Assembly (NCBI RefSeq): GCF_000830885.1
Contig: NZ_CP006951.1
Location: forward strand, 930,001-994,000
Direction: 5' to 3'
Length of the DNA stretch: 64,000 nt
Source: Dehalococcoides mccartyi CG5
GTDB taxonomy: Bacteria; Chloroflexota; Dehalococcoidia; Dehalococcoidales; Dehalococcoidaceae
Both the position numbers and the translations under genes were made by a program. Within the stretch, counting starts at the first letter, position 1; each line of letters opens with the position of its first letter. The notes beneath the pieces were generated by a model, which saw only the letters and a program-made list of their open reading frames with translations, did no database searches and was not told where the DNA came from. Below, one piece after another: positions 1 to 64,000 of this stretch.

Positions 1-433
1 TTTGGGACGGGCTGACGAAGTTATCAAAGTAGCCGGACACCGCATAAGCACCGCCGAACTGGAGCATGCACTGGTAGGCCACAGTTCAGTTGCCGAAGCG
101 GCAGTAGCTTCACGCCCTGACGAAGTAAAGGGCGAGGCCATTGTGGTTTTCGTCACCCTGAAGAAAAACGTGGAAGCCTCTGCAGAGGTAAAAAGAGAAC
201 TCACCCACCATCTCCGCTCGGCTATCGGCACTATTGCCACTCCGGAGGAGATTATCTTCGTAGAGAAACTGCCCAAAACCCGTTCGGGCAAGATTATGCG
301 CCGCCTGCTGAAGGCTGTTGCCAACGAAGTACCTATCGGTGATACCACTACCCTTGACGATGAAACTTCGGTCAATGAAGCCAGAGCGGCTTTCGACGAA
401 CTGCTGGCGGCACGCAAACACCACAAACACTAG
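1..433 (+). CDS. acs: acetyl-CoA synthetase, C-terminal part (5' end outside window)
   Basis: This is the C-terminal 143 residues of an AMP-forming acetyl-CoA synthetase, the enzyme that activates acetate with ATP and CoA. The adenylate-forming family hinge/core motif [15 protein letters not shown] opens the fragment, and the late motif [13 protein letters not shown] carries the lysine that is catalytic, and acetylated, in this family. The reading frame is open at the left edge, so the gene starts before the window. In an organism using acetate as its carbon source, this would be the entry point of acetate into central metabolism. The tail ends in a His/Lys-rich stretch. A strong hairpin terminator follows the stop. 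The family is clear; the exact acyl substrate is inferred from the C-terminal sequence only. Confidence 0.9.
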
Positions 434-455
434 CTCAGGTTTTAAAGGTTATGCG

Positions 456-490
456 GCGGGTACAGTTTCGGCTGTACCCGCTCTCTTTTG
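456..490 (+). terminator. rho-independent terminator after acs
   Basis: A perfect 10-bp stem (GCGGGTACAG against CTGTACCCGC) closes a 6-base loop and is followed by TCTCTTTTG. It separates acs from the prfA promoter, which begins within its T-rich tail. Confidence 0.85.
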
Positions 491-516
491 TAAAATTTTT
501 GACTATAAGATAATAT
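488..516 (+). promoter_or_regulatory. probable promoter of prfA-prmC
   Basis: TTGTAA (488-493) and TAATAT (511-516) are separated by 17 bases, matching the sigma70 pattern. The expected start site is near 523, giving a leader of about 29 bases before the prfA ATG. Confidence 0.55.
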
Positions 517-551
517 TTTAACTGTCATCAAAGAAATAAAGGTTTAGGCCA

Positions 552-1619
552 ATGCTTGAAAGATTAGAAAACTGCGAAAAACGCTTCATAGAAATTGAAG
601 AGGAAATAAGCAAACCGGAAGTCATAAACGATGCCCGGCTGGTGCGTACACTTGCCCAAGAGCGGGCTGATCTGCAGGATAAAGTGGAAATGTACCGCCG
701 TTACAAGACAATGGCCAAAGAGCTTGAGGAAGCCAAAAACCTGCTTGAGAGTGAAAAGGACGAAGACATGCGGGGAATGGTTCGCGGAGAGATTGAAAAC
801 CTCGAAAAATCCCTGACAGACCTTTACGAACAGATGACCTTTGAACTTCTGCCTAAAGACCCCAACGATGACAAGAGTATTATTATGGAGATACGGGCAG
901 GCACAGGCGGTGACGAGGCAGGTTTGTTTGCCTCTGACCTTTACAAAATGTATATACGCTATGCCCTGCTCAAAAACTGGAAGACTGAAGTCATTGATAT
1001 AAACGGTAACGTAGCCGGCATTATAAAAGAAGTAGTTTTTGAGGTAAATGGCAAAGGGGCTTTCAGCCGCCTGAAATACGAACGGGGTGTCCACCGGGTA
1101 CAGCGCGTCCCCCAGACAGAAGCATCCGGCCGTATCCATACTTCTACCGCCACCGTAGCCGTGCTCCCTCAGGTAGAGGAAGTAGACATAGATATAAATA
1201 TGGATGAAGTACGGGTGGATATTTTCCACTCCAGCGGTGCCGGCGGACAGAACGTTCAAAAAGTGGCTACCGCTATCCGCCTTACCCATATGCCCACAGG
1301 TCTGGTAGTCTGCTGTCAGGACGAACGCTCCCAGTTAAAAAACAAGAATAAAGCCTTTGCCGTACTTCGGGCCAGACTGATGGAACTGGAACAAAGCAAG
1401 GTTGATGAGGAACGGACCGAGAGCCGCCGTGCCCAAGTGGGACAGGCAGACCGCAGTGAAAAGATACGCACTTACAACTTCCCGCAGGACCGCCTGACTG
1501 ACCACCGTATAGGCCTTACCGCCCATAACCTGCCCCACATACTGGAAGGCTATCTGGACGAAATTATTGACACCTTAGCCACCCATGAGCAAACTGAACT
1601 CCTCAAAGGCGAGGACTAA
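552..1619 (+). CDS. prfA: peptide chain release factor 1
   Basis: Class I release factor that reads UAA and UAG and triggers peptidyl-tRNA hydrolysis on the ribosome. At 355 aa it matches the usual RF1 length. The catalytic GGQ loop is present in [10 protein letters not shown] (about residue 230). The codon-recognition tripeptide lies in [15 protein letters not shown], so here it is PQT instead of the usual PAT/PVT. The N-terminal third is the helical domain. The stop codon overlaps the start of prmC by one base (TAATG), so the two are translationally coupled. That fits, because PrmC methylates the GGQ glutamine of this protein. Confidence 0.97.
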
Positions 1620-2452
1620 TGAAATACCGGGAGGCGTGGCAAAAAGCCGCCGGTCTCCTTCAGGATAACGGGCTTGAGGAAGCCCGCCTTGAATCTGAAA
1701 TACTCCTGCGGCATACTTTGGGTATCAGCCGGGTACAGCTCCATCTGGAACTTGAACGGGAACTTAAGCCCGAAAAAGAAACTGTTTATTTTGAAACACT
1801 CCAACACCGCCTTGAGGGTGAACCAAGTGCTTATATAACTGGTGAAAAAGAGTTTTACGGCCGCACTTTTCTGGTAGACAAACGGGTGCTTATACCCAGA
1901 CCGGAAACCGAACACCTTATAGAAAAAGCCCTCCAGATTGCCCGGCATTACGAGTGCCCATATATTGCAGACATCGGCACAGGCAGCGGAGTTATTGCCA
2001 TTACTCTGGCACTGGAACTCAAAGATGCTTACGTATATGCCACAGACATCTCTGAAGATGCACTGGAAGTAGCCCGCCAAAACGCCGAAGAATACCGCCT
2101 GGAAAAACGGCTAAGCTTTTATCAGGGAGACCTGCTCTCCAGCCTGCCCGAAATGGTAGACATACTGGCGGCAAATCTACCCTATGTACCCAAAGCCGAA
2201 GCCGGATTGCTTAATGGCGAACCTCGGCTGGCACTGGACGGAGGAAAAGACGGTCTGGATTTATACCGCCGCTTAATCCCCATTCTTCCCGCCAGACTTC
2301 GTCCCGGCGGCACTGCCCTGCTGGAAATAGGCATACACCAGTCAGAATTACTGGCAAAGTATATAAAAGACACCCTTCCCCAAGCGTCATTAGAAATAAT
2401 CTCTGACTATGCAGGCATACCCAGAATAGTTGCCCTTACCCTGCCCATCTGA
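1619..2452 (+). CDS. prmC: release factor glutamine methyltransferase
   Basis: SAM-dependent N5-glutamine methyltransferase (HemK/PrmC family, 277 aa) that modifies the GGQ glutamine of release factors. The SAM-binding motif I is VADIGTGSGVIAITLAL-like (read as IADIGTGSGVIA, about residue 120). The amide-recognition motif, usually NPPY, reads NLPY in AANLPYVPK (about residue 185). An N-terminal helical domain (first 80 residues) with the typical PSAYITGEKEFYGR segment precedes the catalytic domain. It is coupled to prfA by a one-base overlap. The NLPY variant also occurs in KsgA-type adenine dimethylases, so activity is probably retained, but that is inference. Confidence 0.95.
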   Translation: MKYREAWQKAAGLLQDNGLEEARLESEILLRHTLGISRVQLHLELERELKPEKETVYFETLQHRLEGEPSAYITGEKEFYGRTFLVDKRVLIPRPETEHLIEKALQIARHYECPYIADIGTGSGVIAITLALELKDAYVYATDISEDALEVARQNAEEYRLEKRLSFYQGDLLSSLPEMVDILAANLPYVPKAEAGLLNGEPRLALDGGKDGLDLYRRLIPILPARLRPGGTALLEIGIHQSELLAKYIKDTLPQASLEIISDYAGIPRIVALTLPI

Positions 2453-2484
2453 AAAAACATTTTGCCGTTTGCCGTATAACCGCC

Positions 2485-2510
2485 AAATAAGAAAGGGGGC
2501 TTTCGCCCCC
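2485..2510 (-). terminator. terminator of the EF-G-like gene
   Basis: On the minus strand a GGGGGC/GCCCCC stem closes a GAAA tetraloop and is followed by TTTCTTATTT. It lies between the convergent prmC and EF-G-like genes and is oriented to stop the latter. Confidence 0.75.
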
Positions 2511-2536
2511 CTATAATACCTTGAAATACAGCAGGT

Positions 2537-4588
2537 TTAAGTCTTTTCCGCCTCCAGTTGGGCTTGCCTGTCGGCAACCAGTTTCTGGGTAATATGGGCC
2601 GGAACCTGCTGGTAATGGGCAAACTCCATCTTGAAATGCCCGCGCCCCTGGGTGATAGACTTCAGGTCTATGGCGTAGTGTTGCACCTCACCCAGCGGAG
2701 CCTGGGCAATAATCACGCTCTCATCATCTTCGTTATCCATACCCTGTACTTGAGCGCGTTTGGTATTCAAATCACCGATTACCGCCCCCATATAATCCTT
2801 GGGAACAATAATCCGCATATTTTCCATAGGCTCCAGTAGTATGGGCTGAGCCTCGGAAAGCCCTTTCCTAAGCGCACCTGCAGCCGCAATCTTGAACGCC
2901 ATCTCCGAAGAATCTACCGGGTGATAACTGCCATCCACCAGTGTTACCTTGATATCTACCAGAGGGTAACCTGCCATGGGACCTTCATGGGCGGACTCGC
3001 GGACACCTTTTTCAACCGCCGGAATAAAGTTACGGGGAACAGAACCGCCTACCACGGCATCCACAAACTCAATGCCATGCCCCGGCTCTACCTTAATAAC
3101 TACATGCCCGTACTGACCATGTCCACCGCTCTGTTTCTTGTGTTTGTAATCTGCGCTGGCCGCACCAAGTATAGTCTCGCGGTAAGGCACACGGGGAGCA
3201 GCCAGATCTACTACCACTCCAAACTTGCGTCCCATTCGCTCCGCCATCACTTCCAGTTGGGTTTCCCCTAAACCGGCAGCAATTGTTTCACCCGTATCAG
3301 GGTCACGATGCACCTGAAGGGTCAAATCTTCTTCGCTGAGTCTAGTCAGGGCATTGCCCAGTTTATCCACATCAGCCTTGCTCTTGGGGAAAACAGCCAC
3401 TTTGTAACTGGGTGCAGGCATTTCAAAACCACTAAGCAGGGCAGTATGACCCTGAATACCCAGAGTATCTCCGGTAGCTGTTACTGTTAATTTGGCTACC
3501 GCTCCCATATCACCGGGGCCTATTGCATTTACCGTTTCCTGGGTTTTACCCCTGAGGGAAAATAGTTGACCCACCCGTTCCGGGGCATTTTTATTGATGT
3601 TCCAGACCTGCGAATTTGAATGCAACGTACCGGTGAGCACCCTCAGATAGGTCATCTTGCCCACATACGGGTCTGCCGATGTTTTGTAAACCAGCACCGA
3701 AAGAGGTGCCTCGGCATCCACCTTTATATCCCCACCCTCAGCCGTCTGGCAGGGGCGGTCAAGCGGGCTGGGCAGATACTCGCAGATATCTTCGCATAAA
3801 AGATCAATAGCAGTATTGGTCAGGGCAGAACCACAGAGTACCGGCGCCAATTCTCCCGTCAGAATAGCCGAGTTGAGAGCGGCTACCAGTTCTTCATGGC
3901 TTATTTCTTCACCACCCAGATATTTTTCTATCAGGGCATCGTCTGTTTCAGCCACGCTTTCCAGCAGTTTATCCCGCAGGGTATCTATCTCTGCTTTCAG
4001 CTCTTCTGGTACCGGTATTTCAGCCGCCGGAGTACCGGCATAAGCCTTCATATTTACCAGATCTACCACTCCTTTGAAATCCTTGAAAGTGCCTATGGGA
4101 ATCTCTATTGCAACACAACGGTTGCCAAAGTGACTGTGTAAACTATCCATTACCCGCTGGAAACTGACATTCTCGCGGTCCATTTTGTTGATAAAAATAA
4201 AGCGAGGCATTTTTTTTGCCTCGCAATACTTCCATGACTGTTCTGTACCCACTTCCACCCCGGAGGATGCCGCGACCACTATTATGGCCGCTTCACAAAC
4301 TCTTAAGGCAGCTAGTACCTCTCCTGCAAAATCTGCGTATCCCGGAGTGTCCACCGCATTTATTTTAAAATCTTTCCAACCTAAAGGTATGGGCGTTAAG
4401 TTGATGCTTATCTTCTTTTTTACTTCATCTGGGTCGTAATCTGAGGCGGTTGTACCTTCGTCTACCCTTCCCATCCTGCCCAGTATCCCGGCGCTATAAA
4501 GCATGGCCTCTGATAGAGAGGTCTTGCCTGCACCGCTGTGTGATAGTAGGGCTACATTCCGTATCTTTCCCGGATTGACACTTGTCAT
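2537..4588 (-). CDS. fusA2: elongation factor G-like GTPase (EF-G2 type)
   Basis: Translational GTPase with full EF-G domain layout (683 aa). The GTPase motifs are SHSGAGKTSL (P-loop), DTPGYADF (G3) and NKMD (G4). Domains II to V follow, including the domain IV/V segment ending in the ITQGRGHFKMEF motif. The switch I region lacks the RGITI sequence of canonical EF-G and reads KKKISINL instead, and the P-loop is not the usual AHIDAGKTT. Both are marks of the EF-G2 paralogue group, whose cellular role is unsettled. I placed the start at ATG 4588 because TAGGTGA lies 5 bases upstream; the upstream in-frame GTG (4597) falls inside that site. A terminator follows the gene. Confidence 0.88.
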   Translation of the reverse strand: MTSVNPGKIRNVALLSHSGAGKTSLSEAMLYSAGILGRMGRVDEGTTASDYDPDEVKKKISINLTPIPLGWKDFKINAVDTPGYADFAGEVLAALRVCEAAIIVVAASSGVEVGTEQSWKYCEAKKMPRFIFINKMDRENVSFQRVMDSLHSHFGNRCVAIEIPIGTFKDFKGVVDLVNMKAYAGTPAAEIPVPEELKAEIDTLRDKLLESVAETDDALIEKYLGGEEISHEELVAALNSAILTGELAPVLCGSALTNTAIDLLCEDICEYLPSPLDRPCQTAEGGDIKVDAEAPLSVLVYKTSADPYVGKMTYLRVLTGTLHSNSQVWNINKNAPERVGQLFSLRGKTQETVNAIGPGDMGAVAKLTVTATGDTLGIQGHTALLSGFEMPAPSYKVAVFPKSKADVDKLGNALTRLSEEDLTLQVHRDPDTGETIAAGLGETQLEVMAERMGRKFGVVVDLAAPRVPYRETILGAASADYKHKKQSGGHGQYGHVVIKVEPGHGIEFVDAVVGGSVPRNFIPAVEKGVRESAHEGPMAGYPLVDIKVTLVDGSYHPVDSSEMAFKIAAAGALRKGLSEAQPILLEPMENMRIIVPKDYMGAVIGDLNTKRAQVQGMDNEDDESVIIAQAPLGEVQHYAIDLKSITQGRGHFKMEFAHYQQVPAHITQKLVADRQAQLEAEKT

Positions 4589-4667
4589 ATAGTTCACCTA
4601 CCGATAAAAATTAAGTAATTATAACATACAAATATCGGTAAACAAGGTTTTAATTAAATTTTTAAAA

Positions 4668-5225
4668 TCAGATACCCAGAGCTTTGTCAAGCAAAAACGG
4701 GGTAATAAAAGTCTCTATAGCCGCCGCCGGGACCAGCAGAACCATACCTATACCCAAATAACGCAGATTCAGGCGGAAATTGGCATTAAGCTGTGACCGG
4801 GCATCACGGCTGAATACTGCACGGATGGCCATAGTCCCGAAGCTGAGGGCTGCCGCTTGGGCGATTACAAAAGCACTCAGCTCAAATATTCCATGGGGAA
4901 GTATGCCGGCTATCACCGCCAGCAGAGACTCTTCTTTGGCAACTATAAGCCCCACCGCTGAAAGTATCCAGCCGTTCAGAAAAAGAGACCCCAGCGGGTA
5001 AATGAGCAAAAAAGGCGAAAACACGAAGGCCAGAAGAAAAACAAGCATATTTTTGAGGAGTATAACAAGGAAAATCCCCAGACTGGAAAATCCCTCTAAA
5101 GCACTTGCCGTGTCTTCCAACCCGGTTAGTTGGTCTTCAATAAAATCCACCGGAGCAAAAATACCTGTAACTATGCCGGCAGTAAATATAGCCGCCGCCA
5201 GAATAAGCCATTTTTTATAATTCAT
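4668..5225 (-). CDS. SpoIIM/DUF95-type membrane protein
   Basis: About 185 aa with four or five hydrophobic segments. The C-terminal half contains PHGIFELSAFVIAQAAAL, the hallmark of the stage II sporulation protein M (DUF95) family of integral membrane proteins. This organism is not a spore-former, and non-sporulating bacteria often keep SpoIIM-like proteins of unknown function. I prefer the ATG at 5225 (MNYKKWLIL) with GGAATAG upstream. A longer reading from 5264 would begin beside an inverted repeat (5266-5283) and has a poorer ribosome site. It sits in a minus-strand run with xerD and a small membrane protein. Family assignment is good; function is unknown. Confidence 0.8.
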   Translation of the reverse strand: MNYKKWLILAAAIFTAGIVTGIFAPVDFIEDQLTGLEDTASALEGFSSLGIFLVILLKNMLVFLLAFVFSPFLLIYPLGSLFLNGWILSAVGLIVAKEESLLAVIAGILPHGIFELSAFVIAQAAALSFGTMAIRAVFSRDARSQLNANFRLNLRYLGIGMVLLVPAAAIETFITPFLLDKALGI

Positions 5226-5265
5226 ACTATTCCAAACTATACTCTTATAGATAAATAAACCCATG

Positions 5266-5283
5266 CCTGACTTTTGGGTCAGG
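5266..5283 (-). repeat. short inverted repeat in the leader of the SpoIIM-like gene
   Basis: CCTGAC and GTCAGG are separated by six bases. On the minus strand it lies between the small tail-anchored protein gene and the SpoIIM-like gene, and could be a weak terminator or an mRNA stem. It supports a SpoIIM start downstream at 5225. Confidence 0.4.
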
Positions 5284-5341
5284 TATCTGTACCGGAGAAT
5301 AGTTAAACAATGAAGTATCTGTCTGGTTCAGCTAATACCGG

Positions 5342-5608
5342 TTAAATTACCTGCGAAAGCACTACAAGGGCAGCTGCAATAATTACCATCAGAATACCCA
5401 TCAGCTTTAGTTCAGAACCTATTTCAGGCGGCTTTAAAACGGGCACATTCCGTTTGGCAGTCTGAGCCACAGGCGGCACAGATGCACTTTCAGATTTATT
5501 TATAACCGAAGCTTCAGCCTTTGGCGTTTCCTTGGATGGCTGTTGCTGGGTGGTTTTACCTTTTTTATCCTGATAGGCCAGTTTGCCTACACCGCGTTTT
5601 TTAGACAT
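5342..5608 (-). CDS. small tail-anchored membrane protein, unknown
   Basis: An 88-aa protein of unknown family. The first 65 residues are hydrophilic and rich in Lys, Gln, Pro and Ser, and begin MSKKRGVGKLAYQDKKGK. The last 20 residues form one strongly hydrophobic segment (MGILMVIIAAALVVLSQVI), so a C-terminally anchored topology with the tail in the cytoplasm is expected. A good ribosome site (GGGAGGAA) precedes the ATG, which supports it as a real gene. It follows xerD by 33 bases and is probably co-transcribed with it. I do not recognise a function. Confidence 0.75.
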   Translation of the reverse strand: MSKKRGVGKLAYQDKKGKTTQQQPSKETPKAEASVINKSESASVPPVAQTAKRNVPVLKPPEIGSELKLMGILMVIIAAALVVLSQVI

Positions 5609-5641
5609 TTTCAGAAAGTTCCTCCCTGTATATTAGAACGC

Positions 5642-6550
5642 CTATTTTGCCCTGGGGTGGGCCTTCTCATAACTCCGCCTTATATGCTCGGACGTAAGGT
5701 GAGTGTATATCTGGGTGGTAGAGATATTGGCATGGCCTAAAAGCTCCTGTACCGAACGCAAATCTGCCCCGCCGGAAAGCATGTGGGTAGCAAAACTGTG
5801 ACGCAGGGTATGGGGGGTAACTACGTCATCCAGACCAGCTTCACGGGCATAGGCTTTCAGAATCTGCCACAAACCCTGACGGGTTAGCCGGTCTCCCCGC
5901 CTGTTTAGAAACAAAGCTTTTTCAGCTTCAGCCCGCACCAGATTGGGGCGGATTTCATTTAAATATTCCTGTACGCTTTGGGCGGCCTGAGGATAAATGG
6001 GTATCATGCGTTCTTTCCGCCCCTTGCCGAAACAGCGCACAAAACCCTCTTTAAGGTCTACATCCAGCATGTTCAGGTTTACCAGTTCGGTAACCCGCAT
6101 GCCGGAAGCATATAAAAGCTCCAACATAGCCTTATCCCGTTTTGCTTCCGAACTGCCGGACTTGACGGGTTGGTTGAGTAAAGCCCGCACCTGACTTATG
6201 CTGATAGCATCCGGCAGAGGTTTGCCCACTTTGGGAGTGCTGATATTTTCAGTGGGATTTTCTTTAAGCTTACCCTCGGCAACCATAAAGTTAAAAAAAC
6301 TTTTGGCAGCTGCCATTTTGCGTACCACAGTGGTTATGGCATAATTCCGCTCTTTGAGATCCAGCATATAGGCAAGCATTGTCTGTCGAGTAAAATTATC
6401 CCAGCCGGGTATTTTGCCGGATTTGGCAGCCTCTTTGTCAGCAAAGGTTGTCATCTGGCGAAGATCATTCTCGTAAGCTTCAGATGTATTCTCTGAAAAC
6501 CCTTTTTCAACCATAAGGTAATTCAGAAAACTTTGTATATCATCGCGCAT
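5642..6550 (-). CDS. xerD: tyrosine recombinase XerD/XerC
   Basis: Site-specific tyrosine recombinase (302 aa) that resolves chromosome dimers at dif sites. The N-terminal SAM-like core-binding domain covers about residues 1-90. The catalytic domain shows the full set: Arg in ASGMRVTEL, Lys in GKGRKER, His and Arg in HTLRHSFATH, and His and nucleophilic Tyr in LLGHANISTTQIYTH. Its length and lack of extra domains fit the housekeeping Xer enzyme rather than a phage or transposon integrase. AGGAAT lies just before the ATG. A perfect 12-bp palindrome lies 12-23 bases upstream. Whether it is XerC or XerD cannot be told from sequence alone. Confidence 0.92.
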   Translation of the reverse strand: MRDDIQSFLNYLMVEKGFSENTSEAYENDLRQMTTFADKEAAKSGKIPGWDNFTRQTMLAYMLDLKERNYAITTVVRKMAAAKSFFNFMVAEGKLKENPTENISTPKVGKPLPDAISISQVRALLNQPVKSGSSEAKRDKAMLELLYASGMRVTELVNLNMLDVDLKEGFVRCFGKGRKERMIPIYPQAAQSVQEYLNEIRPNLVRAEAEKALFLNRRGDRLTRQGLWQILKAYAREAGLDDVVTPHTLRHSFATHMLSGGADLRSVQELLGHANISTTQIYTHLTSEHIRRSYEKAHPRAK

Positions 6551-6561
6551 CAGATTCCTCG

Positions 6562-6573
6562 CTAAACGTTTAG
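6562..6573. promoter_or_regulatory. 12-bp palindrome between xerD and uvrC
   Basis: CTAAACGTTTAG is a perfect palindrome just upstream of the xerD ribosome site, in the divergent xerD/uvrC region. It is a candidate operator; no regulator is identified. Confidence 0.35.
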
Positions 6574-6681
6574 AATTTTATTTATGTATTGTAACATAAC
6601 TTTTGCCGCCGTCAAATACACGGAAGGGGTATTTAGCTTTATTTTTTTCTTTAAAAAAATATATCGGCCTTTACTGCCCCT

Positions 6682-6710
6682 TTGCTTACCTGCTCTGCGG
6701 TTGGTACAAT
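6682..6710 (+). promoter_or_regulatory. uvrC promoter, predicted leaderless
   Basis: TTGCTT (6682-6687), a 17-base spacer and TACAAT (6705-6710). Counting seven bases past the -10 places +1 on the A of the uvrC ATG at 6717. There is no Shine-Dalgarno sequence. Confidence 0.6.
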
Positions 6711-6716
6711 TTATCT

Positions 6717-8540
6717 ATGCCAAACGAAACCCTGCAAAACCAGATAGCCAGTTTACCCGAAAACCCCGGCGTTTACCTGATGAAAAACGCTCAGGGTGAA
6801 ATCATTTACGTGGGCAAAGCCGCGGTTTTGAAAGACAGGGTCAAGTCATATTTTGTGCCGCCTTCCCGCCTTACCCCCAAAACCTGCCAGCTGGTCAGCC
6901 AGATAAATGAGCTGGAGTACCTGATAACCGGGTCGGAACAGGAAGCTCTGATACTGGAACTGAACCTGATTAAAAGGCATCGCCCTTATTTCAATGTCCG
7001 CTTGAAGGACGACAAAGGTTTTCCGTATCTGAAAATAACCTTGAATGAAAAATGGCCGCGTATATATATAACCCGCAGTATGGCAGATGACGGGGGCAGG
7101 TATTTCGGCCCGTTTGCCAATACCCGTTCCGTCCGCCATACCCTGCAGGTACTAAAAGAGCTTTTCCGTTTCCGCTCGTGCAACCGCACCGAACCTGAAA
7201 AACGCAGCCGCCCCTGTCTGGAATACGATATTCATCAATGTCTTTCCCCATGCACCGGTAAAATCAGCAAAAGTGATTATGACCATCTTATCTCACAAGC
7301 CATACTCTTTCTGGAGGGTAAACAAGACCAGGTACTGAAACTACTGATCAGACTTATGAACGAAGCCTCCGCAAGGCTGGATTATGAAACCGCCGCTCTT
7401 CGCCGTGACCAGATAGCATCTATAAAAGAGGTGATTGAAGGTCAGCAACTGGCCGCCAGAGTAACCGGGGAACAGGACGCCATTGCCTTTGCTCAGGAAG
7501 GAGACCTGTCTATGGTGCAGGTTTTCTTTATCCGCCGGGGAAAGCTTATCGGGAGGGAGAGCTTCTGCTTGCAGGGTACGCGCGAAGAAAAACCCGGTGA
7601 TATCCTTTCGGAATTCGCCAAACAGTTTTACCACTCCTCCACCCAGATACCGCCCAAAATAGTTACCCAGTACCCGGTTTCTGACCGTGAAATACTGGAA
7701 AAGTGGCTATCCCAAAGGCGGGGAGATAAAGTCCACATAACGGTCGGACTGCGCGGCCAGCCCAAAGAGCTTATAAACATAGTGGCTGAAAATGCCCGCG
7801 AACAGCTTAAACAGGCGCGTATAAAAAACCTGTCGTCATCTGTTACCCTGACAGACGCACTGGCAGAACTGCAAACTGCACTGGGGCTTTCCTTGCCGCC
7901 ACAGAGGATAGAAGGCTACGATATATCCAACATACAGGGTACCAATGCTGTGGGCAGTATGGTAGTTTTTGAAAACGGCAAACCCCAGAAAGCACATTAC
8001 CGCCGTTTCCGCATCAAGACAGTAAAGGGTGCGGATGATTTTTCCATGCTCAAAGAGGTTATCAGCCGCCGTTTCGGAAGGGTACATAGGGAAGATGCCG
8101 GCGAAAGTTTTGCCCGCTTGCCCTCGCTCATGCTGATAGACGGCGGTAAAGGGCAGTTAAGCTCTGTCAAGGAGACACTGGATAAACTGGGGCTGGAAGG
8201 ACAGGCAGTGATAGGTCTGGCTAAGGAATTTGAAGAAATTTACCTGCCGCACAAGTCCGAACCTATCAGACTGGCCGCCAATTCCCCTGCCCTTCAACTC
8301 CTTCAGCGAGTAAGGGACGAAGCCCACCGCTTTGCCTTGGGGTACCACCTCCATATCCGCCAGAAATCCGGTCTTACTTCGGCTCTGGACGGGATACCCG
8401 GTGTCGGCCCAAGCCGCCGCCGTTTACTTATCAAAACATTCGGTTCGGTAGCCGGTATCCGTCAGGCCAGCTTTGATGAGCTTTCACAGGTAAAAGGCAT
8501 AAATCAGGCACTTGCCATATCCATCAAAGAATTGCTCTAA
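6717..8540 (+). CDS. uvrC: excinuclease ABC subunit C
   Basis: UvrC makes both incisions in nucleotide excision repair. From ATG 6717 the protein is 607 aa, the usual UvrC length, and begins with the standard N-terminus leading into the GIY-YIG nuclease ([20 protein letters not shown]). A UVR domain that contacts UvrB lies near residues 195-235. The C-terminal RNase H-like nuclease is seen in [14 protein letters not shown] and [11 protein letters not shown], and the end carries tandem helix-hairpin-helix motifs ([13 protein letters not shown]). The reading frame extends upstream to 6603, but that extension is not homologous to UvrC and overlaps the promoter. uvrA and uvrB are not in the window. 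Confidence 0.96.
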
Positions 8541-8582
8541 GTGCAGGCTTTTTCAAGCAGGCGCTCAACTACTTGATAGTGG

Positions 8583-8588
8583 TATAAT
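8583..8588 (+). promoter_or_regulatory. extended -10 of the GNAT gene
   Basis: TATAAT preceded by TGG forms an extended -10 element. No good -35 is seen. AAGAGG then precedes the ATG at 8618. Confidence 0.5.
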
Positions 8589-8617
8589 AGGTTTCAATCT
8601 AACGGTAAGAGGTATAT

Positions 8618-9109
8618 ATGCTGGAAATACGTACTCAAACCCCTGAAGATGCCAACATGGTGGCCACCCTGACTGAAGCTACCAAAAGCCCCATTCTGGG
8701 AGTGCTGTTTAAGAAACTGGAAGAAGAAGACCTGACCACTTTTAACGAAGTAGCCGTATGGGACGGAAAGATAGTGGGCAAGGCAGTAGCCGTAAAAGCC
8801 GAGATAGATTCAAAAGAAGCGCCTGCCCCGGTTGTTTACCTTATGCCGCTGGTAGTAATGCCGGAGTATGTAAGGCGGGGCATTGCTCTGGTACTGGTGC
8901 GCAAAATACTGGAAGAATGCAAAACTCTGGGAACAGGGGCTTTGCTGGCTCACGGCAACCCTGAGTTTTTTAAGCATCTGGACTTTCTGCCGGCTGAGCT
9001 TTTCGGTATTGGGGATACGACAGGCGAAGTCACTGACAAACTTATGGCCAAAGAAATAACCGAAGGTTATCTGGCAGAAAAAGGCGGAAACCTGAAACTG
9101 CCTTTCTAA
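8618..9109 (+). CDS. GNAT family N-acetyltransferase
   Basis: A 163-aa protein with the GNAT acetyl-CoA-binding fold. The acetyl-CoA pyrophosphate loop is visible as MPEYVRRGIALVLVRKIL (about residues 86-103), preceded by the core strand YLMPLVV. The layout resembles YhbS-type acetyltransferases, which have diverse and often unknown small-molecule or protein substrates. It has its own extended -10 promoter and converges on the HAD phosphatase gene 11 bases downstream. The substrate cannot be predicted. Confidence 0.8.
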   Translation: MLEIRTQTPEDANMVATLTEATKSPILGVLFKKLEEEDLTTFNEVAVWDGKIVGKAVAVKAEIDSKEAPAPVVYLMPLVVMPEYVRRGIALVLVRKILEECKTLGTGALLAHGNPEFFKHLDFLPAELFGIGDTTGEVTDKLMAKEITEGYLAEKGGNLKLPF

Positions 9110-9120
9110 ACAGGTATTAT

Positions 9121-9936
9121 TTAAATAAGAAACTTATTGAAAGCGGCTGCAAGGCCGCTTTCTTCTACGTCTAAGGTAACGTAATCCGCTATTTCTTTAA
9201 GTTCGGCTCTGGCGTTGCCCATAGCCACTCCGAAACCTGCCGCCCTGAATAAGGGCAAATCGTTGCTTCCGTCCCCGAACGCAATAACATTCCTTAGTGA
9301 GATACCCATCTGGGCAGCCATTTTTTCCAGTGCCCTGCCTTTGGAGATACCCGGACTGACAATATTTACAAACTCCACCTCAGGGTAAGCCGGAGCACGG
9401 GCAATAGAGAAATGGAAATCATCTTCAAAACGGGACATGAAGAGTTCCGCCCCCCTGCGTTCCGTCTGGTCATGCACCATCAGTTCTATTTTCTGCACGT
9501 CCTGCGTCAGGGCTACTTTTTTAAAATCAGTAACGGTAGGAGAAATACGAAAAAATTCGCGATGCATCTTGGCAGACCAGTTTTCGTACTCTACGTAGTA
9601 GTCCAGTATAGTATAAAGCTCCAGATAAATATTGTGTTCCCGCACAAACTCAATAGCCGAAAGAAGCGGCCCTTGGCAAAGAGGCTGGGAATAGCAGGTC
9701 TGGGCGGTAGCAGGGTTGTAAACCAAAGCCCCGTCACAGAATATATGAAAGCCGTCCAGACCCAGTTCTTCCAGTAGATACGTGCAGGCAGGTACAACCC
9801 TGCCGGTTGAAAGGGCAACCAAAATTCCTTTGTCTCTGGCTTTGCCAATAGCCTCTTTATCTGCCGCTGATATTTTGCCCTGTTTATTTATCAGGGTTCC
9901 GTCTACATCTATAACCGCTAACTGAAAGTCCGGCAA
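9121..9936 (-). CDS. HAD-superfamily (Cof-type) sugar phosphatase
   Basis: Haloacid dehalogenase-fold phosphatase, 271 aa. Motif I is VIDVDGTLIN at the N-terminus (nucleophilic Asp and acid/base Asp). The late motif is FGDGSNDLPLFRAAG. Between them lies a large C2-type cap (about residues 85-190), characteristic of the Cof/YidA group that dephosphorylates sugar phosphates and flavin precursors. It converges with the GNAT gene. Despite the superfamily name this is unrelated to reductive dehalogenation. Confidence 0.88.
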   Translation of the reverse strand: MPDFQLAVIDVDGTLINKQGKISAADKEAIGKARDKGILVALSTGRVVPACTYLLEELGLDGFHIFCDGALVYNPATAQTCYSQPLCQGPLLSAIEFVREHNIYLELYTILDYYVEYENWSAKMHREFFRISPTVTDFKKVALTQDVQKIELMVHDQTERRGAELFMSRFEDDFHFSIARAPAYPEVEFVNIVSPGISKGRALEKMAAQMGISLRNVIAFGDGSNDLPLFRAAGFGVAMGNARAELKEIADYVTLDVEESGLAAAFNKFLI

Positions 9937-10083
9937 TTTGAGCCCCCTGCATCTTGAAAGTTATTTAGAGCTATACCCGAAAACCAATTGTAACATCATG
10001 GCCTTGCAGATAACAAAAATATGCATGCGGAGCCGAGGGATAAACTTTTTCAAGTATCACTTTCCTTTACGCCATCAAGCAGT

Positions 10084-10089
10084 TAAAAT
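10084..10089 (+). promoter_or_regulatory. candidate -10 of mutS
   Basis: TAAAAT ends 9 bases before the mutS ATG at 10098. No Shine-Dalgarno sequence is present and the -35 (near 10061-10066) is poor. It fits the near-leaderless pattern seen for uvrC and proB but is weaker. Confidence 0.35.
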
Positions 10090-10097
10090 GTAAGCTC

Positions 10098-12674
10098 ATG
10101 GAAAATACAACACCCCTGCGTAAACAATATCTGGATATAAAAAAGAACTACCCCGAAGCGATAGTCTTTTTCCGTTTGGGAGATTTTTACGAAACCTTTG
10201 AAGAAGATGCCCGCATTGCCGCCCGCGAACTGGAAATAGTCCTTACCAGCCGCGAAATGGGCAAAGGGCTGAAAGTGCCGCTTGCCGGCATACCTTACCA
10301 CGCACTGGACAACTATCTTTCCCGCCTTATAAACAAGGGTTACAAGGTAGCCATTTGCGAACAGGTAACCAAACCGGGTGAAACAAAAGGGCTGGTGCAA
10401 AGGCAGGTAACCCGTCTGGTCACTCCCGGAACTGTGGTTGAACCAAACCTGCTACAGACCAAACAGAACAATTTTCTGCTCAGCCTGTACCTGACAGAAG
10501 ACAGTTGCGGGCTGGCCTTTGCGGATATATCCACTTCGGAGTTCGGCTGCACCCAGACGAATATCGGCGAACTGGAAGCTGAAATAAGCCGCCTCAGTCC
10601 GGCAGAAATTATACTACCCAAAAACCAGTCTTTAAACCTGCCGATACACCTGAAAGCTACCATAAGCAAACTGGACGGATACTATTTTGAAGCGGACATA
10701 GCGCGCGAACATTTGCTAAGGCATTTTGAGTGCCAAAACCTTTCTGCCTACGGCTGTGAAAATATGCCTCTGGCCATTTCAGCCGCCGGGGCGCTGCTAA
10801 ACTATCTGGAGGAAACTCAAAAATCATCTTTAAAGCAGCTTGAAAGGCTTTCGGTTTACACCACTGCAGATTATATGCAGATGGACAGCCACACCCTGTC
10901 AAATCTGGAAATATTCCGCTCAAGCGGCGGCAACTCACTCAAGGGTTCACTGCTTGGGATACTTGACCAGACCAGAACAGCTATGGGTGGCAGGCTTCTC
11001 CGCAAGTTTCTGGGACAACCCCTGCTGAAGCAGTCAGATATTGAAAAACGGCTCTCGGCGGTAGACTACTTTTTTGAAGAAAGTCTGGCACGTACCAGCC
11101 TTGCCAAATCATTGGGGCAAATTGCCGATATGGAACGCATGGCAAACCGTATCCGCCAGAAAACCATACTGCCAAGGGAACTGATATCCCTTAAAAACAG
11201 TCTGGAAACCGTCTCCGCCATTCACCGCCAGTTCGGGCTGATGCCGCCGCCCCGCCTTGCATATTTCTTAAACGGGCTTAAACCCCTGCCTGAAATGCTG
11301 GACATTATAAACAAAACTATTACAGATGACCCCCCCTCCACTCTGGGTGACGGAAAGGTAATACGAGCAGGTTTTGACCCCGAAATGGATAAACTCTGCT
11401 CGCTGGCGGGAGATGCCAGAACCTTCCTCTCCCAAATGGAGACTAGGGAACGGGAACGCACAGGCATAAAATCACTTAAGCTGGGCTATAACCGGGTCTT
11501 TGGTTATTATATAGAAATATCAAACGCCAATCTTGGGGATATGCCGCCGGAATTTATCCGCAAGCAAACGCTGGTTAATGCCGAAAGATTTATAACCCCC
11601 GAACTGAAAGAATACGAGAATCTTATCTTAAATGCCAAAGAACGCCTGCTGGAAATGGAAACAGGGCTTTATGAACAGGTTTTAAACCAACTGGGGGGCT
11701 TTTACTCCGCTTTACTGGCCAATGCCGCCGCTTTGGCAGCTCTGGATGTTCTTTCAGCCTTTGCCGAGGTGGCAGTGCGAAATAGCTATGTCCGTCCGGT
11801 ATTCCACCCTGAAAACCGCCTGGATATCCGAAAAGGCCGCCACCCCATGGTGGAACAGGGGCTGGGATACGGCAGTTTTGTAGCTAATGATATTTCCCTT
11901 TCAGCTGAAGACTGTCAGATAATAATCCTGACCGGACCCAATATGGCCGGCAAATCCACTTATTTAAAGCAGACCGCCCTTATTGTGCTGATGGCCCAAA
12001 TAGGTTCTTACGTTCCGGCAGAAACCGCCGAACTCTGCCTGACTGATCGTATTTTTACCCGCATCGGGGCAAGAGAGGATTTAAGTGCCGGGCAGTCCAC
12101 CTTCATGGTGGAAATGGTGGAAACGGCATCTATACTGAATACTGCCACCAGCCGTTCCCTGCTGATACTGGACGAAATAGGCCGCGGCACCAGTACCTAT
12201 GACGGGCTGGCTATTGCCCAAGCAGTAGTGGAGTATATCCACTCCCAGCCATCTCTTACGGCCAAAACCCTGTTTGCCACCCACTATCACGAACTGGTAG
12301 AACTGGCAAGCTATCTGCCCAGAGTAAAAAACTATAATATTGCGGTTAGCGAAGACCGGGGTGAAGTAGTTTTTCTGCATAAAATAGTCCCCGGCGGAGT
12401 AGACAAAAGTTACGGTATTCACGTGGCAAAACTGGCAGGGCTGCCCAAGTGGGTTATAAAACGGGCTTACGAAGTACTGACCGAGCTTGAAAACCCCGCT
12501 AAGAAACAGCCAAAAAGCCGCACTTGCCAGTCCCAACTCCAACTACCCATGACGGGGCAGACTTCGGTGCTTGAAGAAGAAATAAAAGAACTGGAAATAG
12601 AGTCGCTTACGCCGCTTGCGGCTCTCAACAAACTCTACGAACTGAAAAAGAAGGCCGAAGAACAGGGGCTTTAG
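10098..12674 (+). CDS. mutS: DNA mismatch repair protein MutS
   Basis: Mismatch-recognition ATPase (858 aa, MutS1 length). The mismatch-probing Phe-x-Glu is in RLGDFYETF (Phe30/Glu32). The connector, lever and clamp domains follow. The C-terminal ATPase has Walker A GPNMAGKST (about residue 613), the signature and dimer region AGQSTFMVEM, and Walker B LLILDEIGRGTST. The HtH and C-terminal dimerisation tail are present. mutL is not adjacent. Its stop codon overlaps the stop codon of the convergent small gene by three bases (TTAG). Confidence 0.97.
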   Translation: MENTTPLRKQYLDIKKNYPEAIVFFRLGDFYETFEEDARIAARELEIVLTSREMGKGLKVPLAGIPYHALDNYLSRLINKGYKVAICEQVTKPGETKGLVQRQVTRLVTPGTVVEPNLLQTKQNNFLLSLYLTEDSCGLAFADISTSEFGCTQTNIGELEAEISRLSPAEIILPKNQSLNLPIHLKATISKLDGYYFEADIAREHLLRHFECQNLSAYGCENMPLAISAAGALLNYLEETQKSSLKQLERLSVYTTADYMQMDSHTLSNLEIFRSSGGNSLKGSLLGILDQTRTAMGGRLLRKFLGQPLLKQSDIEKRLSAVDYFFEESLARTSLAKSLGQIADMERMANRIRQKTILPRELISLKNSLETVSAIHRQFGLMPPPRLAYFLNGLKPLPEMLDIINKTITDDPPSTLGDGKVIRAGFDPEMDKLCSLAGDARTFLSQMETRERERTGIKSLKLGYNRVFGYYIEISNANLGDMPPEFIRKQTLVNAERFITPELKEYENLILNAKERLLEMETGLYEQVLNQLGGFYSALLANAAALAALDVLSAFAEVAVRNSYVRPVFHPENRLDIRKGRHPMVEQGLGYGSFVANDISLSAEDCQIIILTGPNMAGKSTYLKQTALIVLMAQIGSYVPAETAELCLTDRIFTRIGAREDLSAGQSTFMVEMVETASILNTATSRSLLILDEIGRGTSTYDGLAIAQAVVEYIHSQPSLTAKTLFATHYHELVELASYLPRVKNYNIAVSEDRGEVVFLHKIVPGGVDKSYGIHVAKLAGLPKWVIKRAYEVLTELENPAKKQPKSRTCQSQLQLPMTGQTSVLEEEIKELEIESLTPLAALNKLYELKKKAEEQGL

Positions 12675-12889
12675 AGAGCTACGGTGCCGACAAACTCCGG
12701 GGAATTAACATCAAATGTCCGGTTGACAATTTCCACGTAATCGTCTTTCTTGGTAGCATAGCTTACGACCAAAATGCCGTCTTTATACTTTTCTACAGTA
12801 CAATGTTCAAGTGTCTCAAGCATAGCCTGACCGGACTGGTCCCAACCTACCCTGTAAGTAACCGAAACCATATCACCTTTATTAAGCAT
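12671..12889 (-). CDS. small conserved-looking protein, unknown
   Basis: A 72-aa soluble protein starting MLNKGDMVSVTYRVGW. I chose ATG 12889 because GGGAG lies six bases upstream; a longer frame to 13000 has no ribosome site and an unlikely Cys-rich N-terminus. The predicted pattern alternates short beta-strand-like segments (MVSVTYRV, GILVVSYAT, YVEIVNRTF), suggesting a small beta-barrel or SH3-like fold. No family is recognised. It is convergent with mutS, and the stop codons of the two overlap. Confidence 0.6.
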   Translation of the reverse strand: MLNKGDMVSVTYRVGWDQSGQAMLETLEHCTVEKYKDGILVVSYATKKDDYVEIVNRTFDVNSPEFVGTVAL

Positions 12890-13068
12890 TCGTTGCTCCC
12901 GGAATGTCCGCTTTTTATTTCGGCAGTCACAAACACTGTCGGAAACCGGCGGGCTCTCCCTTAAAATATTACAGGCCGCAGGCAGCATGCCTGCAACCAA
13001 AACCGTGCATGATTATATCACAAACGCCTCTGCTTTCAAGTTGACGTTCCGGCAGGAATAAAAATCCC

Positions 13069-13097
13069 TTGACTAAGAGCCTTGGGGCATCTAATAT
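13069..13097 (+). promoter_or_regulatory. promoter upstream of the 13.1-kb membrane protein
   Basis: TTGACT (13069-13074), 17-base spacer, TAATAT (13092-13097). A second possible -10, TATTAT at 13114-13119, lies closer to the ATG. Confidence 0.5.
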
Positions 13098-13129
13098 AGG
13101 CCAAAGAAGCTAATATTATCTGTGGTTTC

Positions 13130-13498
13130 ATGCATATGAAAAGACCTGACGGTATACTTATTTTGGCAATCTGGCAGTTTTTTGCAGCTGTTCTCAGTCT
13201 GGCAGGTGTCTTGCTAATATCTCTGTTCTTTTTACCTGCCATGGCCTGGCTGTATGATTACGCCCGCACCGGAGCTGCCTGGGGGCTAAGCATACTCCTT
13301 TTTTTCATCGGCACGTATCTTCTGGTATCACTTATCGGCGGCATAGGTCTTTTAAACGGCAGGGAATACGGGCGTCTGTTCAGTCTGTACCAAGCCGGAG
13401 CTTCACTGCTTTTATTTCCTCTGGGTACAGCCGCCGGCATATTCGGCCTGATATACCTGAACCGGCAGGATACCAGAATGTATTTCAAGAAACTGTAA
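13130..13498 (+). CDS. integral membrane protein, unknown
   Basis: A 122-aa protein with three to four transmembrane segments (roughly residues 8-32, 46-70, 84-108). The sequence gives no catalytic motif and no family I can name. It begins MHMKRPDG, so ATG 13136 is an equally possible start. No Shine-Dalgarno sequence precedes either ATG, but a good promoter (13069-13097) lies upstream. It is convergent with the FAH-family gene. Confidence 0.65.
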   Translation: MHMKRPDGILILAIWQFFAAVLSLAGVLLISLFFLPAMAWLYDYARTGAAWGLSILLFFIGTYLLVSLIGGIGLLNGREYGRLFSLYQAGASLLLFPLGTAAGIFGLIYLNRQDTRMYFKKL

Positions 13499-13557
13499 GC
13501 CTACCGGGATTAAACAAGCTATCTGGATTTCCTAAAAAATATTTGACCACCGGAAAC

Positions 13558-14319
13558 TTATTTCAGGGCCAGGTGGTTTACCAGACTGCCGATACCTGAA
13601 ATACGTATTTCCACCCTGTCTCCCAGTTTTATTGGCCCGATACCTGAAGGCGTACCGGTTGCAATAATATCCCCCGGAAGCAAAGTCATCACCTCTGATA
13701 TAAAGCTGACTATACGGGGGATACTGAATATCATATCCGCTGTGGAAGTGCGTTGTTTAAGCTTGCCGTTCAGATAGGTTTCCAACAATTGCACCTGCGG
13801 GTCAAGCTCTGTTTCTATCCACGGGCCACAGACGGCAAAGGTATCAAAACCTTTGGCGCGTGACCACTGCCCGTCTATTTTCTGCAGGTCTCTGGCCGTT
13901 ACATCATTAAAACAGCTGTACCCCAGTATATAGTCAAAAGCATCTTCAGGCTTTATATTGCGCGTTTTCTTTCTTATTATAACCGCCAATTCCCCTTCAT
14001 AATCCACCCGTTCAGACTGACCAGGTTTTATTATGTTATCTTCCGGGCCGATAATCCCACTGGCATTTTTAAAAAATATAAGGGGCAATTTGGGCAAGTC
14101 TTCTGCCATCTCTCCGGCATGAGCTTTGTAGTTTAAACCAATGGCTATTATTTTTGACGGAACTGACGGCGGAAGAAGCCTGGCCTCTGAAATATCAAAA
14201 ACATTGCCTGAAAAAACAATTTTGCCGAAAGGATTGCCCTTCAGTTCCTTCAGCTTTGTATCTTCAAGCACTGCATATCCTGCCCGCTTGCCAGAAAGGC
14301 TAAAACGTATTATTCTCAT
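13558..14319 (-). CDS. fumarylacetoacetate hydrolase family protein
   Basis: FAH-superfamily enzyme (253 aa) of the small FAHD1/HpcE-like type, which includes acylpyruvate hydrolases, oxaloacetate decarboxylases and 2-hydroxyhepta-2,4-diene-1,7-dioate isomerases. The metal-binding acidic residues are in the VDYEGELAVII segment (Glu-x-Glu), with a further acidic residue in the GYSCFNDVTARDLQ region. The substrate loop GLNYKAHAGEM and the terminal IATGTPSGIGPIKLGD motif are intact. The substrate cannot be read from the sequence. No aromatic-degradation genes lie around it, so an oxaloacetate or acylpyruvate role is more plausible. Confidence 0.87.
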   Translation of the reverse strand: MRIIRFSLSGKRAGYAVLEDTKLKELKGNPFGKIVFSGNVFDISEARLLPPSVPSKIIAIGLNYKAHAGEMAEDLPKLPLIFFKNASGIIGPEDNIIKPGQSERVDYEGELAVIIRKKTRNIKPEDAFDYILGYSCFNDVTARDLQKIDGQWSRAKGFDTFAVCGPWIETELDPQVQLLETYLNGKLKQRTSTADMIFSIPRIVSFISEVMTLLPGDIIATGTPSGIGPIKLGDRVEIRISGIGSLVNHLALK

Positions 14320-14415
14320 ATGGATATCATTCTAGCTTTTAGCCCTGCCGGGTGCAACGTGTAACTTGCAGATCCAAATAAAGCTGGCTATAAACATGGA
14401 TAACAACAGTTTGGC

Positions 14416-14444
14416 TTGACAGTCCCGTATGCCACTGTTAAACT
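14416..14444 (+). promoter_or_regulatory. promoter of the corrinoid adenosyltransferase gene
   Basis: TTGACA (14416-14421), 17-base spacer, TAAACT (14439-14444), with +1 expected near 14451. The upstream ATG at 14429 lies inside the spacer, so translation from it is excluded if this promoter is used. Confidence 0.65.
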
Positions 14445-14482
14445 TTATCTTCGGCGCCAAGCCACATATTTGGGAGGATTTT

Positions 14483-15028
14483 TTGGCAACAAACCATACC
14501 CCTTACCTTGAAAAAGGCCTTATATCTATATTCACCGGTGAGGGCAAGGGTAAAACCTCGGCTGCAGTCGGGAATTCTGTCAGAGCGGCCGGTCACGGAC
14601 TAAGGGTTTGCCTTATTTTTTTTGCCAAAGGCAAGCGTTTTGACCATGGTGAGTTCAAAATATTGTCTTCCCTGCCGAACGTAACTCTGCAGAGTTTCGG
14701 CCAAGCCGGCTGGATACTCAAAGATATATCTGAAGAAACCCGCAAACAGGCGGAGCGGGCATTTGAGGCCGCTTCCGAAGCAGTAACCGGCGGGCAATAT
14801 GACCTGGTAGTCATGGACGAAATAATGATAGCTTTGACTGCCGGTCTGGTAACCACTGAGCAGGTTATCCGGATGATAAATGCCAAACCTTCGTATGTAG
14901 AGCTGATTATGACCGGGCGAGGTGCTCCGGCTGAACTTATAGAACTGGCTGACCTGGTTTCTGAGATAAAGGCAGTCAAACACCCGTATACTAGGGGCAT
15001 CAAAGCCCGTAAAGGTATAGACTACTAA
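14483..15028 (+). CDS. cobO: cob(I)yrinic acid a,c-diamide / cob(I)alamin adenosyltransferase
   Basis: ATP:corrinoid adenosyltransferase of the CobA/CobO/BtuR family (about 181 aa). The P-loop is FTGEGKGKTSAAVG near the N-terminus and a Walker B-like strand reads YDLVVMDEI. The family's C-terminal VKHPYTRGIKARKGIDY tail is present. It makes the adenosyl form of corrinoids, relevant in an organism whose reductive dehalogenases are corrinoid enzymes. I place the start at TTG 14483 with GGGAGG 5 bases upstream. The longer frame from ATG 14429 overlaps the promoter. It is followed after 20 bases by fbp, probably in one transcript. Confidence 0.88.
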   Translation: MATNHTPYLEKGLISIFTGEGKGKTSAAVGNSVRAAGHGLRVCLIFFAKGKRFDHGEFKILSSLPNVTLQSFGQAGWILKDISEETRKQAERAFEAASEAVTGGQYDLVVMDEIMIALTAGLVTTEQVIRMINAKPSYVELIMTGRGAPAELIELADLVSEIKAVKHPYTRGIKARKGIDY

Positions 15029-15048
15029 TCTTCACCGAGGAGAGAATA

Positions 15049-16146
15049 ATGAAAGTAACCCTGAGTGTTATTAAAGCAGATATCGGCGGTTTTGTAGGCC
15101 ATTCGGACTCACACCCGCAGTGTCTGGCCAGAGCTGAAAAGCATCTGGCAGAAGCCAAAAAGAAGGGCATGCTGATTGATTACCACATAACCAAGTGCGG
15201 TGACGACCTTCAGCTTATCATGACCCACCAGAAGGGTATAAATAATAAAGTTATCCATGAAATGGCATGGGATACTTTTGTAAGCTGTACCGAAGTTGCC
15301 AAAGAGCTGAAGCTATACGGCGCCGGTCAGGACTTGCTGTGTGATGCCTTCTCCGGAAACGTAAAAGGCATGGGGCCCGGTGTAGCCGAAATGGAGATTG
15401 ATGAACGGCCTTCAGAACCTATCATCATCTTCATGGCAGACAAAACCTCATCCGGTGCTTGGAATCTGCCTCTTTACAAGATGTTTGCAGACCCGTTTAA
15501 CACTATCGGTCTGGTCATAGCTGAAAACATGCATGACGGCTTTTCCTTTGAAGTTCATGACGTAAAGGAAAGCAAGGGTATTACCTTTAATACCCCTGAA
15601 GAAATTTATGACCTGCTGGTCTTTATCGGCGCTCCTTCCCGCTTTGCCATAAAGAGCGTCTCCACCCGCAAGGGAGAGATTGCGGCTGTTTCCTCCACCC
15701 AGAAGCTGGCCCTGCTGGCCGGTCGCTACGTGGGCAAAGATGATCCGGTTTGTATTGTCCGCGCTCAGGGTGCATTCCCGGCGGTGGGTGAAATACTTGA
15801 ACCCTTCACTCAGCCCTATCTGGTAGAAGGCTGGATGCGCGGCTCACACAACGGCCCCATTATGCCTGTCTCAGTAGAGGACAGCACCCCCACCCGCTTT
15901 GACGGCCCGCCCCGGGTAACCGCTTTGGGCTTCCAACTGTCAAACGGCATGCTTATTGGCCCGCGTGATATGTTCAAGGACAAATCGTTTGACAACGCCC
16001 GTCAGAAGTCACTGGACATGGCAGATATGATGCGCTCTCACGGTCCGTTTGAGCCCCATCGCCTGCCCCTTGAGGAAATGGAATATACCACCATGCCTCA
16101 GGTATCCAAGAAACTGGCCGGACGCTTTAAACCCCTGAAAGACTAG
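15049..16146 (+). CDS. fbp: bifunctional fructose-1,6-bisphosphate aldolase/phosphatase (archaeal type)
   Basis: A 365-aa enzyme of the type V FBPase family, common in archaea and deep-branching bacteria. It condenses triose phosphates to fructose 1,6-bisphosphate and then dephosphorylates it, making gluconeogenesis unidirectional. The family N-terminus (MKVTLSVIKADIGGFVGHS) with its metal-binding Asp and His residues is intact, as are DDLQLIMTH and the central FMADKTSSGAWNLPLYKMF region. GAGGAGAG precedes the ATG. In an acetate-assimilating, non-sugar-using organism this is the expected gluconeogenic enzyme. rdgB begins 3 bases after its stop. Confidence 0.94.
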   Translation: MKVTLSVIKADIGGFVGHSDSHPQCLARAEKHLAEAKKKGMLIDYHITKCGDDLQLIMTHQKGINNKVIHEMAWDTFVSCTEVAKELKLYGAGQDLLCDAFSGNVKGMGPGVAEMEIDERPSEPIIIFMADKTSSGAWNLPLYKMFADPFNTIGLVIAENMHDGFSFEVHDVKESKGITFNTPEEIYDLLVFIGAPSRFAIKSVSTRKGEIAAVSSTQKLALLAGRYVGKDDPVCIVRAQGAFPAVGEILEPFTQPYLVEGWMRGSHNGPIMPVSVEDSTPTRFDGPPRVTALGFQLSNGMLIGPRDMFKDKSFDNARQKSLDMADMMRSHGPFEPHRLPLEEMEYTTMPQVSKKLAGRFKPLKD

Positions 16147-16149
16147 TTT

Positions 16150-16749
16150 ATGCCCAAGCTTCTGCTGGCAAGCAATAACGCGGGCAAGCTGAAAGAGTAC
16201 CAATCACTCTTAAGCGGCTGCGGATTTGAGGTTGTTACTCCGGCAGAACTGGGTATAAAAATAACAGTTGCCGAAACCGGCACTACATTTGAAGAGAACG
16301 CCCGCTTGAAGGCCGCCGCTCTGGCGGAAGCAAGCGGGCTTCTTACTTTGGCAGATGACTCAGGGCTGGAAGTAGACGCACTGGGTGGCGAACCGGGCGT
16401 ATATTCCGCTCGTTATGCAGGGGAAAACGCCACTGATACAGATAGAAATGATTACCTGCTTTCTAAAATGGAAGACATACCCGCCAACAAACGCACCGCC
16501 CGTTTCCGGTGTGTAATAGCCATTGTCCAGCCGGGACATACCCTGCCCGCCATTGAGGGCTCATGTGAAGGCCTTATAGCCACCGAACCCCATGGGGTGA
16601 ACGGATTCGGTTACGACCCAATTTTTTACCTGCCCGAATACCGTAAAACCATGGCCGAACTTCCCCTTGAAATTAAAAACAGCCTCTCTCACCGGGCCAT
16701 TGCCGCCCAAAAAGCCTGCCTCGTGCTTGCCAAACTGGCAAATTGCTGA
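16150..16749 (+). CDS. rdgB: XTP/dITP diphosphatase (non-canonical purine NTP pyrophosphatase)
   Basis: RdgB/HAM1 family, 199 aa. It hydrolyses dITP, dXTP and ITP to keep deaminated purines out of DNA and RNA. Motifs seen are LLLASNNAGKLKEYQ at the N-terminus, FEENARLKA and ADDSGLEVDALGGEPGVYSARYAG. The C-terminal GFGYDPIFY and SHRAIA motifs are also present. It lies directly after fbp and is probably transcribed with it. Confidence 0.95.
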   Translation: MPKLLLASNNAGKLKEYQSLLSGCGFEVVTPAELGIKITVAETGTTFEENARLKAAALAEASGLLTLADDSGLEVDALGGEPGVYSARYAGENATDTDRNDYLLSKMEDIPANKRTARFRCVIAIVQPGHTLPAIEGSCEGLIATEPHGVNGFGYDPIFYLPEYRKTMAELPLEIKNSLSHRAIAAQKACLVLAKLANC

Positions 16750-16862
16750 TTATTTGCTTAAGACAACCAGCAAAAACCCTGAACACAGTCTCTCCTTTGT
16801 TTTAAGCCCCTTTTTCTCTTCAGATAAACTGAAAACTAACTTCATTCGGGCACAAAAATCTC

Positions 16863-16891
16863 TTGTTTAAGTGCCATTCTTGGGATATACT
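16863..16891 (+). promoter_or_regulatory. dnaN promoter
   Basis: TTGTTT (16863-16868), 17-base spacer, TATACT (16886-16891). Expected +1 is near 16898, giving a 25-base leader that contains the GGGGG ribosome site. Confidence 0.6.
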
Positions 16892-16922
16892 GAAAGACTA
16901 GTAAATAACCCCGGGGGTGCAT

Positions 16923-18059
16923 ATGAAACTTACATGCTTACAGGAAAATCTAAACAAGGGCCTGAACATTGTTGGGAAAGCGGCTGCCGGCCGAACTACC
17001 CTGCCCATTACAAACAATGTCCTTATCTCAACTGATGACGGCCGTTTGAAACTGGCCGCCACCAACCTTGAAATGGCTATCAGCTGCTGGATAGGAGCCA
17101 AGATAGAGGAGGAAGGGAGCACTACCATACCTGCCAAGCTCCTGACCGAATTTGTCAGCTCTCTGCCCAATGATAAAATAGACTTGAGCCTTAATGCCAA
17201 GTCAAAGGCACTTAATATTAAATGTGCCCGCTTTGAAGCACGCATAACCGGCGTGGATTCCAAAGACTTTCCTCCCATACCCAAAGTAGAAAATGGAATC
17301 TCCACCAAGGTTAGCATTGATGCCTTCCGTCAGGCCGTAAGTGAAGTCGTATTTGCTTCCGCTGCTGACGAATCCCGCCCTGTACTCACTGGCGTAAACG
17401 CCGAATTTGAAGGCAGTACTCTGACTCTGGCAGCCGCTGACGGTTTCCGTCTGGCTGTTTATAAATTGCCCCTGCTGGAGTCGGTAAAAACCACTACCAA
17501 GGTAATCATACCTGCCCGCACTCTGGGCGAGCTTTCACGTCTGGCCAGCATGGACGAAGAAGAAGCCCTGGTGATAAATGTAGACACAGCCAAGAGCCAG
17601 ATACTTTTCCGTCTGAAAAATATTGAACTGGTATCTCAGCTGGTACAGGGTAATTTCCCCCAGTACAACCAGATAATCCCTCAGAGCTTTACCACCAGAG
17701 TGGTGGTAGATGCCAACCAATTCCTTATGGCCACCAAAACCGCCACTATCTTTGCCCGTGACGGCGGCGGCATTGTCAGGCTGATGATGAACCCTGGTGG
17801 TGATACCACCCCCGGCAAGCTCACTATCTCAGCCCGCTCTGAAGAAGTGGGTGATAATACCGGTGAACTTGATGCTGTAATTCAGGGTGAAGAGGCTAAA
17901 ATAGCCTTTAACGGCAAATATCTTCTAGACGTCCTGGGGGTGCTTAAGGCTCAGCAAGTAGCGTTGGAAGTCACCAGCCCCTCAAGCCCCGGTGTGATAA
18001 AACCGGTGGGCGCAGACAACTACATACACGTTATCATGCCCATGTTCGTGCAGTGGTGA
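16923..18059 (+). CDS. dnaN: DNA polymerase III beta subunit (sliding clamp)
   Basis: Ring-shaped processivity clamp (378 aa from ATG 16923). The three repeated clamp domains are evident: N-terminal MKLTCLQENLNKGLNIV, central with FPPIPKVENG and ADGFRLAVYKLP, and C-terminal ending in YIHVIMPMFVQW, an expanded version of the usual P(M/V)R(L/I) tail. GGGGG lies 5 bases before the ATG; the in-frame GTG at 16917 overlaps that site. dnaA is not adjacent, so this copy gives no sign of a replication origin here. Its 3' end overlaps a small convergent gene by 26 bases. Confidence 0.95.
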   Translation: MKLTCLQENLNKGLNIVGKAAAGRTTLPITNNVLISTDDGRLKLAATNLEMAISCWIGAKIEEEGSTTIPAKLLTEFVSSLPNDKIDLSLNAKSKALNIKCARFEARITGVDSKDFPPIPKVENGISTKVSIDAFRQAVSEVVFASAADESRPVLTGVNAEFEGSTLTLAAADGFRLAVYKLPLLESVKTTTKVIIPARTLGELSRLASMDEEEALVINVDTAKSQILFRLKNIELVSQLVQGNFPQYNQIIPQSFTTRVVVDANQFLMATKTATIFARDGGGIVRLMMNPGGDTTPGKLTISARSEEVGDNTGELDAVIQGEEAKIAFNGKYLLDVLGVLKAQQVALEVTSPSSPGVIKPVGADNYIHVIMPMFVQW

Positions 18060-18216
18060 GTACGTTCAAATCAAGGTAACCTTTGATGCTTACACCTTCC
18101 GGGGTAGCTGAAACTTTCAGATCCAGATAGGTGTAAGCATCTTTCTTTTCTGCATTTGAGCAACTATCTAAACAGGGTACTACTTTCGCACAAAGTTCTT
18201 TAATACTTTCCTGCAT
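18034..18216 (-). CDS. small protein, possible serine-recombinase C-terminal remnant
   Basis: A 60-aa frame with an excellent ribosome site (AGGAGG) about 10 bases before its ATG. The sequence runs from MQESIKELCAKVV through YLDLKVSATPEGVSIKGYLD to LTTARTWA. The beta-rich C-terminal half, with an ending like TTxRTxA, recalls the extreme C-terminus of large serine recombinases. That is a resemblance from memory, not a search result. It is convergent with dnaN and overlaps its last 26 bases. It could be a fully independent small gene or the tail of a decayed element that retained or acquired a start. The CDS itself is likely; the origin is uncertain. Confidence 0.55.
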   Translation of the reverse strand: MQESIKELCAKVVPCLDSCSNAEKKDAYTYLDLKVSATPEGVSIKGYLDLNVLTTARTWA

Positions 18217-18369
18217 TTATTATCAGACCTCCTAAAACGAAACCAATTTAATGTTGACTTGAAAATGAGTGGAGATTTCTCCAATATTAGTTGGTACAGT
18301 TTTGGGATGAGGGCAGTGTAAATACCTTTACCATTACCCAAAATCGGATTGGTTTCAGGATTTATGCAG

Positions 18370-18375
18370 TATAAT
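18370..18375 (+). promoter_or_regulatory. -10 of the 18.4-kb lipoprotein gene
   Basis: A perfect TATAAT with expected +1 near 18382. GGAGAG then precedes the ATG at 18396. No convincing -35. Confidence 0.45.
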
Positions 18376-18395
18376 AGTGCTATGGAGAGAGTAAA

Positions 18396-18797
18396 ATGAA
18401 AGCTAGAGTGGCTCTAATTGGATTATTAGGTATACTGACATTCTCTACACTAAGTCTTACCGGGTGCGGTAGCGACGAAGCATTGTGGGGAGCTTCTCCG
18501 GTTTCTTCAGAAATAACTTATCAAGGTCATTTATATCGTAACTCAGGTGAAATAGTAGCTAAACAGCAGATATTAACTAACATACATCTTATCGGTACAT
18601 ATGATGCGGCGACTAATACAGCTACTGACTATCCGGTTGGCAGCTTATCGTCTCCGGACGATAAGGGTAGTCCTAATCCTGTAATTTATTCGATAGATGG
18701 AGTAAAACCAGAAGAGGCAATTGCATTTAAAGTTCTCTTGGTTTCTCATTCAGGAACAGCGTGGTATTGCTATTTTAAATATGAAAGAGTATCTTAA
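18396..18797 (+). CDS. putative lipoprotein, unknown
   Basis: A 133-aa protein with a lipoprotein signal peptide: basic start MKAR, hydrophobic core, and lipobox LTGC at about residues 21-24. The mature part contains no motif I recognise and ends FKYERVS. GGAGAG precedes the start and a perfect -10 lies upstream. It begins a run of small, AT-richer, probably lineage-specific genes. The next frames (18818-19333 and 19330-19824) follow closely on the same strand and may be co-transcribed. Location outside the cytoplasmic membrane is inferred from the signal. Confidence 0.75.
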   Translation: MKARVALIGLLGILTFSTLSLTGCGSDEALWGASPVSSEITYQGHLYRNSGEIVAKQQILTNIHLIGTYDAATNTATDYPVGSLSSPDDKGSPNPVIYSIDGVKPEEAIAFKVLLVSHSGTAWYCYFKYERVS

Positions 18798-18817
18798 AGT
18801 CAAAATAGTTAAGGAAA

Positions 18818-18907
18818 GTGCATATCACGAAAGCAAAATCCCTAGTCTATTTTATTCTTATCTGCTTGTTTATTCAGCCGCTAGCCGGTTACTTGGCTGA
18901 AAACTAA
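18818..18907 (+). pseudogene. orphan signal-peptide frame ending at an in-frame TAA
   Basis: From GTG 18818 this frame encodes 29 residues that look like a signal peptide or membrane anchor (Lys-rich start, then SLVYFILICLFIQPLAG), and stops at TAA 18905-18907. The next gene begins in the same frame three codons later at 18917, with no ribosome site of its own. The pair therefore looks like one gene split by a nonsense mutation. AAGGA precedes the GTG but at a very short distance. Confidence 0.45.
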
Positions 18908-18916
18908 ACCAGTTTC

Positions 18917-19333
18917 ATGATTATTCTGGTAGACAACTCGGAAGCATTGCTGACTGACCAGGACATCTCCGCTTTCAATAATGCTGAAAATGCGCTGATA
19001 CTCAACGAATCAGGGATTGAGAAGTGGAAGGCATATCTGGGATACGATGATATTCCCAAGCTTTCAGACGGGCTTTACTCCAAGGAGTTTATGATAAAGT
19101 TTGGTGGCGAAGAGATATGCCAAGGCAAATTCTGGTCATCTGTTTCTTCCTTCAGCACCATAGGGGTTATTATAACTGATGCTACACTGAAACTGGATAA
19201 GAGTTTTAATTGTATCTACTTCCAAAACAATTACCCTGTAAATAAACCGTTAGATTCAGCTATTAAATCTAAACTTCTGAAGTATTTCGAAACGCATAAT
19301 CTTATCATAAAGGACTATACGGCAAGAGTATGA
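18917..19333 (+). CDS. hypothetical protein, probably the 3' part of an interrupted gene
   Basis: A 138-aa frame starting MIILVDNSEALLTDQD, with no recognised domain and no signal peptide of its own. No Shine-Dalgarno sequence precedes ATG 18917. Immediately upstream, in the same frame, lies a 29-residue hydrophobic N-terminus that ends at a TAA. A full-length secreted or membrane-anchored ancestor of about 170 residues is the simplest reading. The last four bases overlap the start of the membrane protein gene at 19330 (ATGA), suggesting the two were, or are, translationally coupled. Confidence 0.55.
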   Translation: MIILVDNSEALLTDQDISAFNNAENALILNESGIEKWKAYLGYDDIPKLSDGLYSKEFMIKFGGEEICQGKFWSSVSSFSTIGVIITDATLKLDKSFNCIYFQNNYPVNKPLDSAIKSKLLKYFETHNLIIKDYTARV

Positions 19334-19824
19334 CTAAAAATTTTAACGCCTCAACCCCTGATATTGACTGCAAGGTAAAGCTGAGATTTTTCTACAACAC
19401 TATACAGATAGTGTTGGGAGTATTAATCATTCTCTGTTCTTTGGTAGCGATAAACCAAGCAAGGTGGACCGAACTGCCCGTGCATGAACCGACTTATGGA
19501 CCTGACGGTATACCCAGCATAATTACAGACGCCCCCCCACCCAATTCACCACCCGAATATTTCCTCACAGCTGCCGGAGGATTATTAGTAACCGGATTGG
19601 GCATTATTCAGGCATTATCCAAAGAGAGTTTGTCAAAGTGGTATATAGCTTTAGGCATAATTACCATAGTGTTATCGTTAATAATGAGCCAAGTAATAAC
19701 TGACAATCCAAGGATAACAGGAAATATATTCATCATACCCTATCTGATACTAGTTCTTGGTGGAGCTAATAGTACAATTGCTGCAAGACAACTGTACTAT
19801 TATACGAAAACTTTAACCGAATGA
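19330..19824 (+). CDS. four-TM membrane protein, unknown
   Basis: A 164-aa protein with about four hydrophobic segments (near residues 20-42, 78-94, 102-120 and 128-148). A Pro-rich loop (DAPPPNSPPEYF) lies between the first and second. No family recognised. The start overlaps the preceding frame by four bases (ATGA), typical of co-translated partners. The pairing with a formerly secreted protein suggests a joint envelope function, which is only inference. Confidence 0.65.
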   Translation: MTKNFNASTPDIDCKVKLRFFYNTIQIVLGVLIILCSLVAINQARWTELPVHEPTYGPDGIPSIITDAPPPNSPPEYFLTAAGGLLVTGLGIIQALSKESLSKWYIALGIITIVLSLIMSQVITDNPRITGNIFIIPYLILVLGGANSTIAARQLYYYTKTLTE

Positions 19825-19928
19825 AAATTTTATAAACCTATAATGACATACATGCAAAAGGCAACCTTCACGCTGTTGCAGATATAATAAACAAGTATAA
19901 TAATATATTTCAAAGAAGGGGCTAAACT

Positions 19929-20078
19929 ATGCGAACAGACCGATTGATAGTTGGATTACTTTGTATCGTTTTTGCCGTGTGGACATTCCTGTCGCATAAC
20001 CCTACTGGCCCTGCATTCGGTATCGGCATTCTGGGTATTATTATTCTGGCAATTACCCGGGGGAAACGGCTCAGATAA
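19929..20078 (+). CDS. 49-aa two-TM small membrane protein
   Basis: A short gene below common length cut-offs. It opens MRTDRLIVGLL, forms two hydrophobic helices separated by the turn SHNPTGPAFG, and ends with the basic tail TRGKRLR before TAA 20076-20078. GAAGGGG stands eight bases before the ATG. The two-helix hairpin with a basic C-terminus is coherent protein design, which argues against chance. No function recognised. Confidence 0.6.
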   Translation: MRTDRLIVGLLCIVFAVWTFLSHNPTGPAFGIGILGIIILAITRGKRLR

Positions 20079-20138
20079 CCAAGAGCAGTTTGCCTTCCAA
20101 ATACTGCTTTCAAGTTATCTTAGCCCGACTTTAATAAA

Positions 20139-20897
20139 CTATCCCTGGTAAATACTTAAAACTTCTGCAGCTGAAAGGGCACGGTTGTATATTGCGATTT
20201 CATCTATCAGCCCTTTATACAAAGTTTCGGTTAAATTCCTCCGCCCTATAAACCAGCTGCCTTCATATGTGGGCACGCTGGGAGAGTTATCTGTTATCTG
20301 ATTTATTAATTGCCCGTTCCGGTAGATACTGTAATCATTGCCAAAACGACTAATTGCAATGTGAGTCCACTGGTTCAAGGGTATATCAAACTCACCAAAT
20401 TCATGGAGTGTACTGTCAGCAGAGCGATAGTCAAACCCAAAGAGAGATTGATTATCCCATCCGCAAAAAATGTGATACCTATTTAGATCATCATTGTCAC
20501 TTCGGGTCCAAAAAACAGGACGGTGAGTAGTGTCTGCCGGGTTAATCCAAAATGAAATAGTAGCCTCAGCGGATTGGTGGAATATAAACGTTTGAGCCAC
20601 CGTTACCCAGTTGTCCTCACCATTAAAACTCAAGGCATAGCCCTTTTTACCTGTGACCCAACTGGCGCCGCTTATCAAACCATCATTATGGCTGGTGGTA
20701 GAGTCGTAAATAATATTTCCGGTTCCTTCATCCATATGCCATACGGTGACCAGACCTGCCAGAATTTCATTACTTTGATTTGAGGAAGGTTCAGCAGGTG
20801 TATTGTCTTCGGCAGCAGGTGCACCAGTACATCCGCTAAGCATTGCTACCGCCATAATAAAAGAAATGACTTTAAGTACTCTACAGCCTCGTAACAT
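20139..20897 (-). CDS. LamG-domain surface lipoprotein
   Basis: A 252-aa lipoprotein with a signal peptide (basic start MLRGCRVLK, hydrophobic core, lipobox LSGC) followed by a short Pro/Ser/Asn-rich linker. One concanavalin A-like LamG/laminin-type jelly-roll domain fills the rest: WHMDEGTGNIIYDST at its start, and GLIDEIAIYNRALSAAEV, the clearest hallmark of the family, at its end. Such domains bind carbohydrates or proteins at the cell surface. I chose ATG 20897 because AGGAGG lies seven bases upstream. The open frame extends to 21161 but that part overlaps the divergent gene and lacks sense. Ligand unknown. Confidence 0.82.
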   Translation of the reverse strand: MLRGCRVLKVISFIMAVAMLSGCTGAPAAEDNTPAEPSSNQSNEILAGLVTVWHMDEGTGNIIYDSTTSHNDGLISGASWVTGKKGYALSFNGEDNWVTVAQTFIFHQSAEATISFWINPADTTHRPVFWTRSDNDDLNRYHIFCGWDNQSLFGFDYRSADSTLHEFGEFDIPLNQWTHIAISRFGNDYSIYRNGQLINQITDNSPSVPTYEGSWFIGRRNLTETLYKGLIDEIAIYNRALSAAEVLSIYQG

Positions 20898-21094
20898 GGC
20901 AAACCTCCTAATGCAATTATGAAGATACCTGTCCGATTGATAAAATTTTAACCTCGCCAACCTGCAAATACAATCCCTGTTTTTAGACAGTGATAACATA
21001 TTCAGACTAAGGCAATTTTCTTGCCTGCTCTTTCTTTTTGGTTTTATGTAAATGCCGTATAACAAATATAGTGAAGCGGGTATTTTGCAAATGG

Positions 21095-21100
21095 TATAAT
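21095..21100 (+). promoter_or_regulatory. extended -10 directly before the 21.1-kb gene
   Basis: TATAAT preceded by TGG, ending 5 bases before the ATG at 21106. Transcription would start on or beside the ATG, and no ribosome site exists, so a leaderless mRNA is predicted. Confidence 0.5.
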
Positions 21101-21105
21101 CTGAT

Positions 21106-22068
21106 ATGCCAAAACCAGTTTCGTCCCAAACTGATACGATAAAAGAAACGCCCCCGCTCAAACGCCTGTTTCCGGTTGAAACAGAGTATGCCCGATGTGT
21201 AAAAGCCCTAAATCAAGCCAATCTTTTGGCTGTCCTGCCTCAAAGCAGGAAACCCGGCATTATTGGCATAGACGGACAGGAATACCCGCTGCCAAGTTTG
21301 GAACAAGTTTTAGACCTTTTTAAGATTAACCATGAACTGATATCCATGAAAATTCCTCAGGGCTTTAACCACTTGGCACTCACACCGATATCTATGCCAA
21401 TGTCCCTTCTAATAAACCGCTTGGAAACTTCCATTATCAAACATGCCGCCCAAAAAGAAATCTACCAGACCAGGCTATCTGACTCTGACCCCTTTATACC
21501 GGTACGGGTTAATAGCCAAAAACATGTCTGGGTATGGGAAACGCTACTTCAAGCGTTGGATACTGACGAACTTGTTTATTTCCCTGAAAAATATTCGAAT
21601 AACCACCGGGGACAAACTAAGCAGGAAGCAGTAACTAACAAGAGTATTTGTGCCCTGCCCGGCTGGTCTGTGGGACTGGTTGAAAATATTCCGGTAATAC
21701 CCAATACAGGACAGGGCAAAATACTGGCAGGCCGAAAACAATTGGAGACAGGTTTATCCCCTCGTGAATACCTGCAAATACTGCATACCCAGCCTTACCG
21801 AGGGGAAACAGGCAAAACCCTTGAGGATTTTATCACTAAGTTCCTTGTCCACCTGGAAACAACCGGTGAGGTCAGCCATGACATAGCGGATATAAACGCC
21901 ATGTGGTGTCTTGGTCAATACCTGAAAATCAGCTATGCGGAAGTAGTGCCGGCGGGGCGCTGGCACCGCAGTATTGGAAGGCTTAGATTGGATGCCCACC
22001 GTACCGGCAATAAACTTTGCACATGGAATTGCGGAGGGTCTTCGGAAGTGAGATTAGCCTCTCGCTAA
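21106..22068 (+). CDS. hypothetical protein, unknown
   Basis: A 320-aa soluble protein that I do not recognise. It has no signal peptide or transmembrane segment. Regions include KPGIIGIDGQEYPLPSLEQV and PGWSVGLVENIPVIPN. The C-terminal third (YLKISYAEVVPAGRWHR, then DAHRTGNKLCTWNCGG) contains aromatic and His/Cys residues that could be functional. Composition is close to the local average. It has its own extended -10 promoter with almost no leader, and is divergent from the LamG lipoprotein gene. Confidence 0.7.
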   Translation: MPKPVSSQTDTIKETPPLKRLFPVETEYARCVKALNQANLLAVLPQSRKPGIIGIDGQEYPLPSLEQVLDLFKINHELISMKIPQGFNHLALTPISMPMSLLINRLETSIIKHAAQKEIYQTRLSDSDPFIPVRVNSQKHVWVWETLLQALDTDELVYFPEKYSNNHRGQTKQEAVTNKSICALPGWSVGLVENIPVIPNTGQGKILAGRKQLETGLSPREYLQILHTQPYRGETGKTLEDFITKFLVHLETTGEVSHDIADINAMWCLGQYLKISYAEVVPAGRWHRSIGRLRLDAHRTGNKLCTWNCGGSSEVRLASR

Positions 22069-22201
22069 AATATTTCGTTCGCAATATACCCTGTCAAATA
22101 TGTACTCTAAACCACAAGATATATTGAACCTGCTTGAAATTAGCCTTACAATATATTTGCATACATCTGGCTGAAACTTGGCGAGACGGGGAAATAAACA
22201 G

Positions 22202-22564
22202 ATGCTGAATACACCAGACCTAAGCATAGATAAATATATCAAAGGGTTCCCTGAAAACGTCCGGAATATTTTGCAGGATTTAAGGCAAGCTATACATGAA
22301 CAGGCACCGAAGGCCACTGAGACTATAAGTTACGGCATACCCACATTTAAACAAAATGGCAATCTGGTGCATTTTGGCGCCTATAAAAACCATATAGGAT
22401 TTTACCCTACTCCATCAGGAATAAAAGCCTTTGAAAAAGAGCTGTCAGCCTATGAAATATCCAAAGGCACCGTCAGGTTTCCGCTAAATGAGCCTATTCC
22501 TTATTCTTTGGTTAAAAAGATAGTGGCATTCAGGGTAAATGAAACTTCAGCTAAAAGAAAATAA
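22202..22564 (+). CDS. DUF1801 / YdhG-like protein
   Basis: A 120-aa small soluble protein of the DUF1801 (YdhG, iron-chaperone-like fold) family. Typical features are the N-terminal helical segment IDKYIKGFPENVRNILQDLR, then ATETISYGIPTFK and HFGAYKNHIGFYPTPSGI, and the C-terminal GTVRFPLNEPIPYSLVKKIV. The biochemical role of the family is poorly defined. ATG 22202 is preferred; TTG 22178 in the same frame is possible. Its end overlaps the next gene by 26 bases. Confidence 0.82.
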   Translation: MLNTPDLSIDKYIKGFPENVRNILQDLRQAIHEQAPKATETISYGIPTFKQNGNLVHFGAYKNHIGFYPTPSGIKAFEKELSAYEISKGTVRFPLNEPIPYSLVKKIVAFRVNETSAKRK

Positions 22565-23507
22565 CCTGGATACAGGTGAGGTACTAATCCATTATCTGGC
22601 TGGACCGGATAATGGGCCTCCGCTTGTTCTCATACCCGGCCAGGGGCTTTCGCTGGAAAGTTACCAAAGAGTAATGACACCCTTGGCAAAGAACTTTCAG
22701 GTTTTTGCAGTAGACGTGCGCGGTCACGGAAAATCAGGCTGGACAACCGGCAAAAATCATTTCCCGAATATGGGAAATGATTTTAAGATTTTTCTGGAAC
22801 AAGTTGTCAGACGGCCGGCAATAATCTCCGGCAATTCCTCAGGCGGCCTGATAGCCCTGTGGTTGGCGGCAAATGTCCCTGAACTGGTTAGCGGTATTAT
22901 TCTGGAAGACACTCCTGTATTCAGTGCAGAATGGCCTCGGCTCAGAGATGATTGCCGGGTATACCGCATTTTCAAACGCAATGCCGAAACTATCGGTTCC
23001 GCTGAAGGCCGAAATCTGGCTGCATTTTTCAAGGGCATGGAAGTGCCAATTGAAGGCAAACAGAGAGTTATTCAGTTTCCTGTCTGGCTTACAGGAGCAA
23101 TGGCCGTAATGGTAAGACTGCACCAGTGGCTGAAACCAGGCAAGCCGGTAGACCTAGCTCTGCTTCCAGCTGAAACACGCATGCTGATAAAGGGGCTTTC
23201 GCAATATGACCCTGATTTTACCAAAGCATTTGTTGACGGCCGGGCATGCGAAGCCTTTGACCATGCGGAAGCTTTAAAAAAAGTAAAATGCCCGGTGTTT
23301 GTTCTGCAGGCCAATTGGTTCAGACACCCTGATTTCGGGCTGGTGGGGGCAATGGATAACCAAGATATAAATCATCTGCTCGCACTCACCCCTCAAGCCC
23401 AATTTGCCAGAATAACTTCAGGCCATATGATTCATTTTGAACAGCCTCCAGAATATTTAAAACACCTGAATGCATTTGCTGCCGGCATATATTCAAATCC
23501 GAAGTAA
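22539..23507 (+). CDS. alpha/beta hydrolase
   Basis: Alpha/beta-hydrolase-fold protein (322 aa). The oxyanion region reads LVLIPGQGLSLESYQRVM, followed by AVDVRGHGKSGW. The nucleophile elbow is ISGNSSGGLIALWLA (G-N-S-S-G, Ser at about residue 97). The catalytic His is in TSGHMIHFEQPPEYL near the C-terminus. An insert of about 90 residues forms a helical cap. The substrate cannot be predicted; esterase, lipase-like or C-C hydrolase activities are all possible. It overlaps the DUF1801 gene by 26 bases in a different frame, which suggests coupled expression. Confidence 0.85.
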   Translation: MKLQLKENNLDTGEVLIHYLAGPDNGPPLVLIPGQGLSLESYQRVMTPLAKNFQVFAVDVRGHGKSGWTTGKNHFPNMGNDFKIFLEQVVRRPAIISGNSSGGLIALWLAANVPELVSGIILEDTPVFSAEWPRLRDDCRVYRIFKRNAETIGSAEGRNLAAFFKGMEVPIEGKQRVIQFPVWLTGAMAVMVRLHQWLKPGKPVDLALLPAETRMLIKGLSQYDPDFTKAFVDGRACEAFDHAEALKKVKCPVFVLQANWFRHPDFGLVGAMDNQDINHLLALTPQAQFARITSGHMIHFEQPPEYLKHLNAFAAGIYSNPK

Positions 23508-23640
23508 CTGCCGCCTGCTCCATTATTTCACTGCTGGGCAAAAATCCGCCGCATATTTGGCAAGCCATGCCATTTTAGTTTATGATTCACTGGCAGGCAC
23601 ACCTTCCTCCACCTGCCAAATATTTAAGCGGTAAGATGAA

Positions 23641-23895
23641 ATGGCCAAACTGGTTTTAGATTTGCATGACATTTACAATAAGGGCGGGCAGATTGAAGCA
23701 GAACTGCACAGGGTAATTAACCAAGCAGTTGAAAAGAAAATCAGCCCGGTAGAGATTATCCCCGGCAAGGGTTCCGGTCAACTCAAAAAACATGTCCTCA
23801 GGTTTCTGGCACAGCCGGACATCAAAAAACTCTATCACCGGCTGGAAAAGGACGATAAAAATTTCGGGCGGGTGTTTGTCCACTTCAAGTTTTAG
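23641..23895 (+). CDS. stand-alone Smr-domain protein
   Basis: An 84-aa protein made of a single Smr (small MutS-related) domain. LDLHDIYNKGGQIEAELHR matches the LDLHG motif region and VEIIPGKGSGQLKKHVLRFL the HGKGxG motif region. Smr domains in MutS2 and in free-standing proteins nick DNA or cleave RNA. In this protein the usual H-G-K-G is P-G-K-G, so the histidine of that motif is absent. The ORF is preceded by GGTAAGATGAA; the ribosome site is weak. Confidence 0.75.
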   Translation: MAKLVLDLHDIYNKGGQIEAELHRVINQAVEKKISPVEIIPGKGSGQLKKHVLRFLAQPDIKKLYHRLEKDDKNFGRVFVHFKF

Positions 23896-24060
23896 CTGAT
23901 ATTTGCACTTGCCGATACTGGCACAAACCAGAACCCATGTATTTTGCCGATATTATTCAGCACTATTACGTTATTTGCCCTGCAATGCATAGCTGAAAAG
24001 ATTGTTTTGACGCTAAATAACTGGTAGAGTATGTAGTAACTTTTTATAAAGAGAAAAAAC

Positions 24061-24915
24061 ATGGTCAGCGCCACACTCAAGATTCACTGCACGGATAAAA
24101 AAGGCATCATTTCCAGTATTTCAAGCTTTATTTACCGTAATAACGGCAATATAATCACTCTGGACGAATTTGTAGACCCCCCGTCCAATACTTTCTTCAT
24201 GCGCTTGGAATGGGATATCTCAGCCTTCACACTTAGCCGTGAACAGATGGAATCCGAGATTGCAACTATGGGGCAGGAATACAACTATGCAGATAACTGT
24301 CAGATATTCTACTCTGACAGGAAACCCCGCCTAGCTATATTCGTATCTAAATACGACCATTGCCTGTGGGATATACTGCTCAGGTATAAAGCCGGTGAAC
24401 TGAAGTGCGATATCCCCCTGATTATCAGCAACCACCCTGATCTGAAACAAATAGCCGATTTATTCGGCATTGATTATAAAGTAGTAAAGGTTAACCCTGA
24501 AAACAAACTAGAAGCAGAAAACGAACAAACCCTCCTGATTTCCAAATACAATATAGATTTCATGATACTGGCCAGATATATGCAGGTACTTTCACCTGAA
24601 TTTGTAGCCCGTTTTGAAAACAGGATAATAAATATCCACCACTCGTTCCTTCCGGCCTTTGAGGGGGCGCGCCCTTACCATCAGGCTATTGAACGCGGAG
24701 TAAAGCTGGTGGGGGCTACCGCCCATTTTGTAAATAATAATCTGGACAAAGGCCCTATAATCTCTCAATCCACCATGCCCATAAGCCATGAAGACAGTGT
24801 GGAAGATCTGATGGTAAAAGGCAGGGATATTGAGAAGCTGGTGCTTTCGCAGGCTATGAAGATATTTTTAGACCACCGCATCTTCGTCCATAATAACCGC
24901 ACTATTATTCTCTGA
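24061..24915 (+). CDS. purU: formyltetrahydrofolate deformylase
   Basis: PurU (284 aa) hydrolyses 10-formyl-THF to formate and THF, balancing one-carbon pools. An N-terminal ACT domain (residues 1-80, KIHCTDKKGIISSISSFIYRNNGNI) is followed by a formyltransferase-fold catalytic domain. The catalytic Asn-His is in IINIHHSFLPAFEGARPYHQA and the Asp in NNNLDKGPIISQ. The full family C-terminus is present. The gene stands alone, with AAGAGA before the ATG. In this organism it offers a source of formate. Confidence 0.95.
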   Translation: MVSATLKIHCTDKKGIISSISSFIYRNNGNIITLDEFVDPPSNTFFMRLEWDISAFTLSREQMESEIATMGQEYNYADNCQIFYSDRKPRLAIFVSKYDHCLWDILLRYKAGELKCDIPLIISNHPDLKQIADLFGIDYKVVKVNPENKLEAENEQTLLISKYNIDFMILARYMQVLSPEFVARFENRIINIHHSFLPAFEGARPYHQAIERGVKLVGATAHFVNNNLDKGPIISQSTMPISHEDSVEDLMVKGRDIEKLVLSQAMKIFLDHRIFVHNNRTIIL

Positions 24916-24997
24916 AACAGCCTGCAACGTGGGGATATATGAGGATAATATCGTCATTTTCCCGGAAAAACCGCTTGGCTAATATTAATTATAAAGC

Positions 24998-25043
24998 CAG
25001 GTTGCACGGATTAAAACCCCCTTTATACAGGACGTGCAACCTG
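24998..25043. repeat. long-armed inverted repeat in the purU-cyclophilin gap
   Basis: CAGGTTGCAC (24998-25007) and GTGCAACCTG (25034-25043) are perfect 10-base arms separated by 26 bases. There is no T run, so it is not a standard terminator. Confidence 0.6.
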
Positions 25044-25133
25044 CCCGCAGATATAAAATACTTAATACCTGATGGAAAAGCAGGGATTTTTCTGATACCA
25101 TAAACGGTACGATTTATTAAAACAGCCAACCAA

Positions 25134-25139
25134 TATAAT
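25134..25139 (+). promoter_or_regulatory. -10 of the cyclophilin lipoprotein gene
   Basis: Perfect TATAAT with expected +1 near 25146, before AGAAAGG and the ATG at 25161. The -35 is poor. Confidence 0.4.
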
Positions 25140-25160
25140 TCATATCAGAAAGGTAGACTA

Positions 25161-25787
25161 ATGAAATCCACTAAAGCCCTTATTTTGGCTACACTGTTCC
25201 CCGTAACTCTGTTTGCCGGCAGCTGCGGCGGCGATGCAGTACCTGAAGTAACACCCATGTCCTGGACTACCGCCCCAGCCATGCAGATAGACCCCGCCAA
25301 GCAATACTATGCTACCATTGAAACTACACTGGGGAGTTTCAAGATTGAGCTCTTTGCTTCTGAATCCCCCAAAACAGTAAATAATTTTGTTTTTCTGGCT
25401 AAGCAAAACTACTACAACGGGGTTATTTTCCACCGCATAATAAAAGAGTTTATGATCCAGACCGGTGACCAGACCGGCACCGGCAGAGGTGGTCCGGGTT
25501 ACCGCTTTGCGGATGAACTGCCGGTAAAACACTCGTATGACCCCGGCATAGTTGCCATGGCAAACGCCGGTCCCAATACCAACGGCAGCCAGTTCTTTGT
25601 CTGTACCGGAGCACAGGCTAAAAATCTGAACTACCAACCCAACTACACCCAGTTTGGCAGGGTGATTGAGGGTATGGACGTGATTACCAAGCTGGCTTCA
25701 GTATCAGTGGTGGGTAACAGTTATGGTGAGGTCAGCACCCCATCCAATCCCCCCAAGATTATAAAAATAATCATAACTGAAGGCTAA
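25161..25787 (+). CDS. cyclophilin-type peptidyl-prolyl isomerase lipoprotein
   Basis: A 208-aa cyclophilin with a lipoprotein signal peptide (MKSTKALILATLFPV, lipobox FAGSC at about residue 22). It is therefore anchored outside the membrane and probably helps fold exported proteins. The cyclophilin core is complete: FKIELFASESPKTVNNFV, the active-site Arg in VIFHRIIKEFMIQTGD, GTGRGGPGYRF, and NTNGSQFFV. AGAAAGG precedes the ATG. A strong hairpin terminator ends the transcript. Confidence 0.93.
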   Translation: MKSTKALILATLFPVTLFAGSCGGDAVPEVTPMSWTTAPAMQIDPAKQYYATIETTLGSFKIELFASESPKTVNNFVFLAKQNYYNGVIFHRIIKEFMIQTGDQTGTGRGGPGYRFADELPVKHSYDPGIVAMANAGPNTNGSQFFVCTGAQAKNLNYQPNYTQFGRVIEGMDVITKLASVSVVGNSYGEVSTPSNPPKIIKIIITEG

Positions 25788-25818
25788 AACGGCTTTACAG
25801 CAGGTTAAAGAAAAAACT

Positions 25819-25848
25819 AAAGGCGGCTCTTTTACGAGCCGCCTTTTT
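25819..25848 (+). terminator. rho-independent terminator
   Basis: AAA then GGCGGCTC, a 6-base loop, and GAGCCGCC followed by TTTTT. The flanking A and T runs extend the stem. It ends the cyclophilin transcript. Confidence 0.93.
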
Positions 25849-25899
25849 ATAATGCCTTATCCGCAATATACAGCAAACCCTTTAGTAACGGAACAGAAA

Positions 25900-25942
25900 G
25901 CCTGCCATGCAGGCAAGCCACACGTAATATGTTGGACTTGCC
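25900..25942. repeat. two overlapping dyads upstream of the ACR3 gene
   Basis: GCCTGC-CAT-GCAGGC (25900-25914) overlaps a second arm pair, GGCAAG (25912-25917) and CTTGCC (25937-25942). They lie between the cyclophilin terminator and the ACR3 promoter. Role unknown. Confidence 0.45.
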
Positions 25943-25981
25943 CCATAATCGGGTAAGCTAAACAATTTAGTTTAAAGATAG

Positions 25982-26010
25982 TTGACTAATATCTAATTGT
26001 TCACTATATT
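25982..26010 (+). promoter_or_regulatory. ACR3 gene promoter with dyad over the -35
   Basis: TTGACT (25982-25987), 17-base spacer, TATATT (26005-26010). The dyad AGATAGT-TG-ACTAATATCT covers the -35 and could be an operator. Confidence 0.55.
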
Positions 26011-26042
26011 TAAGGCAATATTTTAAATAAAGCGACAAACTT

Positions 26043-27107
26043 TTGCCATCAAATGAAATAGCAAATAAGCTGCCCCTGCTTGACCGGTTTCTGACACTCT
26101 GGATATTTCTGGCCATGCTTGGAGGCATTGGTCTGGGGTATTTTGTACCCCAGACTTCAGATATTATCACTTCGTTTCAAATCGGCACTACTTCAATACC
26201 AATTGCTGTCGGCCTTATTCTTATGATGTTCCCGCCTCTGACCAGAGTCCGATATGAAAAAATCCCTCTGGTTTTTAAAGATTTGAAGTTCCTTAGCTTT
26301 TCATTGCTCTTAAACTGGGTGATTGGGCCTATGCTGATGTTTGGGCTGGCACTCCTCTTCCTTCGTGATTACCCCGAATACATGATTGGCATTATTATGG
26401 TTGGGCTAGCCAGATGCATCGCTATGGTAATTGTGTGGAATGAGCTGGCAAAAGGTGACCGTGAATATGCAGTGGGGCTGGTGGGTATAAATGCTATTTT
26501 CCAGGTACTTTTTTACTCGGTTTATATATATTTCTTCATTACCTTTCTTTTGGGGAAAATGGGACTGGCAGATGGTCTGGATATTGAACTTTCTATAGCT
26601 CAAGCAGCTAAAACTGTTTTCATTTATCTTGGAATACCTTTCTTACTGGGGGTTATCACCCGTTATAGCCTGCTGGCACTTAAAGGCAAAGACTGGTTTG
26701 AAAATCGTTTCATACCCAGGTTTAGCCTGATTACTCCTATCGCCCTTTTATTCACCATTGTAATCATGTTTTCCCTGAAGGGAGAATACATCGTTGAACT
26801 GCCTCTGCATGTACTGCGAATAGCTATCCCACTGGTATTATATTTTGGAATAATGTGGTTCGGGGCATTTTTTGTCAGTAAAAAATTAAATGCCGGTTAC
26901 CAAAAAACAGCCACCGTAGCATTCACCGCCAGCTCGAATGATTTTGAACTGGCTATCGCAGTAACTATTGCCTTGTTCGGGTTAAATTCCGGTGAAGCAT
27001 TTGCATCCGTCATAGGTCCGCTTATAGAAGTGCCGGCTCTGATATTATTGGTAAATGCCTCATTGCGTCTAAAAAAGAGATTCCTCTCCGAAGCACCCAC
27101 TGCTTAA
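26043..27107 (+). CDS. ACR3-family arsenite efflux permease
   Basis: A 354-aa integral membrane protein with about ten transmembrane segments, of the bile acid/arsenite (BART) superfamily, ACR3 branch. The conserved transport Cys is in [14 protein letters not shown] (about residue 124), and the C-terminal half has the [14 protein letters not shown] motif with its charged pair. It exports arsenite using the proton motive force. No arsR, arsC or arsA lies beside it, so it is a solitary gene. The TTG start at 26043 lacks a good ribosome site, so the start is the weakest point of this call. Composition is lower in G+C than most neighbours. Confidence 0.88.
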
Positions 27108-27138
27108 AAACGCAGGCTATTTTAGGTTAAACCGTCTT

Positions 27139-27663
27139 TCATAGCTTAGGCAAGTGTTCTTTCAGTTTGGCAAGCTTCGGCTGGATAACAAAGCGGCAGT
27201 AAGGCTGGCTTGAATTGAAGGCATAATAATTATGGTGATAGTCTTCAGCCGGATAAAACTCTGTTAAAGGCAACACCTCGGTCACTATCCGTTTGGCAAA
27301 AGCACCATTTTCATCAAGTGTTTTTATGGTTTTTTCAGCCTGTGCCTTCTGGGAGGGAGTGGTATAAAAAATAACTGAGCGGTACTGGCTGCCTAAATCT
27401 TCACCCTGACGGTTTAGGGTGGAAGGGTCATGCATTTGGAAAAAGATATCCAGCAGGGCCGTATATGAAATAAGAGCGGCATCAAACTCCAGCCTTATTA
27501 CCTCGGCATGCCCGGTATCTCCAGCGCAGACTTGCTGGTAAGTGGGATTCGGCAGATTACCACCCGCATAGCCGGGTTCAACCTTGGTCACACCCGAAAG
27601 GCTGCTAAAGACTGCCTCCATGCACCAGAAACAGCCCCCGCCGAAGACGGCTATCTCATTCAT
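27139..27663 (-). CDS. msrA: peptide methionine (S)-S-oxide reductase
   Basis: MsrA (174 aa) repairs the S epimer of methionine sulfoxide. The catalytic Cys is in [13 protein letters not shown] near the N-terminus, and [18 protein letters not shown] and YHHNYYAFN complete the family pattern. Its start overlaps the msrB stop by four bases, so msrB and msrA are translated together and handle both epimers. This is notable in a strict anaerobe, where such repair deals with accidental oxygen exposure. Confidence 0.95.
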
Positions 27664-28034
27664 TTATTGCCACCATTGTCTGGCACTAACTTGATTGAAA
27701 GCGAATTTACACAGTGACGGGTATCTTTAGGGGTAAAACTCTCCCCTTCAAAGACATGCCCCAAATGCCCGCCACAGGCGGCACACAGTATCTCAGTCCG
27801 CCGTCCGTCCGGGTCAGTCTGACGTTTGACAGCACCGGATAGCTCTTCGTCAAAGCTGGGCCAGCCGCAACCTGAATGAAACTTATCTTTGGCACGGTAA
27901 AGCGGTGCATCACACCGGCGGCAAACGTATGTGCCGTCTTTAAACAGATTTACATATTCACCGCTGAAGGCCGGTTCGGTTCCCTTGCGAACTATAACTG
28001 CTTCTTCCTGAGGGCTTAATTCATTATATTTCAT
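27660..28034 (-). CDS. msrB: peptide methionine (R)-S-oxide reductase
   Basis: MsrB (124 aa) repairs the R epimer of methionine sulfoxide. Catalytic Cys is in [13 protein letters not shown]. The structural zinc pairs are CRRCDAP and [12 protein letters not shown], and the substrate-binding CGWPSF is intact. First gene of the msrB-msrA pair, overlapping msrA by four bases (ATGA). Confidence 0.95.
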
Positions 28035-28110
28035 ATGTTTATTCCTTTTAGGCCTTTATACTTTTAGCATAATAAGCAAGAGGACAAAACACAATACCTT
28101 TTTTAGCTGA

Positions 28111-28144
28111 AAATAATAAGGCTGCCCTTTAAAAGAACAGCCCC
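28111..28144 (-). terminator. terminator of the Fe-S flavoprotein gene
   Basis: On the minus strand, GGGCTG and CAGCC arms flank a 13-base loop and are followed by TTATTATTTT. It lies between the flavoprotein gene and msrB. Confidence 0.5.
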
Positions 28145-28168
28145 ATCGGTTACCAGCATTAAAAAATG

Positions 28169-28741
28169 CTAATTCAGTTTTTTAAGCAAATCTGCCATAT
28201 TTTTGCCCAGCTGGATAAAGGTGTTCCGACCCTCTTCGTCTTTTTCAATATCACCCGGCGCCCCGCCAAGAGTCATATTCCAATAACTGGATCCCGGAAT
28301 TATCATCTGGTTGATGCCGAAGAAAAAGTTGATAGCCGAATAAACAAAGGTAGCACCTGCCCGTCTGGCAGCAACCAAAGGAGCACCTACCTTGCCCTTG
28401 AGCACATGGTTATTGGCTCTGGCTACTACTCCTGCCCGGTCAATAAGGGCCTTAACCTCGGTGCTGACATTGCTGAAGTAAGTGGGGGAACCTATGATAA
28501 TACCGTCTGCCTCAAACATCTTGGCTATAAATGTATTCATCTCATCGTCATTACGGGCACAACGAAGATTTTTATTTATTTTGCACTGACCGCAGGCCAG
28601 ACAGCCAAATACTCTTTTGCCGCCTAACTGGATAATCTCGGTTTGAATACCCTCTTTCTCCAGTTCAGCCAGCACTATTTCCAAACCCCTGCGGGTGTTG
28701 CCTTGTTCCCGCGGACTGCCGTTAAAAGCCACTACTTTCAT
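28169..28741 (-). CDS. iron-sulfur flavoprotein (Isf-like, flavodoxin fold)
   Basis: A 190-aa NADPH-dependent FMN reductase/flavodoxin-fold protein. FNGSPREQGNTRRGLE is the FMN phosphate loop, and the later GSPTYFSNVSTEVKALIDRAG binds the isoalloxazine ring. Between them a compact Cys cluster, CLACGQCKINKNLRC (C-x2-C-x2-C-x7-C), matches the [4Fe-4S] motif of the Isf family. Isf proteins pass electrons between ferredoxin-type donors and small oxidants. CCGGAGA precedes the ATG. The electron partner is unknown. Confidence 0.85.
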   Translation of the reverse strand: MKVVAFNGSPREQGNTRRGLEIVLAELEKEGIQTEIIQLGGKRVFGCLACGQCKINKNLRCARNDDEMNTFIAKMFEADGIIIGSPTYFSNVSTEVKALIDRAGVVARANNHVLKGKVGAPLVAARRAGATFVYSAINFFFGINQMIIPGSSYWNMTLGGAPGDIEKDEEGRNTFIQLGKNMADLLKKLN

Positions 28742-28959
28742 GTCTCAAATCTCCGGATTTTTGATTACTCTGTTGCTATAGAAAAATGGGATTAGCCAGT
28801 ATCCTTGTGCTAAATAGTATGCCCTCTAATATACCATTTGGATTGAGTTGGTTGTCAAAACTTTCAAAGCTGAATACTCTCTTACAACAGCTAAATGAAT
28901 GAACAGTCTTGGACTAAGCATCCGGCCGTTTTTCCCTTTGCCGGCTTGTAAAGCTGATG

Positions 28960-29295
28960 CTATTTATACTTTTTGGAAGCTTTCTTTGCGGCCATCAGCT
29001 TTGCCTGCATAACTGAACGCTCTGCCCATTTTATAAACAGCCCGTCGTCTTCAAATACATCTGCCGGCACTTCGTAATACGGCATTGGCTTGAACTGATG
29101 GCTGCCATATGAAGCATAATCAGCCAGATTAGTATCCCCGGCCTTGAAATACAAACTGTTTTCATCTGCCAAAAGCCCAAACATAAGCCCTTCAGAATAT
29201 ATGCCGTAGCCTCCAAACATAGCCCGGCTGTCTATTTCGGGCAAGGCGGAAAGTTTATCCATAACCAATTGCAAAAATTCTTTGGTGGCTCTCAC
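28960..29295 (-). CDS. TfoX N-terminal domain protein
   Basis: A small (112 aa) protein consisting of a TfoX N-terminal domain. Recognisable parts are FLQLVMDKLSALPEIDSRAMFGGYGIYSEGLMFGLL and LYFKAGDTN, then MPYYEVPADVFED. The C-terminal tail is Lys/Ala-rich. TfoX domains are linked to competence regulation in gamma-proteobacteria, but stand-alone versions are widespread with unknown roles. I prefer GTG 29295 with AGGAAAGG upstream; TTG 29316 in the same frame would nearly abut the preceding gene. It follows the membrane protein gene on the same strand, probably co-transcribed. Confidence 0.82.
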   Translation of the reverse strand: MRATKEFLQLVMDKLSALPEIDSRAMFGGYGIYSEGLMFGLLADENSLYFKAGDTNLADYASYGSHQFKPMPYYEVPADVFEDDGLFIKWAERSVMQAKLMAAKKASKKYK

Positions 29296-29316
29296 CTGTT
29301 TGTCCTTTCCTGGCAA

Positions 29317-29784
29317 TCAGACTTTTTCGTACAAACCGCGAGCCTTGTTCTGCTGGACAATATTGTAGTATTCCTGATCTACGCTGACCCCTTTTTCCCG
29401 CAGAACCCGCTCAGTCATCTCCACTGCATGGTTCAAATCCAGAAACTGGTGCAGCCATTTCTGGTGGTCTTCGGGATTTTTGGCATATGCCTGAGCAAAT
29501 TCGGCATACTCTTCAGATATTTTTTTGTACTGGTGGTCAAGAGTAAAGTTGCCTTTTACCCGGGGAAATTTGAAGACTTCTTTAACCCGGTTAAAATGCC
29601 TCTGGAAGATATATTTATCCACGTACCAGAAAACGCAGGCCAGTACAAACTGGTTTAAAAGGAAGGCGGGAATAGTGGCAATGCCCAGTTTATCTGCGAA
29701 TACAAACTGAATAAGGGCACCGGCAATACCGGAAAGCAATAACCAGCGTCCAATTACGTAAATAAACCACTCTTTGGAAAACAT
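29317..29784 (-). CDS. membrane protein with cytoplasmic helical tail, unknown
   Basis: A 155-aa protein with two N-terminal transmembrane segments (about residues 8-28 and 36-54) followed by a charged helical region of about 100 residues (FPRVKGNFTLDHQYKKISEEYAEFA and onwards). No domain recognised. The next gene downstream is the TfoX-domain protein; the two frames are adjacent and probably share a transcript. Confidence 0.65.
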   Translation of the reverse strand: MFSKEWFIYVIGRWLLLSGIAGALIQFVFADKLGIATIPAFLLNQFVLACVFWYVDKYIFQRHFNRVKEVFKFPRVKGNFTLDHQYKKISEEYAEFAQAYAKNPEDHQKWLHQFLDLNHAVEMTERVLREKGVSVDQEYYNIVQQNKARGLYEKV

Positions 29785-29998
29785 CTAAACGCCCCTCCTT
29801 GAACACCCTTTTTAAGCCTGAACCAAGTGATTAATTATAGCTCTAATTTGAAAAACTTACACTTAATCTCTATCCTGATACTGCGGGCTTTGCTGCCGCA
29901 TACACCCGTAAATTAGCTTTCATCATTTAGCCAAATCTACCTCATCAGGCACTGTGAATAAGGAGTGGCTGTTAATCACCCGTTGTGTCCGGCTATTT

Positions 29999-30027
29999 TT
30001 GACAAAACCTGTTCTTGCCTATATAGT
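29999..30027 (+). promoter_or_regulatory. sdpR-sdpI-like operon promoter
   Basis: Consensus TTGACA (29999-30004), 17-base spacer, TATAGT (30022-30027). The expected +1 (near 30034) lies within the palindrome at 30025-30050. Confidence 0.8.
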
Positions 30028-30050
30028 ATTTCGGTAGATACCGAAATACT
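30025..30050. promoter_or_regulatory. perfect palindromic operator
   Basis: Two perfect 12-base arms, AGTATTTCGGTA and TACCGAAATACT, separated by GA. The site overlaps the end of the -10 and the transcription start of the operon it precedes, so a bound ArsR-type protein would block RNA polymerase. The first gene of the operon encodes such a protein. Confidence 0.8.
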
Positions 30051-30068
30051 TTTTGAGAAGTGTAACTG

Positions 30069-30368
30069 TTGGATAATATGGTATTTAAAGCCCTGTCAGA
30101 CCCGAACCGAAGGCAGATACTGAAACTTCTCAGTGACGCCCCTTTAAGTGCCGGTGAAATAAGCCGTGAATTTGACTTGGCTCTATCTACTCTGTCAGGT
30201 CATTTTAAATTACTCAAAGAAGCCGGCCTTATCAGGGAAGAGAAGAAAGGCAACCATATATTTTACAATCTGAATACGTCAGTAATGGAAGAAACACTAA
30301 ACCTGATGATGGAAATATTTAAAAAAGACAAACCTCAACTCCACACTATAAAACAGAAAGGGCAATAA
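30069..30368 (+). CDS. ArsR/SdpR-family transcriptional autorepressor
   Basis: A 99-aa winged-helix repressor of the ArsR superfamily, SdpR type. The family start VFKALSDPNRRQILKLL and the recognition helix region LSTLSGHFKLLKEAGLI are clear, and there are no metal-binding cysteines. It is followed with a one-base overlap by an SdpI-type membrane protein. In Bacillus subtilis SdpR represses its own operon and is relieved when SdpI binds the toxin SdpC. The perfect palindrome over the promoter fits autorepression. Start TTG 30069 is used; ATG 30078 is an alternative. No SdpC homologue is seen here. Confidence 0.88.
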   Translation: MDNMVFKALSDPNRRQILKLLSDAPLSAGEISREFDLALSTLSGHFKLLKEAGLIREEKKGNHIFYNLNTSVMEETLNLMMEIFKKDKPQLHTIKQKGQ

Positions 30369-31033
30369 TGCACATAAACTGGAAAGAACACCGCCTGAGT
30401 CTGCTTATTATTTTGGCCATGTTCATAGCAGGGCTGATTACCTGGCCCAATTCCCCGGATTTGCTGCCGGTTCACTGGGGGATTGACGGAACTGTTGACC
30501 GCTACGGTGGCAAGTTTGAAGGCCTGCTGCTTATGCCATTGATAAGCCTTGGGATCTTTTTGCTGTTGATATACCTGCCCTACCTTGACCCCCGCAAGGC
30601 CAACTACCTGAAGTTTGAAAAAGTATACAGCATGTTTATCCGCCTGATAGTAGCCTTCTTCGGCGGCATTTACACTGTAACCATACTTTATGCTTACGGG
30701 GTTGTAGCCAATACCAATACATTTATCATGGTGCTGGTGGGATTGTTGCTGGCACTGCTGGGAAATATGTTCGGCAAACTTCGCCCCACCTGGTTTGTGG
30801 GCATACGCACCGCCTGGACTCTTTCCAGTGACCTGTCATGGGATAAAACCCACCGGCTGGGCGGCCGGATATTTGTGGCCGCAGGCTTGCTCATGGCACT
30901 GGCCGGTATTACCGGCTTCACCTGGCTGATGATAGCCAGCATGGCCGGCTTGCTTTTGGGTGTGATAGCCTTATTTATTTACTCTTACCTGATATGGAAA
31001 AAAGACCCGGACGCCAGATCCAGCCGTTTTTAG
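30368..31033 (+). CDS. SdpI-family membrane protein
   Basis: A 221-aa protein with six transmembrane segments, combining an N-terminal DUF1648 part (PVHWGIDGTVDRYG, with its conserved HWG) and a C-terminal SdpI/YhfL part (GNMFGKLRPTWFVGIRTAWTLSSDLSWDKTHRLGG). SdpI in B. subtilis gives immunity to the cannibalism toxin SdpC and signals to SdpR. Its start codon shares one base with the repressor's stop codon. Without a toxin gene nearby, an envelope-stress or immunity-sensor role is a reasonable inference. Confidence 0.9.
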   Translation: MHINWKEHRLSLLIILAMFIAGLITWPNSPDLLPVHWGIDGTVDRYGGKFEGLLLMPLISLGIFLLLIYLPYLDPRKANYLKFEKVYSMFIRLIVAFFGGIYTVTILYAYGVVANTNTFIMVLVGLLLALLGNMFGKLRPTWFVGIRTAWTLSSDLSWDKTHRLGGRIFVAAGLLMALAGITGFTWLMIASMAGLLLGVIALFIYSYLIWKKDPDARSSRF

Positions 31034-31101
31034 GCGGGCTGATATTATTGCCGCCTCAAACTGATTCATATAAAAGACCGGGCAACTTGGGGTAACCATA
31101 T

Positions 31102-31119
31102 TACGTATTTGTACGTATT
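31102..31119. repeat. direct repeat upstream of the DUF2892 gene
   Basis: TACGTATT occurs twice with a 10-base period (31102-31109 and 31112-31119), and each copy holds the palindrome TACGTA. One helical turn apart, these could be paired regulator sites. Confidence 0.45.
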
Positions 31120-31175
31120 GCTCTTAATATTACGAAGAGTAGAATAAGCAGTAAGTATCCTTAAGGAGTGCAAAC

Positions 31176-31370
31176 ATGCCGAAGAACATGAGTAAGGCTG
31201 ACCGTACTATACGCATCATCCTTGGCATCATTGCTCTAGCACTTGCCGTTTTTATAACCACAGGCGGCTGGTCCATATTACTTTATGTACTGGCGGCAAT
31301 ATTTATTGTAACTTCACTGGTGGGCACCTGCTTGCTTTACATACCCTTTAAGATAAATACCAACAAATAA
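31176..31370 (+). CDS. DUF2892 (YgaP-type) small membrane protein
   Basis: A 64-aa protein with the DUF2892 pattern: basic N-terminus NMSKADRTIRIILGIIALALA, two transmembrane helices, and a central Gly-Trp turn (TTGGWSILLYVLA), ending in LVGTCLLYIPFKINT. In YgaP this domain follows a rhodanese domain; here it stands alone. AAGGAG precedes the ATG. Function of the stand-alone form is unknown. The start lies 57 bases past the repeated TACGTATT sites. Confidence 0.85.
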   Translation: MPKNMSKADRTIRIILGIIALALAVFITTGGWSILLYVLAAIFIVTSLVGTCLLYIPFKINTNK

Positions 31371-31382
31371 CCCACCAACCTG

Positions 31383-31943
31383 TCAGGAATTTTCTTTCAG
31401 CGAAGACGCCAGCGTTTGCCCCATATTGCGGGCAAGGTTGATTAGTTCAGTGTTGGTTTTTGCATCTCCCTCACGGGCGGCATAGCCGGTCAAAACCACC
31501 AATTCATCAGCTTTGATTTTGAAACTGCTATCCAAGTACTGTACCAGAGTGTTCAGGGTATCATCCAGCCCCTGCTCCTCTGCCAGTATAACAACCCCCA
31601 CAGCTTTAAACTCCAGTGATACATCATGTTTGTAAAGAAAATAATGCCGATCTATAAAAGCTTTCAGCTGAGCAGTTACATTGTAATAGTAGACAGGGGT
31701 AGCCACAATAAAGCCATCGGCTTCACTCATCTCTTTAAAAATGGCATCCATATCATCATTCTGAGGGCATTTTTTATATTGGGCACAGTTATCATGCCCC
31801 AGACAGGGCTTTATACTTGCCTGAGCAATATCTATCTTACGGGTCTCAATGCCCTCTTTCTCCAGTTCGGAAAGAATCTCATCCAGCAAAAACGCGGTAT
31901 TCCCCTGAGAACGCGGGCTGCCCATTATGGCCAAAACCTTCAT
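31383..31943 (-). CDS. flavodoxin-fold NAD(P)H:FMN oxidoreductase
   Basis: A 186-aa relative of the Fe-S flavoprotein at 28.2 kb. The FMN loop IMGSPRSQGNTAFLLDE and the flavin-binding ATPVYYYNVTAQLKAFIDR are present. The Cys region reads CLGHDNCAQYKKC, without the C-x2-C-x2-C spacing, so the iron-sulfur cluster site appears absent or altered. It is convergent with the DUF2892 gene. Flavin reductase or quinone reductase activity is expected; the electron acceptor is unknown. Confidence 0.82.
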   Translation of the reverse strand: MKVLAIMGSPRSQGNTAFLLDEILSELEKEGIETRKIDIAQASIKPCLGHDNCAQYKKCPQNDDMDAIFKEMSEADGFIVATPVYYYNVTAQLKAFIDRHYFLYKHDVSLEFKAVGVVILAEEQGLDDTLNTLVQYLDSSFKIKADELVVLTGYAAREGDAKTNTELINLARNMGQTLASSLKENS

Positions 31944-32008
31944 AGTAAACCCCTTTTATAAATGATATATATCATGATACCTTATACTTTATAAACCAAC
32001 TATACATC

Positions 32009-32037
32009 TTGACAAATATTTTGCTTCGGCTGATTAT
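32009..32037 (+). promoter_or_regulatory. promoter of the HNH-like small gene
   Basis: Consensus TTGACA (32009-32014), 17-base spacer, GATTAT (32032-32037). It shows that the open frame beginning at 32009 is not translated from its first codon. Confidence 0.5.
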
Positions 32038-32065
32038 TATAGGGCTGGTAGTTTACGAGGTGAAT

Positions 32066-32293
32066 ATGTATAGCAATGTAGTTGAACAAGCGTGGCAAAG
32101 GTGCGGCGGCAAATGCGAGTGCAAAGACCAATCTCATGCCCACACTTATATACGTTGTAACCGCAAGCTAATTTACGAAAACAAGGATAAACCCCGCATT
32201 GACGGCTGGAAGGTAGTTTACCTGACCGGAGTAGCGGCTGATACAGCTGAAAATATCCGCATTTATTGCCATAGCTGTTTTAAACAGGACTGA
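32066..32293 (+). CDS. 75-aa zinc-binding, HNH-like protein
   Basis: A 75-aa protein starting MYSNVVEQAWQRCGGKCECK, with GAGGTG just before its ATG. The Cys arrangement resembles the treble-clef fold of HNH endonucleases: GGKCEC, then H-x5-C, and a final ENIRIYCHSC pair. The strand where HNH enzymes carry their Asp-His pair reads WKVVYLTG, so the catalytic His seems to be missing. It may therefore bind nucleic acid or zinc without cleaving. The assignment is by eye and moderate. Confidence 0.6.
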   Translation: MYSNVVEQAWQRCGGKCECKDQSHAHTYIRCNRKLIYENKDKPRIDGWKVVYLTGVAADTAENIRIYCHSCFKQD

Positions 32294-32449
32294 ACCGGAA
32301 TAGTCTGCCCTGTTTGATACTGAATGCCAAACCTGCAAATACTATATTCTCCCCATGTTTTCCCTAAATTACGTATTAGCACTAATAGCAATCCCGCAGG
32401 ATATAAAATAAAATATATTTATACAATCCTGTCTTGCAAGGAGACCGTT

Positions 32450-32650
32450 ATGGGACACACCCATGAATGGGTAAAACAGGAGAGCGGGGTTTATAAATGC
32501 CTCTGGTGCAGCCGCACTATGGCCAGAGATGACCTGTACCTGTGGCTAACCGGACAACGCAACAGCCTTTCTCAGGCATGGCTGGATTCCCCGGTCCGGG
32601 AGGAAATTTTGAACATCCGCAAAGCTGTCCAGACCCGTAACCATGATTAA
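32450..32650 (+). CDS. 66-aa protein with a zinc-ribbon-like half
   Basis: A 66-aa protein with AAGGAG six bases before its ATG at 32450. The N-terminus MGHTHEWVKQESGVYKCLWCSRTM carries one C-x2-C and two His, enough for one zinc site. The C-terminus is helical and charged (SPVREEILNIRKAV). The longer open frame from 32324 lacks a ribosome site. No family recognised. Confidence 0.6.
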   Translation: MGHTHEWVKQESGVYKCLWCSRTMARDDLYLWLTGQRNSLSQAWLDSPVREEILNIRKAVQTRNHD

Positions 32651-32777
32651 CCGTCTAATAAATACCCGCCCTAAACGGGGTAATTAGCCCAAGTTCAGTG
32701 TTGCCTTATCTTGGGATAGGTAACTTTGTATTTTCGCCTCTGCACCTGCCTAAAAGCCCGTTTCAAAATAACTTCTA

Positions 32778-32805
32778 TTGACATATGTTTATTATAGGCT
32801 ATTAT
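32778..32805 (+). promoter_or_regulatory. promoter of the PilT-like gene
   Basis: TTGACA (32778-32783), 16-base spacer, TATTAT (32800-32805). The leader of about 60 bases contains GGGGAGGTG. Confidence 0.6.
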
Positions 32806-32874
32806 ACATACAATGAGTTGTTTATCTGTTATATATCTGAGTGATGTTTATCTGCATATTGGGGAGGTGTAATC

Positions 32875-33951
32875 TTGATAGAGATATATGAACTTCTGAA
32901 ACTGGTAGTGGACAAAGATGCTTCAGATTTGCATATCAAGGCCCCCACCTCACCTGTCCTGCGGATAAACGGAGACCTGATACGCCAACCCCAATACCCG
33001 CCGATTACCCCGGAAGATGCCGAACAAATTTTCAAGTCCATCACCACCCCTCACCAGCAAGAGGTATTTGCATCTGATAATGAACTGGATTTTGTTTACT
33101 CCGTCACCAATCTGGCCCGCTTCAGGGTAAATGTACTCCGCCAGAGAGGCAGTCTAAGTCTGGCCTTCAGGGTGGTACCCTTTGTTATCCGCAATGTAGA
33201 CGAACTTAACCTGCCCCCCATTCTGAAAAGCCTGATTATCCGCCCCAGAGGGCTATTGCTGGTTACCGGCCCTACCGGTAGCGGCAAATCTACAACTCAG
33301 GCTGCCATGATAGAACACCTGAACAACTGCCGCAGATCCAATGTGATTACTATTGAAGACCCCATAGAGTATCTTTTCCATGATAACGAGTGCATTATAT
33401 CCCAGCGTGAACTTGGGGGAGACACCCGTTCTTTTGCTATAGCTTTGAAACACGCCCTCCGCCATGACCCGAATGTAATTGTAATTGGCGAAATGAGAGA
33501 TCTGGAAACCATATCCACCGCTATTGCCGCCGCCGAAACAGGCCATTTGGTAATAGGCACACTCCACACCACCGACGCCCCCCAAACAGTAGACCGTTTG
33601 ATAGATATGTTCCCCCCTTCCCAACAGCAACAAATTCGCCTCCAGCTTTCCCAAGTATTGGAAGCCATTATCTCCCAGACACTTATCCCCCGCATGGATA
33701 ACAAAGGCCGGGTGGCCGCCTTTGAAATACTGATTGCCAACAATGCCGCCCGCAACCTTATCCGCGAGGGTAAAACTTTTGAACTGCTGACAGTGATGCA
33801 ACTGGGTAAAAACGATGGCATGCAAACGCTGGATAATGAACTGACCCGTCTGGCCAAAGAAGGAATCATAAGTGTAGAAAACGCTGTATTAAAAAGCAGT
33901 AATCCGGAAAGATTGCGCAAATCTTTGTCCAATCTAGGTCACGGGGCCTGA
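32875..33951 (+). CDS. pilT: PilT-type secretion/retraction ATPase
   Basis: A 358-aa hexameric ATPase of the PilT group of GspE/VirB11 proteins. The PAS-like N-terminal domain (KDASDLHIKAPTSPVLRINGDL) is followed by Walker A GPTGSGKSTTQ, the Asp box ITIEDPIEYLF, Walker B VIVIGEMRD and the His box GHLVIGTLHTTDAPQ. In type IV pilus systems PilT powers retraction. The start is TTG with GGAGG upstream. No other pilus gene lies nearby, so its partner machinery is elsewhere or it serves another purpose. Confidence 0.93.
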   Translation: MIEIYELLKLVVDKDASDLHIKAPTSPVLRINGDLIRQPQYPPITPEDAEQIFKSITTPHQQEVFASDNELDFVYSVTNLARFRVNVLRQRGSLSLAFRVVPFVIRNVDELNLPPILKSLIIRPRGLLLVTGPTGSGKSTTQAAMIEHLNNCRRSNVITIEDPIEYLFHDNECIISQRELGGDTRSFAIALKHALRHDPNVIVIGEMRDLETISTAIAAAETGHLVIGTLHTTDAPQTVDRLIDMFPPSQQQQIRLQLSQVLEAIISQTLIPRMDNKGRVAAFEILIANNAARNLIREGKTFELLTVMQLGKNDGMQTLDNELTRLAKEGIISVENAVLKSSNPERLRKSLSNLGHGA

Positions 33952-34004
33952 AAATAAAGCTCTATCTGGATGTAAATTCCACCTTATATAACCGCCTTTT
34001 CAAA

Positions 34005-34033
34005 TTGCCCTCTGGGTTGGGAAGTGGTATATT
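34005..34033 (+). promoter_or_regulatory. argJ operon promoter with minimal leader
   Basis: TTGCCC (34005-34010), 17-base spacer, TATATT (34028-34033) preceded by TGG. The expected +1 near 34040 is two bases before the argJ ATG (34042), and no Shine-Dalgarno sequence exists. Confidence 0.6.
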
Positions 34034-34041
34034 CTAATGCT

Positions 34042-35259
34042 ATGAAAAGCAGTATAGATATTTTGCCTGATGGCAGCATTACCACACCCAAAGGTTTTAA
34101 AGCCGGTGCGATTTATGCCGGTATCAAGAAAAAATCCAAGAACAATTTGGATCTGGCTATCTTATATTCAGACACACCCTGCATTGCCGCAGGCATATTT
34201 ACCACCAATAAATTCCGGGCTGCCCCGGTGTATATTTCAGAACACAATCTGGGCTTCACCGATAACCGGGCCATTGTAGTCAACAGCGGTTGTGCCAACG
34301 CGGGCACAGGCGAAGCCGGCATGGCAGATGCCATTGAAATGGTGAAAGCCACAGCTGAAAGCCTGAATATGCAACCCAAAGACGTACTGATAGCTTCTAC
34401 CGGGGTTATCGGACACCGCCTGCCTATAGATAAAATAAAGGAAAATGTCCGCCTGATAGGTCTTTCCCAACGCAACGGGCATGAATTTGCCCGGGCTATT
34501 ATGACCACCGACACCCGCAGTAAAGAGATTGCGGTACAGGTAAATATAGAGGGTTTCCAGTTTTATATAGCCGGCGCTGCCAAAGGGGCAGGCATGATTC
34601 ACCCTAATATGGCTACTATGCTGGGTTTTATAACTACAGACGCATCTGTAAGCAAAGAGTTTTTGCAGTTTGCCCTTAAAGAAGCGGCTGACGTCAGCTT
34701 CAATATGATAACTGTAGATGGTGACACATCTACCAATGACAGCCTTTTTATGCTCTCCAACGGGCAAGCGGAAAACCCCACCTTTGCCGGAGATACTGAA
34801 TATTCACTGGTATTCCAGCAGGCACTTACCATTGTCTGCCAAAATCTGGCTAAAAGCATTGCCAGAGACGGCGAAGGCGCCAAACGGCTGATTGAAATAC
34901 AGGTGGAGGGCGCAGCCAATCTGGAAGATGCCAGACTGATTGCCCGCGTAATAGCCGGCTCACCCCTGGTAAAAACTGCCGTCCACGGGGCAGATCCCAA
35001 CTGGGGACGGATACTGGCAGCTGCCGGACGGGCCGGGGCTGATTTTGATATAGACATGGTAGACCTGTACCTTGGGGAAAGCCCGGTACTCCTTAAGGGT
35101 GCACGCACAGGCGTGGACGAAAAGGAACTTTCTTCGTGGCTTAGACAGGTAGAGGTTATTATAAAGCTTAACCTTAACCTTGGTCAGGGTAAAGCTGCTG
35201 CTTGGGGCTGTGACCTTTCAGCCGAATATGTAAAAATAAATGCAGACTACACTACTTAA
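34042..35259 (+). CDS. argJ: bifunctional ornithine acetyltransferase/N-acetylglutamate synthase
   Basis: ArgJ (405 aa) moves the acetyl group from N-acetylornithine to glutamate, running the cyclic arginine pathway. It is an Ntn-type self-processing enzyme. The cleavage and catalytic Thr is in [13 protein letters not shown] (about residue 190). Other signatures are [24 protein letters not shown] and [13 protein letters not shown] use ATG 34042 ([11 protein letters not shown]); the frame extends to 34024, but the promoter lies there. First gene of argJ-argB-argD-x-argG-argH. argC and argF are not in the cluster. Confidence 0.96.
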
Positions 35260-35265
35260 ACCGAG

Positions 35266-36084
35266 ATGGAAATGACCCAATCAAGTAACCATATAGTTGT
35301 TATAAAGCTGGGGGGTTCAGTCCTTGACTCAAAGGACACCTCCCTGAAAGATATTGCCACCCTGAAACAGCTGGGATTAAAACCGGTGCTAATTCATGGC
35401 GGTGCCAGCACGGTAAGCGCTTGGTCTGCCAAGCTGGGATTGGAAACACGCCTTGTTAACGGCGAACGGGTAACAGATGACGCTACTCTGGACGTGGTAG
35501 CCGCCATTCTGGCCGGGCTGGTAAACAAGGAAATCGTAGCCGCTCTGCTGGATATGGGCATAAAAGCCGCCGGCATCTCTGGGGTAGACAGCGCTACCAT
35601 AACCGGACAAATACGGGCAACCGAAACCGGCTATCTGGGAGATGTGGTACAGGTAAACACCGAACTTATCACCGCTCTGCTGGATGCGAATATAACCCCG
35701 GTAATCTCACCGGTCAGTTTTCACCAAACAAACCGCCCCTCCGGAAGCCGCCGCCTGTTGAATATAAACGGCGACCCGGTAGCCGGAGAAATTGCCTCCG
35801 CACTCCAAGCTGAACGGCTTGTATTTTTGACAGATGTTCCTGCCGTAAAGGGCAAGAATGGCGAAGCACTGGGTGAAATAAGCGCAGACCATGCCGCCGA
35901 ACTGTTGGCTTCAGGTACAGCTTCGGGAGGTATGATACCCAAACTCCGTTCCTGCCTTAAGGCTACACTGGCAGGTTCCTCTGCCTGTATTATAGACGGC
36001 AGAAAACCCCATATGCTGATACGTGAACTTACCGAGGGCAATTGCGGTACTACAGTAACCGGCCAGCATCTCAGGCGCAGTTAG
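35266..36084 (+). CDS. argB: acetylglutamate kinase
   Basis: ArgB (272 aa) phosphorylates N-acetylglutamate. Amino-acid-kinase fold with VVIKLGGSVLDSKD (phosphate loop), PVLIHGGASTVSAW (substrate loop), VNGERVTDDATLDVV and FLTDVPAVKG. The usual family sequence LIHGGGP is IHGGAS here. It lies 6 bases after argJ, and ATG 35272 is an alternative start. Confidence 0.94.
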   Translation: MEMTQSSNHIVVIKLGGSVLDSKDTSLKDIATLKQLGLKPVLIHGGASTVSAWSAKLGLETRLVNGERVTDDATLDVVAAILAGLVNKEIVAALLDMGIKAAGISGVDSATITGQIRATETGYLGDVVQVNTELITALLDANITPVISPVSFHQTNRPSGSRRLLNINGDPVAGEIASALQAERLVFLTDVPAVKGKNGEALGEISADHAAELLASGTASGGMIPKLRSCLKATLAGSSACIIDGRKPHMLIRELTEGNCGTTVTGQHLRRS

Positions 36085-36156
36085 ACATAGTAACCTGTTA
36101 ACCCGGCAAGTTGCCTCCCAAAAGAAGGCGATAATACTTTAATAAAAGAGGTTAAA

Positions 36157-37353
36157 ATGGATAACTGGCAAGAGCTTGAACATAAGTACTACATGCAGAC
36201 TTTCTACCGCGCGCCTATCACTATTGTGAAGGGGCAGGGTGCAAAAGTCTGGGACGATAAAGGCAAAGAATATCTGGATTTTGTGGCAGGCTGGGCGGTA
36301 AACAGTCTGGGGCACTGCCATCCGGCGGTGGTCAAGGCTGTTACTGAGCAGGCTGGCACCCTTATACAGACTTCCAATAATTTTTACACCATTCCCCAGC
36401 TTAATCTGGCCAAACTGCTGATTGATAACAGCTGTCTAGACCGTATTTTCTTTTGCAATAGCGGAACTGAAGCTAGTGAAGGAGCAGTCAAACTGGCTCG
36501 CCGCTACGGCAAGCTGAAACTGAAAGGGGCTTACGAGGTTATTACCGCCACCGGCTCTTTCCACGGGCGGACTCTGGCTATGGTCTCGGCATCCGGCCAG
36601 AGCAAATACCAGGAGCCCTATACTCCCCTGCCAACCGGATTTATAAACGTGGAATACAATAACCCTAAAGCTATAAAAGTGGCTATCACAGACAAGACCT
36701 GTGCCGTTATGCTAGAACCCATACAGGGTGAAAGCGGAGTTAACGTACCTGATGCAGGATATCTCAAAGAAGTACGCAAAATCTGTGACGAAGCCGGCAT
36801 ACTTTTGATACTGGATGAAATTCAAACCGGTATCGGCCGTACCGGCAAACTTTTTGCTTATGAACATTTCGGCATTGAGCCGGATATTATCACTCTGGCC
36901 AAAGGGCTGGCTTCAGGCGTACCCATCGGGGCATTTATGGCCAAAGAAAGCGCCTCGGTCTTTGCCAAAGGCGAACACGGTTCTACCTTCGGGGGTAACC
37001 CATTGGCCTGTGCTGCCGGCTATGCCACTATGAAATTTATTCTGGATAACCATATCTCCGAACACGCCGCTGCCATGGGCAAATACCTGATAAAAGGGCT
37101 GGAAAAACTAAAGGCTAAGCACAGTATTATACAAGGCTATCGCGGTTGCGGGCTGCTGATGGCACTGGATTTCAAAGCCGATATTGCCAAAGAGCTGGTA
37201 TCAAACTGCCTGAGCGAAGGGCTGCTGCTGAATGCGGTTAAGCCCAATGCCCTGCGGTTTATGCCTTCGCTGAATATTACTGAAGCAGATATAGATGAGG
37301 CCCTATCCAAACTGGACAATGTTCTCACCCATTCTGAAAGTGCCGGGGTCTAA
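36157..37353 (+). CDS. argD: acetylornithine aminotransferase
   Basis: Class III PLP-dependent aminotransferase (398 aa) making N-acetylornithine. The PLP lysine is in ITLAKGLASGVPIGAF and the phosphate contacts in CNSGTEASEGAVKLAR. LILDEIQTGIGRTGKLFAYEHFG is the family signature. Third gene of the arginine cluster. Family members can also serve in lysine synthesis; the context favours arginine. Confidence 0.95.
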   Translation: MDNWQELEHKYYMQTFYRAPITIVKGQGAKVWDDKGKEYLDFVAGWAVNSLGHCHPAVVKAVTEQAGTLIQTSNNFYTIPQLNLAKLLIDNSCLDRIFFCNSGTEASEGAVKLARRYGKLKLKGAYEVITATGSFHGRTLAMVSASGQSKYQEPYTPLPTGFINVEYNNPKAIKVAITDKTCAVMLEPIQGESGVNVPDAGYLKEVRKICDEAGILLILDEIQTGIGRTGKLFAYEHFGIEPDIITLAKGLASGVPIGAFMAKESASVFAKGEHGSTFGGNPLACAAGYATMKFILDNHISEHAAAMGKYLIKGLEKLKAKHSIIQGYRGCGLLMALDFKADIAKELVSNCLSEGLLLNAVKPNALRFMPSLNITEADIDEALSKLDNVLTHSESAGV

Positions 37354-37359
37354 AGGCTG

Positions 37360-38250
37360 ATGGACTGGGGCATACTGAAGATTATTTTGGGTATTGTTAT
37401 CCTGCTGGCAGTAGGAGCTTGCGTGCTTTTGCTGGCTGATCCTTTACCCGTTCCGGGTATATTCCGAAACAGTTCAGGTGAAAAGCTGGATAAAGATGAC
37501 CTGTCTGAAGTGCCTGAAAATATATGCAACGAAGCGGCTAAACTGGCTGTCCAGTTTTTCCCTGATAACCCTGCCAAACAGTCTGAATATCAAAAAAATC
37601 TGCTTGCGGCCTATCTGACCATCAAAAATATTGATTTACTGCTTCTTTTTAACCCCGGCGGCTTCGGTTATGCCCGAATTTCTGCCTCCAAAGGCTGGGA
37701 AAGCATTACGACGGGCATAAGTGGGCTCACCAAAAGCTGGGGGCTTAGGACACTGGTGCTGGATTACCAGCGTACCGCCCACAGCCTGACCGGGAAATTC
37801 AGCGAAGTGCTGGCCTCCAGCAGCCATTCCGTCAGCAAGGCCAGGGAGCTTTCTTCCAAATTGATTTTCCTGCTGAAATACCTGCCCAACCTGAAAATAG
37901 TGCTGGGTAGTGAAAGTAACGGCAGTGTTTCAGCTAATAATACCTTGCTGTTCCTTAAGGATAACCCCAGCGTAGTCAGCATTGAAACCGGACCGCCTGT
38001 CTGGCACAAGGGGTTTGACCATGAAAGGCGGCTACTTCTGCGAAGCAATGGACTGGTACCGGATTCGTTTAGCTACGGGGATATCAAAACCATACTTTCC
38101 GCCAATTTCATGGCACTCTTCGGGCGTTCGCCTAAAAGCCCGGGCAATGTGCTTCTGTATATAGGCGCTCCGGGACATGAATATTCATGGGAACATGCAG
38201 AAGTAAAAAACCAGATAACTAATTTTTTAACAAATAAGTTAAAAACGTAA
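37360..38250 (+). CDS. membrane-anchored protein of unknown function inside the arg operon
   Basis: A 296-aa protein with one N-terminal transmembrane anchor (ILKIILGIVILLAVGACVLLL) and a large domain outside. The domain has alpha/beta-hydrolase-like parts: LLLFNPGGFGYARI, then RTLVLDYQRTAH and KIVLGSESNGSV. The late YIGAPGHEYSWEH carries a His in the position typical of such enzymes. The Ser motif is not a canonical G-x-S-x-G. It starts 6 bases after argD and precedes argG by 62 bases, so it is probably co-transcribed with arginine genes. Function unknown. Confidence 0.7.
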   Translation: MDWGILKIILGIVILLAVGACVLLLADPLPVPGIFRNSSGEKLDKDDLSEVPENICNEAAKLAVQFFPDNPAKQSEYQKNLLAAYLTIKNIDLLLLFNPGGFGYARISASKGWESITTGISGLTKSWGLRTLVLDYQRTAHSLTGKFSEVLASSSHSVSKARELSSKLIFLLKYLPNLKIVLGSESNGSVSANNTLLFLKDNPSVVSIETGPPVWHKGFDHERRLLLRSNGLVPDSFSYGDIKTILSANFMALFGRSPKSPGNVLLYIGAPGHEYSWEHAEVKNQITNFLTNKLKT

Positions 38251-38312
38251 AAATAACTGGACTTCAGCCAGAGGTTAGTAGATAATAAATCAATTGTTTA
38301 AGGAAGGTTCTT

Positions 38313-39533
38313 ATGTCTGAAAAAGTTGTGCTGGCATACTCCGGCGGGTTAGATACCTCAGCCGCCGTCAAATGGCTTCAGGAAAAATACGGCATGGATG
38401 TGATTGCCGTTACTATAGACGTGGGTAATGAAAAAGATTTTACCCTGATAAAGGAAAAAGCCCTGAAGGTAGGCGCTAAAAAAGCCTATGTACGGGATGT
38501 GCGCAAGGAATTTGCCGAGGATTATATCTGGAAAGCTATCAAAGCCAATTCCATGTACGAAGGCGTCTATCCGCTGGCAACCGCCCTTGCCCGCCCCCTT
38601 ATTGCCAAGGTTATGGTAGATATAGCCCTTGAGGAAGGGGCTACCGCCATTGCCCACGGTTGTACCGGCAAAGGCAATGACCAGGTACGCTTTGACGTGG
38701 GTATAAATACCCTTGCCCCCCATTTGAAAATTATTGCTCCGGCCCGCCAGTGGGGCATGACCCGCGAGCAGACCATGGAATACGCCCAGAAATGGGGCAT
38801 TCCCGTACCTATTTCGGTTAAAAACCCCTTCTCTATAGATGAAAACCTGTGGGGACGGAGTATAGAGTGCGGTCTGCTGGAAGACCCTTGGAACGAGCCT
38901 ATTCCCGAGGTATTTGCCTGGACCCGACCGGTGGAAGAAACCCCGGATGAGCCCGAATATCTGGAAGTAGAGTTTGAACAGGGTGTGCCTGTAGCTGTAA
39001 ACGGAGAAAAACTGTCTCCTTTGGCGCTAATCCAGAAGGTGCATGATATTGCCAGTTTGCACGGGGTAGGCCGTATTGACCACGTGGAAAACCGTCTGGT
39101 AGGCATAAAATCCCGCGAGATTTACGAAGCCCCGGCCGCGGTTGTCCTTATTGCCGCCCATCAGGCTTTGGAGGCCATGACCCTTTCCAAGAGCCAATTA
39201 CGCTTTAAGCAGATGGTGGAAGCTACCTATTCGGATATTATTTATAACGGTCTGTGGTTTTCTGCCCTGCGGCAGGATCTGGACGCTTTTATAGACTCCA
39301 GCCAGCGTTTTGTTAGCGGCACAGTCCGCCTGAAACTCTCCAAGGGAAGTTTCCGGGTAGTGGGACGCAAATCCCCCTATTCCCTGTACCACAAAGGTAT
39401 GGCCACTTACGATAAGGGTGACCAGTTTGACCCGTCTTCGGCAGTGGGTTTTATAACCCTGTGGGGGCTTCAAGCCAAACTGCAAGCCCAGCTTCAACCT
39501 ATTTTGGAAGAAGAAAAGGGGAATAAATCCTAA
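38313..39533 (+). CDS. argG: argininosuccinate synthase
   Basis: ArgG (406 aa) joins citrulline and aspartate using ATP. The N-type ATP pyrophosphatase loop is VLAYSGGLDTSAAVKWL. The family sequences IAHGCTGKGNDQVRFDVG and VKNPFSIDENLWGRSIECG are complete. GGAAGG precedes the ATG. argH begins directly at the next base after its stop codon. Confidence 0.97.
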   Translation: MSEKVVLAYSGGLDTSAAVKWLQEKYGMDVIAVTIDVGNEKDFTLIKEKALKVGAKKAYVRDVRKEFAEDYIWKAIKANSMYEGVYPLATALARPLIAKVMVDIALEEGATAIAHGCTGKGNDQVRFDVGINTLAPHLKIIAPARQWGMTREQTMEYAQKWGIPVPISVKNPFSIDENLWGRSIECGLLEDPWNEPIPEVFAWTRPVEETPDEPEYLEVEFEQGVPVAVNGEKLSPLALIQKVHDIASLHGVGRIDHVENRLVGIKSREIYEAPAAVVLIAAHQALEAMTLSKSQLRFKQMVEATYSDIIYNGLWFSALRQDLDAFIDSSQRFVSGTVRLKLSKGSFRVVGRKSPYSLYHKGMATYDKGDQFDPSSAVGFITLWGLQAKLQAQLQPILEEEKGNKS

Positions 39534-40919
39534 ATGAGCCATATCCGAAGCCGCTTTTCAAAACCGGCAGATGAACTGGTGGTCAGATATACCACCTCTC
39601 TGCCCTTTGACTGGCGTTTATACAAAGAAGATATAAAATGCTCAACCGCCCATGCCCGCATGCTTTCAAAACAGGGCATTATTTCGACTGAAGACAGCCA
39701 GTCCATAATAAACGGGCTAAATGCTATCCTCACCGAAATAGAAACAGGCAGTTTCGTATTTAAACCCGAAATGGAAGATATCCACATGGCCATAGAGGGG
39801 CGTCTTTTTGAGCTTATTGGCGAAGCGGCCGGCAGACTGCACACCGCCCGCAGCCGAAACGATCAGGTAGCAACAGATGTACACCTTTTTGTCAAAAATG
39901 CCTGTGATAAAACTATTAATAAAATACGCACCCTTCAGGGAACTTTGCTGGAACAGGCGGAAGCACACCCGCAGACTGCCCTGCCTGGTTATACCCATAT
40001 GCAAATAGCCCAGCCGGTGCTACTTCCCCACCACCTGCTGGCTTACTTTGAAATGCTGGAACGTGACTGCGGGCGTTTTACAGATGCCCGAAAACGGGCG
40101 GATGTAATACCGCTTGGCAGCGGTGCTCTGGCAGGTGTACCCTACCCGCTTGACCGCGAAATGGTGGCCAAAGAACTGGGTTTTTCGGCTATCAGTCAAA
40201 ACTCGCTGGATGCGGTTTCAGAGCGGGACTTTATACTGGAATACCTTTCAGACGCCGCAATATGCCAGATGCACCTCTCCAGACTGAGTGAAGAGATGGT
40301 GATATGGTCTTCGGCTGAATATGCCTTTGTAGAGCTTGATGACGCCTATACCACCGGCTCAAGCATTATGCCCCAAAAGAAAAATCCGGACGTGGCCGAA
40401 CTCTGCCGCGGCAAGACCGGGCGGGTATACGGCTCTCTGAATACCATGCTGACCGTCATGAAGGGGTTGCCTCTTTCCTATAACCGAGACCTGCAGGAAG
40501 ATAAAGAACCCCTGTTTGACTGTGTGGACACTCTGGGGGACAGCCTTGAGGTATTTGCCGGTATGATAAAAACCGCCAAGTTCAAGCCTGAACGTATGCT
40601 TCGGGCTTTGGAAAAGGGCTATGTTCTGGCAACTGATATTGCCGATTATCTGGTGGGCAAAGGCGAAAGTTTCCGTAACTCACACGGCATTGTGGCACGG
40701 CTGGTGAGCTATGCTGTCGCTCAAAATAAAACCTTTGGTGAGCTCAGCCTTGCGGAATACCGCCAATTTTCAAACCTGTTTGAAAAAGATATTTATGCTG
40801 TAGATATAAAGTCAGCCCTAAATGCCCGCAACCTGCCCGGCGGAACTGCACCAAAACAAATAGCCCAGGCAATTGCCCGGGCTAAGAAAATACTTGCTGA
40901 AGCTGGAGTTAAAAACTAA
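39534..40919 (+). CDS. argH: argininosuccinate lyase
   Basis: ArgH (461 aa) splits argininosuccinate into arginine and fumarate. The signature loop GSSIMPQKKNPDVAE holds the catalytic Ser, and HTARSRNDQVATD and PGYTHMQIAQPV complete the active site. It is the last gene of the arginine cluster, directly after argG, and ends 9 bases before the stop of the convergent rpmB. Confidence 0.97.
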   Translation: MSHIRSRFSKPADELVVRYTTSLPFDWRLYKEDIKCSTAHARMLSKQGIISTEDSQSIINGLNAILTEIETGSFVFKPEMEDIHMAIEGRLFELIGEAAGRLHTARSRNDQVATDVHLFVKNACDKTINKIRTLQGTLLEQAEAHPQTALPGYTHMQIAQPVLLPHHLLAYFEMLERDCGRFTDARKRADVIPLGSGALAGVPYPLDREMVAKELGFSAISQNSLDAVSERDFILEYLSDAAICQMHLSRLSEEMVIWSSAEYAFVELDDAYTTGSSIMPQKKNPDVAELCRGKTGRVYGSLNTMLTVMKGLPLSYNRDLQEDKEPLFDCVDTLGDSLEVFAGMIKTAKFKPERMLRALEKGYVLATDIADYLVGKGESFRNSHGIVARLVSYAVAQNKTFGELSLAEYRQFSNLFEKDIYAVDIKSALNARNLPGGTAPKQIAQAIARAKKILAEAGVKN

Positions 40920-40928
40920 ATGGCTGTA

Positions 40929-41117
40929 TTAGGCAGTTTTAGCAAGCTTGGCCTGAGTGCGGATACAACGGGTGCACAGTTTCATGCGAACTTCAGTGCC
41001 ATTAACGGCAATCTTGGCGGAATGAATATTGGGCATCCACATCCGGTTAGTGCGCCTCTTGGAATGGCTTACATTATGCCCAAACGAAGGGGTCTTGCCA
41101 CACATTTCACATTTCAT
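40929..41117 (-). CDS. rpmB: ribosomal protein bL28
   Basis: L28 (62 aa) of the zinc-binding C+ form: C-x2-C in MKCEMCGK and C-x2-C in LCTRCIRTQ. The conserved middle is HSKRRTNRMWMPNI. The nearest ribosome-site-like sequence (AGGAG) is 16 bases before the ATG, unusually far. A minus-strand promoter lies at 41178-41206. It is convergent with argH. Confidence 0.95.
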   Translation of the reverse strand: MKCEMCGKTPSFGHNVSHSKRRTNRMWMPNIHSAKIAVNGTEVRMKLCTRCIRTQAKLAKTA

Positions 41118-41177
41118 AGTTTTAAAAGATTTACTCCTTTGACTGAACCACTAAATTCATATAAAATCCGACTAGTA

Positions 41178-41206
41178 AATATATCATAGCACTTTGCCCT
41201 TTACAA
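41178..41206 (-). promoter_or_regulatory. rpmB promoter
   Basis: Reading the minus strand: TTGTAA (41206-41201), 17-base spacer, TATATT (41183-41178). The expected leader is about 54 bases. Confidence 0.5.
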
Positions 41207-41245
41207 GTTTGACCACTTAGAATTGCTATAAGCAAAGGTGAAAAA

Positions 41246-42880
41246 ATGACACAGAACGGAAACATCAGCGGTGCCCAATTTAGAGATATGGTGGCAGCTG
41301 CTACAAACTGGCTGGAAAAAAGCTCCCAAGATATTGACGCTTTAAACGTATTTCCTGTTCCTGACGGGGATACCGGTACAAATATGTTACTAACCATGCG
41401 CTCTGCAGTAGAAGAAACCTACAAATACCACGAGCCGGACGTCTCAACCGTAGCCTTGGCCATAGCCAAGGGTTCTTTAATGGGCGCCCGCGGCAACAGC
41501 GGCGTCATACTCTCCCAGATATGGCGGGGTGTTTCCATTGCCCTGAAGGATAAGACGGCTATATGCGCATCTGACTGGGCGGTAGCCATGAAACAGGCCT
41601 CGGAGACCGCTTATCAGGGGCTGAATAATCCGGTGGAAGGCACTATCCTGACCGTACTCAGAGACGTAGCCACTGCCAGCCAGCAAGAGGTTGAAAGCGG
41701 TATTACCAGCGTAAGTGAGCTGGTGGAAAAAGGCATGACCGCAGCCGGTGAATCCGTGGCCAATACCCCCAGCCTGCTCCCTGCCCTGCGTGAAGCCGGG
41801 GTGGTAGACGCCGGCGGACAGGGTTTTTATACTATTCTGGAGGGTTCACTCCATTTCCTGCGGGGTGAGATTGAGGACATGCAGTTCCGCAAATCCCGGG
41901 TTATTACCGGCAATATCCCCACCGGCAACCTGTCCGGACAATACGTAGTAGATGATGAAGAAGCCTTTGGCTATTGTACCGAGTTTTTGCTCAAGGGCGA
42001 AAATATGGATATTGACAAGATACGCGAACGCTTAAAGAAAAAAGGCGTCTCGCTTATAGTTGTCGGTGACCCCACTACTGTGAGGGTACATATACATACC
42101 CTGAAACCCGGCAGTGTTATGAACTATGTGGGCGAGCTGGGTACCATGCACAAGGTCAGCGTACGCAATATGGACGAACAGCACGAAGACTTTTTAGCCC
42201 TGCAAAAAGAACGCATGCCTTCGGTGGATACCGCCATTGTGGCCGTGGTAGCCGGAGACGGGCTGAAAGAAGTTTTCAAAAGTCTGGGTGCCCAGAGCAT
42301 TATTTCCGGCGGGCAGACCATGAACCCGTCCACCAAGGATATACTACAAGCAGTGGAAGCCGCCCCTTCGGACAAGGTAATAATACTGCCTAACAATAAG
42401 AATATTATCCTGACTGCTATTCAGGTGGAAAACCTGACCAAGAAAAAGATAAAGGTCATTCCCAGCATCACCATACCCCAGGGCGTGGCAGCTTTGCTGG
42501 CTTTTGACTATGAAGCAGATTTTGATACCAACTTCAACCTGATGAAAGATGCCAAAGAGAGCGTTAAAACTATAGAGATAACCAGAGCTGTCCGTTCTAC
42601 CAAACTGAACGGTCTCAATATAAAGAAAAAACAGGCTATCGGCCTGCTGGATGATGAGCTTTGTGCCGTAGGTGATGAACCCAAAGCTGTTCTTGATGAA
42701 ATAATATCCAAACTGGATCTTTCCAAGTCAGAGGTCATAACCGTCTATTACGGGGCGGATACTACCGAAGAAGAAGCCAAAATACTGGAGACAGAACTTA
42801 TAGAAAAGCACCCCTCACTTCAGGTTGAAATGGTGAATGGGGGACAGCCTCATTATAACTACACCGTTTCTATTGAATAG
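41246..42880 (+). CDS. fakA: fatty acid kinase ATP-binding subunit (DAK2-fold, YloV/FakA type)
   Basis: A 544-aa protein with an N-terminal DhaL-type kinase domain (residues 1-200) followed by the FakA middle and C-terminal domains. The metal and ATP site is ALNVFPVPDGDTGTNMLLTM; GARGNSGVILSQIWRG and AGGQGFYTILEG complete the nucleotide pocket. FakA phosphorylates fatty acids held by a FakB (DegV) protein, giving acyl-phosphate for phospholipid synthesis. Four degV genes follow at once, the first 9 bases downstream, so the group is an operon for a full kinase with several acyl-binding partners. Confidence 0.9.
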   Translation: MTQNGNISGAQFRDMVAAATNWLEKSSQDIDALNVFPVPDGDTGTNMLLTMRSAVEETYKYHEPDVSTVALAIAKGSLMGARGNSGVILSQIWRGVSIALKDKTAICASDWAVAMKQASETAYQGLNNPVEGTILTVLRDVATASQQEVESGITSVSELVEKGMTAAGESVANTPSLLPALREAGVVDAGGQGFYTILEGSLHFLRGEIEDMQFRKSRVITGNIPTGNLSGQYVVDDEEAFGYCTEFLLKGENMDIDKIRERLKKKGVSLIVVGDPTTVRVHIHTLKPGSVMNYVGELGTMHKVSVRNMDEQHEDFLALQKERMPSVDTAIVAVVAGDGLKEVFKSLGAQSIISGGQTMNPSTKDILQAVEAAPSDKVIILPNNKNIILTAIQVENLTKKKIKVIPSITIPQGVAALLAFDYEADFDTNFNLMKDAKESVKTIEITRAVRSTKLNGLNIKKKQAIGLLDDELCAVGDEPKAVLDEIISKLDLSKSEVITVYYGADTTEEEAKILETELIEKHPSLQVEMVNGGQPHYNYTVSIE

Positions 42881-42889
42881 AAGGAAAAT

Positions 42890-43729
42890 ATGACGGTCAA
42901 AATAGTAACCGACAGCACTTCGGATATAAGCCAGAAGCTGGCCGCTGAACTGGGCATAACCGTAGTACCATTGACGGTTTCGTTTGGCAATGAACACTTT
43001 AAAGATGGTGTCAGCATAACACCTGAACAGTTTTTTACCCGCCTTACTTCCCAAAATATATATCCCACTACTACCCAACCCTCACCGGGATTATTTTTGG
43101 AAACTTTTGAGAAGTTGTGTGAAGAAACAGATGAGATACTGGTTATTACCGTTTCCTCAAAACTGTCAGGTACCCTTTCATCCGCTAAAAATGCCGCTGC
43201 CATTATACATGGCCGCTGCCAAGTGGAAGTGATAGATTCCCAAAGGGTTATCATGGGGACAGGGCTACTGGCTATATATGCCGCCGAACTGGCAAAAACC
43301 GGCCTTAACCTCAAGGAACTTAGCCAAGCCATCAGCCAAAAACTGGATGACTGCCACCCCATCATGTACTTTGATACCCTAACCTACCTGCACAAGGGCG
43401 GACGGATGGGCAAAGCCCAAAGTCTGGTGGGCACCATGCTTTCCATAAAACCCATTCTGAAGATGGAAGACGGCATTATCTGCCCGCTTTCCAAAGTGCG
43501 TTCCCGCAGAGCCGGCATGGACTACCTTTATAAGTTTATCAACTCTTACCCGAAGATAAAATACCTGGCGGTAGAACATGCCACCAGCCCGGAAGATGCC
43601 GATGAACTGGTGGAGAGACTGGGGAATATACTCCCGAAAGAACAAATCTTCAGGTCAAGAATTGGACCGGTTGTGGGTACTTATACAGGGGCAAATGCGG
43701 TAGCTGTCACCGTTCTGGAAGACAAATAA
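42890..43729 (+). CDS. DegV/FakB family fatty-acid-binding protein 1
   Basis: A 279-aa DegV protein. TDSTSDIS is the family N-terminus; SSKLSGT and FDTLTYLHKGGRMGKAQ contain residues that contact the fatty-acid carboxylate or FakA in FakB structures. The late motif, normally GTHxGPG, reads GTYTGAN, so the conserved His is Tyr. It is the first of four tandem paralogues; 1 to 3 share the segment SFGNEHF and are clearly closer to one another than to 4. It presents bound acyl chains to FakA. Confidence 0.88.
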   Translation: MTVKIVTDSTSDISQKLAAELGITVVPLTVSFGNEHFKDGVSITPEQFFTRLTSQNIYPTTTQPSPGLFLETFEKLCEETDEILVITVSSKLSGTLSSAKNAAAIIHGRCQVEVIDSQRVIMGTGLLAIYAAELAKTGLNLKELSQAISQKLDDCHPIMYFDTLTYLHKGGRMGKAQSLVGTMLSIKPILKMEDGIICPLSKVRSRRAGMDYLYKFINSYPKIKYLAVEHATSPEDADELVERLGNILPKEQIFRSRIGPVVGTYTGANAVAVTVLEDK

Positions 43730-43745
43730 TATTAAGGAGCTGAAT

Positions 43746-44588
43746 ATGGCAGTGAAAATAATAACCGACAGTACTTCTGATATTCCGCCCGAAATGGCTA
43801 AAAATATGGGGATTACGGTAATTCCCCTGACTGTATCTTTTGGAAATGAACACTTTCTGGATAATGTAACCCTTAAGCCTGATGAATTTTACCGCCGTCT
43901 TTCACTAAGCGGCATTTATCCCCATACCACTCAACCGTCACCGGCTGTCTTTAAAGAAAACTATGAAAAACTTATGCCACAGGCTGATGGCATACTGGTT
44001 ATTAACATATCATCTAAACTTTCCGGCACCTACCAGTCTGCTTTAAGTGCCGTAACCATGCTGGAAAACATAAGCTGTCCTATAGAAATAATAGATTCAC
44101 AGACAGTCAGCCTGGCACTGGGGTTACTGGCTATAAAAGCCAATGATTTGGCCAAAAGCGGGAAAACCTTGGGAGAGATAAAAGAAGCCATCACCCAAAG
44201 CCTGCCTGATGCCCAGCCGGTTATGTTTTTTGATACCCTGACCTACCTGCACAAAGGCGGCAGGATTGGCCGCGCCCAAAGCATGATTGGTTCACTCCTT
44301 TCAGTAAAACCCTTACTTACAGTACGTGACGGGGTGGTTACCCCTTTGACCAGAGTACGCTCACTGCAAGCCGGCATGGACCAGCTTTACAACTTTGCCG
44401 CCCAACACAGTACCCTTGAATATGTAGGTATCGGTTATGCCACCTCTACCACTGATGCCTTAAAACTAAAGGAGCGCCTTGCCCCCTTGTTCCCGCCGGA
44501 AAAAATATACCTAACCCAGGTAGGACCGGTAGTAGGCACATATACAGGGCCGAATACCCTGTGTATAAACATAATCGGGAAAAGCTGA
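43746..44588 (+). CDS. DegV/FakB family fatty-acid-binding protein 2
   Basis: A 280-aa DegV protein beginning MAVKIITDSTSDIPPEMAKN, with SSKLSGTYQSA, FDTLTYLHKGGRIGRAQ and SFGNEHF. The late motif is GTYTGPN, again with Tyr at the usual His position. AAGGAG stands before the ATG, 16 bases after copy 1. The differences from copies 1 and 3 in the lining residues would be expected to change acyl-chain preference, which is an inference. Confidence 0.88.
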   Translation: MAVKIITDSTSDIPPEMAKNMGITVIPLTVSFGNEHFLDNVTLKPDEFYRRLSLSGIYPHTTQPSPAVFKENYEKLMPQADGILVINISSKLSGTYQSALSAVTMLENISCPIEIIDSQTVSLALGLLAIKANDLAKSGKTLGEIKEAITQSLPDAQPVMFFDTLTYLHKGGRIGRAQSMIGSLLSVKPLLTVRDGVVTPLTRVRSLQAGMDQLYNFAAQHSTLEYVGIGYATSTTDALKLKERLAPLFPPEKIYLTQVGPVVGTYTGPNTLCINIIGKS

Positions 44589-44612
44589 TAACAGGATTTT
44601 GGAGGCTTTAAT

Positions 44613-45458
44613 TTGAATGTCCAGATTGTAATTGACAGCACCTCTGATATTACACCCCAGATGGCCAAAGCCATGGGTAATGTACATATAATGCCGCTCA
44701 CAGTGTCCTTCGGAAACGAACACTTTCAAGACGGCATAGATATAACCCCGGAAGAATTTTATACCCGCCTGCCGCAAGACGAGAATATCCCTACCACTAC
44801 CCAACCCCTTCCCGGATATGTAATAGAATTGGTGACCCGCCTTTCCGAAGAAACCGACCAGATACTTATCCTTACCCTTTCCCAAAAACTCAGCGGCACT
44901 TACCAGTCTGCACTTTATACCAAAAAAACTCTGGAAAGCCCCACCTGCCGCATAGAGGTATTTGATACCAACCTGACTACGCTGGGGCACGGACTTAGGG
45001 CTATAAGGGCATCGGATATGGCCAAAGAAGGGGCAAATCTGGACCAGATACTGGAAGAACTTCGAAAGCCCCATAACTATTTGGCAGGGGTTATGTACTT
45101 TGATACTTTAAAATATCTGGCCAGAGGCGGACGGATTGGCAAAGCCCAAAGTTTGCTGGGAGCAATGCTTTCGTTCAAGCCCATTATCACCGTTCAGGAC
45201 GGAGAGGTCAGCCCTGTAACCAGAGTGCGTTCGCGTCAGGCAGGCATGGATTATCTTTATAACTATGCCGCCAGCCGCAAAAATATCCGCTATCTGGGGG
45301 TTGAGCATGCCAATACACCTGAAGACGCCGAGGCTTTAATAGAACGTTTGGGGAATATTTTCCCCAAGGAAAAGATAATCCGTTCACGGATAGGCCCGGT
45401 AATCGGGACATCTATCGGCCCTAACGCTGTATGCGTGGTAGCTTGGGCAGACGCCTAA
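44613..45458 (+). CDS. DegV/FakB family fatty-acid-binding protein 3
   Basis: A 281-aa DegV protein, start TTG with TTGGAGG upstream. It has VIDSTSDITPQ, SFGNEHF, SQKLSGTYQSA and FDTLKYLARGGRIGKAQ. The late motif is GTSIGPN, with Ser at the usual His position. Third of the four tandem copies. Confidence 0.88.
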   Translation: MNVQIVIDSTSDITPQMAKAMGNVHIMPLTVSFGNEHFQDGIDITPEEFYTRLPQDENIPTTTQPLPGYVIELVTRLSEETDQILILTLSQKLSGTYQSALYTKKTLESPTCRIEVFDTNLTTLGHGLRAIRASDMAKEGANLDQILEELRKPHNYLAGVMYFDTLKYLARGGRIGKAQSLLGAMLSFKPIITVQDGEVSPVTRVRSRQAGMDYLYNYAASRKNIRYLGVEHANTPEDAEALIERLGNIFPKEKIIRSRIGPVIGTSIGPNAVCVVAWADA

Positions 45459-45487
45459 TAAAATAACTTGATCAGAGGTACGGATAT

Positions 45488-46420
45488 TTGAGCGTAAAAA
45501 TAGTTACCGACAGCACCGTGGATTTACTTCCGGAAACTATAAAAGAACTGGGCATAACAATAGTACCGGTATACGTAATGTCCGGCAATAAAACCTACCG
45601 GGACGGGCTGGATATAACCCAAACCGAAATTTACAACCGTATGCTGACGGGTGAGCAGTTCACCACTTCCCAGCCCACTCCGGCTGACTTTGCCAGCGTT
45701 TACAAAAACCTTTCAAAAGAAACCGACCAGATAGTTTCCCTTATTATGAGCGCCAAACTATCTGGCACCTATAATTCGGCGGTGCAGGGGCGTGAACTGG
45801 CAAAAAGCAGCAGCAATATAGAACTGATAGATACCAAGGCTACATCCGGGGCTTTGGGCTTGCTGGCTACACAGGCAGCCGAAATGGCAAAAATGGGTGA
45901 AAGCGCGGGGAAGATAATTGATACTGTCAGGAATAATATCCCTCACGTACACATATGGGCACTACTGGATACCGTTAAGTACGTACTAAGAAGCGGGCGT
46001 CTCAGCAGTGCATCCAACCTTATCAGCGGGGTTTTAAGTATTCGCCCCATGATTACCCTCAGGGAAGGCTCTCTCTGGCCTGCCAGTATTCACCGCACCC
46101 GTAATAAGGGACTGGAGAAACTGGCCGAACTGGTAAAAACCAACCGTAACGTGGAGGCAGTTCAGATAGTCCAAAGTGTAGACCTGGCGGAAGCCCAAAC
46201 CCTGAAAGAAAAACTGGCTGACTTTATAGACCAGAGTAAAATCCATGTCTCACAGCTTGGACCTGCTTTGGGTGTTCACGGCGGACCCGGCACGCTGGTA
46301 GTGGCTATTAAGGAAAAACTGGGCAATATCGGCACTGCTACTGATGAAACTGAAGATAGAAAGTCATTTAAGCTGCCTTCCATCCACCTGCCCAAGCTGG
46401 GTTTTTCCAGCCTGCATTAG
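45488..46420 (+). CDS. DegV/FakB family fatty-acid-binding protein 4
   Basis: A 310-aa DegV protein, the most divergent of the four. TDSTVDLLPE, SAKLSGTYNSA and LDTVKYVLRSGRLSSAS are present. Its late motif GVHGGPGTL keeps the canonical His that copies 1-3 have lost. It also has a C-terminal extension of about 30 residues (ATDETEDRKSFKLPS onward) absent from the others. The TTG start and the following strong terminator make it the last gene of the operon. Confidence 0.88.
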   Translation: MSVKIVTDSTVDLLPETIKELGITIVPVYVMSGNKTYRDGLDITQTEIYNRMLTGEQFTTSQPTPADFASVYKNLSKETDQIVSLIMSAKLSGTYNSAVQGRELAKSSSNIELIDTKATSGALGLLATQAAEMAKMGESAGKIIDTVRNNIPHVHIWALLDTVKYVLRSGRLSSASNLISGVLSIRPMITLREGSLWPASIHRTRNKGLEKLAELVKTNRNVEAVQIVQSVDLAEAQTLKEKLADFIDQSKIHVSQLGPALGVHGGPGTLVVAIKEKLGNIGTATDETEDRKSFKLPSIHLPKLGFSSLH

Positions 46421-46443
46421 TGTTTTATAATATTCTGAACTTC

Positions 46444-46472
46444 AAGCCCTCCACTTAAAAGGAGGGCTTTTT
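46444..46472 (+). terminator. terminator of the fakA-degV operon
   Basis: AAGCCCTCC and GGAGGGCTT form a perfect 9-bp stem with an 8-base loop, then TTT. Confidence 0.93.
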
Positions 46473-46546
46473 ACAATCTGGAATAGTGTGGACAAGTGCA
46501 GGTATATGGTCTATCATTTTTAAAAAACGACAGGCGGAGTATAAAT

Positions 46547-49003
46547 TTGGGAGTAGATACCGGCGCCTTTAAAAAAATACTTCAACTGGAAGCTCAAAAA
46601 GGTTTTGCCGATACCGCCGTTATGGGCGGGCTGGACCACTTTCTGTCCCACTGGGCGAAAGAAGCGGTAACCGGCATAAATAACCCGGATGACCTGCTTG
46701 ATTTTCACCACCTGAAACTATCTGACCCCAACTATGCCAAAATGACTGAAGACAAACGCAGGGAATGGGTGGATGCGATACTGGCATTTCTGCCCAAACT
46801 GGAAAACCAGCCCATCGGTAGACCTGCACCCCAAAAAGCACCTAAAGCCAAGTCTCCTTCCAAAACACCTGCCAAACCCAAAGCAGACACCCGCCTGCCA
46901 GCCCTTGACGGGGACGTCTCTCTGGTAAAGGGTATCAGTGCCGCTACCGCCCCCAAATTTCACAAATTGGGTGTTAACACTGTACGTGATTTGCTTTACT
47001 ATTTTCCAAACCGCCATCTGGATTACAGCCGTTTGAAAAAGATATCCCAGCTGGAAGCAGGACCGGAACAGACCATAATCGCCAATGTCTGGCAGTCCAA
47101 AGTGAATTTCATGGGCGGACGCCGCTCAACCGAAGCGGTACTGGGAGATGATACCGGCAACATGCGGGCGGTCTGGTTTAACAACCCGTATATGGTACGT
47201 AATTTGAAACCAAATGCCAGAGTAGTCCTTTCGGGACGGGTCTCTATATTTCAGGGCAGGCCTGTATTTGAATCTCCAGAGTGGGAAGAACTACCAGACG
47301 AAGCTGACCTTATCCATACCGGACGTTTAGTACCTGTCTACCCCCTGACTGCCGGGCTTCACCAGCGAAGCCTGCGCCGCCTGATGAAAAACTTTATAGA
47401 CATTTCTTCCCCAAATATTTCAGATTTTATGCCTGCTGAAACCCTGAAACGCACCCGCTTGCTGCCACTTTCAGAAGCTATCCGACAGGCCCATTTCCCT
47501 GATGATGAAGAATTGAAAAATGCCGCCCGAAACAGGCTGGCTTTTGATGAACTGTTTATCCTCCAGTTGGGAGTACTGGCCAAGAAAAAACGCTGGCACG
47601 AACAGGCAGGACGGGCTTTAAACGTAAATATTCCGGATATAGACCGTTTTGTGTCTAAACTGCCATTTAAACTGACTGATGCTCAGACAAAGTGTCTGGC
47701 TGATATAAAAGCCGATATTTCCAAAGGCGTGCCCATGTCCCGCCTGCTTCAAGGTGAAGTGGGTTCGGGAAAGACTATAGTGGCGGTTATTTCCCTGTTT
47801 ACCGCCGCCGCTAACGGGCTTCAGGGAGCTTTTATGGCACCTACCGAAATACTGGCCGAACAGCATTTTAAAAGTGTCACCCGTCTTTTTGCCTCCATTG
47901 CCCGTGTAAGTACCCTTCTTGACGGGATATATACCTTTGAAGGTCTGCTTGACCGCCCGCTTAAGGTAGCTTTACTTATAAGCGATATGAAGGGCAGCCA
48001 GAAAGATATTTTAAAAGAAAAGATTAAAAAGGGTGAAGTTGATATAGCCATTGGCACCCATGCCCTTATCCAGAAAGAAATCCGCTTCAAATCACTGGGG
48101 CTGGCTGTTATAGATGAACAGCACCGCTTCGGGGTGGAACAACGCTCTGCCCTGCGGAGTAAAGGCCTAAATCCCCATATACTTATTATGACCGCCACTC
48201 CTATACCCCGCACTCTGGCTCTGACCCTGTACGGAGACCTTGACCTTTCAGTTATAGACGAACTGCCACCCGGACGCCAAAGCATAAAAACCCGCTGGTT
48301 AAAACCGGAACAGCGGAACAGCGCTTATACCTTTATCCGCAAACAGATTCAGGAGGGACGGCAAGCATTTATAATCTGTCCGCTGGTAGAGGAATCCGAA
48401 GTTATCCAAGCCAAAGCCGCCACCGCCGAATACGAAACCCTGTCTAGAGAGGTATTCCCCGAATCCAGAGTAGCCCTGCTGCACGGACGCATGAATGCCT
48501 CTGAAAAAGAGACCATAATGAGACACTTTAGCGAAGGCGAAATGGACATACTGGTTTCCACTCCGGTGATAGAGGTGGGGATAGACATACCAAACGCCGC
48601 TGTAATGCTGGTGGAAAGTGCCGACCGCTTTGGCCTTTCCCAGCTACATCAGTTCCGGGGACGGGTGGGCAGAGGCACTGAGCAGAGCTACTGCATGTTT
48701 CTGGCCGAAAATCCGTCTCTACTGGGGCAGGAACGTTTGTCCATTATAGAAAGCACCCAGGATGGCTTTAAGCTGGCTGAGGAAGACCTGCGGCTACGCG
48801 GGCCGGGTGAATTTTTTGGCACCCGCCAGAGCGGCCTGCCAAAGCTGCGTATGGCCAGCATATCTGACGTGGGGCTGCTGGAACAGGCACGCAAAGAGGC
48901 CACCCGTCTTTTTGAGTTAGACCCGGAGCTTAGCTTGCCCGAAAACGCCCCTCTGGAAGCAGAGGTAAGGCGTGTCTGGCCTAAAAAGAGCGAATGGAGC
49001 TAA
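46547..49003 (+). CDS. recG: ATP-dependent DNA helicase RecG
   Basis: RecG (818 aa) remodels stalled forks and branched DNA. An N-terminal region of about 100 residues and a basic, Pro/Ala/Lys-rich linker (QKAPKAKSPSKTPAKPK) precede the wedge OB domain (residues 150-260). The helicase motifs are LQGEVGSGKTIVAVI (Walker A), VIDEQHRFGVEQR (DEQH), TATPIPRTLALTLYGD and HQFRGRVGRGTEQSY. The TRG motif region is near the end. I use TTG 46547 with GGCGGAG 7 bases before it; the open frame reaches GTG 46496, which has no ribosome site. Confidence 0.94.
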   Translation: MGVDTGAFKKILQLEAQKGFADTAVMGGLDHFLSHWAKEAVTGINNPDDLLDFHHLKLSDPNYAKMTEDKRREWVDAILAFLPKLENQPIGRPAPQKAPKAKSPSKTPAKPKADTRLPALDGDVSLVKGISAATAPKFHKLGVNTVRDLLYYFPNRHLDYSRLKKISQLEAGPEQTIIANVWQSKVNFMGGRRSTEAVLGDDTGNMRAVWFNNPYMVRNLKPNARVVLSGRVSIFQGRPVFESPEWEELPDEADLIHTGRLVPVYPLTAGLHQRSLRRLMKNFIDISSPNISDFMPAETLKRTRLLPLSEAIRQAHFPDDEELKNAARNRLAFDELFILQLGVLAKKKRWHEQAGRALNVNIPDIDRFVSKLPFKLTDAQTKCLADIKADISKGVPMSRLLQGEVGSGKTIVAVISLFTAAANGLQGAFMAPTEILAEQHFKSVTRLFASIARVSTLLDGIYTFEGLLDRPLKVALLISDMKGSQKDILKEKIKKGEVDIAIGTHALIQKEIRFKSLGLAVIDEQHRFGVEQRSALRSKGLNPHILIMTATPIPRTLALTLYGDLDLSVIDELPPGRQSIKTRWLKPEQRNSAYTFIRKQIQEGRQAFIICPLVEESEVIQAKAATAEYETLSREVFPESRVALLHGRMNASEKETIMRHFSEGEMDILVSTPVIEVGIDIPNAAVMLVESADRFGLSQLHQFRGRVGRGTEQSYCMFLAENPSLLGQERLSIIESTQDGFKLAEEDLRLRGPGEFFGTRQSGLPKLRMASISDVGLLEQARKEATRLFELDPELSLPENAPLEAEVRRVWPKKSEWS

Positions 49004-49017
49004 AGGTAGAGGTTTAA

Positions 49018-50292
49018 ATGATAAACAAATTCTTTATAGATAAAGATGGACCTCTGGGAAGTAGATTTTTTACTGAAGAAAATCAGCCTGACACTGATAA
49101 ACGCGACCCTTTTCATCACGATAGAGACCGGATATTACACTCAACTGCTTTTCGCCGTCTTCAATATAAAACTCAGGTTTATGCCACACATGAAGGTGAT
49201 TTATACAGAACACGGATGACGCATACACTTGAAGTAGCCCAAATTGCCAGAGGAATTGCAACTCACTTACAATTGCCAAAGGAGAATGAAAATCTTTGTG
49301 AAGCCATTGCTCTAGCCCATGATATAGGTCACTCTCCTTTTGGGCATACGGGTGAAGGCATACTGAACACATTACTTGAGGAGCACGGACGACATTTTGA
49401 ACATAATGTTCAATCATACCGCATGGTTTCAAGGTTAGAACAAAAATATAGTACCTTCCAAGGTTTCAACCTCACAAAAGCCACCTTGAGTGGCATCATA
49501 AGACATCAAACGCCCTTTGATGAAACTAATAAAATAAAAACTGCCATAACAAAAGACATTTCAACCGAGGTTGCAGAATTCTTTGTTAATCCTCAACCTA
49601 TACTAGAAGCTCAAATAGTAAATCTAGCCGATATGATTGCATATGCCGCCCATGATTCAGAAGATGCACTAGCCGTCGGTCTAATAAACTGGAACGACTT
49701 TGAGTCCAAACTTAACGAGGCAGGTATTAAATTTTACTCATCTGCAATTCATGCCCGCTTGTCAAAACGTGAAAATAAGTTCAACCAATCTTTCCCTAAT
49801 AATCCTGAAACCTTGAAAAAAACAAAAAACAGATGGCTATCATGGGAAATAATCAATCATCTAGTTCAGGAAACAGTGAAAGAAACTACCAATAATCTTA
49901 GTTCTCTAGATAACAACGATAAAAATGCTCTGGTCAATCACTCAAAACCTATTGTATGCTTGCCCGAATCTCTGAACAGCGAAATCATATGCTTAGTGAA
50001 AGATGTGTTATTCAATAGTGTCTATCAGGATTACAGAGTAAAGATAATGGCAAGCAAAGCTGAACGAATCATCAAAACCCTTTTTGAAGAATATATGGCA
50101 AACCCCAAGACCTTACCCAAAATCACTCAAAGCAAACTACCCCCAGAGTTCATATTCGATAAAGGAAAAAGGACGAAAGATCAAACTGCAGAATTAGCAC
50201 AAGTAGTAGTAGACTTCATCGCTGGAATGACCGATAAGTATGCCATGGACACATACCAAATATTTACTCAGGCCTATGAAAAAACCCTCTAG
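49018..50292 (+). CDS. dgt: dGTPase-like HD-domain nucleotide triphosphohydrolase
   Basis: A 424-aa member of the dGTPase/SAMHD1-like HD family, which cleaves dNTPs to the nucleoside and triphosphate. The metal-binding HD motif is in RMTHTLEVAQIARGIA and AIALAHDIGHSPFGHTGEG, and a later Asp is in VNLADMIAYAAHD. FHHDRDRILHSTAFRRLQYKTQV is the family N-terminal motif. GGTAGAGG precedes the ATG. It is far AT-richer than recG and argS on either side, suggesting recent transfer. The substrate could be other dNTPs as well as dGTP. Confidence 0.88.
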   Translation: MINKFFIDKDGPLGSRFFTEENQPDTDKRDPFHHDRDRILHSTAFRRLQYKTQVYATHEGDLYRTRMTHTLEVAQIARGIATHLQLPKENENLCEAIALAHDIGHSPFGHTGEGILNTLLEEHGRHFEHNVQSYRMVSRLEQKYSTFQGFNLTKATLSGIIRHQTPFDETNKIKTAITKDISTEVAEFFVNPQPILEAQIVNLADMIAYAAHDSEDALAVGLINWNDFESKLNEAGIKFYSSAIHARLSKRENKFNQSFPNNPETLKKTKNRWLSWEIINHLVQETVKETTNNLSSLDNNDKNALVNHSKPIVCLPESLNSEIICLVKDVLFNSVYQDYRVKIMASKAERIIKTLFEEYMANPKTLPKITQSKLPPEFIFDKGKRTKDQTAELAQVVVDFIAGMTDKYAMDTYQIFTQAYEKTL

Positions 50293-50369
50293 CCATTATC
50301 ATCTTCCCATTCTGTGATATAATCTATGTTCCGGTTTAAACCCGAAGAATAAATACTCGGAGTATAGTT

Positions 50370-52040
50370 TTGAACAGTATCTTAGCTATCAAAAATATTA
50401 TTATAGAGTCTCTAAGCCAAGCTATGGAAAAAGCCCGTCAGGAGGGGCAGATTCCGGCCCTAAGCGTGGATATAAGCATAGAGCACCCCCAAAAAACCAA
50501 CTACGGTGACTATGCCACCAGCCTGCCTTTGCGGCTTGCCAAGGCTACCGGGAAACGCCCTATGGAGTTAGCCCAAATACTGGCAAGCTATATTGAAACC
50601 GGTTCCGGCATTTCTAAAGTAAGTGTAGCCCCTCCCGGCTTTATAAACTTCACTTTTTCAAAAGAGTGGCTGTGCAGTCTGGTGAAGACCATTCTGACTG
50701 AAGCGGGTAGCTACGGCAATATAAATATGGGCGGCGGCAGCCGTGTTCAAATAGAGTTCGTCAGTGCCAATCCCACCGGACCTATTCATATCGGGCACGG
50801 GCGGGGAGCAGTGCTGGGCAGTACTCTTTCAAACATACTCAAGGCCGCCGGATATTACGTTGAAGAAGAATTTTATATCAATGATGCCGGCAGCCAGATA
50901 GATGCTTTCAAAAGAACCCTGTTTGCCCGTTACCAGCAGGCTTTGGGTAAAGATGCCGCTGTTCCTCAGGATGGTTATCACGGCCAGTACATGGTAGATT
51001 TGGCGGCCGAAATGGTAACAAAATACGGGGATAAGTACCTGCAAATGCCGGCTGACATTGCTCAAAATGACCTGGGCGAAATAGGCATGGCGCGCATGCT
51101 TTGCCTTATAAGTGACGACCTGAAAGCTTTGAAGGTGGATTTTGATATCTGGTTTTCAGAGAGGTCTTTATATAGCGGCGGGCAATACAAAACCGCCATG
51201 GATATACTGTCCGTCAACAACTATATTGCCGAAAGAGACAACGCCACTTGGTTCAGCTCCACCCTGCTGGGAGACAGCAAGGACAATGTGATTGTCCGCA
51301 GTGACGGCACGCCCACCTATTTTGCTTCTGACATTGCTTATCACTACAACAAGTTTATTGAACGCAAGTTTGACCGGGTTATAAACATCTGGGGGGCAGA
51401 TCATCAGGGGCATGTTTCCCGCATGAAGGCTATGGTAAGCGCTCTGGGTATCAACCCCGAACGTCTGACTACTCTGCTGTTCCAGATGATTACTTTAAAA
51501 CGGGGCGGTGAACTGGTTCGGCTTTCCAAACGCACCGGTGAAATAATAAGCCTGCGTGAGGTTATTGAGGAAGTGGGAGCAGATGCCTGCCGCTTTTTCT
51601 TCCTTGCCCGCTCTACTGAAAGCCAGATGGATTTTGATCTGGAACTGGCTAAAAAAGAATCAGCTGAAAATCCGGTATATTATGTACAGTACGCCCATGC
51701 CCGCATTTGCAGTATTTTACACCTTGCAGCGGAAAAACAACTGGATTACAGCACCGGTGATACCGATTTACTAGGGGAAGAAGCCGAACTTGAGCTTATC
51801 CGCAAGATGGCCGAACTACCTGAGATTGTGGAGACAGTGTCCCGTACCCTTGAGCCCCACCACCTGACCTATTACGCTCAGGAACTGGCAAATGCTTTCC
51901 ACCAGTTTTACAAAGACTGCCGGGTAATTTCGGATAACGCCGAATTGACCTGTGCCCGCCTGAAACTGGTAGACGCCAGCCGCATAGTGCTTGCCAGAAC
52001 GTTGCACCTTATGGGTATGACCTCACCCGAAAGCATGTAG
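50370..52040 (+). CDS. argS: arginyl-tRNA synthetase
   Basis: Class I aminoacyl-tRNA synthetase for arginine (556 aa). The HIGH signature is [21 protein letters not shown] (about residue 130). The usual KMSKS is replaced by RLSKRTGE, a common variant in ArgRS. The N-terminal tRNA D-loop-binding domain and C-terminal DALR anticodon-binding domain are present. Start TTG 50370 with GGAG upstream. The short leader (78 bases after dgt) leaves no room for a T-box. Confidence 0.96.
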
Positions 52041-52068
52041 ATAGCCAACCCGCACCTCGAGATAAAAT

Positions 52069-52104
52069 AAGGGCAGACTCAAAGTAGTCTGCCCTTTGCT
52101 TTTG
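52069..52104. terminator. bidirectional terminator between argS and RAM gene
   Basis: A perfect 11-bp stem (AAGGGCAGACT / AGTCTGCCCTT) with a 6-base loop. TTGCTTTT follows on the plus side and a T-rich run follows on the minus side, so it can serve both convergent genes. Confidence 0.92.
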
Positions 52105-52132
52105 GAGAGTATAATACTAACCGTAAAATAAT

Positions 52133-52363
52133 TTAAAGAGCCAGACAGGTAACTGTGCGGGTAATGCCCTCCACCGCCTGTATCTTGGAGGTAATAAACT
52201 CACCCATTTCGGCAAGGGTATCCTGCTCTACTACCGCAATAATATCGTATGGCCCGGTTACCGCATCTATGCTATGTATACCGGAAACTTTCCTCAGGCT
52301 GGCGGCTATTTTCTTGGCCTGAGCAGGAGCGGCTTCAATAAGGACAAATGCTTTGGCAGACAT
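52133..52363 (-). CDS. stand-alone Lrp/AsnC RAM-domain protein
   Basis: A 76-aa protein consisting only of the Lrp/AsnC effector-binding RAM (ACT-like) domain (MSAKAFVLIEAAPAQAKKI, VTGPYDIIAVVEQD, VEGITRTVTCLAL), without a DNA-binding domain. Such proteins may sense amino acids or modulate full-length Lrp partners. GAGGGGG precedes the ATG. It is divergent from the FabI-type gene. Confidence 0.88.
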   Translation of the reverse strand: MSAKAFVLIEAAPAQAKKIAASLRKVSGIHSIDAVTGPYDIIAVVEQDTLAEMGEFITSKIQAVEGITRTVTCLAL

Positions 52364-52425
52364 ATAAACCCCCTCGAATCTCTTTCAGAGACATATTTGA
52401 ACTGTAATAAGAATACGCTTAATAT

Positions 52426-52455
52426 TTGAATAAGGTAGTCTGTATGCCCTATAAT
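52426..52455 (+). promoter_or_regulatory. promoter of the enoyl-ACP reductase gene
   Basis: TTGAAT (52426-52431), 18-base spacer, TATAAT (52450-52455). The leader of about 60 bases is very AT-rich. Confidence 0.6.
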
Positions 52456-52523
52456 ATAACACACTTTTTGTGCATTTTTTATTTTTGTGACAAATTTATA
52501 AAATATTTTGACGGAGAGATATT

Positions 52524-53363
52524 ATGACTCAAACGTCTTACGGGTTGCTCAAGGGTAAAAAGGGAATTATATTCGGCCCTCTAAATGAGCAAAGTCTGGG
52601 CTGGAAAATAGCCTTGGCCTGCTACCGCGAAGGAGCTGAGTTGGCTATTTCCAATGTGGCCACCGCACTTAAGATGGGCAATACCACCGACCTGGCCCGG
52701 ATTTGCGGTCAAGCCCCCCTGCTGGTAGCTGATGCCACCAGTGACGATGAGCTTAAAGCCTTGTTTTCCGAACTGAAAACCACGCTGGGAGAAATAGATT
52801 TTATAGTCCATTCGGTGGGCATGAGTGCCAATATCCGAAAGAAAATCCCTTACGAATCAACCAATTATATTTTTTATAACAAAGGGCTTGAAATTTCGGC
52901 CATATCCCTCCACAAAATAATCCGATATGCCCTTGAGGCAGGAGTACTCAAAGACAACGGCAGTATACTGGCTCTGACATATATTGGGGCGCAAAGGGTT
53001 TTTTCCCAGTACAACGATATGAATGATGCCAAAGCCCTGCTGGAAGCAATTGCCCGAAATTTCGGTTCCCGTCTGGCAGACCGCGGCATACGAGTAAACA
53101 CTGTTTCCCAGTCACCTACCCGCACTTCGGCCGGTTCAGGGATAAGCAACTTTGACGCCATGTACGAATATGCCAATCTGCTTGCCCCCCTAGGAAATGC
53201 AAACGGCGAGGAATGTGCGGATTATGTGATTACCCTGCTTTCAGACCTTAGCCGCAAGGTAACCATGCAAAACCTTTACCATGACGGCGGCTTCTCCAGT
53301 GCAGGCATCTCCGAAAAACTGCTCAAGCTGCTGGAACGTAACCAGCCTGAAGCCGGTGTATAA
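52524..53363 (+). CDS. fabI: FabI-type enoyl-ACP reductase
   Basis: SDR-fold enoyl-[acyl-carrier-protein] reductase (279 aa). The cofactor loop GPLNEQSLGWKIALACY matches the FabI pattern (long insert between Gly residues) rather than FabG. The active site reads TYIGAQRV and QYNDMNDAK, i.e. Tyr then six residues then Lys, and ADRGIRVNTVSQSPTRT follows the SDR core. ACGGAGAG precedes the ATG. It reduces trans-2-enoyl-ACP to acyl-ACP with NAD(P)H. The fab genes that follow (from 53.7 kb) have their own promoter. Confidence 0.86.
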   Translation: MTQTSYGLLKGKKGIIFGPLNEQSLGWKIALACYREGAELAISNVATALKMGNTTDLARICGQAPLLVADATSDDELKALFSELKTTLGEIDFIVHSVGMSANIRKKIPYESTNYIFYNKGLEISAISLHKIIRYALEAGVLKDNGSILALTYIGAQRVFSQYNDMNDAKALLEAIARNFGSRLADRGIRVNTVSQSPTRTSAGSGISNFDAMYEYANLLAPLGNANGEECADYVITLLSDLSRKVTMQNLYHDGGFSSAGISEKLLKLLERNQPEAGV

Positions 53364-53393
53364 TAGCTTTATCATTTTGAAAGAGAGCACCTA

Positions 53394-53597
53394 ATGGACA
53401 AATACTTCAGCCGCCTGATGTTTATATCCGTTTTAGTTTTTCTGGTCAGTTTCTTTATCCATATCCTGCTGGTCAGTTTGTTCGAGATTGATGAAACTTT
53501 TTGGGTGATTTTGGGAATGGTAGTAGCACCAACCGGTTTTGCCATTGGGATTATAGGGCATTTGGTGCTCCGCCTGAAAAACCGGAGTGCCAAATAA
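53394..53597 (+). CDS. 67-aa two-TM membrane protein
   Basis: A 67-aa protein with two transmembrane segments (about residues 8-30 and 37-57) and a basic C-terminus, starting MDKYFSRLMF. AAAGAGAG stands before the ATG. It lies 30 bases after fabI on the same strand, probably co-transcribed. No family recognised. Confidence 0.6.
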   Translation: MDKYFSRLMFISVLVFLVSFFIHILLVSLFEIDETFWVILGMVVAPTGFAIGIIGHLVLRLKNRSAK

Positions 53598-53617
53598 TCC
53601 CCTTTCAGGTTTTTAAC

Positions 53618-53646
53618 TTGCATGTAATATAGCCTTAATCTATAAT
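53618..53646 (+). promoter_or_regulatory. promoter of the DUF177-rpmF-fab operon
   Basis: TTGCAT (53618-53623), 17-base spacer, perfect TATAAT (53641-53646). Confidence 0.7.
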
Positions 53647-53672
53647 AAACTCTGTTTTGTACGAGGAAGATA

Positions 53673-54116
53673 GTGCTGCAATATAATGTAGCCCAGCTGC
53701 TGAAATCAGTCATCGGTGCCACCCGCATCTACCAGCTGGACGATGAAATAAATCTGGAAGGCAGTCCTATCAGGGTATCGGGTGAGATTACCTTTACCCG
53801 TATTGACCGCGGTCTACTGGTGACAGGGGTTCTTGATACCTATATGGACTTGGACTGTGTACGCTGTCTTAGGGAATTCAGTTGCCCGGTCAGCATCCGC
53901 CTTGAAGAACGGTTTCTGCCCACCGTAGACGTGGTGCACGGCTTCGAAGTGGACAACTCTGAAGAGCTTGACGCCTTTTTTATTGACGAGCACCATATTC
54001 TAGATTTGAGCGAAGTTATCCGCGAAGGTGCTATAATGGCAATACCCATGAAACCTCTGTGCTCCGGTGAGTGCCGCGGTTTTGAATATAAAGCGAATAC
54101 TAATTTAACGGAGTAA
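53673..54116 (+). CDS. DUF177 (YceD) family protein
   Basis: YceD/DUF177 protein (147 aa), whose gene commonly precedes rpmF. It is linked to 23S rRNA accumulation and ribosome assembly in plants and bacteria. The metal-binding Cys set is CVRCLREF and CSGECRG, both typical of the family. Start GTG 53673 with GAGGAAG upstream. It heads an operon of rpmF, fabD, fabG, nusB and acpP. Confidence 0.88.
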   Translation: MLQYNVAQLLKSVIGATRIYQLDDEINLEGSPIRVSGEITFTRIDRGLLVTGVLDTYMDLDCVRCLREFSCPVSIRLEERFLPTVDVVHGFEVDNSEELDAFFIDEHHILDLSEVIREGAIMAIPMKPLCSGECRGFEYKANTNLTE

Positions 54117-54120
54117 AATA

Positions 54121-54339
54121 ATGGCTCTACCTAAAAGAAGACTTTCCCATTCCCGCCAGGGCAATCACCGGGCTCACGTAGCCCTTACCGCCCCGGCTGT
54201 AATGGAATGCCCCCAGTGCAACAGCCCCAAGCTCTCTCATCAAGCCTGTTCCGTCTGCGGTACTTACAATGGACGGACTGTGATTGATATGGAAGCTATT
54301 GCCAAGAAAAAAGCTGATAAATCCAAGGGTCAGCAGTAG
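54121..54339 (+). CDS. rpmF: ribosomal protein bL32
   Basis: L32 (72 aa) with MALPKRRLSHSRQGNHR at its start and two Cys pairs (ECPQCNS and CSVCG) for zinc. It lies 4 bases after the DUF177 gene in the classic arrangement. In many bacteria plsX and fabH follow; here fabD follows directly. Confidence 0.96.
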   Translation: MALPKRRLSHSRQGNHRAHVALTAPAVMECPQCNSPKLSHQACSVCGTYNGRTVIDMEAIAKKKADKSKGQQ

Positions 54340-54364
54340 TTTCCGGTTGGTCAGTTTTTAAGGC

Positions 54365-55297
54365 ATGACTGAGATTAAAACAGCTTATGTCTTCCCCGGT
54401 CAGGGTGCTCAGTTCGTGGGCATGGGACGGGATTTATACTCGGAGTTTCATTCCGCCAGAGAGCTTTTTGACCTGGCGGATAAAGCTTTGGGGTTTTCGT
54501 TGTCTAAATTATGTTTTGAAGGACCTGAAGAAGACCTGAAGGACACCCGCCACTCCCAGAGTGCCATTGTCTGCCACAGCCTGTCTGCCCTTTCGGCTTT
54601 TATAGAAAGCGGCAAATCAAAGCTTCTGCCTGAACCCTCTTTTGTAGCAGGGCATTCACTGGGTGAATATTCGGCGCTGGGTGCAAGCGGAATACTCCCT
54701 TACGTACAAGCTATTTTGCTTGCCCGCAAACGGGGAGAACTCATGGCTGAAGCAGCCGCCAAAACCCCCGGTGCCATGGCCGCCGTTATAGGCATATCCC
54801 AAGAAATACTGTCTGATATCTGCCTGAAAACAGGCTGTTACATAGCTAATTTCAATTCTCCCGGGCAGCTGGTTATCAGCGGTCTGAAAGAGGCTGTAGA
54901 CCAAGCATCTGCCCAAGCCACAGCCAGCGGAGCTATGAAAGTAGTAACCCTGCAGGTAAGCGGCGGTTTCCATACCCCTCTCATGTCGCCTGCTTCCACA
55001 GGTTTAAAAGAAATGCTGAACTCTATGGATTTTAAGACCGCCCGAATACCGCTGGTGGCCAATACCAGTGCTTGCCCAGTTTCTACCCCGCAGGATGTAA
55101 AAGCCGAACTTTATTGCCAACTGACCGGTGGTGTCCAGTGGCAAAAAAGCATAGAGAATATGATTGCAAGCGGGGTAAATACCTTTGTTGAGATTGGGCC
55201 GGGTAAAGTACTGGCCGGACTGATAAAAAGAATTAACCGCAGTGTCAGTATCTACAATATAAATGATGCCGCTTCTATCCAGAATTTTAGCGTATAA
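54365..55297 (+). CDS. fabD: malonyl-CoA:ACP transacylase
   Basis: FabD (310 aa) loads malonyl groups onto ACP. N-terminal VFPGQGAQFVGMG and the nucleophile elbow VAGHSLGEYSALG (Ser at about residue 97), then the active-site His in GGFHTPLM, are all present. Its stop overlaps the start of fabG by one base (TAATG). Confidence 0.95.
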   Translation: MTEIKTAYVFPGQGAQFVGMGRDLYSEFHSARELFDLADKALGFSLSKLCFEGPEEDLKDTRHSQSAIVCHSLSALSAFIESGKSKLLPEPSFVAGHSLGEYSALGASGILPYVQAILLARKRGELMAEAAAKTPGAMAAVIGISQEILSDICLKTGCYIANFNSPGQLVISGLKEAVDQASAQATASGAMKVVTLQVSGGFHTPLMSPASTGLKEMLNSMDFKTARIPLVANTSACPVSTPQDVKAELYCQLTGGVQWQKSIENMIASGVNTFVEIGPGKVLAGLIKRINRSVSIYNINDAASIQNFSV

Positions 55298-56049
55298 TGG
55301 GTAACATGCTTGGTTTAAATGGCAAAGTAGCCCTGATTACCGGCTCCGGCAGGGGCATAGGCAAAGCCATAGCTTTGCGGTTCGCCGAAGCAGGGGCAAA
55401 AGTGGTAGTAAACAGTCTGTCTCCCAATGGTGAAGAAACGGCCTCTCAGATACGTTCTCAGGACGGACAGGCCATATTCGTTCAGGCTGATGTAAGCCAA
55501 AGTAGCGGGGTAGAAGCCCTTTTCAAAGCCAGTCAGGAAGCCTTTGGCGGAGTGGATATACTGGTAAACAATGCCGGCATAACCCGTGACCAGTTGACCA
55601 TGCGTCTGTCCGAAGAAGACTGGGACAGTGTAATACAAACCAACTTAAAGAGTGTTTTTTTGTGTTCCAAGGCCGCCCTCCGCCAGATGCTGAAAAACCG
55701 CTGGGGACGGATAATAAACCTCAGTTCCATAGTCGGTCTGAAGGGCAACCCGGGGCAGGCCAATTATGCCGCCGCCAAAGCCGGCATTCTGGGATTCAGC
55801 TATTCTTTGGCTAAAGAAGTGGCCAGCCGCAATATTACTGTCAATTCCATAGCACCCGGTTTTATAGAAACCGATATGACCGCAGCCCTGTCTGACGAAC
55901 AAAGACAGGCTATAACAGCCCGAATACCCATGCAAAAACTTGGCACAGTGGAAGATATAGCCGCCTGTGCATTATACTTGGCACAAGAAGATGCCAAATA
56001 CATTACCGGACAGGTAATTTGCCTGGACGGCGGTATGTCTATAATATAA
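55297..56049 (+). CDS. fabG: 3-oxoacyl-ACP reductase
   Basis: SDR-fold FabG (250 aa), NADPH-dependent. GSGRGIGKAIALRFA binds the cofactor and NNAGITRD follows. The catalytic set is the Ser in NLSSIVGLKG and Tyr and Lys in QANYAAAKAGILG. The C-terminal ITGQVICLDGGMSI is standard. It shares one base with fabD. The start MGNMLGLNGK has a second Met (55306) as an alternative start. Confidence 0.95.
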   Translation: MGNMLGLNGKVALITGSGRGIGKAIALRFAEAGAKVVVNSLSPNGEETASQIRSQDGQAIFVQADVSQSSGVEALFKASQEAFGGVDILVNNAGITRDQLTMRLSEEDWDSVIQTNLKSVFLCSKAALRQMLKNRWGRIINLSSIVGLKGNPGQANYAAAKAGILGFSYSLAKEVASRNITVNSIAPGFIETDMTAALSDEQRQAITARIPMQKLGTVEDIAACALYLAQEDAKYITGQVICLDGGMSII

Positions 56050-56060
56050 GCGAGTAAAAA

Positions 56061-56492
56061 GTGACGACCAGCAGACGCAAAGCACGTGAAATAGTCCTTC
56101 AGGCTCTGTACGAACAAGACCTGGCAGGGCATAATGCCGAGGATGTTTTAAAACGCCTTTTAACCGAAAACCCCCAGACTGAAGAAAACGTAGAGTTTAT
56201 TTTCAGGCTGACAAATGCCGTAGTCAAGCACAAGGACTTACTGGATGAAAATATCCGCCAGTTTGCCTCTGCCTGGCCGGTGGAACAGCTTTCATATATT
56301 GACCGGAATGTACTCCGGCTGGCTATTTTTGAAATTATCCATGAAAATGATGTACCGGTTAAAGTAGCTATCAACGAAGCAGTTGAACTTGCCAAATCAT
56401 TTGGGGGCAACTCTTCTGCCAGATTTATAAACGGGGTTCTCAGTTCTGTCAGCAAAGCTCTGGCAGATACAGCAAACCAACGGGAGGAGTGA
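56061..56492 (+). CDS. nusB: transcription antitermination factor NusB
   Basis: NusB (143 aa), an all-helical protein that joins NusE on boxA RNA in rRNA antitermination. [21 protein letters not shown] at the start and [30 protein letters not shown] near the end are signatures. Start GTG 56061, 11 bases after fabG. Placement between fabG and acpP is unusual. Confidence 0.95.
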
Positions 56493-56496
56493 AGTA

Positions 56497-56757
56497 GTGG
56501 CAACGGTTTTTGAAAGAGTAAAAAAAGTTAGTGTTGAGCAGTTGGGCGCCGAAGAAAAAGATGTGGTGCTTACTGCCAGTTTTGCAGATGACCTGGGGGC
56601 AGATTCTCTGGATCAGGTAGAACTTATAATGGCACTGGAGACCGAATTCGGTACTCCCGAAACCAAGTTTGAGATACCTGATACTGACGCTGAAAAATTA
56701 AAGACGGTGCAGGCTGTAGTGGACTACTTGAAGTCCAAAGGCATAAAAGACAGCTAA
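56497..56757 (+). CDS. acpP: acyl carrier protein
   Basis: ACP (86 aa), the acyl carrier for fatty-acid synthesis. The phosphopantetheine Ser is Ser37 in [13 protein letters not shown]. The protein is acidic with four helices as usual, but it has a slightly longer N-terminus. Start GTG 56497, with GGGAGGAG upstream inside the end of nusB. It ends the operon that also carries fabD and fabG. Confidence 0.96.
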
Positions 56758-57021
56758 TACCGCCTCTAATACCACCAGATTCAAACAGTTTTTAAATTTA
56801 TAGCCGAAATCCGGTCCGGGCATTTTATTGCCTGTTACAGCTGATACTCTGAAATTTCGGATACCAAGATGTTTGCCGTTAAAAACGGGTAAACGGTATA
56901 GTGGGTTGTTACCTGAAAAAGACCAAGCCTAAGGGGTAACCCCTGCCCTGCCAGACGGCTAAGACGTTTTACTCCCCCTAAAAGAGCCTATATATAGGTC
57001 AGATTTAGATTGAGACAGCCC
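56758..57021. other. intergenic region between acpP and the radical SAM gene
   Basis: 264 bases with no gene seen. It contains the perfect 12-bp palindrome CCTATATATAGG (56987-56998), GGGGTAACCCC near 56935, and a pair of complementary 7-mers (CCGAAAT and ATTTCGG) in the first 110 bases. No clear terminator with a T run is seen for either convergent gene. Confidence 0.5.
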
Positions 57022-58533
57022 TCAGGCGGTGTCCTGCCCGAACTTGCACCCCGTATAACGTTCTAAAACTTTGCGGAAATGATAGCCGTAAATGGATAGG
57101 GTAACTGCCAGAGGAAATGCCTTGGGATTTTTTATCAGGGTAGAGCCCAACAACCGCCAATAATACTTCCGGCTGTTGTCCACAATACCCAGATGCCACA
57201 CAGACCGCATAAATGCCCTTAGCCTCTGGGCTGATACCGGTTTCACCCGCCCTTTGGGTTTGGGATGATATCTCGATATAAGTACAGCTACCCGCTGGTA
57301 ATATTCGCGGGGGGCATATATGGCTGAGAGCACCCGGTTATAACCGTTTATAAGCACTTCGGTCTTCATGCGGGGTACAAAGTTCAAACTGCAATCTGTA
57401 TTATCTCCCCGAAAATCTTCCAGCAGACGTTTTTCCTTCTTAAGCCTGTTCCACAAACGGGTGCCTCTGGGGGCATTTAAAAGCCCGACCATGGCAGTCA
57501 CAATGCCGCTTTGCTGAATGAAATTTATCTGGGCACGGAAAATAGAAGCCGGGTCACTGTCAAAACCCAGTATGAAACCGCCCTGAACCTGAATACCGGC
57601 CTGCTGGATTTTCTCAATTGAAACCAGCATATCCCTATTGGCATTCTGGTGCTTGGAACATTCCGCTAAACTTTCGGCATTGGGTGTTTCCACTCCCACA
57701 AATACGGTATCAAAGCCTGCTTCTACCATCAGGTGAAGCAGTTCATCATCGTCTGCCAGATTTATAGAAACCTCGGTATTAAATGAAAAGGGGTAACCCT
57801 TTCGTTTCTGCCAGGCTATGACTGCCGGCAATATGTCGGCCTTGAGTTTATTTTTGTTGCCTATAAAGTTGTCATCTACAAAGAAAACTCCCGAACGCCA
57901 GCCGGACTGGTACAGGGCATTAAGTTCAGCCAGAACCTGCACACGGTCTTTTGAACGGGGAACACGGCCGTTTAGGACTACAATATCACAAAACTCACAG
58001 TTAAACGGGCAACCCCGCGAATACTGAAGGCTCATGGAGGAATATTCTTTTGACTTTACCAGCTTCCAGAGGGGTATGGGTGTTCGGGTAAGGTCTGACT
58101 TTTCTTTTTCGGGGTATACCGCTGCCGCTTTTCCCTCTTCCAAATCACGCACAAAACCTGCCAGAGAGTTTTCCACTTCCCCCAGCAACAAATGGTCTAT
58201 GCCCTTCAGGGTTTCAGCCTCAGCCGTAAAGTAAGGCCCTCCGGCCACTACTTTTTTACCCAGAGCATGGCAGCGGTCTATACATTCGTGGGCGGATTTT
58301 TGCTGAACTGCCATAGCGCTTATAAAGACGTAATCTGCCGCCAGTATATCTTTATCCGTCAGGTTTTCAATATTAAGGTCTACCAGTTTCTTTTGCCAGC
58401 CATCCGGCAGCATGGCGGCAAGAGTCAGAAGACCCAACGGCGGAAAAGAGGCTTTTTTAGAAACAAACTTTAAGGCATGCTTGAAGCTCCAGAATGTGTC
58501 GGGATAACGTGGGTAAAGGAGTAAAATTTTCAT
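57022..58533 (-). CDS. B12-binding domain radical SAM protein
   Basis: A 503-aa protein with an N-terminal cobalamin-binding Rossmann domain (residues 1-150, LLLYPRYPDTFW at the start, GGPYFTAE in the middle). A radical SAM core carries C-x3-C-x2-C in SRGCPFNCEFCD (about residue 180), followed by FVDDNFIGNK. The C-terminal region (DUF4070 type) follows. The layout matches the HpnR/HpnJ-like group that methylates or rearranges carbon in lipids and cofactors. No hopanoid genes are near. It depends on corrinoid, consistent with this lineage. The substrate is unknown. Confidence 0.86.
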   Translation of the reverse strand: MKILLLYPRYPDTFWSFKHALKFVSKKASFPPLGLLTLAAMLPDGWQKKLVDLNIENLTDKDILAADYVFISAMAVQQKSAHECIDRCHALGKKVVAGGPYFTAEAETLKGIDHLLLGEVENSLAGFVRDLEEGKAAAVYPEKEKSDLTRTPIPLWKLVKSKEYSSMSLQYSRGCPFNCEFCDIVVLNGRVPRSKDRVQVLAELNALYQSGWRSGVFFVDDNFIGNKNKLKADILPAVIAWQKRKGYPFSFNTEVSINLADDDELLHLMVEAGFDTVFVGVETPNAESLAECSKHQNANRDMLVSIEKIQQAGIQVQGGFILGFDSDPASIFRAQINFIQQSGIVTAMVGLLNAPRGTRLWNRLKKEKRLLEDFRGDNTDCSLNFVPRMKTEVLINGYNRVLSAIYAPREYYQRVAVLISRYHPKPKGRVKPVSAQRLRAFMRSVWHLGIVDNSRKYYWRLLGSTLIKNPKAFPLAVTLSIYGYHFRKVLERYTGCKFGQDTA

Positions 58534-58604
58534 CTGAATCTCCTGACAGAGGATATTTGAATATTTTGAATAATATCATAAATTTTATTCATTTTAAACC
58601 CTGC

Positions 58605-61600
58605 CTACCCCAATCGCCAGATTACCTCTTCCAGTACCTCTTTCCATTTATCACCAATTTTTTTAAACTCTATAGCCACCTGATTACGCCCTGCGATAAC
58701 CCCTGCCCGAAGCGGTTCAAGCAAAGACTTGTTTATTATCAGCCCGCCCAGCATCCGCACCACTATCTGGCTGCCTTCGGTTACTATAGTATCCACGTGG
58801 GCTTTTTTAGCCAGCAGACGCAGACGGATTGAATAAAGCAGGTTTTCAAGTTCCGGCGGCATTGCCCCGAACCGGTCTGCCAGTTCCTTTTCTTTTTCCT
58901 GAACTCCTGCCAGACTGGTTAAAGCCGATAACTGCTGGTAGATGGAAAGCCTGAGATCCAGATCCTGAATATAATATTCGGGTATAAATGCATCCAGAGG
59001 TAAATCCAGCTTGGGGGCAGGCATGTTCTTGAGGCGTATTTCCTCTTTTGAAAGCCCGCTGCCCGTAGCTTTCAGCCCGGCCACAGCCTCTGACAGCATC
59101 TGGGTATACAGATTGAAACCGACTGAATTTATATACCCTGACTGTTTTACCCCAAGCAGTGTTCCCGCACCCCGTATCTCCAAGTCTTTCATAGCAATGC
59201 CGTAGCCTGCCCCCAGTTCAGCTGCCTCATAGATAGTTTTCAGGCGTTTCTCAGCATCGCCGCTAAGGCGTTTTTCTTTTTCATACAGGAAATAGGCATA
59301 TGCCAGCTGGGAACTCCGCCCCACCCTTCCCCGCAACTGGTAAAGCTGGGTAAGCCCGAAGCGGTCTGCCCGGTTTATGATAAGGGTATTGGCATTCGGC
59401 ACATCCACCCCGGATTCTATTATGGTGGTACATACCAGCACATCCAGTTCATGCCGCACAAAATCAGCCATTACGGCCGCCAGTTTTTCTTCAGCCATCT
59501 GCCCGTGCCCGATACCTATGCGGGCTTCGGGAACAAGCTGCTGGATACGTTCTGCCAGCAAATTTATGCCCATCACCCGGTTATTCACAAAAAATACCTG
59601 CCCGTTTCTTTCCATTTCCCGCAGTATAGCTTCACGTATCAGCCGTTCATCAAAAGCGGCTACTACGGTCTTTATAGGCAGGCGTTCACCGGGCGGAGTT
59701 TCGATAATACTCATATCCCGCACTCCCACCATAGACATGTGCAAAGTACGGGGTATGGGGGTAGCGCTAAGGGTAAGCACATCTACCTGGGCACGCAGTT
59801 TCTTGAAAAATTCCTTGTGGGCTACCCCGAAGCGTTGCTCTTCATCTATAACTACTAATCCCAAGTCTTTAAACTTTATATCTGCCTGAAGCAGGCGGTG
59901 AGTACCTATGCAGATATCCACCTCGCCTTTTTCCAGATTTTCAACCACTTCTTTCTGTTCGGACTGGCTGCGGAATCGGCTTAGCACCTCTACTTTTACC
60001 GGAAAAGTGGCCAGCCGCTCACGAAAAGTAGTGTAATGCTGCTGGGCAAGCACAGTAGTAGGCACTAAAACTGCTACCTGTTTGCCGTCCATAACCGCTT
60101 TGAAAGCCGCCCTTATAGCTACCTCGGTTTTACCGTAGCCCACATCCCCCAGTATAAGCCTGTCCATAGGGCGGGGTTTTTCCATGTCTTCTTTGACATC
60201 GTACAGGGCCTTCAGCTGGTCAGGTGTTTCCACATAGGAGAACGATGCTTCCATCTCCTGTTGCCAGACGGTGTCTGCCGAAAAAGCATAGCCGCTGGCC
60301 AGTTCACGTTTGGCGTAAATCTCAAGGAGCTCACGGGCAGTCTCTTCCGCGGATTCACTGGCCTTTTCTTTAGCCCTTTGCCATTCCTGAGTACCCAGCC
60401 GGTGCAAAGACGGGGGTTCATCCCCACTGCCTATAAAACGGTTTACCCTGTCCATCTGGTCTGTGGGTACATAGAGTTTGTCGCCGCCGGCATACTGGAG
60501 TATCAGGTATTCTTTATCCATGCCGTCACGGTTCATATGGCTGACCCCGCTGAACAGGGCTACCCCGTGGTCTATATGCACCACAAATTCACCCGGCTTT
60601 ATGTCCAGCACCACTCCCTTGCGGGCAACCGGACGTTTGGAGGGCAAACGCCGCTGTTTTACAAAACCAAAAAGTTCGGCATCGGTAAATACGTGCAAGC
60701 TACCGCTTAAACTCCAGCCCGCACCCAATATCCCTTGAACAAGGCTTAGACTGGCAGACGGAGGGGGTTTCAAAATATCTGTTTGAACATTTGTGGAAAT
60801 ACCCTCTTCCGCCAGAAGCTCGGTCAAACGGGCGGCCTGATGGCTGACTATAACCACCCTGCCTGCGTGCCCTTTCAGTTCCGGCAGTTTCTCATACAAA
60901 CTGGTTAAACGCCCCACATAATTATCCGGAGAAGCAAACTCCAGCTTCAGAGACTCACTCTCCCGCCCGAAAGAGGCCATAATAAGCCTCTTTTTGGTTT
61001 TCAACATTTCAGATATCTCTGCCCAGCTGAAATACGGGCGGGGATAAACGGAAGGAAGCTCACCTTGTGACAGACGATCTGAGCGCAGTTCTTCGGCTTC
61101 GTTATCCAGATGAAAAGCCGCCTGCTCTATAGAGGCAGGCTCATCCAGCACTACCAGAGCATCCGCCGGCAGATAATCAAGTATGCTTGAGGTATTGAAA
61201 AGAGGGGCAAAAAATTCCGGGTATTCCGGTTTTAAACCCTCCTGCAAGTGGTTTATATCTGCCGACAGAGTGCGGCTGAATTCAGGATTAAGGTTATCAG
61301 TGAGCAAAGCATCCAGCTTGTTTTTAAGCTCTTGACGGGGCAACTGCCCCAGATGAAAAATTTCACTTGCGGGGCTGATGGTAAGCTCGTTTACTTGCTT
61401 TCCCGAACGCTGGCTTTGAGGGTCAAAATTACGCAAACTTTCCAGCGTATTGCCGAAAAATTCCAGCCTTACCGGGTTATCTTCGGTATGGGGGAAGATA
61501 TCCAGTATCCCGCCCCGATGTGAATATGTTCCCGGCATTTCTACTATGCTTTCCTGACGGTATCCCAGTTGCTGAAAACGGCAAATAAGATTCTGGGGTT

Positions 61601-62051
61601 CTGTTTCCAATCCCGTCCAGACCTGCACAAAAGACTGCTCAAATACTTTGGGGGATATATACCGCTGAAGCAGAGCCGGCACAGCTGTAACTATTATCCG
61701 GGCATCTCCACTCCGGATAAAACCGCCCAAAATGCCTGCCAGACGCATTTTTTCCAGTGAGGAATTACGGTCTGAAACAGCCCTCTGGTAAGGCAACAGG
61801 CTGGGGTCAGGCAAAAACCCCGGCTCTTCCCCGCTGTAAGCGGCTATCTGTTCCAGTAGTTCCCTGGCCCGCTCCGGCTGTGAAGTGATAACCAGCATGG
61901 GGCATTTAAGCTTGCGGTATACCGCCGCCAAACTGAAACCCCTCCCCGCATCTAAAACAGAAATATCAGCTTCACCCCTGTCTAAAGATTCAAACAGACT
62001 GTTAAATGAAGGACTTTGGTCTATTAGAGGCAACAAACCGATAAGGTTCAA
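58605..62051 (-). CDS. mfd: transcription-repair coupling factor
   Basis: Mfd (about 1148 aa) releases RNA polymerase stalled at DNA damage and recruits UvrA. The N-terminal UvrB-like part (1-300) is followed by the RNA-polymerase-interaction domain of CarD type (GEFVVHIDHGVALFSGV, about residue 490). The RecG-like translocase has Walker A GDVGYGKTEVAIRA, VIDEEQRFGVAHKEFFKK, SATPIPRTLHMSMVG and LRGRVGRSSQLAYAY. The C-terminal TRCF domain follows. I prefer TTG 62051 with GGAGAA upstream; ATG 62069 has no ribosome site. Confidence 0.95.
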   Translation of the reverse strand: MNLIGLLPLIDQSPSFNSLFESLDRGEADISVLDAGRGFSLAAVYRKLKCPMLVITSQPERARELLEQIAAYSGEEPGFLPDPSLLPYQRAVSDRNSSLEKMRLAGILGGFIRSGDARIIVTAVPALLQRYISPKVFEQSFVQVWTGLETEPQNLICRFQQLGYRQESIVEMPGTYSHRGGILDIFPHTEDNPVRLEFFGNTLESLRNFDPQSQRSGKQVNELTISPASEIFHLGQLPRQELKNKLDALLTDNLNPEFSRTLSADINHLQEGLKPEYPEFFAPLFNTSSILDYLPADALVVLDEPASIEQAAFHLDNEAEELRSDRLSQGELPSVYPRPYFSWAEISEMLKTKKRLIMASFGRESESLKLEFASPDNYVGRLTSLYEKLPELKGHAGRVVIVSHQAARLTELLAEEGISTNVQTDILKPPPSASLSLVQGILGAGWSLSGSLHVFTDAELFGFVKQRRLPSKRPVARKGVVLDIKPGEFVVHIDHGVALFSGVSHMNRDGMDKEYLILQYAGGDKLYVPTDQMDRVNRFIGSGDEPPSLHRLGTQEWQRAKEKASESAEETARELLEIYAKRELASGYAFSADTVWQQEMEASFSYVETPDQLKALYDVKEDMEKPRPMDRLILGDVGYGKTEVAIRAAFKAVMDGKQVAVLVPTTVLAQQHYTTFRERLATFPVKVEVLSRFRSQSEQKEVVENLEKGEVDICIGTHRLLQADIKFKDLGLVVIDEEQRFGVAHKEFFKKLRAQVDVLTLSATPIPRTLHMSMVGVRDMSIIETPPGERLPIKTVVAAFDERLIREAILREMERNGQVFFVNNRVMGINLLAERIQQLVPEARIGIGHGQMAEEKLAAVMADFVRHELDVLVCTTIIESGVDVPNANTLIINRADRFGLTQLYQLRGRVGRSSQLAYAYFLYEKEKRLSGDAEKRLKTIYEAAELGAGYGIAMKDLEIRGAGTLLGVKQSGYINSVGFNLYTQMLSEAVAGLKATGSGLSKEEIRLKNMPAPKLDLPLDAFIPEYYIQDLDLRLSIYQQLSALTSLAGVQEKEKELADRFGAMPPELENLLYSIRLRLLAKKAHVDTIVTEGSQIVVRMLGGLIINKSLLEPLRAGVIAGRNQVAIEFKKIGDKWKEVLEEVIWRLG

Positions 62052-62162
62052 TATATTCTCCAAACACATTTAGGGGCTTACCGTTAGAGGTAGCCCCGTT
62101 TGGAAATTGTATCACCGAAAGCACCCGCCCTCAAGTCAGGTGCAATATATACGGGGTAATCC

Positions 62163-62191
62163 TTGTTCTGGCTTAACTTGCTTGCTATAAT
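62163..62191 (+). promoter_or_regulatory. proB promoter, near-leaderless
   Basis: TTGTTC (62163-62168), 17-base spacer, perfect TATAAT (62186-62191) preceded by TGC. The expected +1 near 62198 lies 3 bases before the proB ATG, and no Shine-Dalgarno sequence is present. Confidence 0.75.
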
Positions 62192-62200
62192 GACTTATTT

Positions 62201-63322
62201 ATGAACGAAAATTGTTATAAACGGGTTGTAATAAAGTTGGGCACCAGTCTGCTCACCGGCGGCACAGGCAAGCTTGACCATGAGCGCATGGCTGACCTGT
62301 GCCGACAGATAGCCGAACTGACCCGCCTGGGTACTGAGATAGTTATAGTTTCTTCGGGGGCTATTGCCGCCGGACGCTCTAAAATGGGTATCCGCCACAT
62401 TCCGAAAGATGTTCCTTTTAAACAAGTGCTGGCCGCCATAGGCCAGAGCCAGCTTATGAATTATTATGACCAGTTATTCAGTCCTCACGGGCTGACGGTT
62501 GCCCAAGGTCTGCTGACCAAAAGTGACCTGTCTGACCGTTCGGGTTACCTCAACGCCCGAAATACCCTGCTGGCTTTGATGGAACTGGGAATTATAACCA
62601 TTGTCAATGAAAATGACGTGGTAGCAATAGATGAAATCCAGCAAGCCAAATTTGGGGATAATGACAATCTGTCGGCCATGGTAGCCAACCTGATAGAGGC
62701 TGATTTACTGCTGATACTGACCAATATCCGCGGGCTTTACACCTCAGACCCTACTCTCCACCCTGAAGCTACCTTGATAACCGAGGTCAAAGAGATTACC
62801 GAAGAACTGGAGCAACTGGCCGCCGGCAGCTCAAACAAGCTGGGTACAGGCGGAATGGTAACCAAACTGGAAGCCGCCAGACTGGCCACATCTTCAGGGG
62901 TAACCGCCATTATTGCAGACGGGCATATACCGGATATTATTCTCAAACTGGCGAATGGTGAAAATGAAGGTACCCGTTTTATACCTTCACTGCACAAGCC
63001 GGATAGCCGCCAGCGCTGGATGATGAGCGGGCTTTGCACCCGCGGCAGCATCTGTGTAGATGACGGGGCAGCCAAAGCACTAAGAGAAAACCAGAAAAGC
63101 CTGCTGGCTGCCGGAGTGCAACAGGCCGAAGGCAAATTCGGGCGGGGTGATATTGTAAAGCTTACCGACAGCCACGGAAAACGGCTGGGTTATGGCATAA
63201 CCAATTACTCTTCAGATGATATTTCCAAAATAAAAGGCCTTCACTCACAGGAACTAAACGCCGTTTTAGGGGGCAACCAAGGCCCTGAAGTAATACACCG
63301 CAATAATCTGGTGGTAATTTAA
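62201..63322 (+). CDS. proB: glutamate 5-kinase
   Basis: ProB (373 aa), first step of proline synthesis. The N-terminal amino-acid-kinase domain has [28 protein letters not shown] and [12 protein letters not shown], with [18 protein letters not shown] binding substrate. A C-terminal PUA domain starts around residue 275 ([18 protein letters not shown]). proA is not adjacent. Its stop is followed after 12 bases by the unknown WWGE genes. Confidence 0.95.
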
Positions 63323-63334
63323 CGGAGGTAGGTC

Positions 63335-63601
63335 ATGGCACTGGGCAATATATACCAGGGAGACCAGTTGATAGGAGAGGTAGAATATACCTTTCAGGAT
63401 AATTCTGATTCCCGCTGGTGGGGAGAACTGGTCTTCACTGAATACCACAAAGTAGCTGACGGTGGTGGTTACTCTATCCGCACCGAGGATGGAAAACAAG
63501 GGCGCTGCACCCTTAAAAAGAAGCTGAACAAGGCCGTTTACGGCATGCCCTCACGCCATTTCTATCTCTTTCAGGGCATGAGCCTGCTTAAAACCCAGTG
63601 A
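63335..63601 (+). CDS. WWGE-motif protein A, unknown
   Basis: An 88-aa protein with GGAGGT before the ATG. Residues 1-45 read MALGNIYQGDQLIGEVEYTF, then SRWWGELVFTEYH. The next gene encodes a relative with the same G-x-IY, V-x-Y and WWGE pattern. No transmembrane segment or signal peptide. A predominantly beta fold is suggested by the alternation of hydrophobic residues. It ends with a four-base overlap (GTGA) into gene B. Confidence 0.75.
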   Translation: MALGNIYQGDQLIGEVEYTFQDNSDSRWWGELVFTEYHKVADGGGYSIRTEDGKQGRCTLKKKLNKAVYGMPSRHFYLFQGMSLLKTQ

Positions 63602-63924
63602 GCATTAAATACACCAGCGGCTTGGGTCATATTTACCTTAAAGATGTGGACAAACCACTGGCAGATGTCCAGTATAACCTCATGGAAACCAACTCCAGCC
63701 AATATACATCCGCCAAGTGGTGGGGAGAGATAACCTCCTCTAAAGAGCTAAAACCGGCTGAATATATTTTTGAGGCTGAAGACGGGCGTAAAGGCAGCGT
63801 GGTAATCAGCCTGACTACCCCACCCGGACGCAAACTTCCCAAATACCGTTATCTGGTTAACGGGCGTGGTTCACTGGGAAACCTGCATAACAAACGCGGT
63901 CAAAAAAAGCCCGGCACGTTTTAG
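63598..63924 (+). CDS. WWGE-motif protein B, unknown
   Basis: A 108-aa paralogue of the preceding protein: GHIYLKDVDKPLADVQYNLME, then SAKWWGEITSSKEL, then YIFEAEDGRKGSVVIS. The tail is basic (NKRGQKKPGTF). Start is GTG 63598, overlapping the stop of gene A, so the two are translationally coupled. No known family. The terminator overlaps its last codons and stop. Confidence 0.75.
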   Translation: MSIKYTSGLGHIYLKDVDKPLADVQYNLMETNSSQYTSAKWWGEITSSKELKPAEYIFEAEDGRKGSVVISLTTPPGRKLPKYRYLVNGRGSLGNLHNKRGQKKPGTF

Positions 63925-63943
63925 AAACAGCACCGGGCTTTTT
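63905..63943 (+). terminator. terminator overlapping the end of WWGE gene B
   Basis: AAAAGCCCGG and CCGGGCTTTTT form a stem with an 18-base loop that includes the stop codon of gene B. The T run follows directly. Confidence 0.85.
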
Positions 63944-64000
63944 AATAACCAATTATTTATAAACTAAAAGAAGTATGAGGATGACGGGCGGTCTTCAAGG

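Follow-up and report, generated by a model that had tools for sequence, protein, structure and literature searches.

Directly behind a fatty acid kinase gene, the window (the whole stretch of 64,000 nucleotides of Dehalococcoides mccartyi CG5 DNA that was analyzed) carries four genes for FakB-type carriers. With a probability of roughly 0.7, we consider these genes to be a FakA-FakB fatty acid kinase operon in which Tyr, and probably Ser, takes the place of a conserved His in three of the four carriers, the copies being kept likely for different acyl chains or sources. The analysis shows homology, fold, retained residues, evolutionary history and selection, whereas fatty-acid binding, catalysis and acyl preference are inferred. 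Overall, the kinase system is of the ordinary kind, with a copy number that was expanded in this lineage. As far as could be searched, the recurrent Tyr at a FakB-defining residue, the triplication and the LPS...PKL tail of copy 4 are unreported; the literature search found no study of the Fak system in Chloroflexota, no biochemical data for any Chloroflexota FakB and nothing on DegV or Fak in Dehalococcoides.

The fakA-fakB operon and its products

The fakA gene and the four degV/fakB genes lie on the plus strand, separated by gaps of 9, 16, 24, and 29 bases (Table 1). The group is closed by a hairpin with a 9-bp stem and a T-run (−19.6 kcal/mol over the stretch; z = −3.3 relative to shuffled sequences), and recG comes next. 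Coordinates, profiles and hairpin thus agree with the original prediction, which had placed a FakA-type kinase and four DegV paralogs in one operon ending at a strong terminator. Upstream of fakA, an rpmB-like (L28) gene, recognized by sequence reading only, occupies positions 40940–41120 of the minus strand and points away. Together with recG downstream, it resembles the rpmB-fakA-recG neighborhood of Bacillota. A search of the window for RNA elements and tRNAs returned none. The host genome is a single contig of 1.36 Mb.

Table 1. Coordinates of the operon, of its downstream neighbor and of genes for acyl supply and use (window positions unless indicated otherwise).
Feature	Position	Strand	Basis
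fakA, ATP- and FakB-binding protein of the fatty acid kinase (Dak2, middle, C-terminal domains)	41246..42880	+	Pfam FakA-like_C 3e-76, Dak2 4e-40, FakA-like_M 6e-25
fakB copy 1, Tyr-type (Y265 at the site of FakB1 His270)	42890..43729	+	PF02645 1e-80; alignment; AlphaFold model
fakB copy 2, Tyr-type (Y266)	43746..44588	+	PF02645 8e-79; alignment
fakB copy 3, Ser at the His270 site (S267)	44613..45458	+	PF02645 4e-76; alignment; AlphaFold model
fakB copy 4, His-type (H264), separate clade, conserved C-terminal tail	45488..46420	+	PF02645 6e-70
Copy 4 C-terminal tail: variable linker, then basic LPS-x-x-LPKLxF motif	46313..46417	+	conserved in orthologs
Intrinsic terminator, AAGCCCTCC-loop-GGAGGGCTT then T-run	46444..46472	+	
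recG, downstream neighbor	46496..49003	+	ORF; RecG assigned by sequence reading
FabI-like reductase	52524-53363		profile match
FabD	54365-55297		profile match
FabG	55297-56049		profile match
ACP-like ORF	56497-56757		sequence reading
PlsY genes, intact and defective (host genome, G000:C1)	1087340, 769512, 1336456, 10846, 1134584, 503660		

The kinase scores 639 bits against TIGR03599 (YloV), and its Dak2, middle and FakA C-terminal domains are all above cut-off; the cut-off of the narrower NF038248 FakA_VfrB equivalog is missed (475 of 975 bits). FakA can be aligned over its full length with the S. suis protein from the FakA-FakB2 complex (7w7h), and in this alignment it keeps the PVPDGDTGTNM, GYCTE and VHxH motifs, with the Asp/Asn/Thr residues of the nucleotide site and the Cys-His-His metal site, whose residues have known roles (PMC9136124, PMC11617999). 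It is encoded by the only Dak2 gene of the genome, compared with seven DegV genes, namely the four of the operon and three elsewhere, the distant ones all having His. Between species of the genus, dN/dS of fakA is 0.03–0.05.

The four carriers score 236–271 bits against Pfam DegV (PF02645, cut-off 27) and are also well above the NCBIfam cut-off (TIGR00762), while reaching 126–175 of the 350 bits required for the NF038249 FakB1 equivalog. By profile, they are members of the family and not orthologs of FakB1. The AlphaFold models of copy 1 (pLDDT 94.9; top PDB match the fatty-acid-bound DegV 2dt8, TM 0.91) and copy 3 (pLDDT 90.5) both adopt the DegV fold, and these ligand-free models match fatty-acid-bound DegV/FakB structures with a TM of ~0.9. 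The S. aureus protein FakB1 holds the acid by means of a Ser171-His270-Thr62-carboxylate-Ser95 network; catalysis requires Arg173, and contact with FakA and the membrane is made by Arg205 (PMC8892158, PMC9136124). Aligned with FakB1, all four copies have both carboxylate ligands, Thr62 and Ser95, together with Arg173 and Arg205, and since all these residues are kept, all four look like working FakBs. Profile, fold and four of the five key residues put copies 1–3 in the FakB/DegV family; the fifth, His, is absent, which leaves them outside the textbook definition of a FakB. As for site 171, it is Gly in copies 1–3 and Ser in copy 4, Gly being usual across the whole sample, His rows included. 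Pseudogenes or relaxed copies were ruled out by a dN/dS of 0.05–0.10 per copy between species of the genus (for copy 2, 0.06–0.08 versus two other species) and by intact frames in three species.

Copy 4 has, besides its His, ~30 extra C-terminal residues. More than 32 residues follow the GPG motif in 25 of the 39 distinct copy-4-type sequences, and the tail consists of a linker, a basic stretch and then LPS-x-x-x-PKL. This pattern is found in 16 copy-4-type rows, as against none of the other DegV ORFs that were examined; the genome has a single instance of it, and the sister-genus orthologs are without it. A membrane- or FakA-binding role of the tail would be a guess.

Residue 270 and the history of the array

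In the alignment with FakB1, site 270 is Tyr in copies 1 and 2, Ser in copy 3 and His in copy 4. The Tyr, Tyr and Ser stand column for column with His270 of FakB1 and with the His found in DegV of B. subtilis, in the T. thermophilus protein and in the other solved DegVs that were aligned. Several independent pairwise and multiple alignments agree on this, ruling out a misaligned His. Thus the predicted substitutions at a homologous position were confirmed, as were the His and the C-terminal extension of copy 4. Among 265 homologs, site 270 is occupied by His in 178, Tyr in 67, Ser in 3 and other residues in 17, so His is not universal. A 2016 study of FakB2 (Broussard et al.) is reported to count this His among five family-defining residues, and the H266A substitution in FakB2 reportedly costs ~1000-fold activity. 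From this loss, a residue other than His at site 270 could mean low kinase activity, which counts against our reading of the operon.

To place the four copies, DegV proteins from 40 relatives (named as Dehalococcoidia and Dehalococcoidales), ~50 fakA neighborhoods across the phylum and 80 further loci were sampled. The usual array in Dehalococcoidales is fakA followed by one Tyr-type FakB (with the motif TTQP, not TSQP) and often then by one His-type FakB that bears a C-terminal tail. Exactly this order of fakA, Tyr-type and His-type gene is found at 23 loci, the Tyr-type gene alone at 19 (some cut by contig ends) and its ortholog carrying His instead at 8, while among the loci sampled the four-gene Y-Y-S-H array is confined to the three genomes of this genus. 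Phylogenetic analysis of the DegV copies (265 sequences), which had been proposed as a check, assigns copies 1–3 to one clade and copy 4 to another. Within the clade of the Tyr-type gene, copies 1–3 group together with an SH-aLRT support of 97–98%, as the original prediction had it, and each has one ortholog in two other species of the genus; one Tyr-type gene therefore became three before the species split. The SFGNEHF motif common to these copies is indeed present, as a feature specific to the genus, relatives of the same gene having mostly SFGxESF. Ser is confined to copy 3, and its codon (S267) is TCT in all three species. Taken together, the phylogeny indicates that copies 1–3 are one old Tyr-type gene triplicated in the Dehalococcoides lineage, with one later Tyr-to-Ser change in copy 3. 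Tyr is not a special mark of the duplicated copies, as single-copy orthologs have it as well.

Other arrays were also encountered. Another Dehalococcoidales genome has a separate array of four DegV genes behind fakA (L229:3255-6682), all four with His. In the wider Chloroflexota, a DegV lacking some or all of Arg173, Thr62 and His270 lies directly behind fakA in several families (L140, L148, L172, L181, L183, L132, L188), followed in some loci by a more normal DegV, for instance in L132/L163 and L188. These degenerate proteins may be non-catalytic partners of FakA.

On a tree of the 265 sequences built with column 270 left out (a quick build with SH-aLRT support only and many weak forks), the His/Tyr state must have changed 20 times or more, with at least 10 changes inside the 67-row clade of the Tyr-type gene and 9 among the remaining rows; on supported branches only, the minimum number of Tyr gains and losses is 13. 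The Tyr-type clade comprises 53 Tyr, 11 His and 3 Ser; Arg173, Arg205 and Gly171 are invariant in it, and site 62 is Thr in 62 rows and Ser in 5. Some close ortholog pairs differ at site 270 (for instance, L210 has Tyr and L211 has His), and Tyr occurs also in the copy 4 orthologs L219 and L224. A small sample of other phyla, drawn from plasmid-collection records, adds two Tyr-bearing DegVs of the clostridium Acetoanaerobium (L277, L281). The change from CAY to TAY takes one base. A coupling scan of all columns over independent pairs gave only weak leads, such as Thr at site 269, in at most ~5 of 12 pairs and uncorrected for the many columns, so a coupling of Tyr to other columns is not claimed. 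Given so many exchanges, half of the minimum of 20 among the orthologs of this gene, Tyr is a common and repeatedly exchanged alternative to His, probably near-equivalent rather than a loss of function, and by itself it probably does not imply a non-standard ligand. The simplest reading of the interchange would be that His can be replaced by the hydroxyl of Tyr.

Proposed function and competing explanations

Each carrier would bury one fatty acid, whose carboxylate would be bound by Thr62, Ser95 and residue 270, and would dock on FakA via Arg205; with the help of Arg173, FakA would then phosphorylate the acid to acyl-phosphate, to be used directly as PlsY substrate or moved to ACP by PlsX. Tyr, and probably also Ser in copy 3, would replace His as the hydrogen-bonding partner in the carboxylate network. 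The Dehalococcoides lineage triplicated the Tyr-type gene, with all copies held under purifying selection, and the copies would most likely persist through a preference for different acyl chains or sources, that is, uptake or recycling.

The window holds the de novo fab genes that had been noticed before, and the presence of FabI-like, FabD, FabG and ACP genes indicates that the cell makes its own fatty acids. The Fak system may accordingly serve recycling as well as uptake, as was proposed for E. faecalis Fak (PMC12594616). The acyl-phosphate has users, since the genome contains one PlsX gene and four intact PlsY genes, besides one PlsY gene with two in-frame stops and one PlsY fragment; several PlsY genes are the rule in Dehalococcoidales (1 to 8, mostly 3 to 6). 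At four other loci, plsY lies between two degV genes (G030:C60:462-2901, L068; G031:C24:11319-13780, L073; G023:C23:4932-7379, L094; G013:C232:66-3169, L057), of which one carries Ala or Thr at the position of His270 (GYACGTG and variants) and the other His. These loci, which come from four families of the order, represent a possible FakB-PlsY cassette.

It is tentatively conceivable that site 270 and changes in the pocket suit particular acyl chains or non-fatty-acid ligands. Copies 1–3 are only 49–53% identical to one another, yet each is conserved between species, and tunnel positions 121/158 are Val/Pro in copies 1 and 2, Thr/Gly in copy 3 and Thr/Ile in copy 4; mutation of these positions in FakB1 widened its selectivity (PMC8892158). 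However, these sites vary freely across the family, and the His/Tyr difference is not tied to duplication, single-copy Tyr-type genes being the rule in the order. The original prediction had proposed an expanded scavenging system in which the paralogs hold different acyl chains or non-standard ligands. Of this, the FakAB operon and the expanded FakB set are supported, and paralog-specific acyl chains are plausible. On the other hand, the loss of His as a pointer to non-standard ligands is not supported: Tyr is the common state of this ortholog in Dehalococcoidales, exchanged repeatedly within the clade and beyond it, and there is little or no change at Thr62, Ser95, Arg173 and Arg205. The claim of non-standard ligands had the missing His as its sole ground.

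Alternatively, the Tyr and Ser copies could be fatty-acid buffers or recyclers that bind acyl chains but are poor FakA substrates, in which case phosphorylation would fall to copy 4 and to the three His-type DegVs encoded elsewhere. Residue 270 belongs to the carboxylate network (PMC8892158), acyl-chain binding that does not supply phospholipids was proposed for S. pyogenes FakB4 (PMC10138225), and in the wider Chloroflexota the neighbor of fakA is often a degenerate DegV, with Arg173 and other residues lost, so this slot can tolerate non-catalytic members. We regard the explanation as unlikely, however, because copies 1–3 keep Arg173 for phosphorylation and Arg205 for FakA docking, as do 67 of 67 orthologs, and because His and Tyr are swapped between close orthologs without any other consistent change. 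Highly doubtful is a further view, according to which the Tyr/Ser FakBs are a sub-lineage with altered head-group chemistry, either for particular acyl chains of Dehalococcoidia membranes or for acyl carriage unrelated to the kinase, the Ser-bearing copy 3 being the most specialized member. Least probable of all is plain gene-dosage redundancy by tandem amplification without functional difference, which would suit the tandem arrangement and the all-His array of L229, but copies 1–3, at ~50% identity, are older than the three species of the genus, and each copy is under purifying selection with copy-specific fixed residues.

The repeated His/Tyr exchange in a conserved group of kinase-linked orthologs, at a residue treated as FakB-defining, amounts to a natural mutagenesis series. 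It allows a direct test of whether the chemistry requires His or whether hydrogen bonding is all that His contributes. Furthermore, genomes of the Dehalococcoides type, although streamlined, retain seven FakB-type carriers and four intact PlsY enzymes next to one FakA and one PlsX, which hints at acyl-chain sorting.

Comparison with known Fak systems

Several FakBs per FakA are well known in Bacillota (two in S. aureus, three in S. pneumoniae and four in E. faecalis; PMC12594616), and the expansion described here is therefore a variant of a known pattern. The S. aureus FakA-FakB1/FakB2 system likewise has a single three-domain FakA, DegV-fold carriers with Thr62, Ser95, Arg173 and Arg205, and both PlsX and PlsY. 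It differs in having two FakBs, both with His, whereas here four are linked and three lie elsewhere, three of the linked ones being of the Tyr or Ser type; in addition, Ser171 of FakB1, which is hydrogen-bonded to His270, corresponds to Gly in copies 1–3. S. pyogenes FakB4 is also an extra DegV/FakB, and its job is not uptake-linked phospholipid synthesis (PMC10138225), which makes it a model for the buffering role. The example suggests that supplying phospholipid synthesis is not a necessary task of a DegV, and it counts against our main explanation. FakB4 is regulated together with FASII by FabT, for which there is no evidence here.

As regards gene order, a Paenibacillus locus (L282, annotated DAK2-DegV-recG) also has a DegV between fakA and recG, but only one, with His. 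In Fusobacterium vincentii (NZ_CP084075.1, L291, ~291574-293383), one open frame of 854 residues contains a DegV domain and matches FakA as well, so that it is likely a FakA-FakB fusion. In E. faecalis, one FakA serves four FakBs with overlapping acyl preferences (PMC12594616), as might be the case here; unlike the operon described here, it does not have a tandem array of the Chloroflexota type that arose by triplication of one gene.
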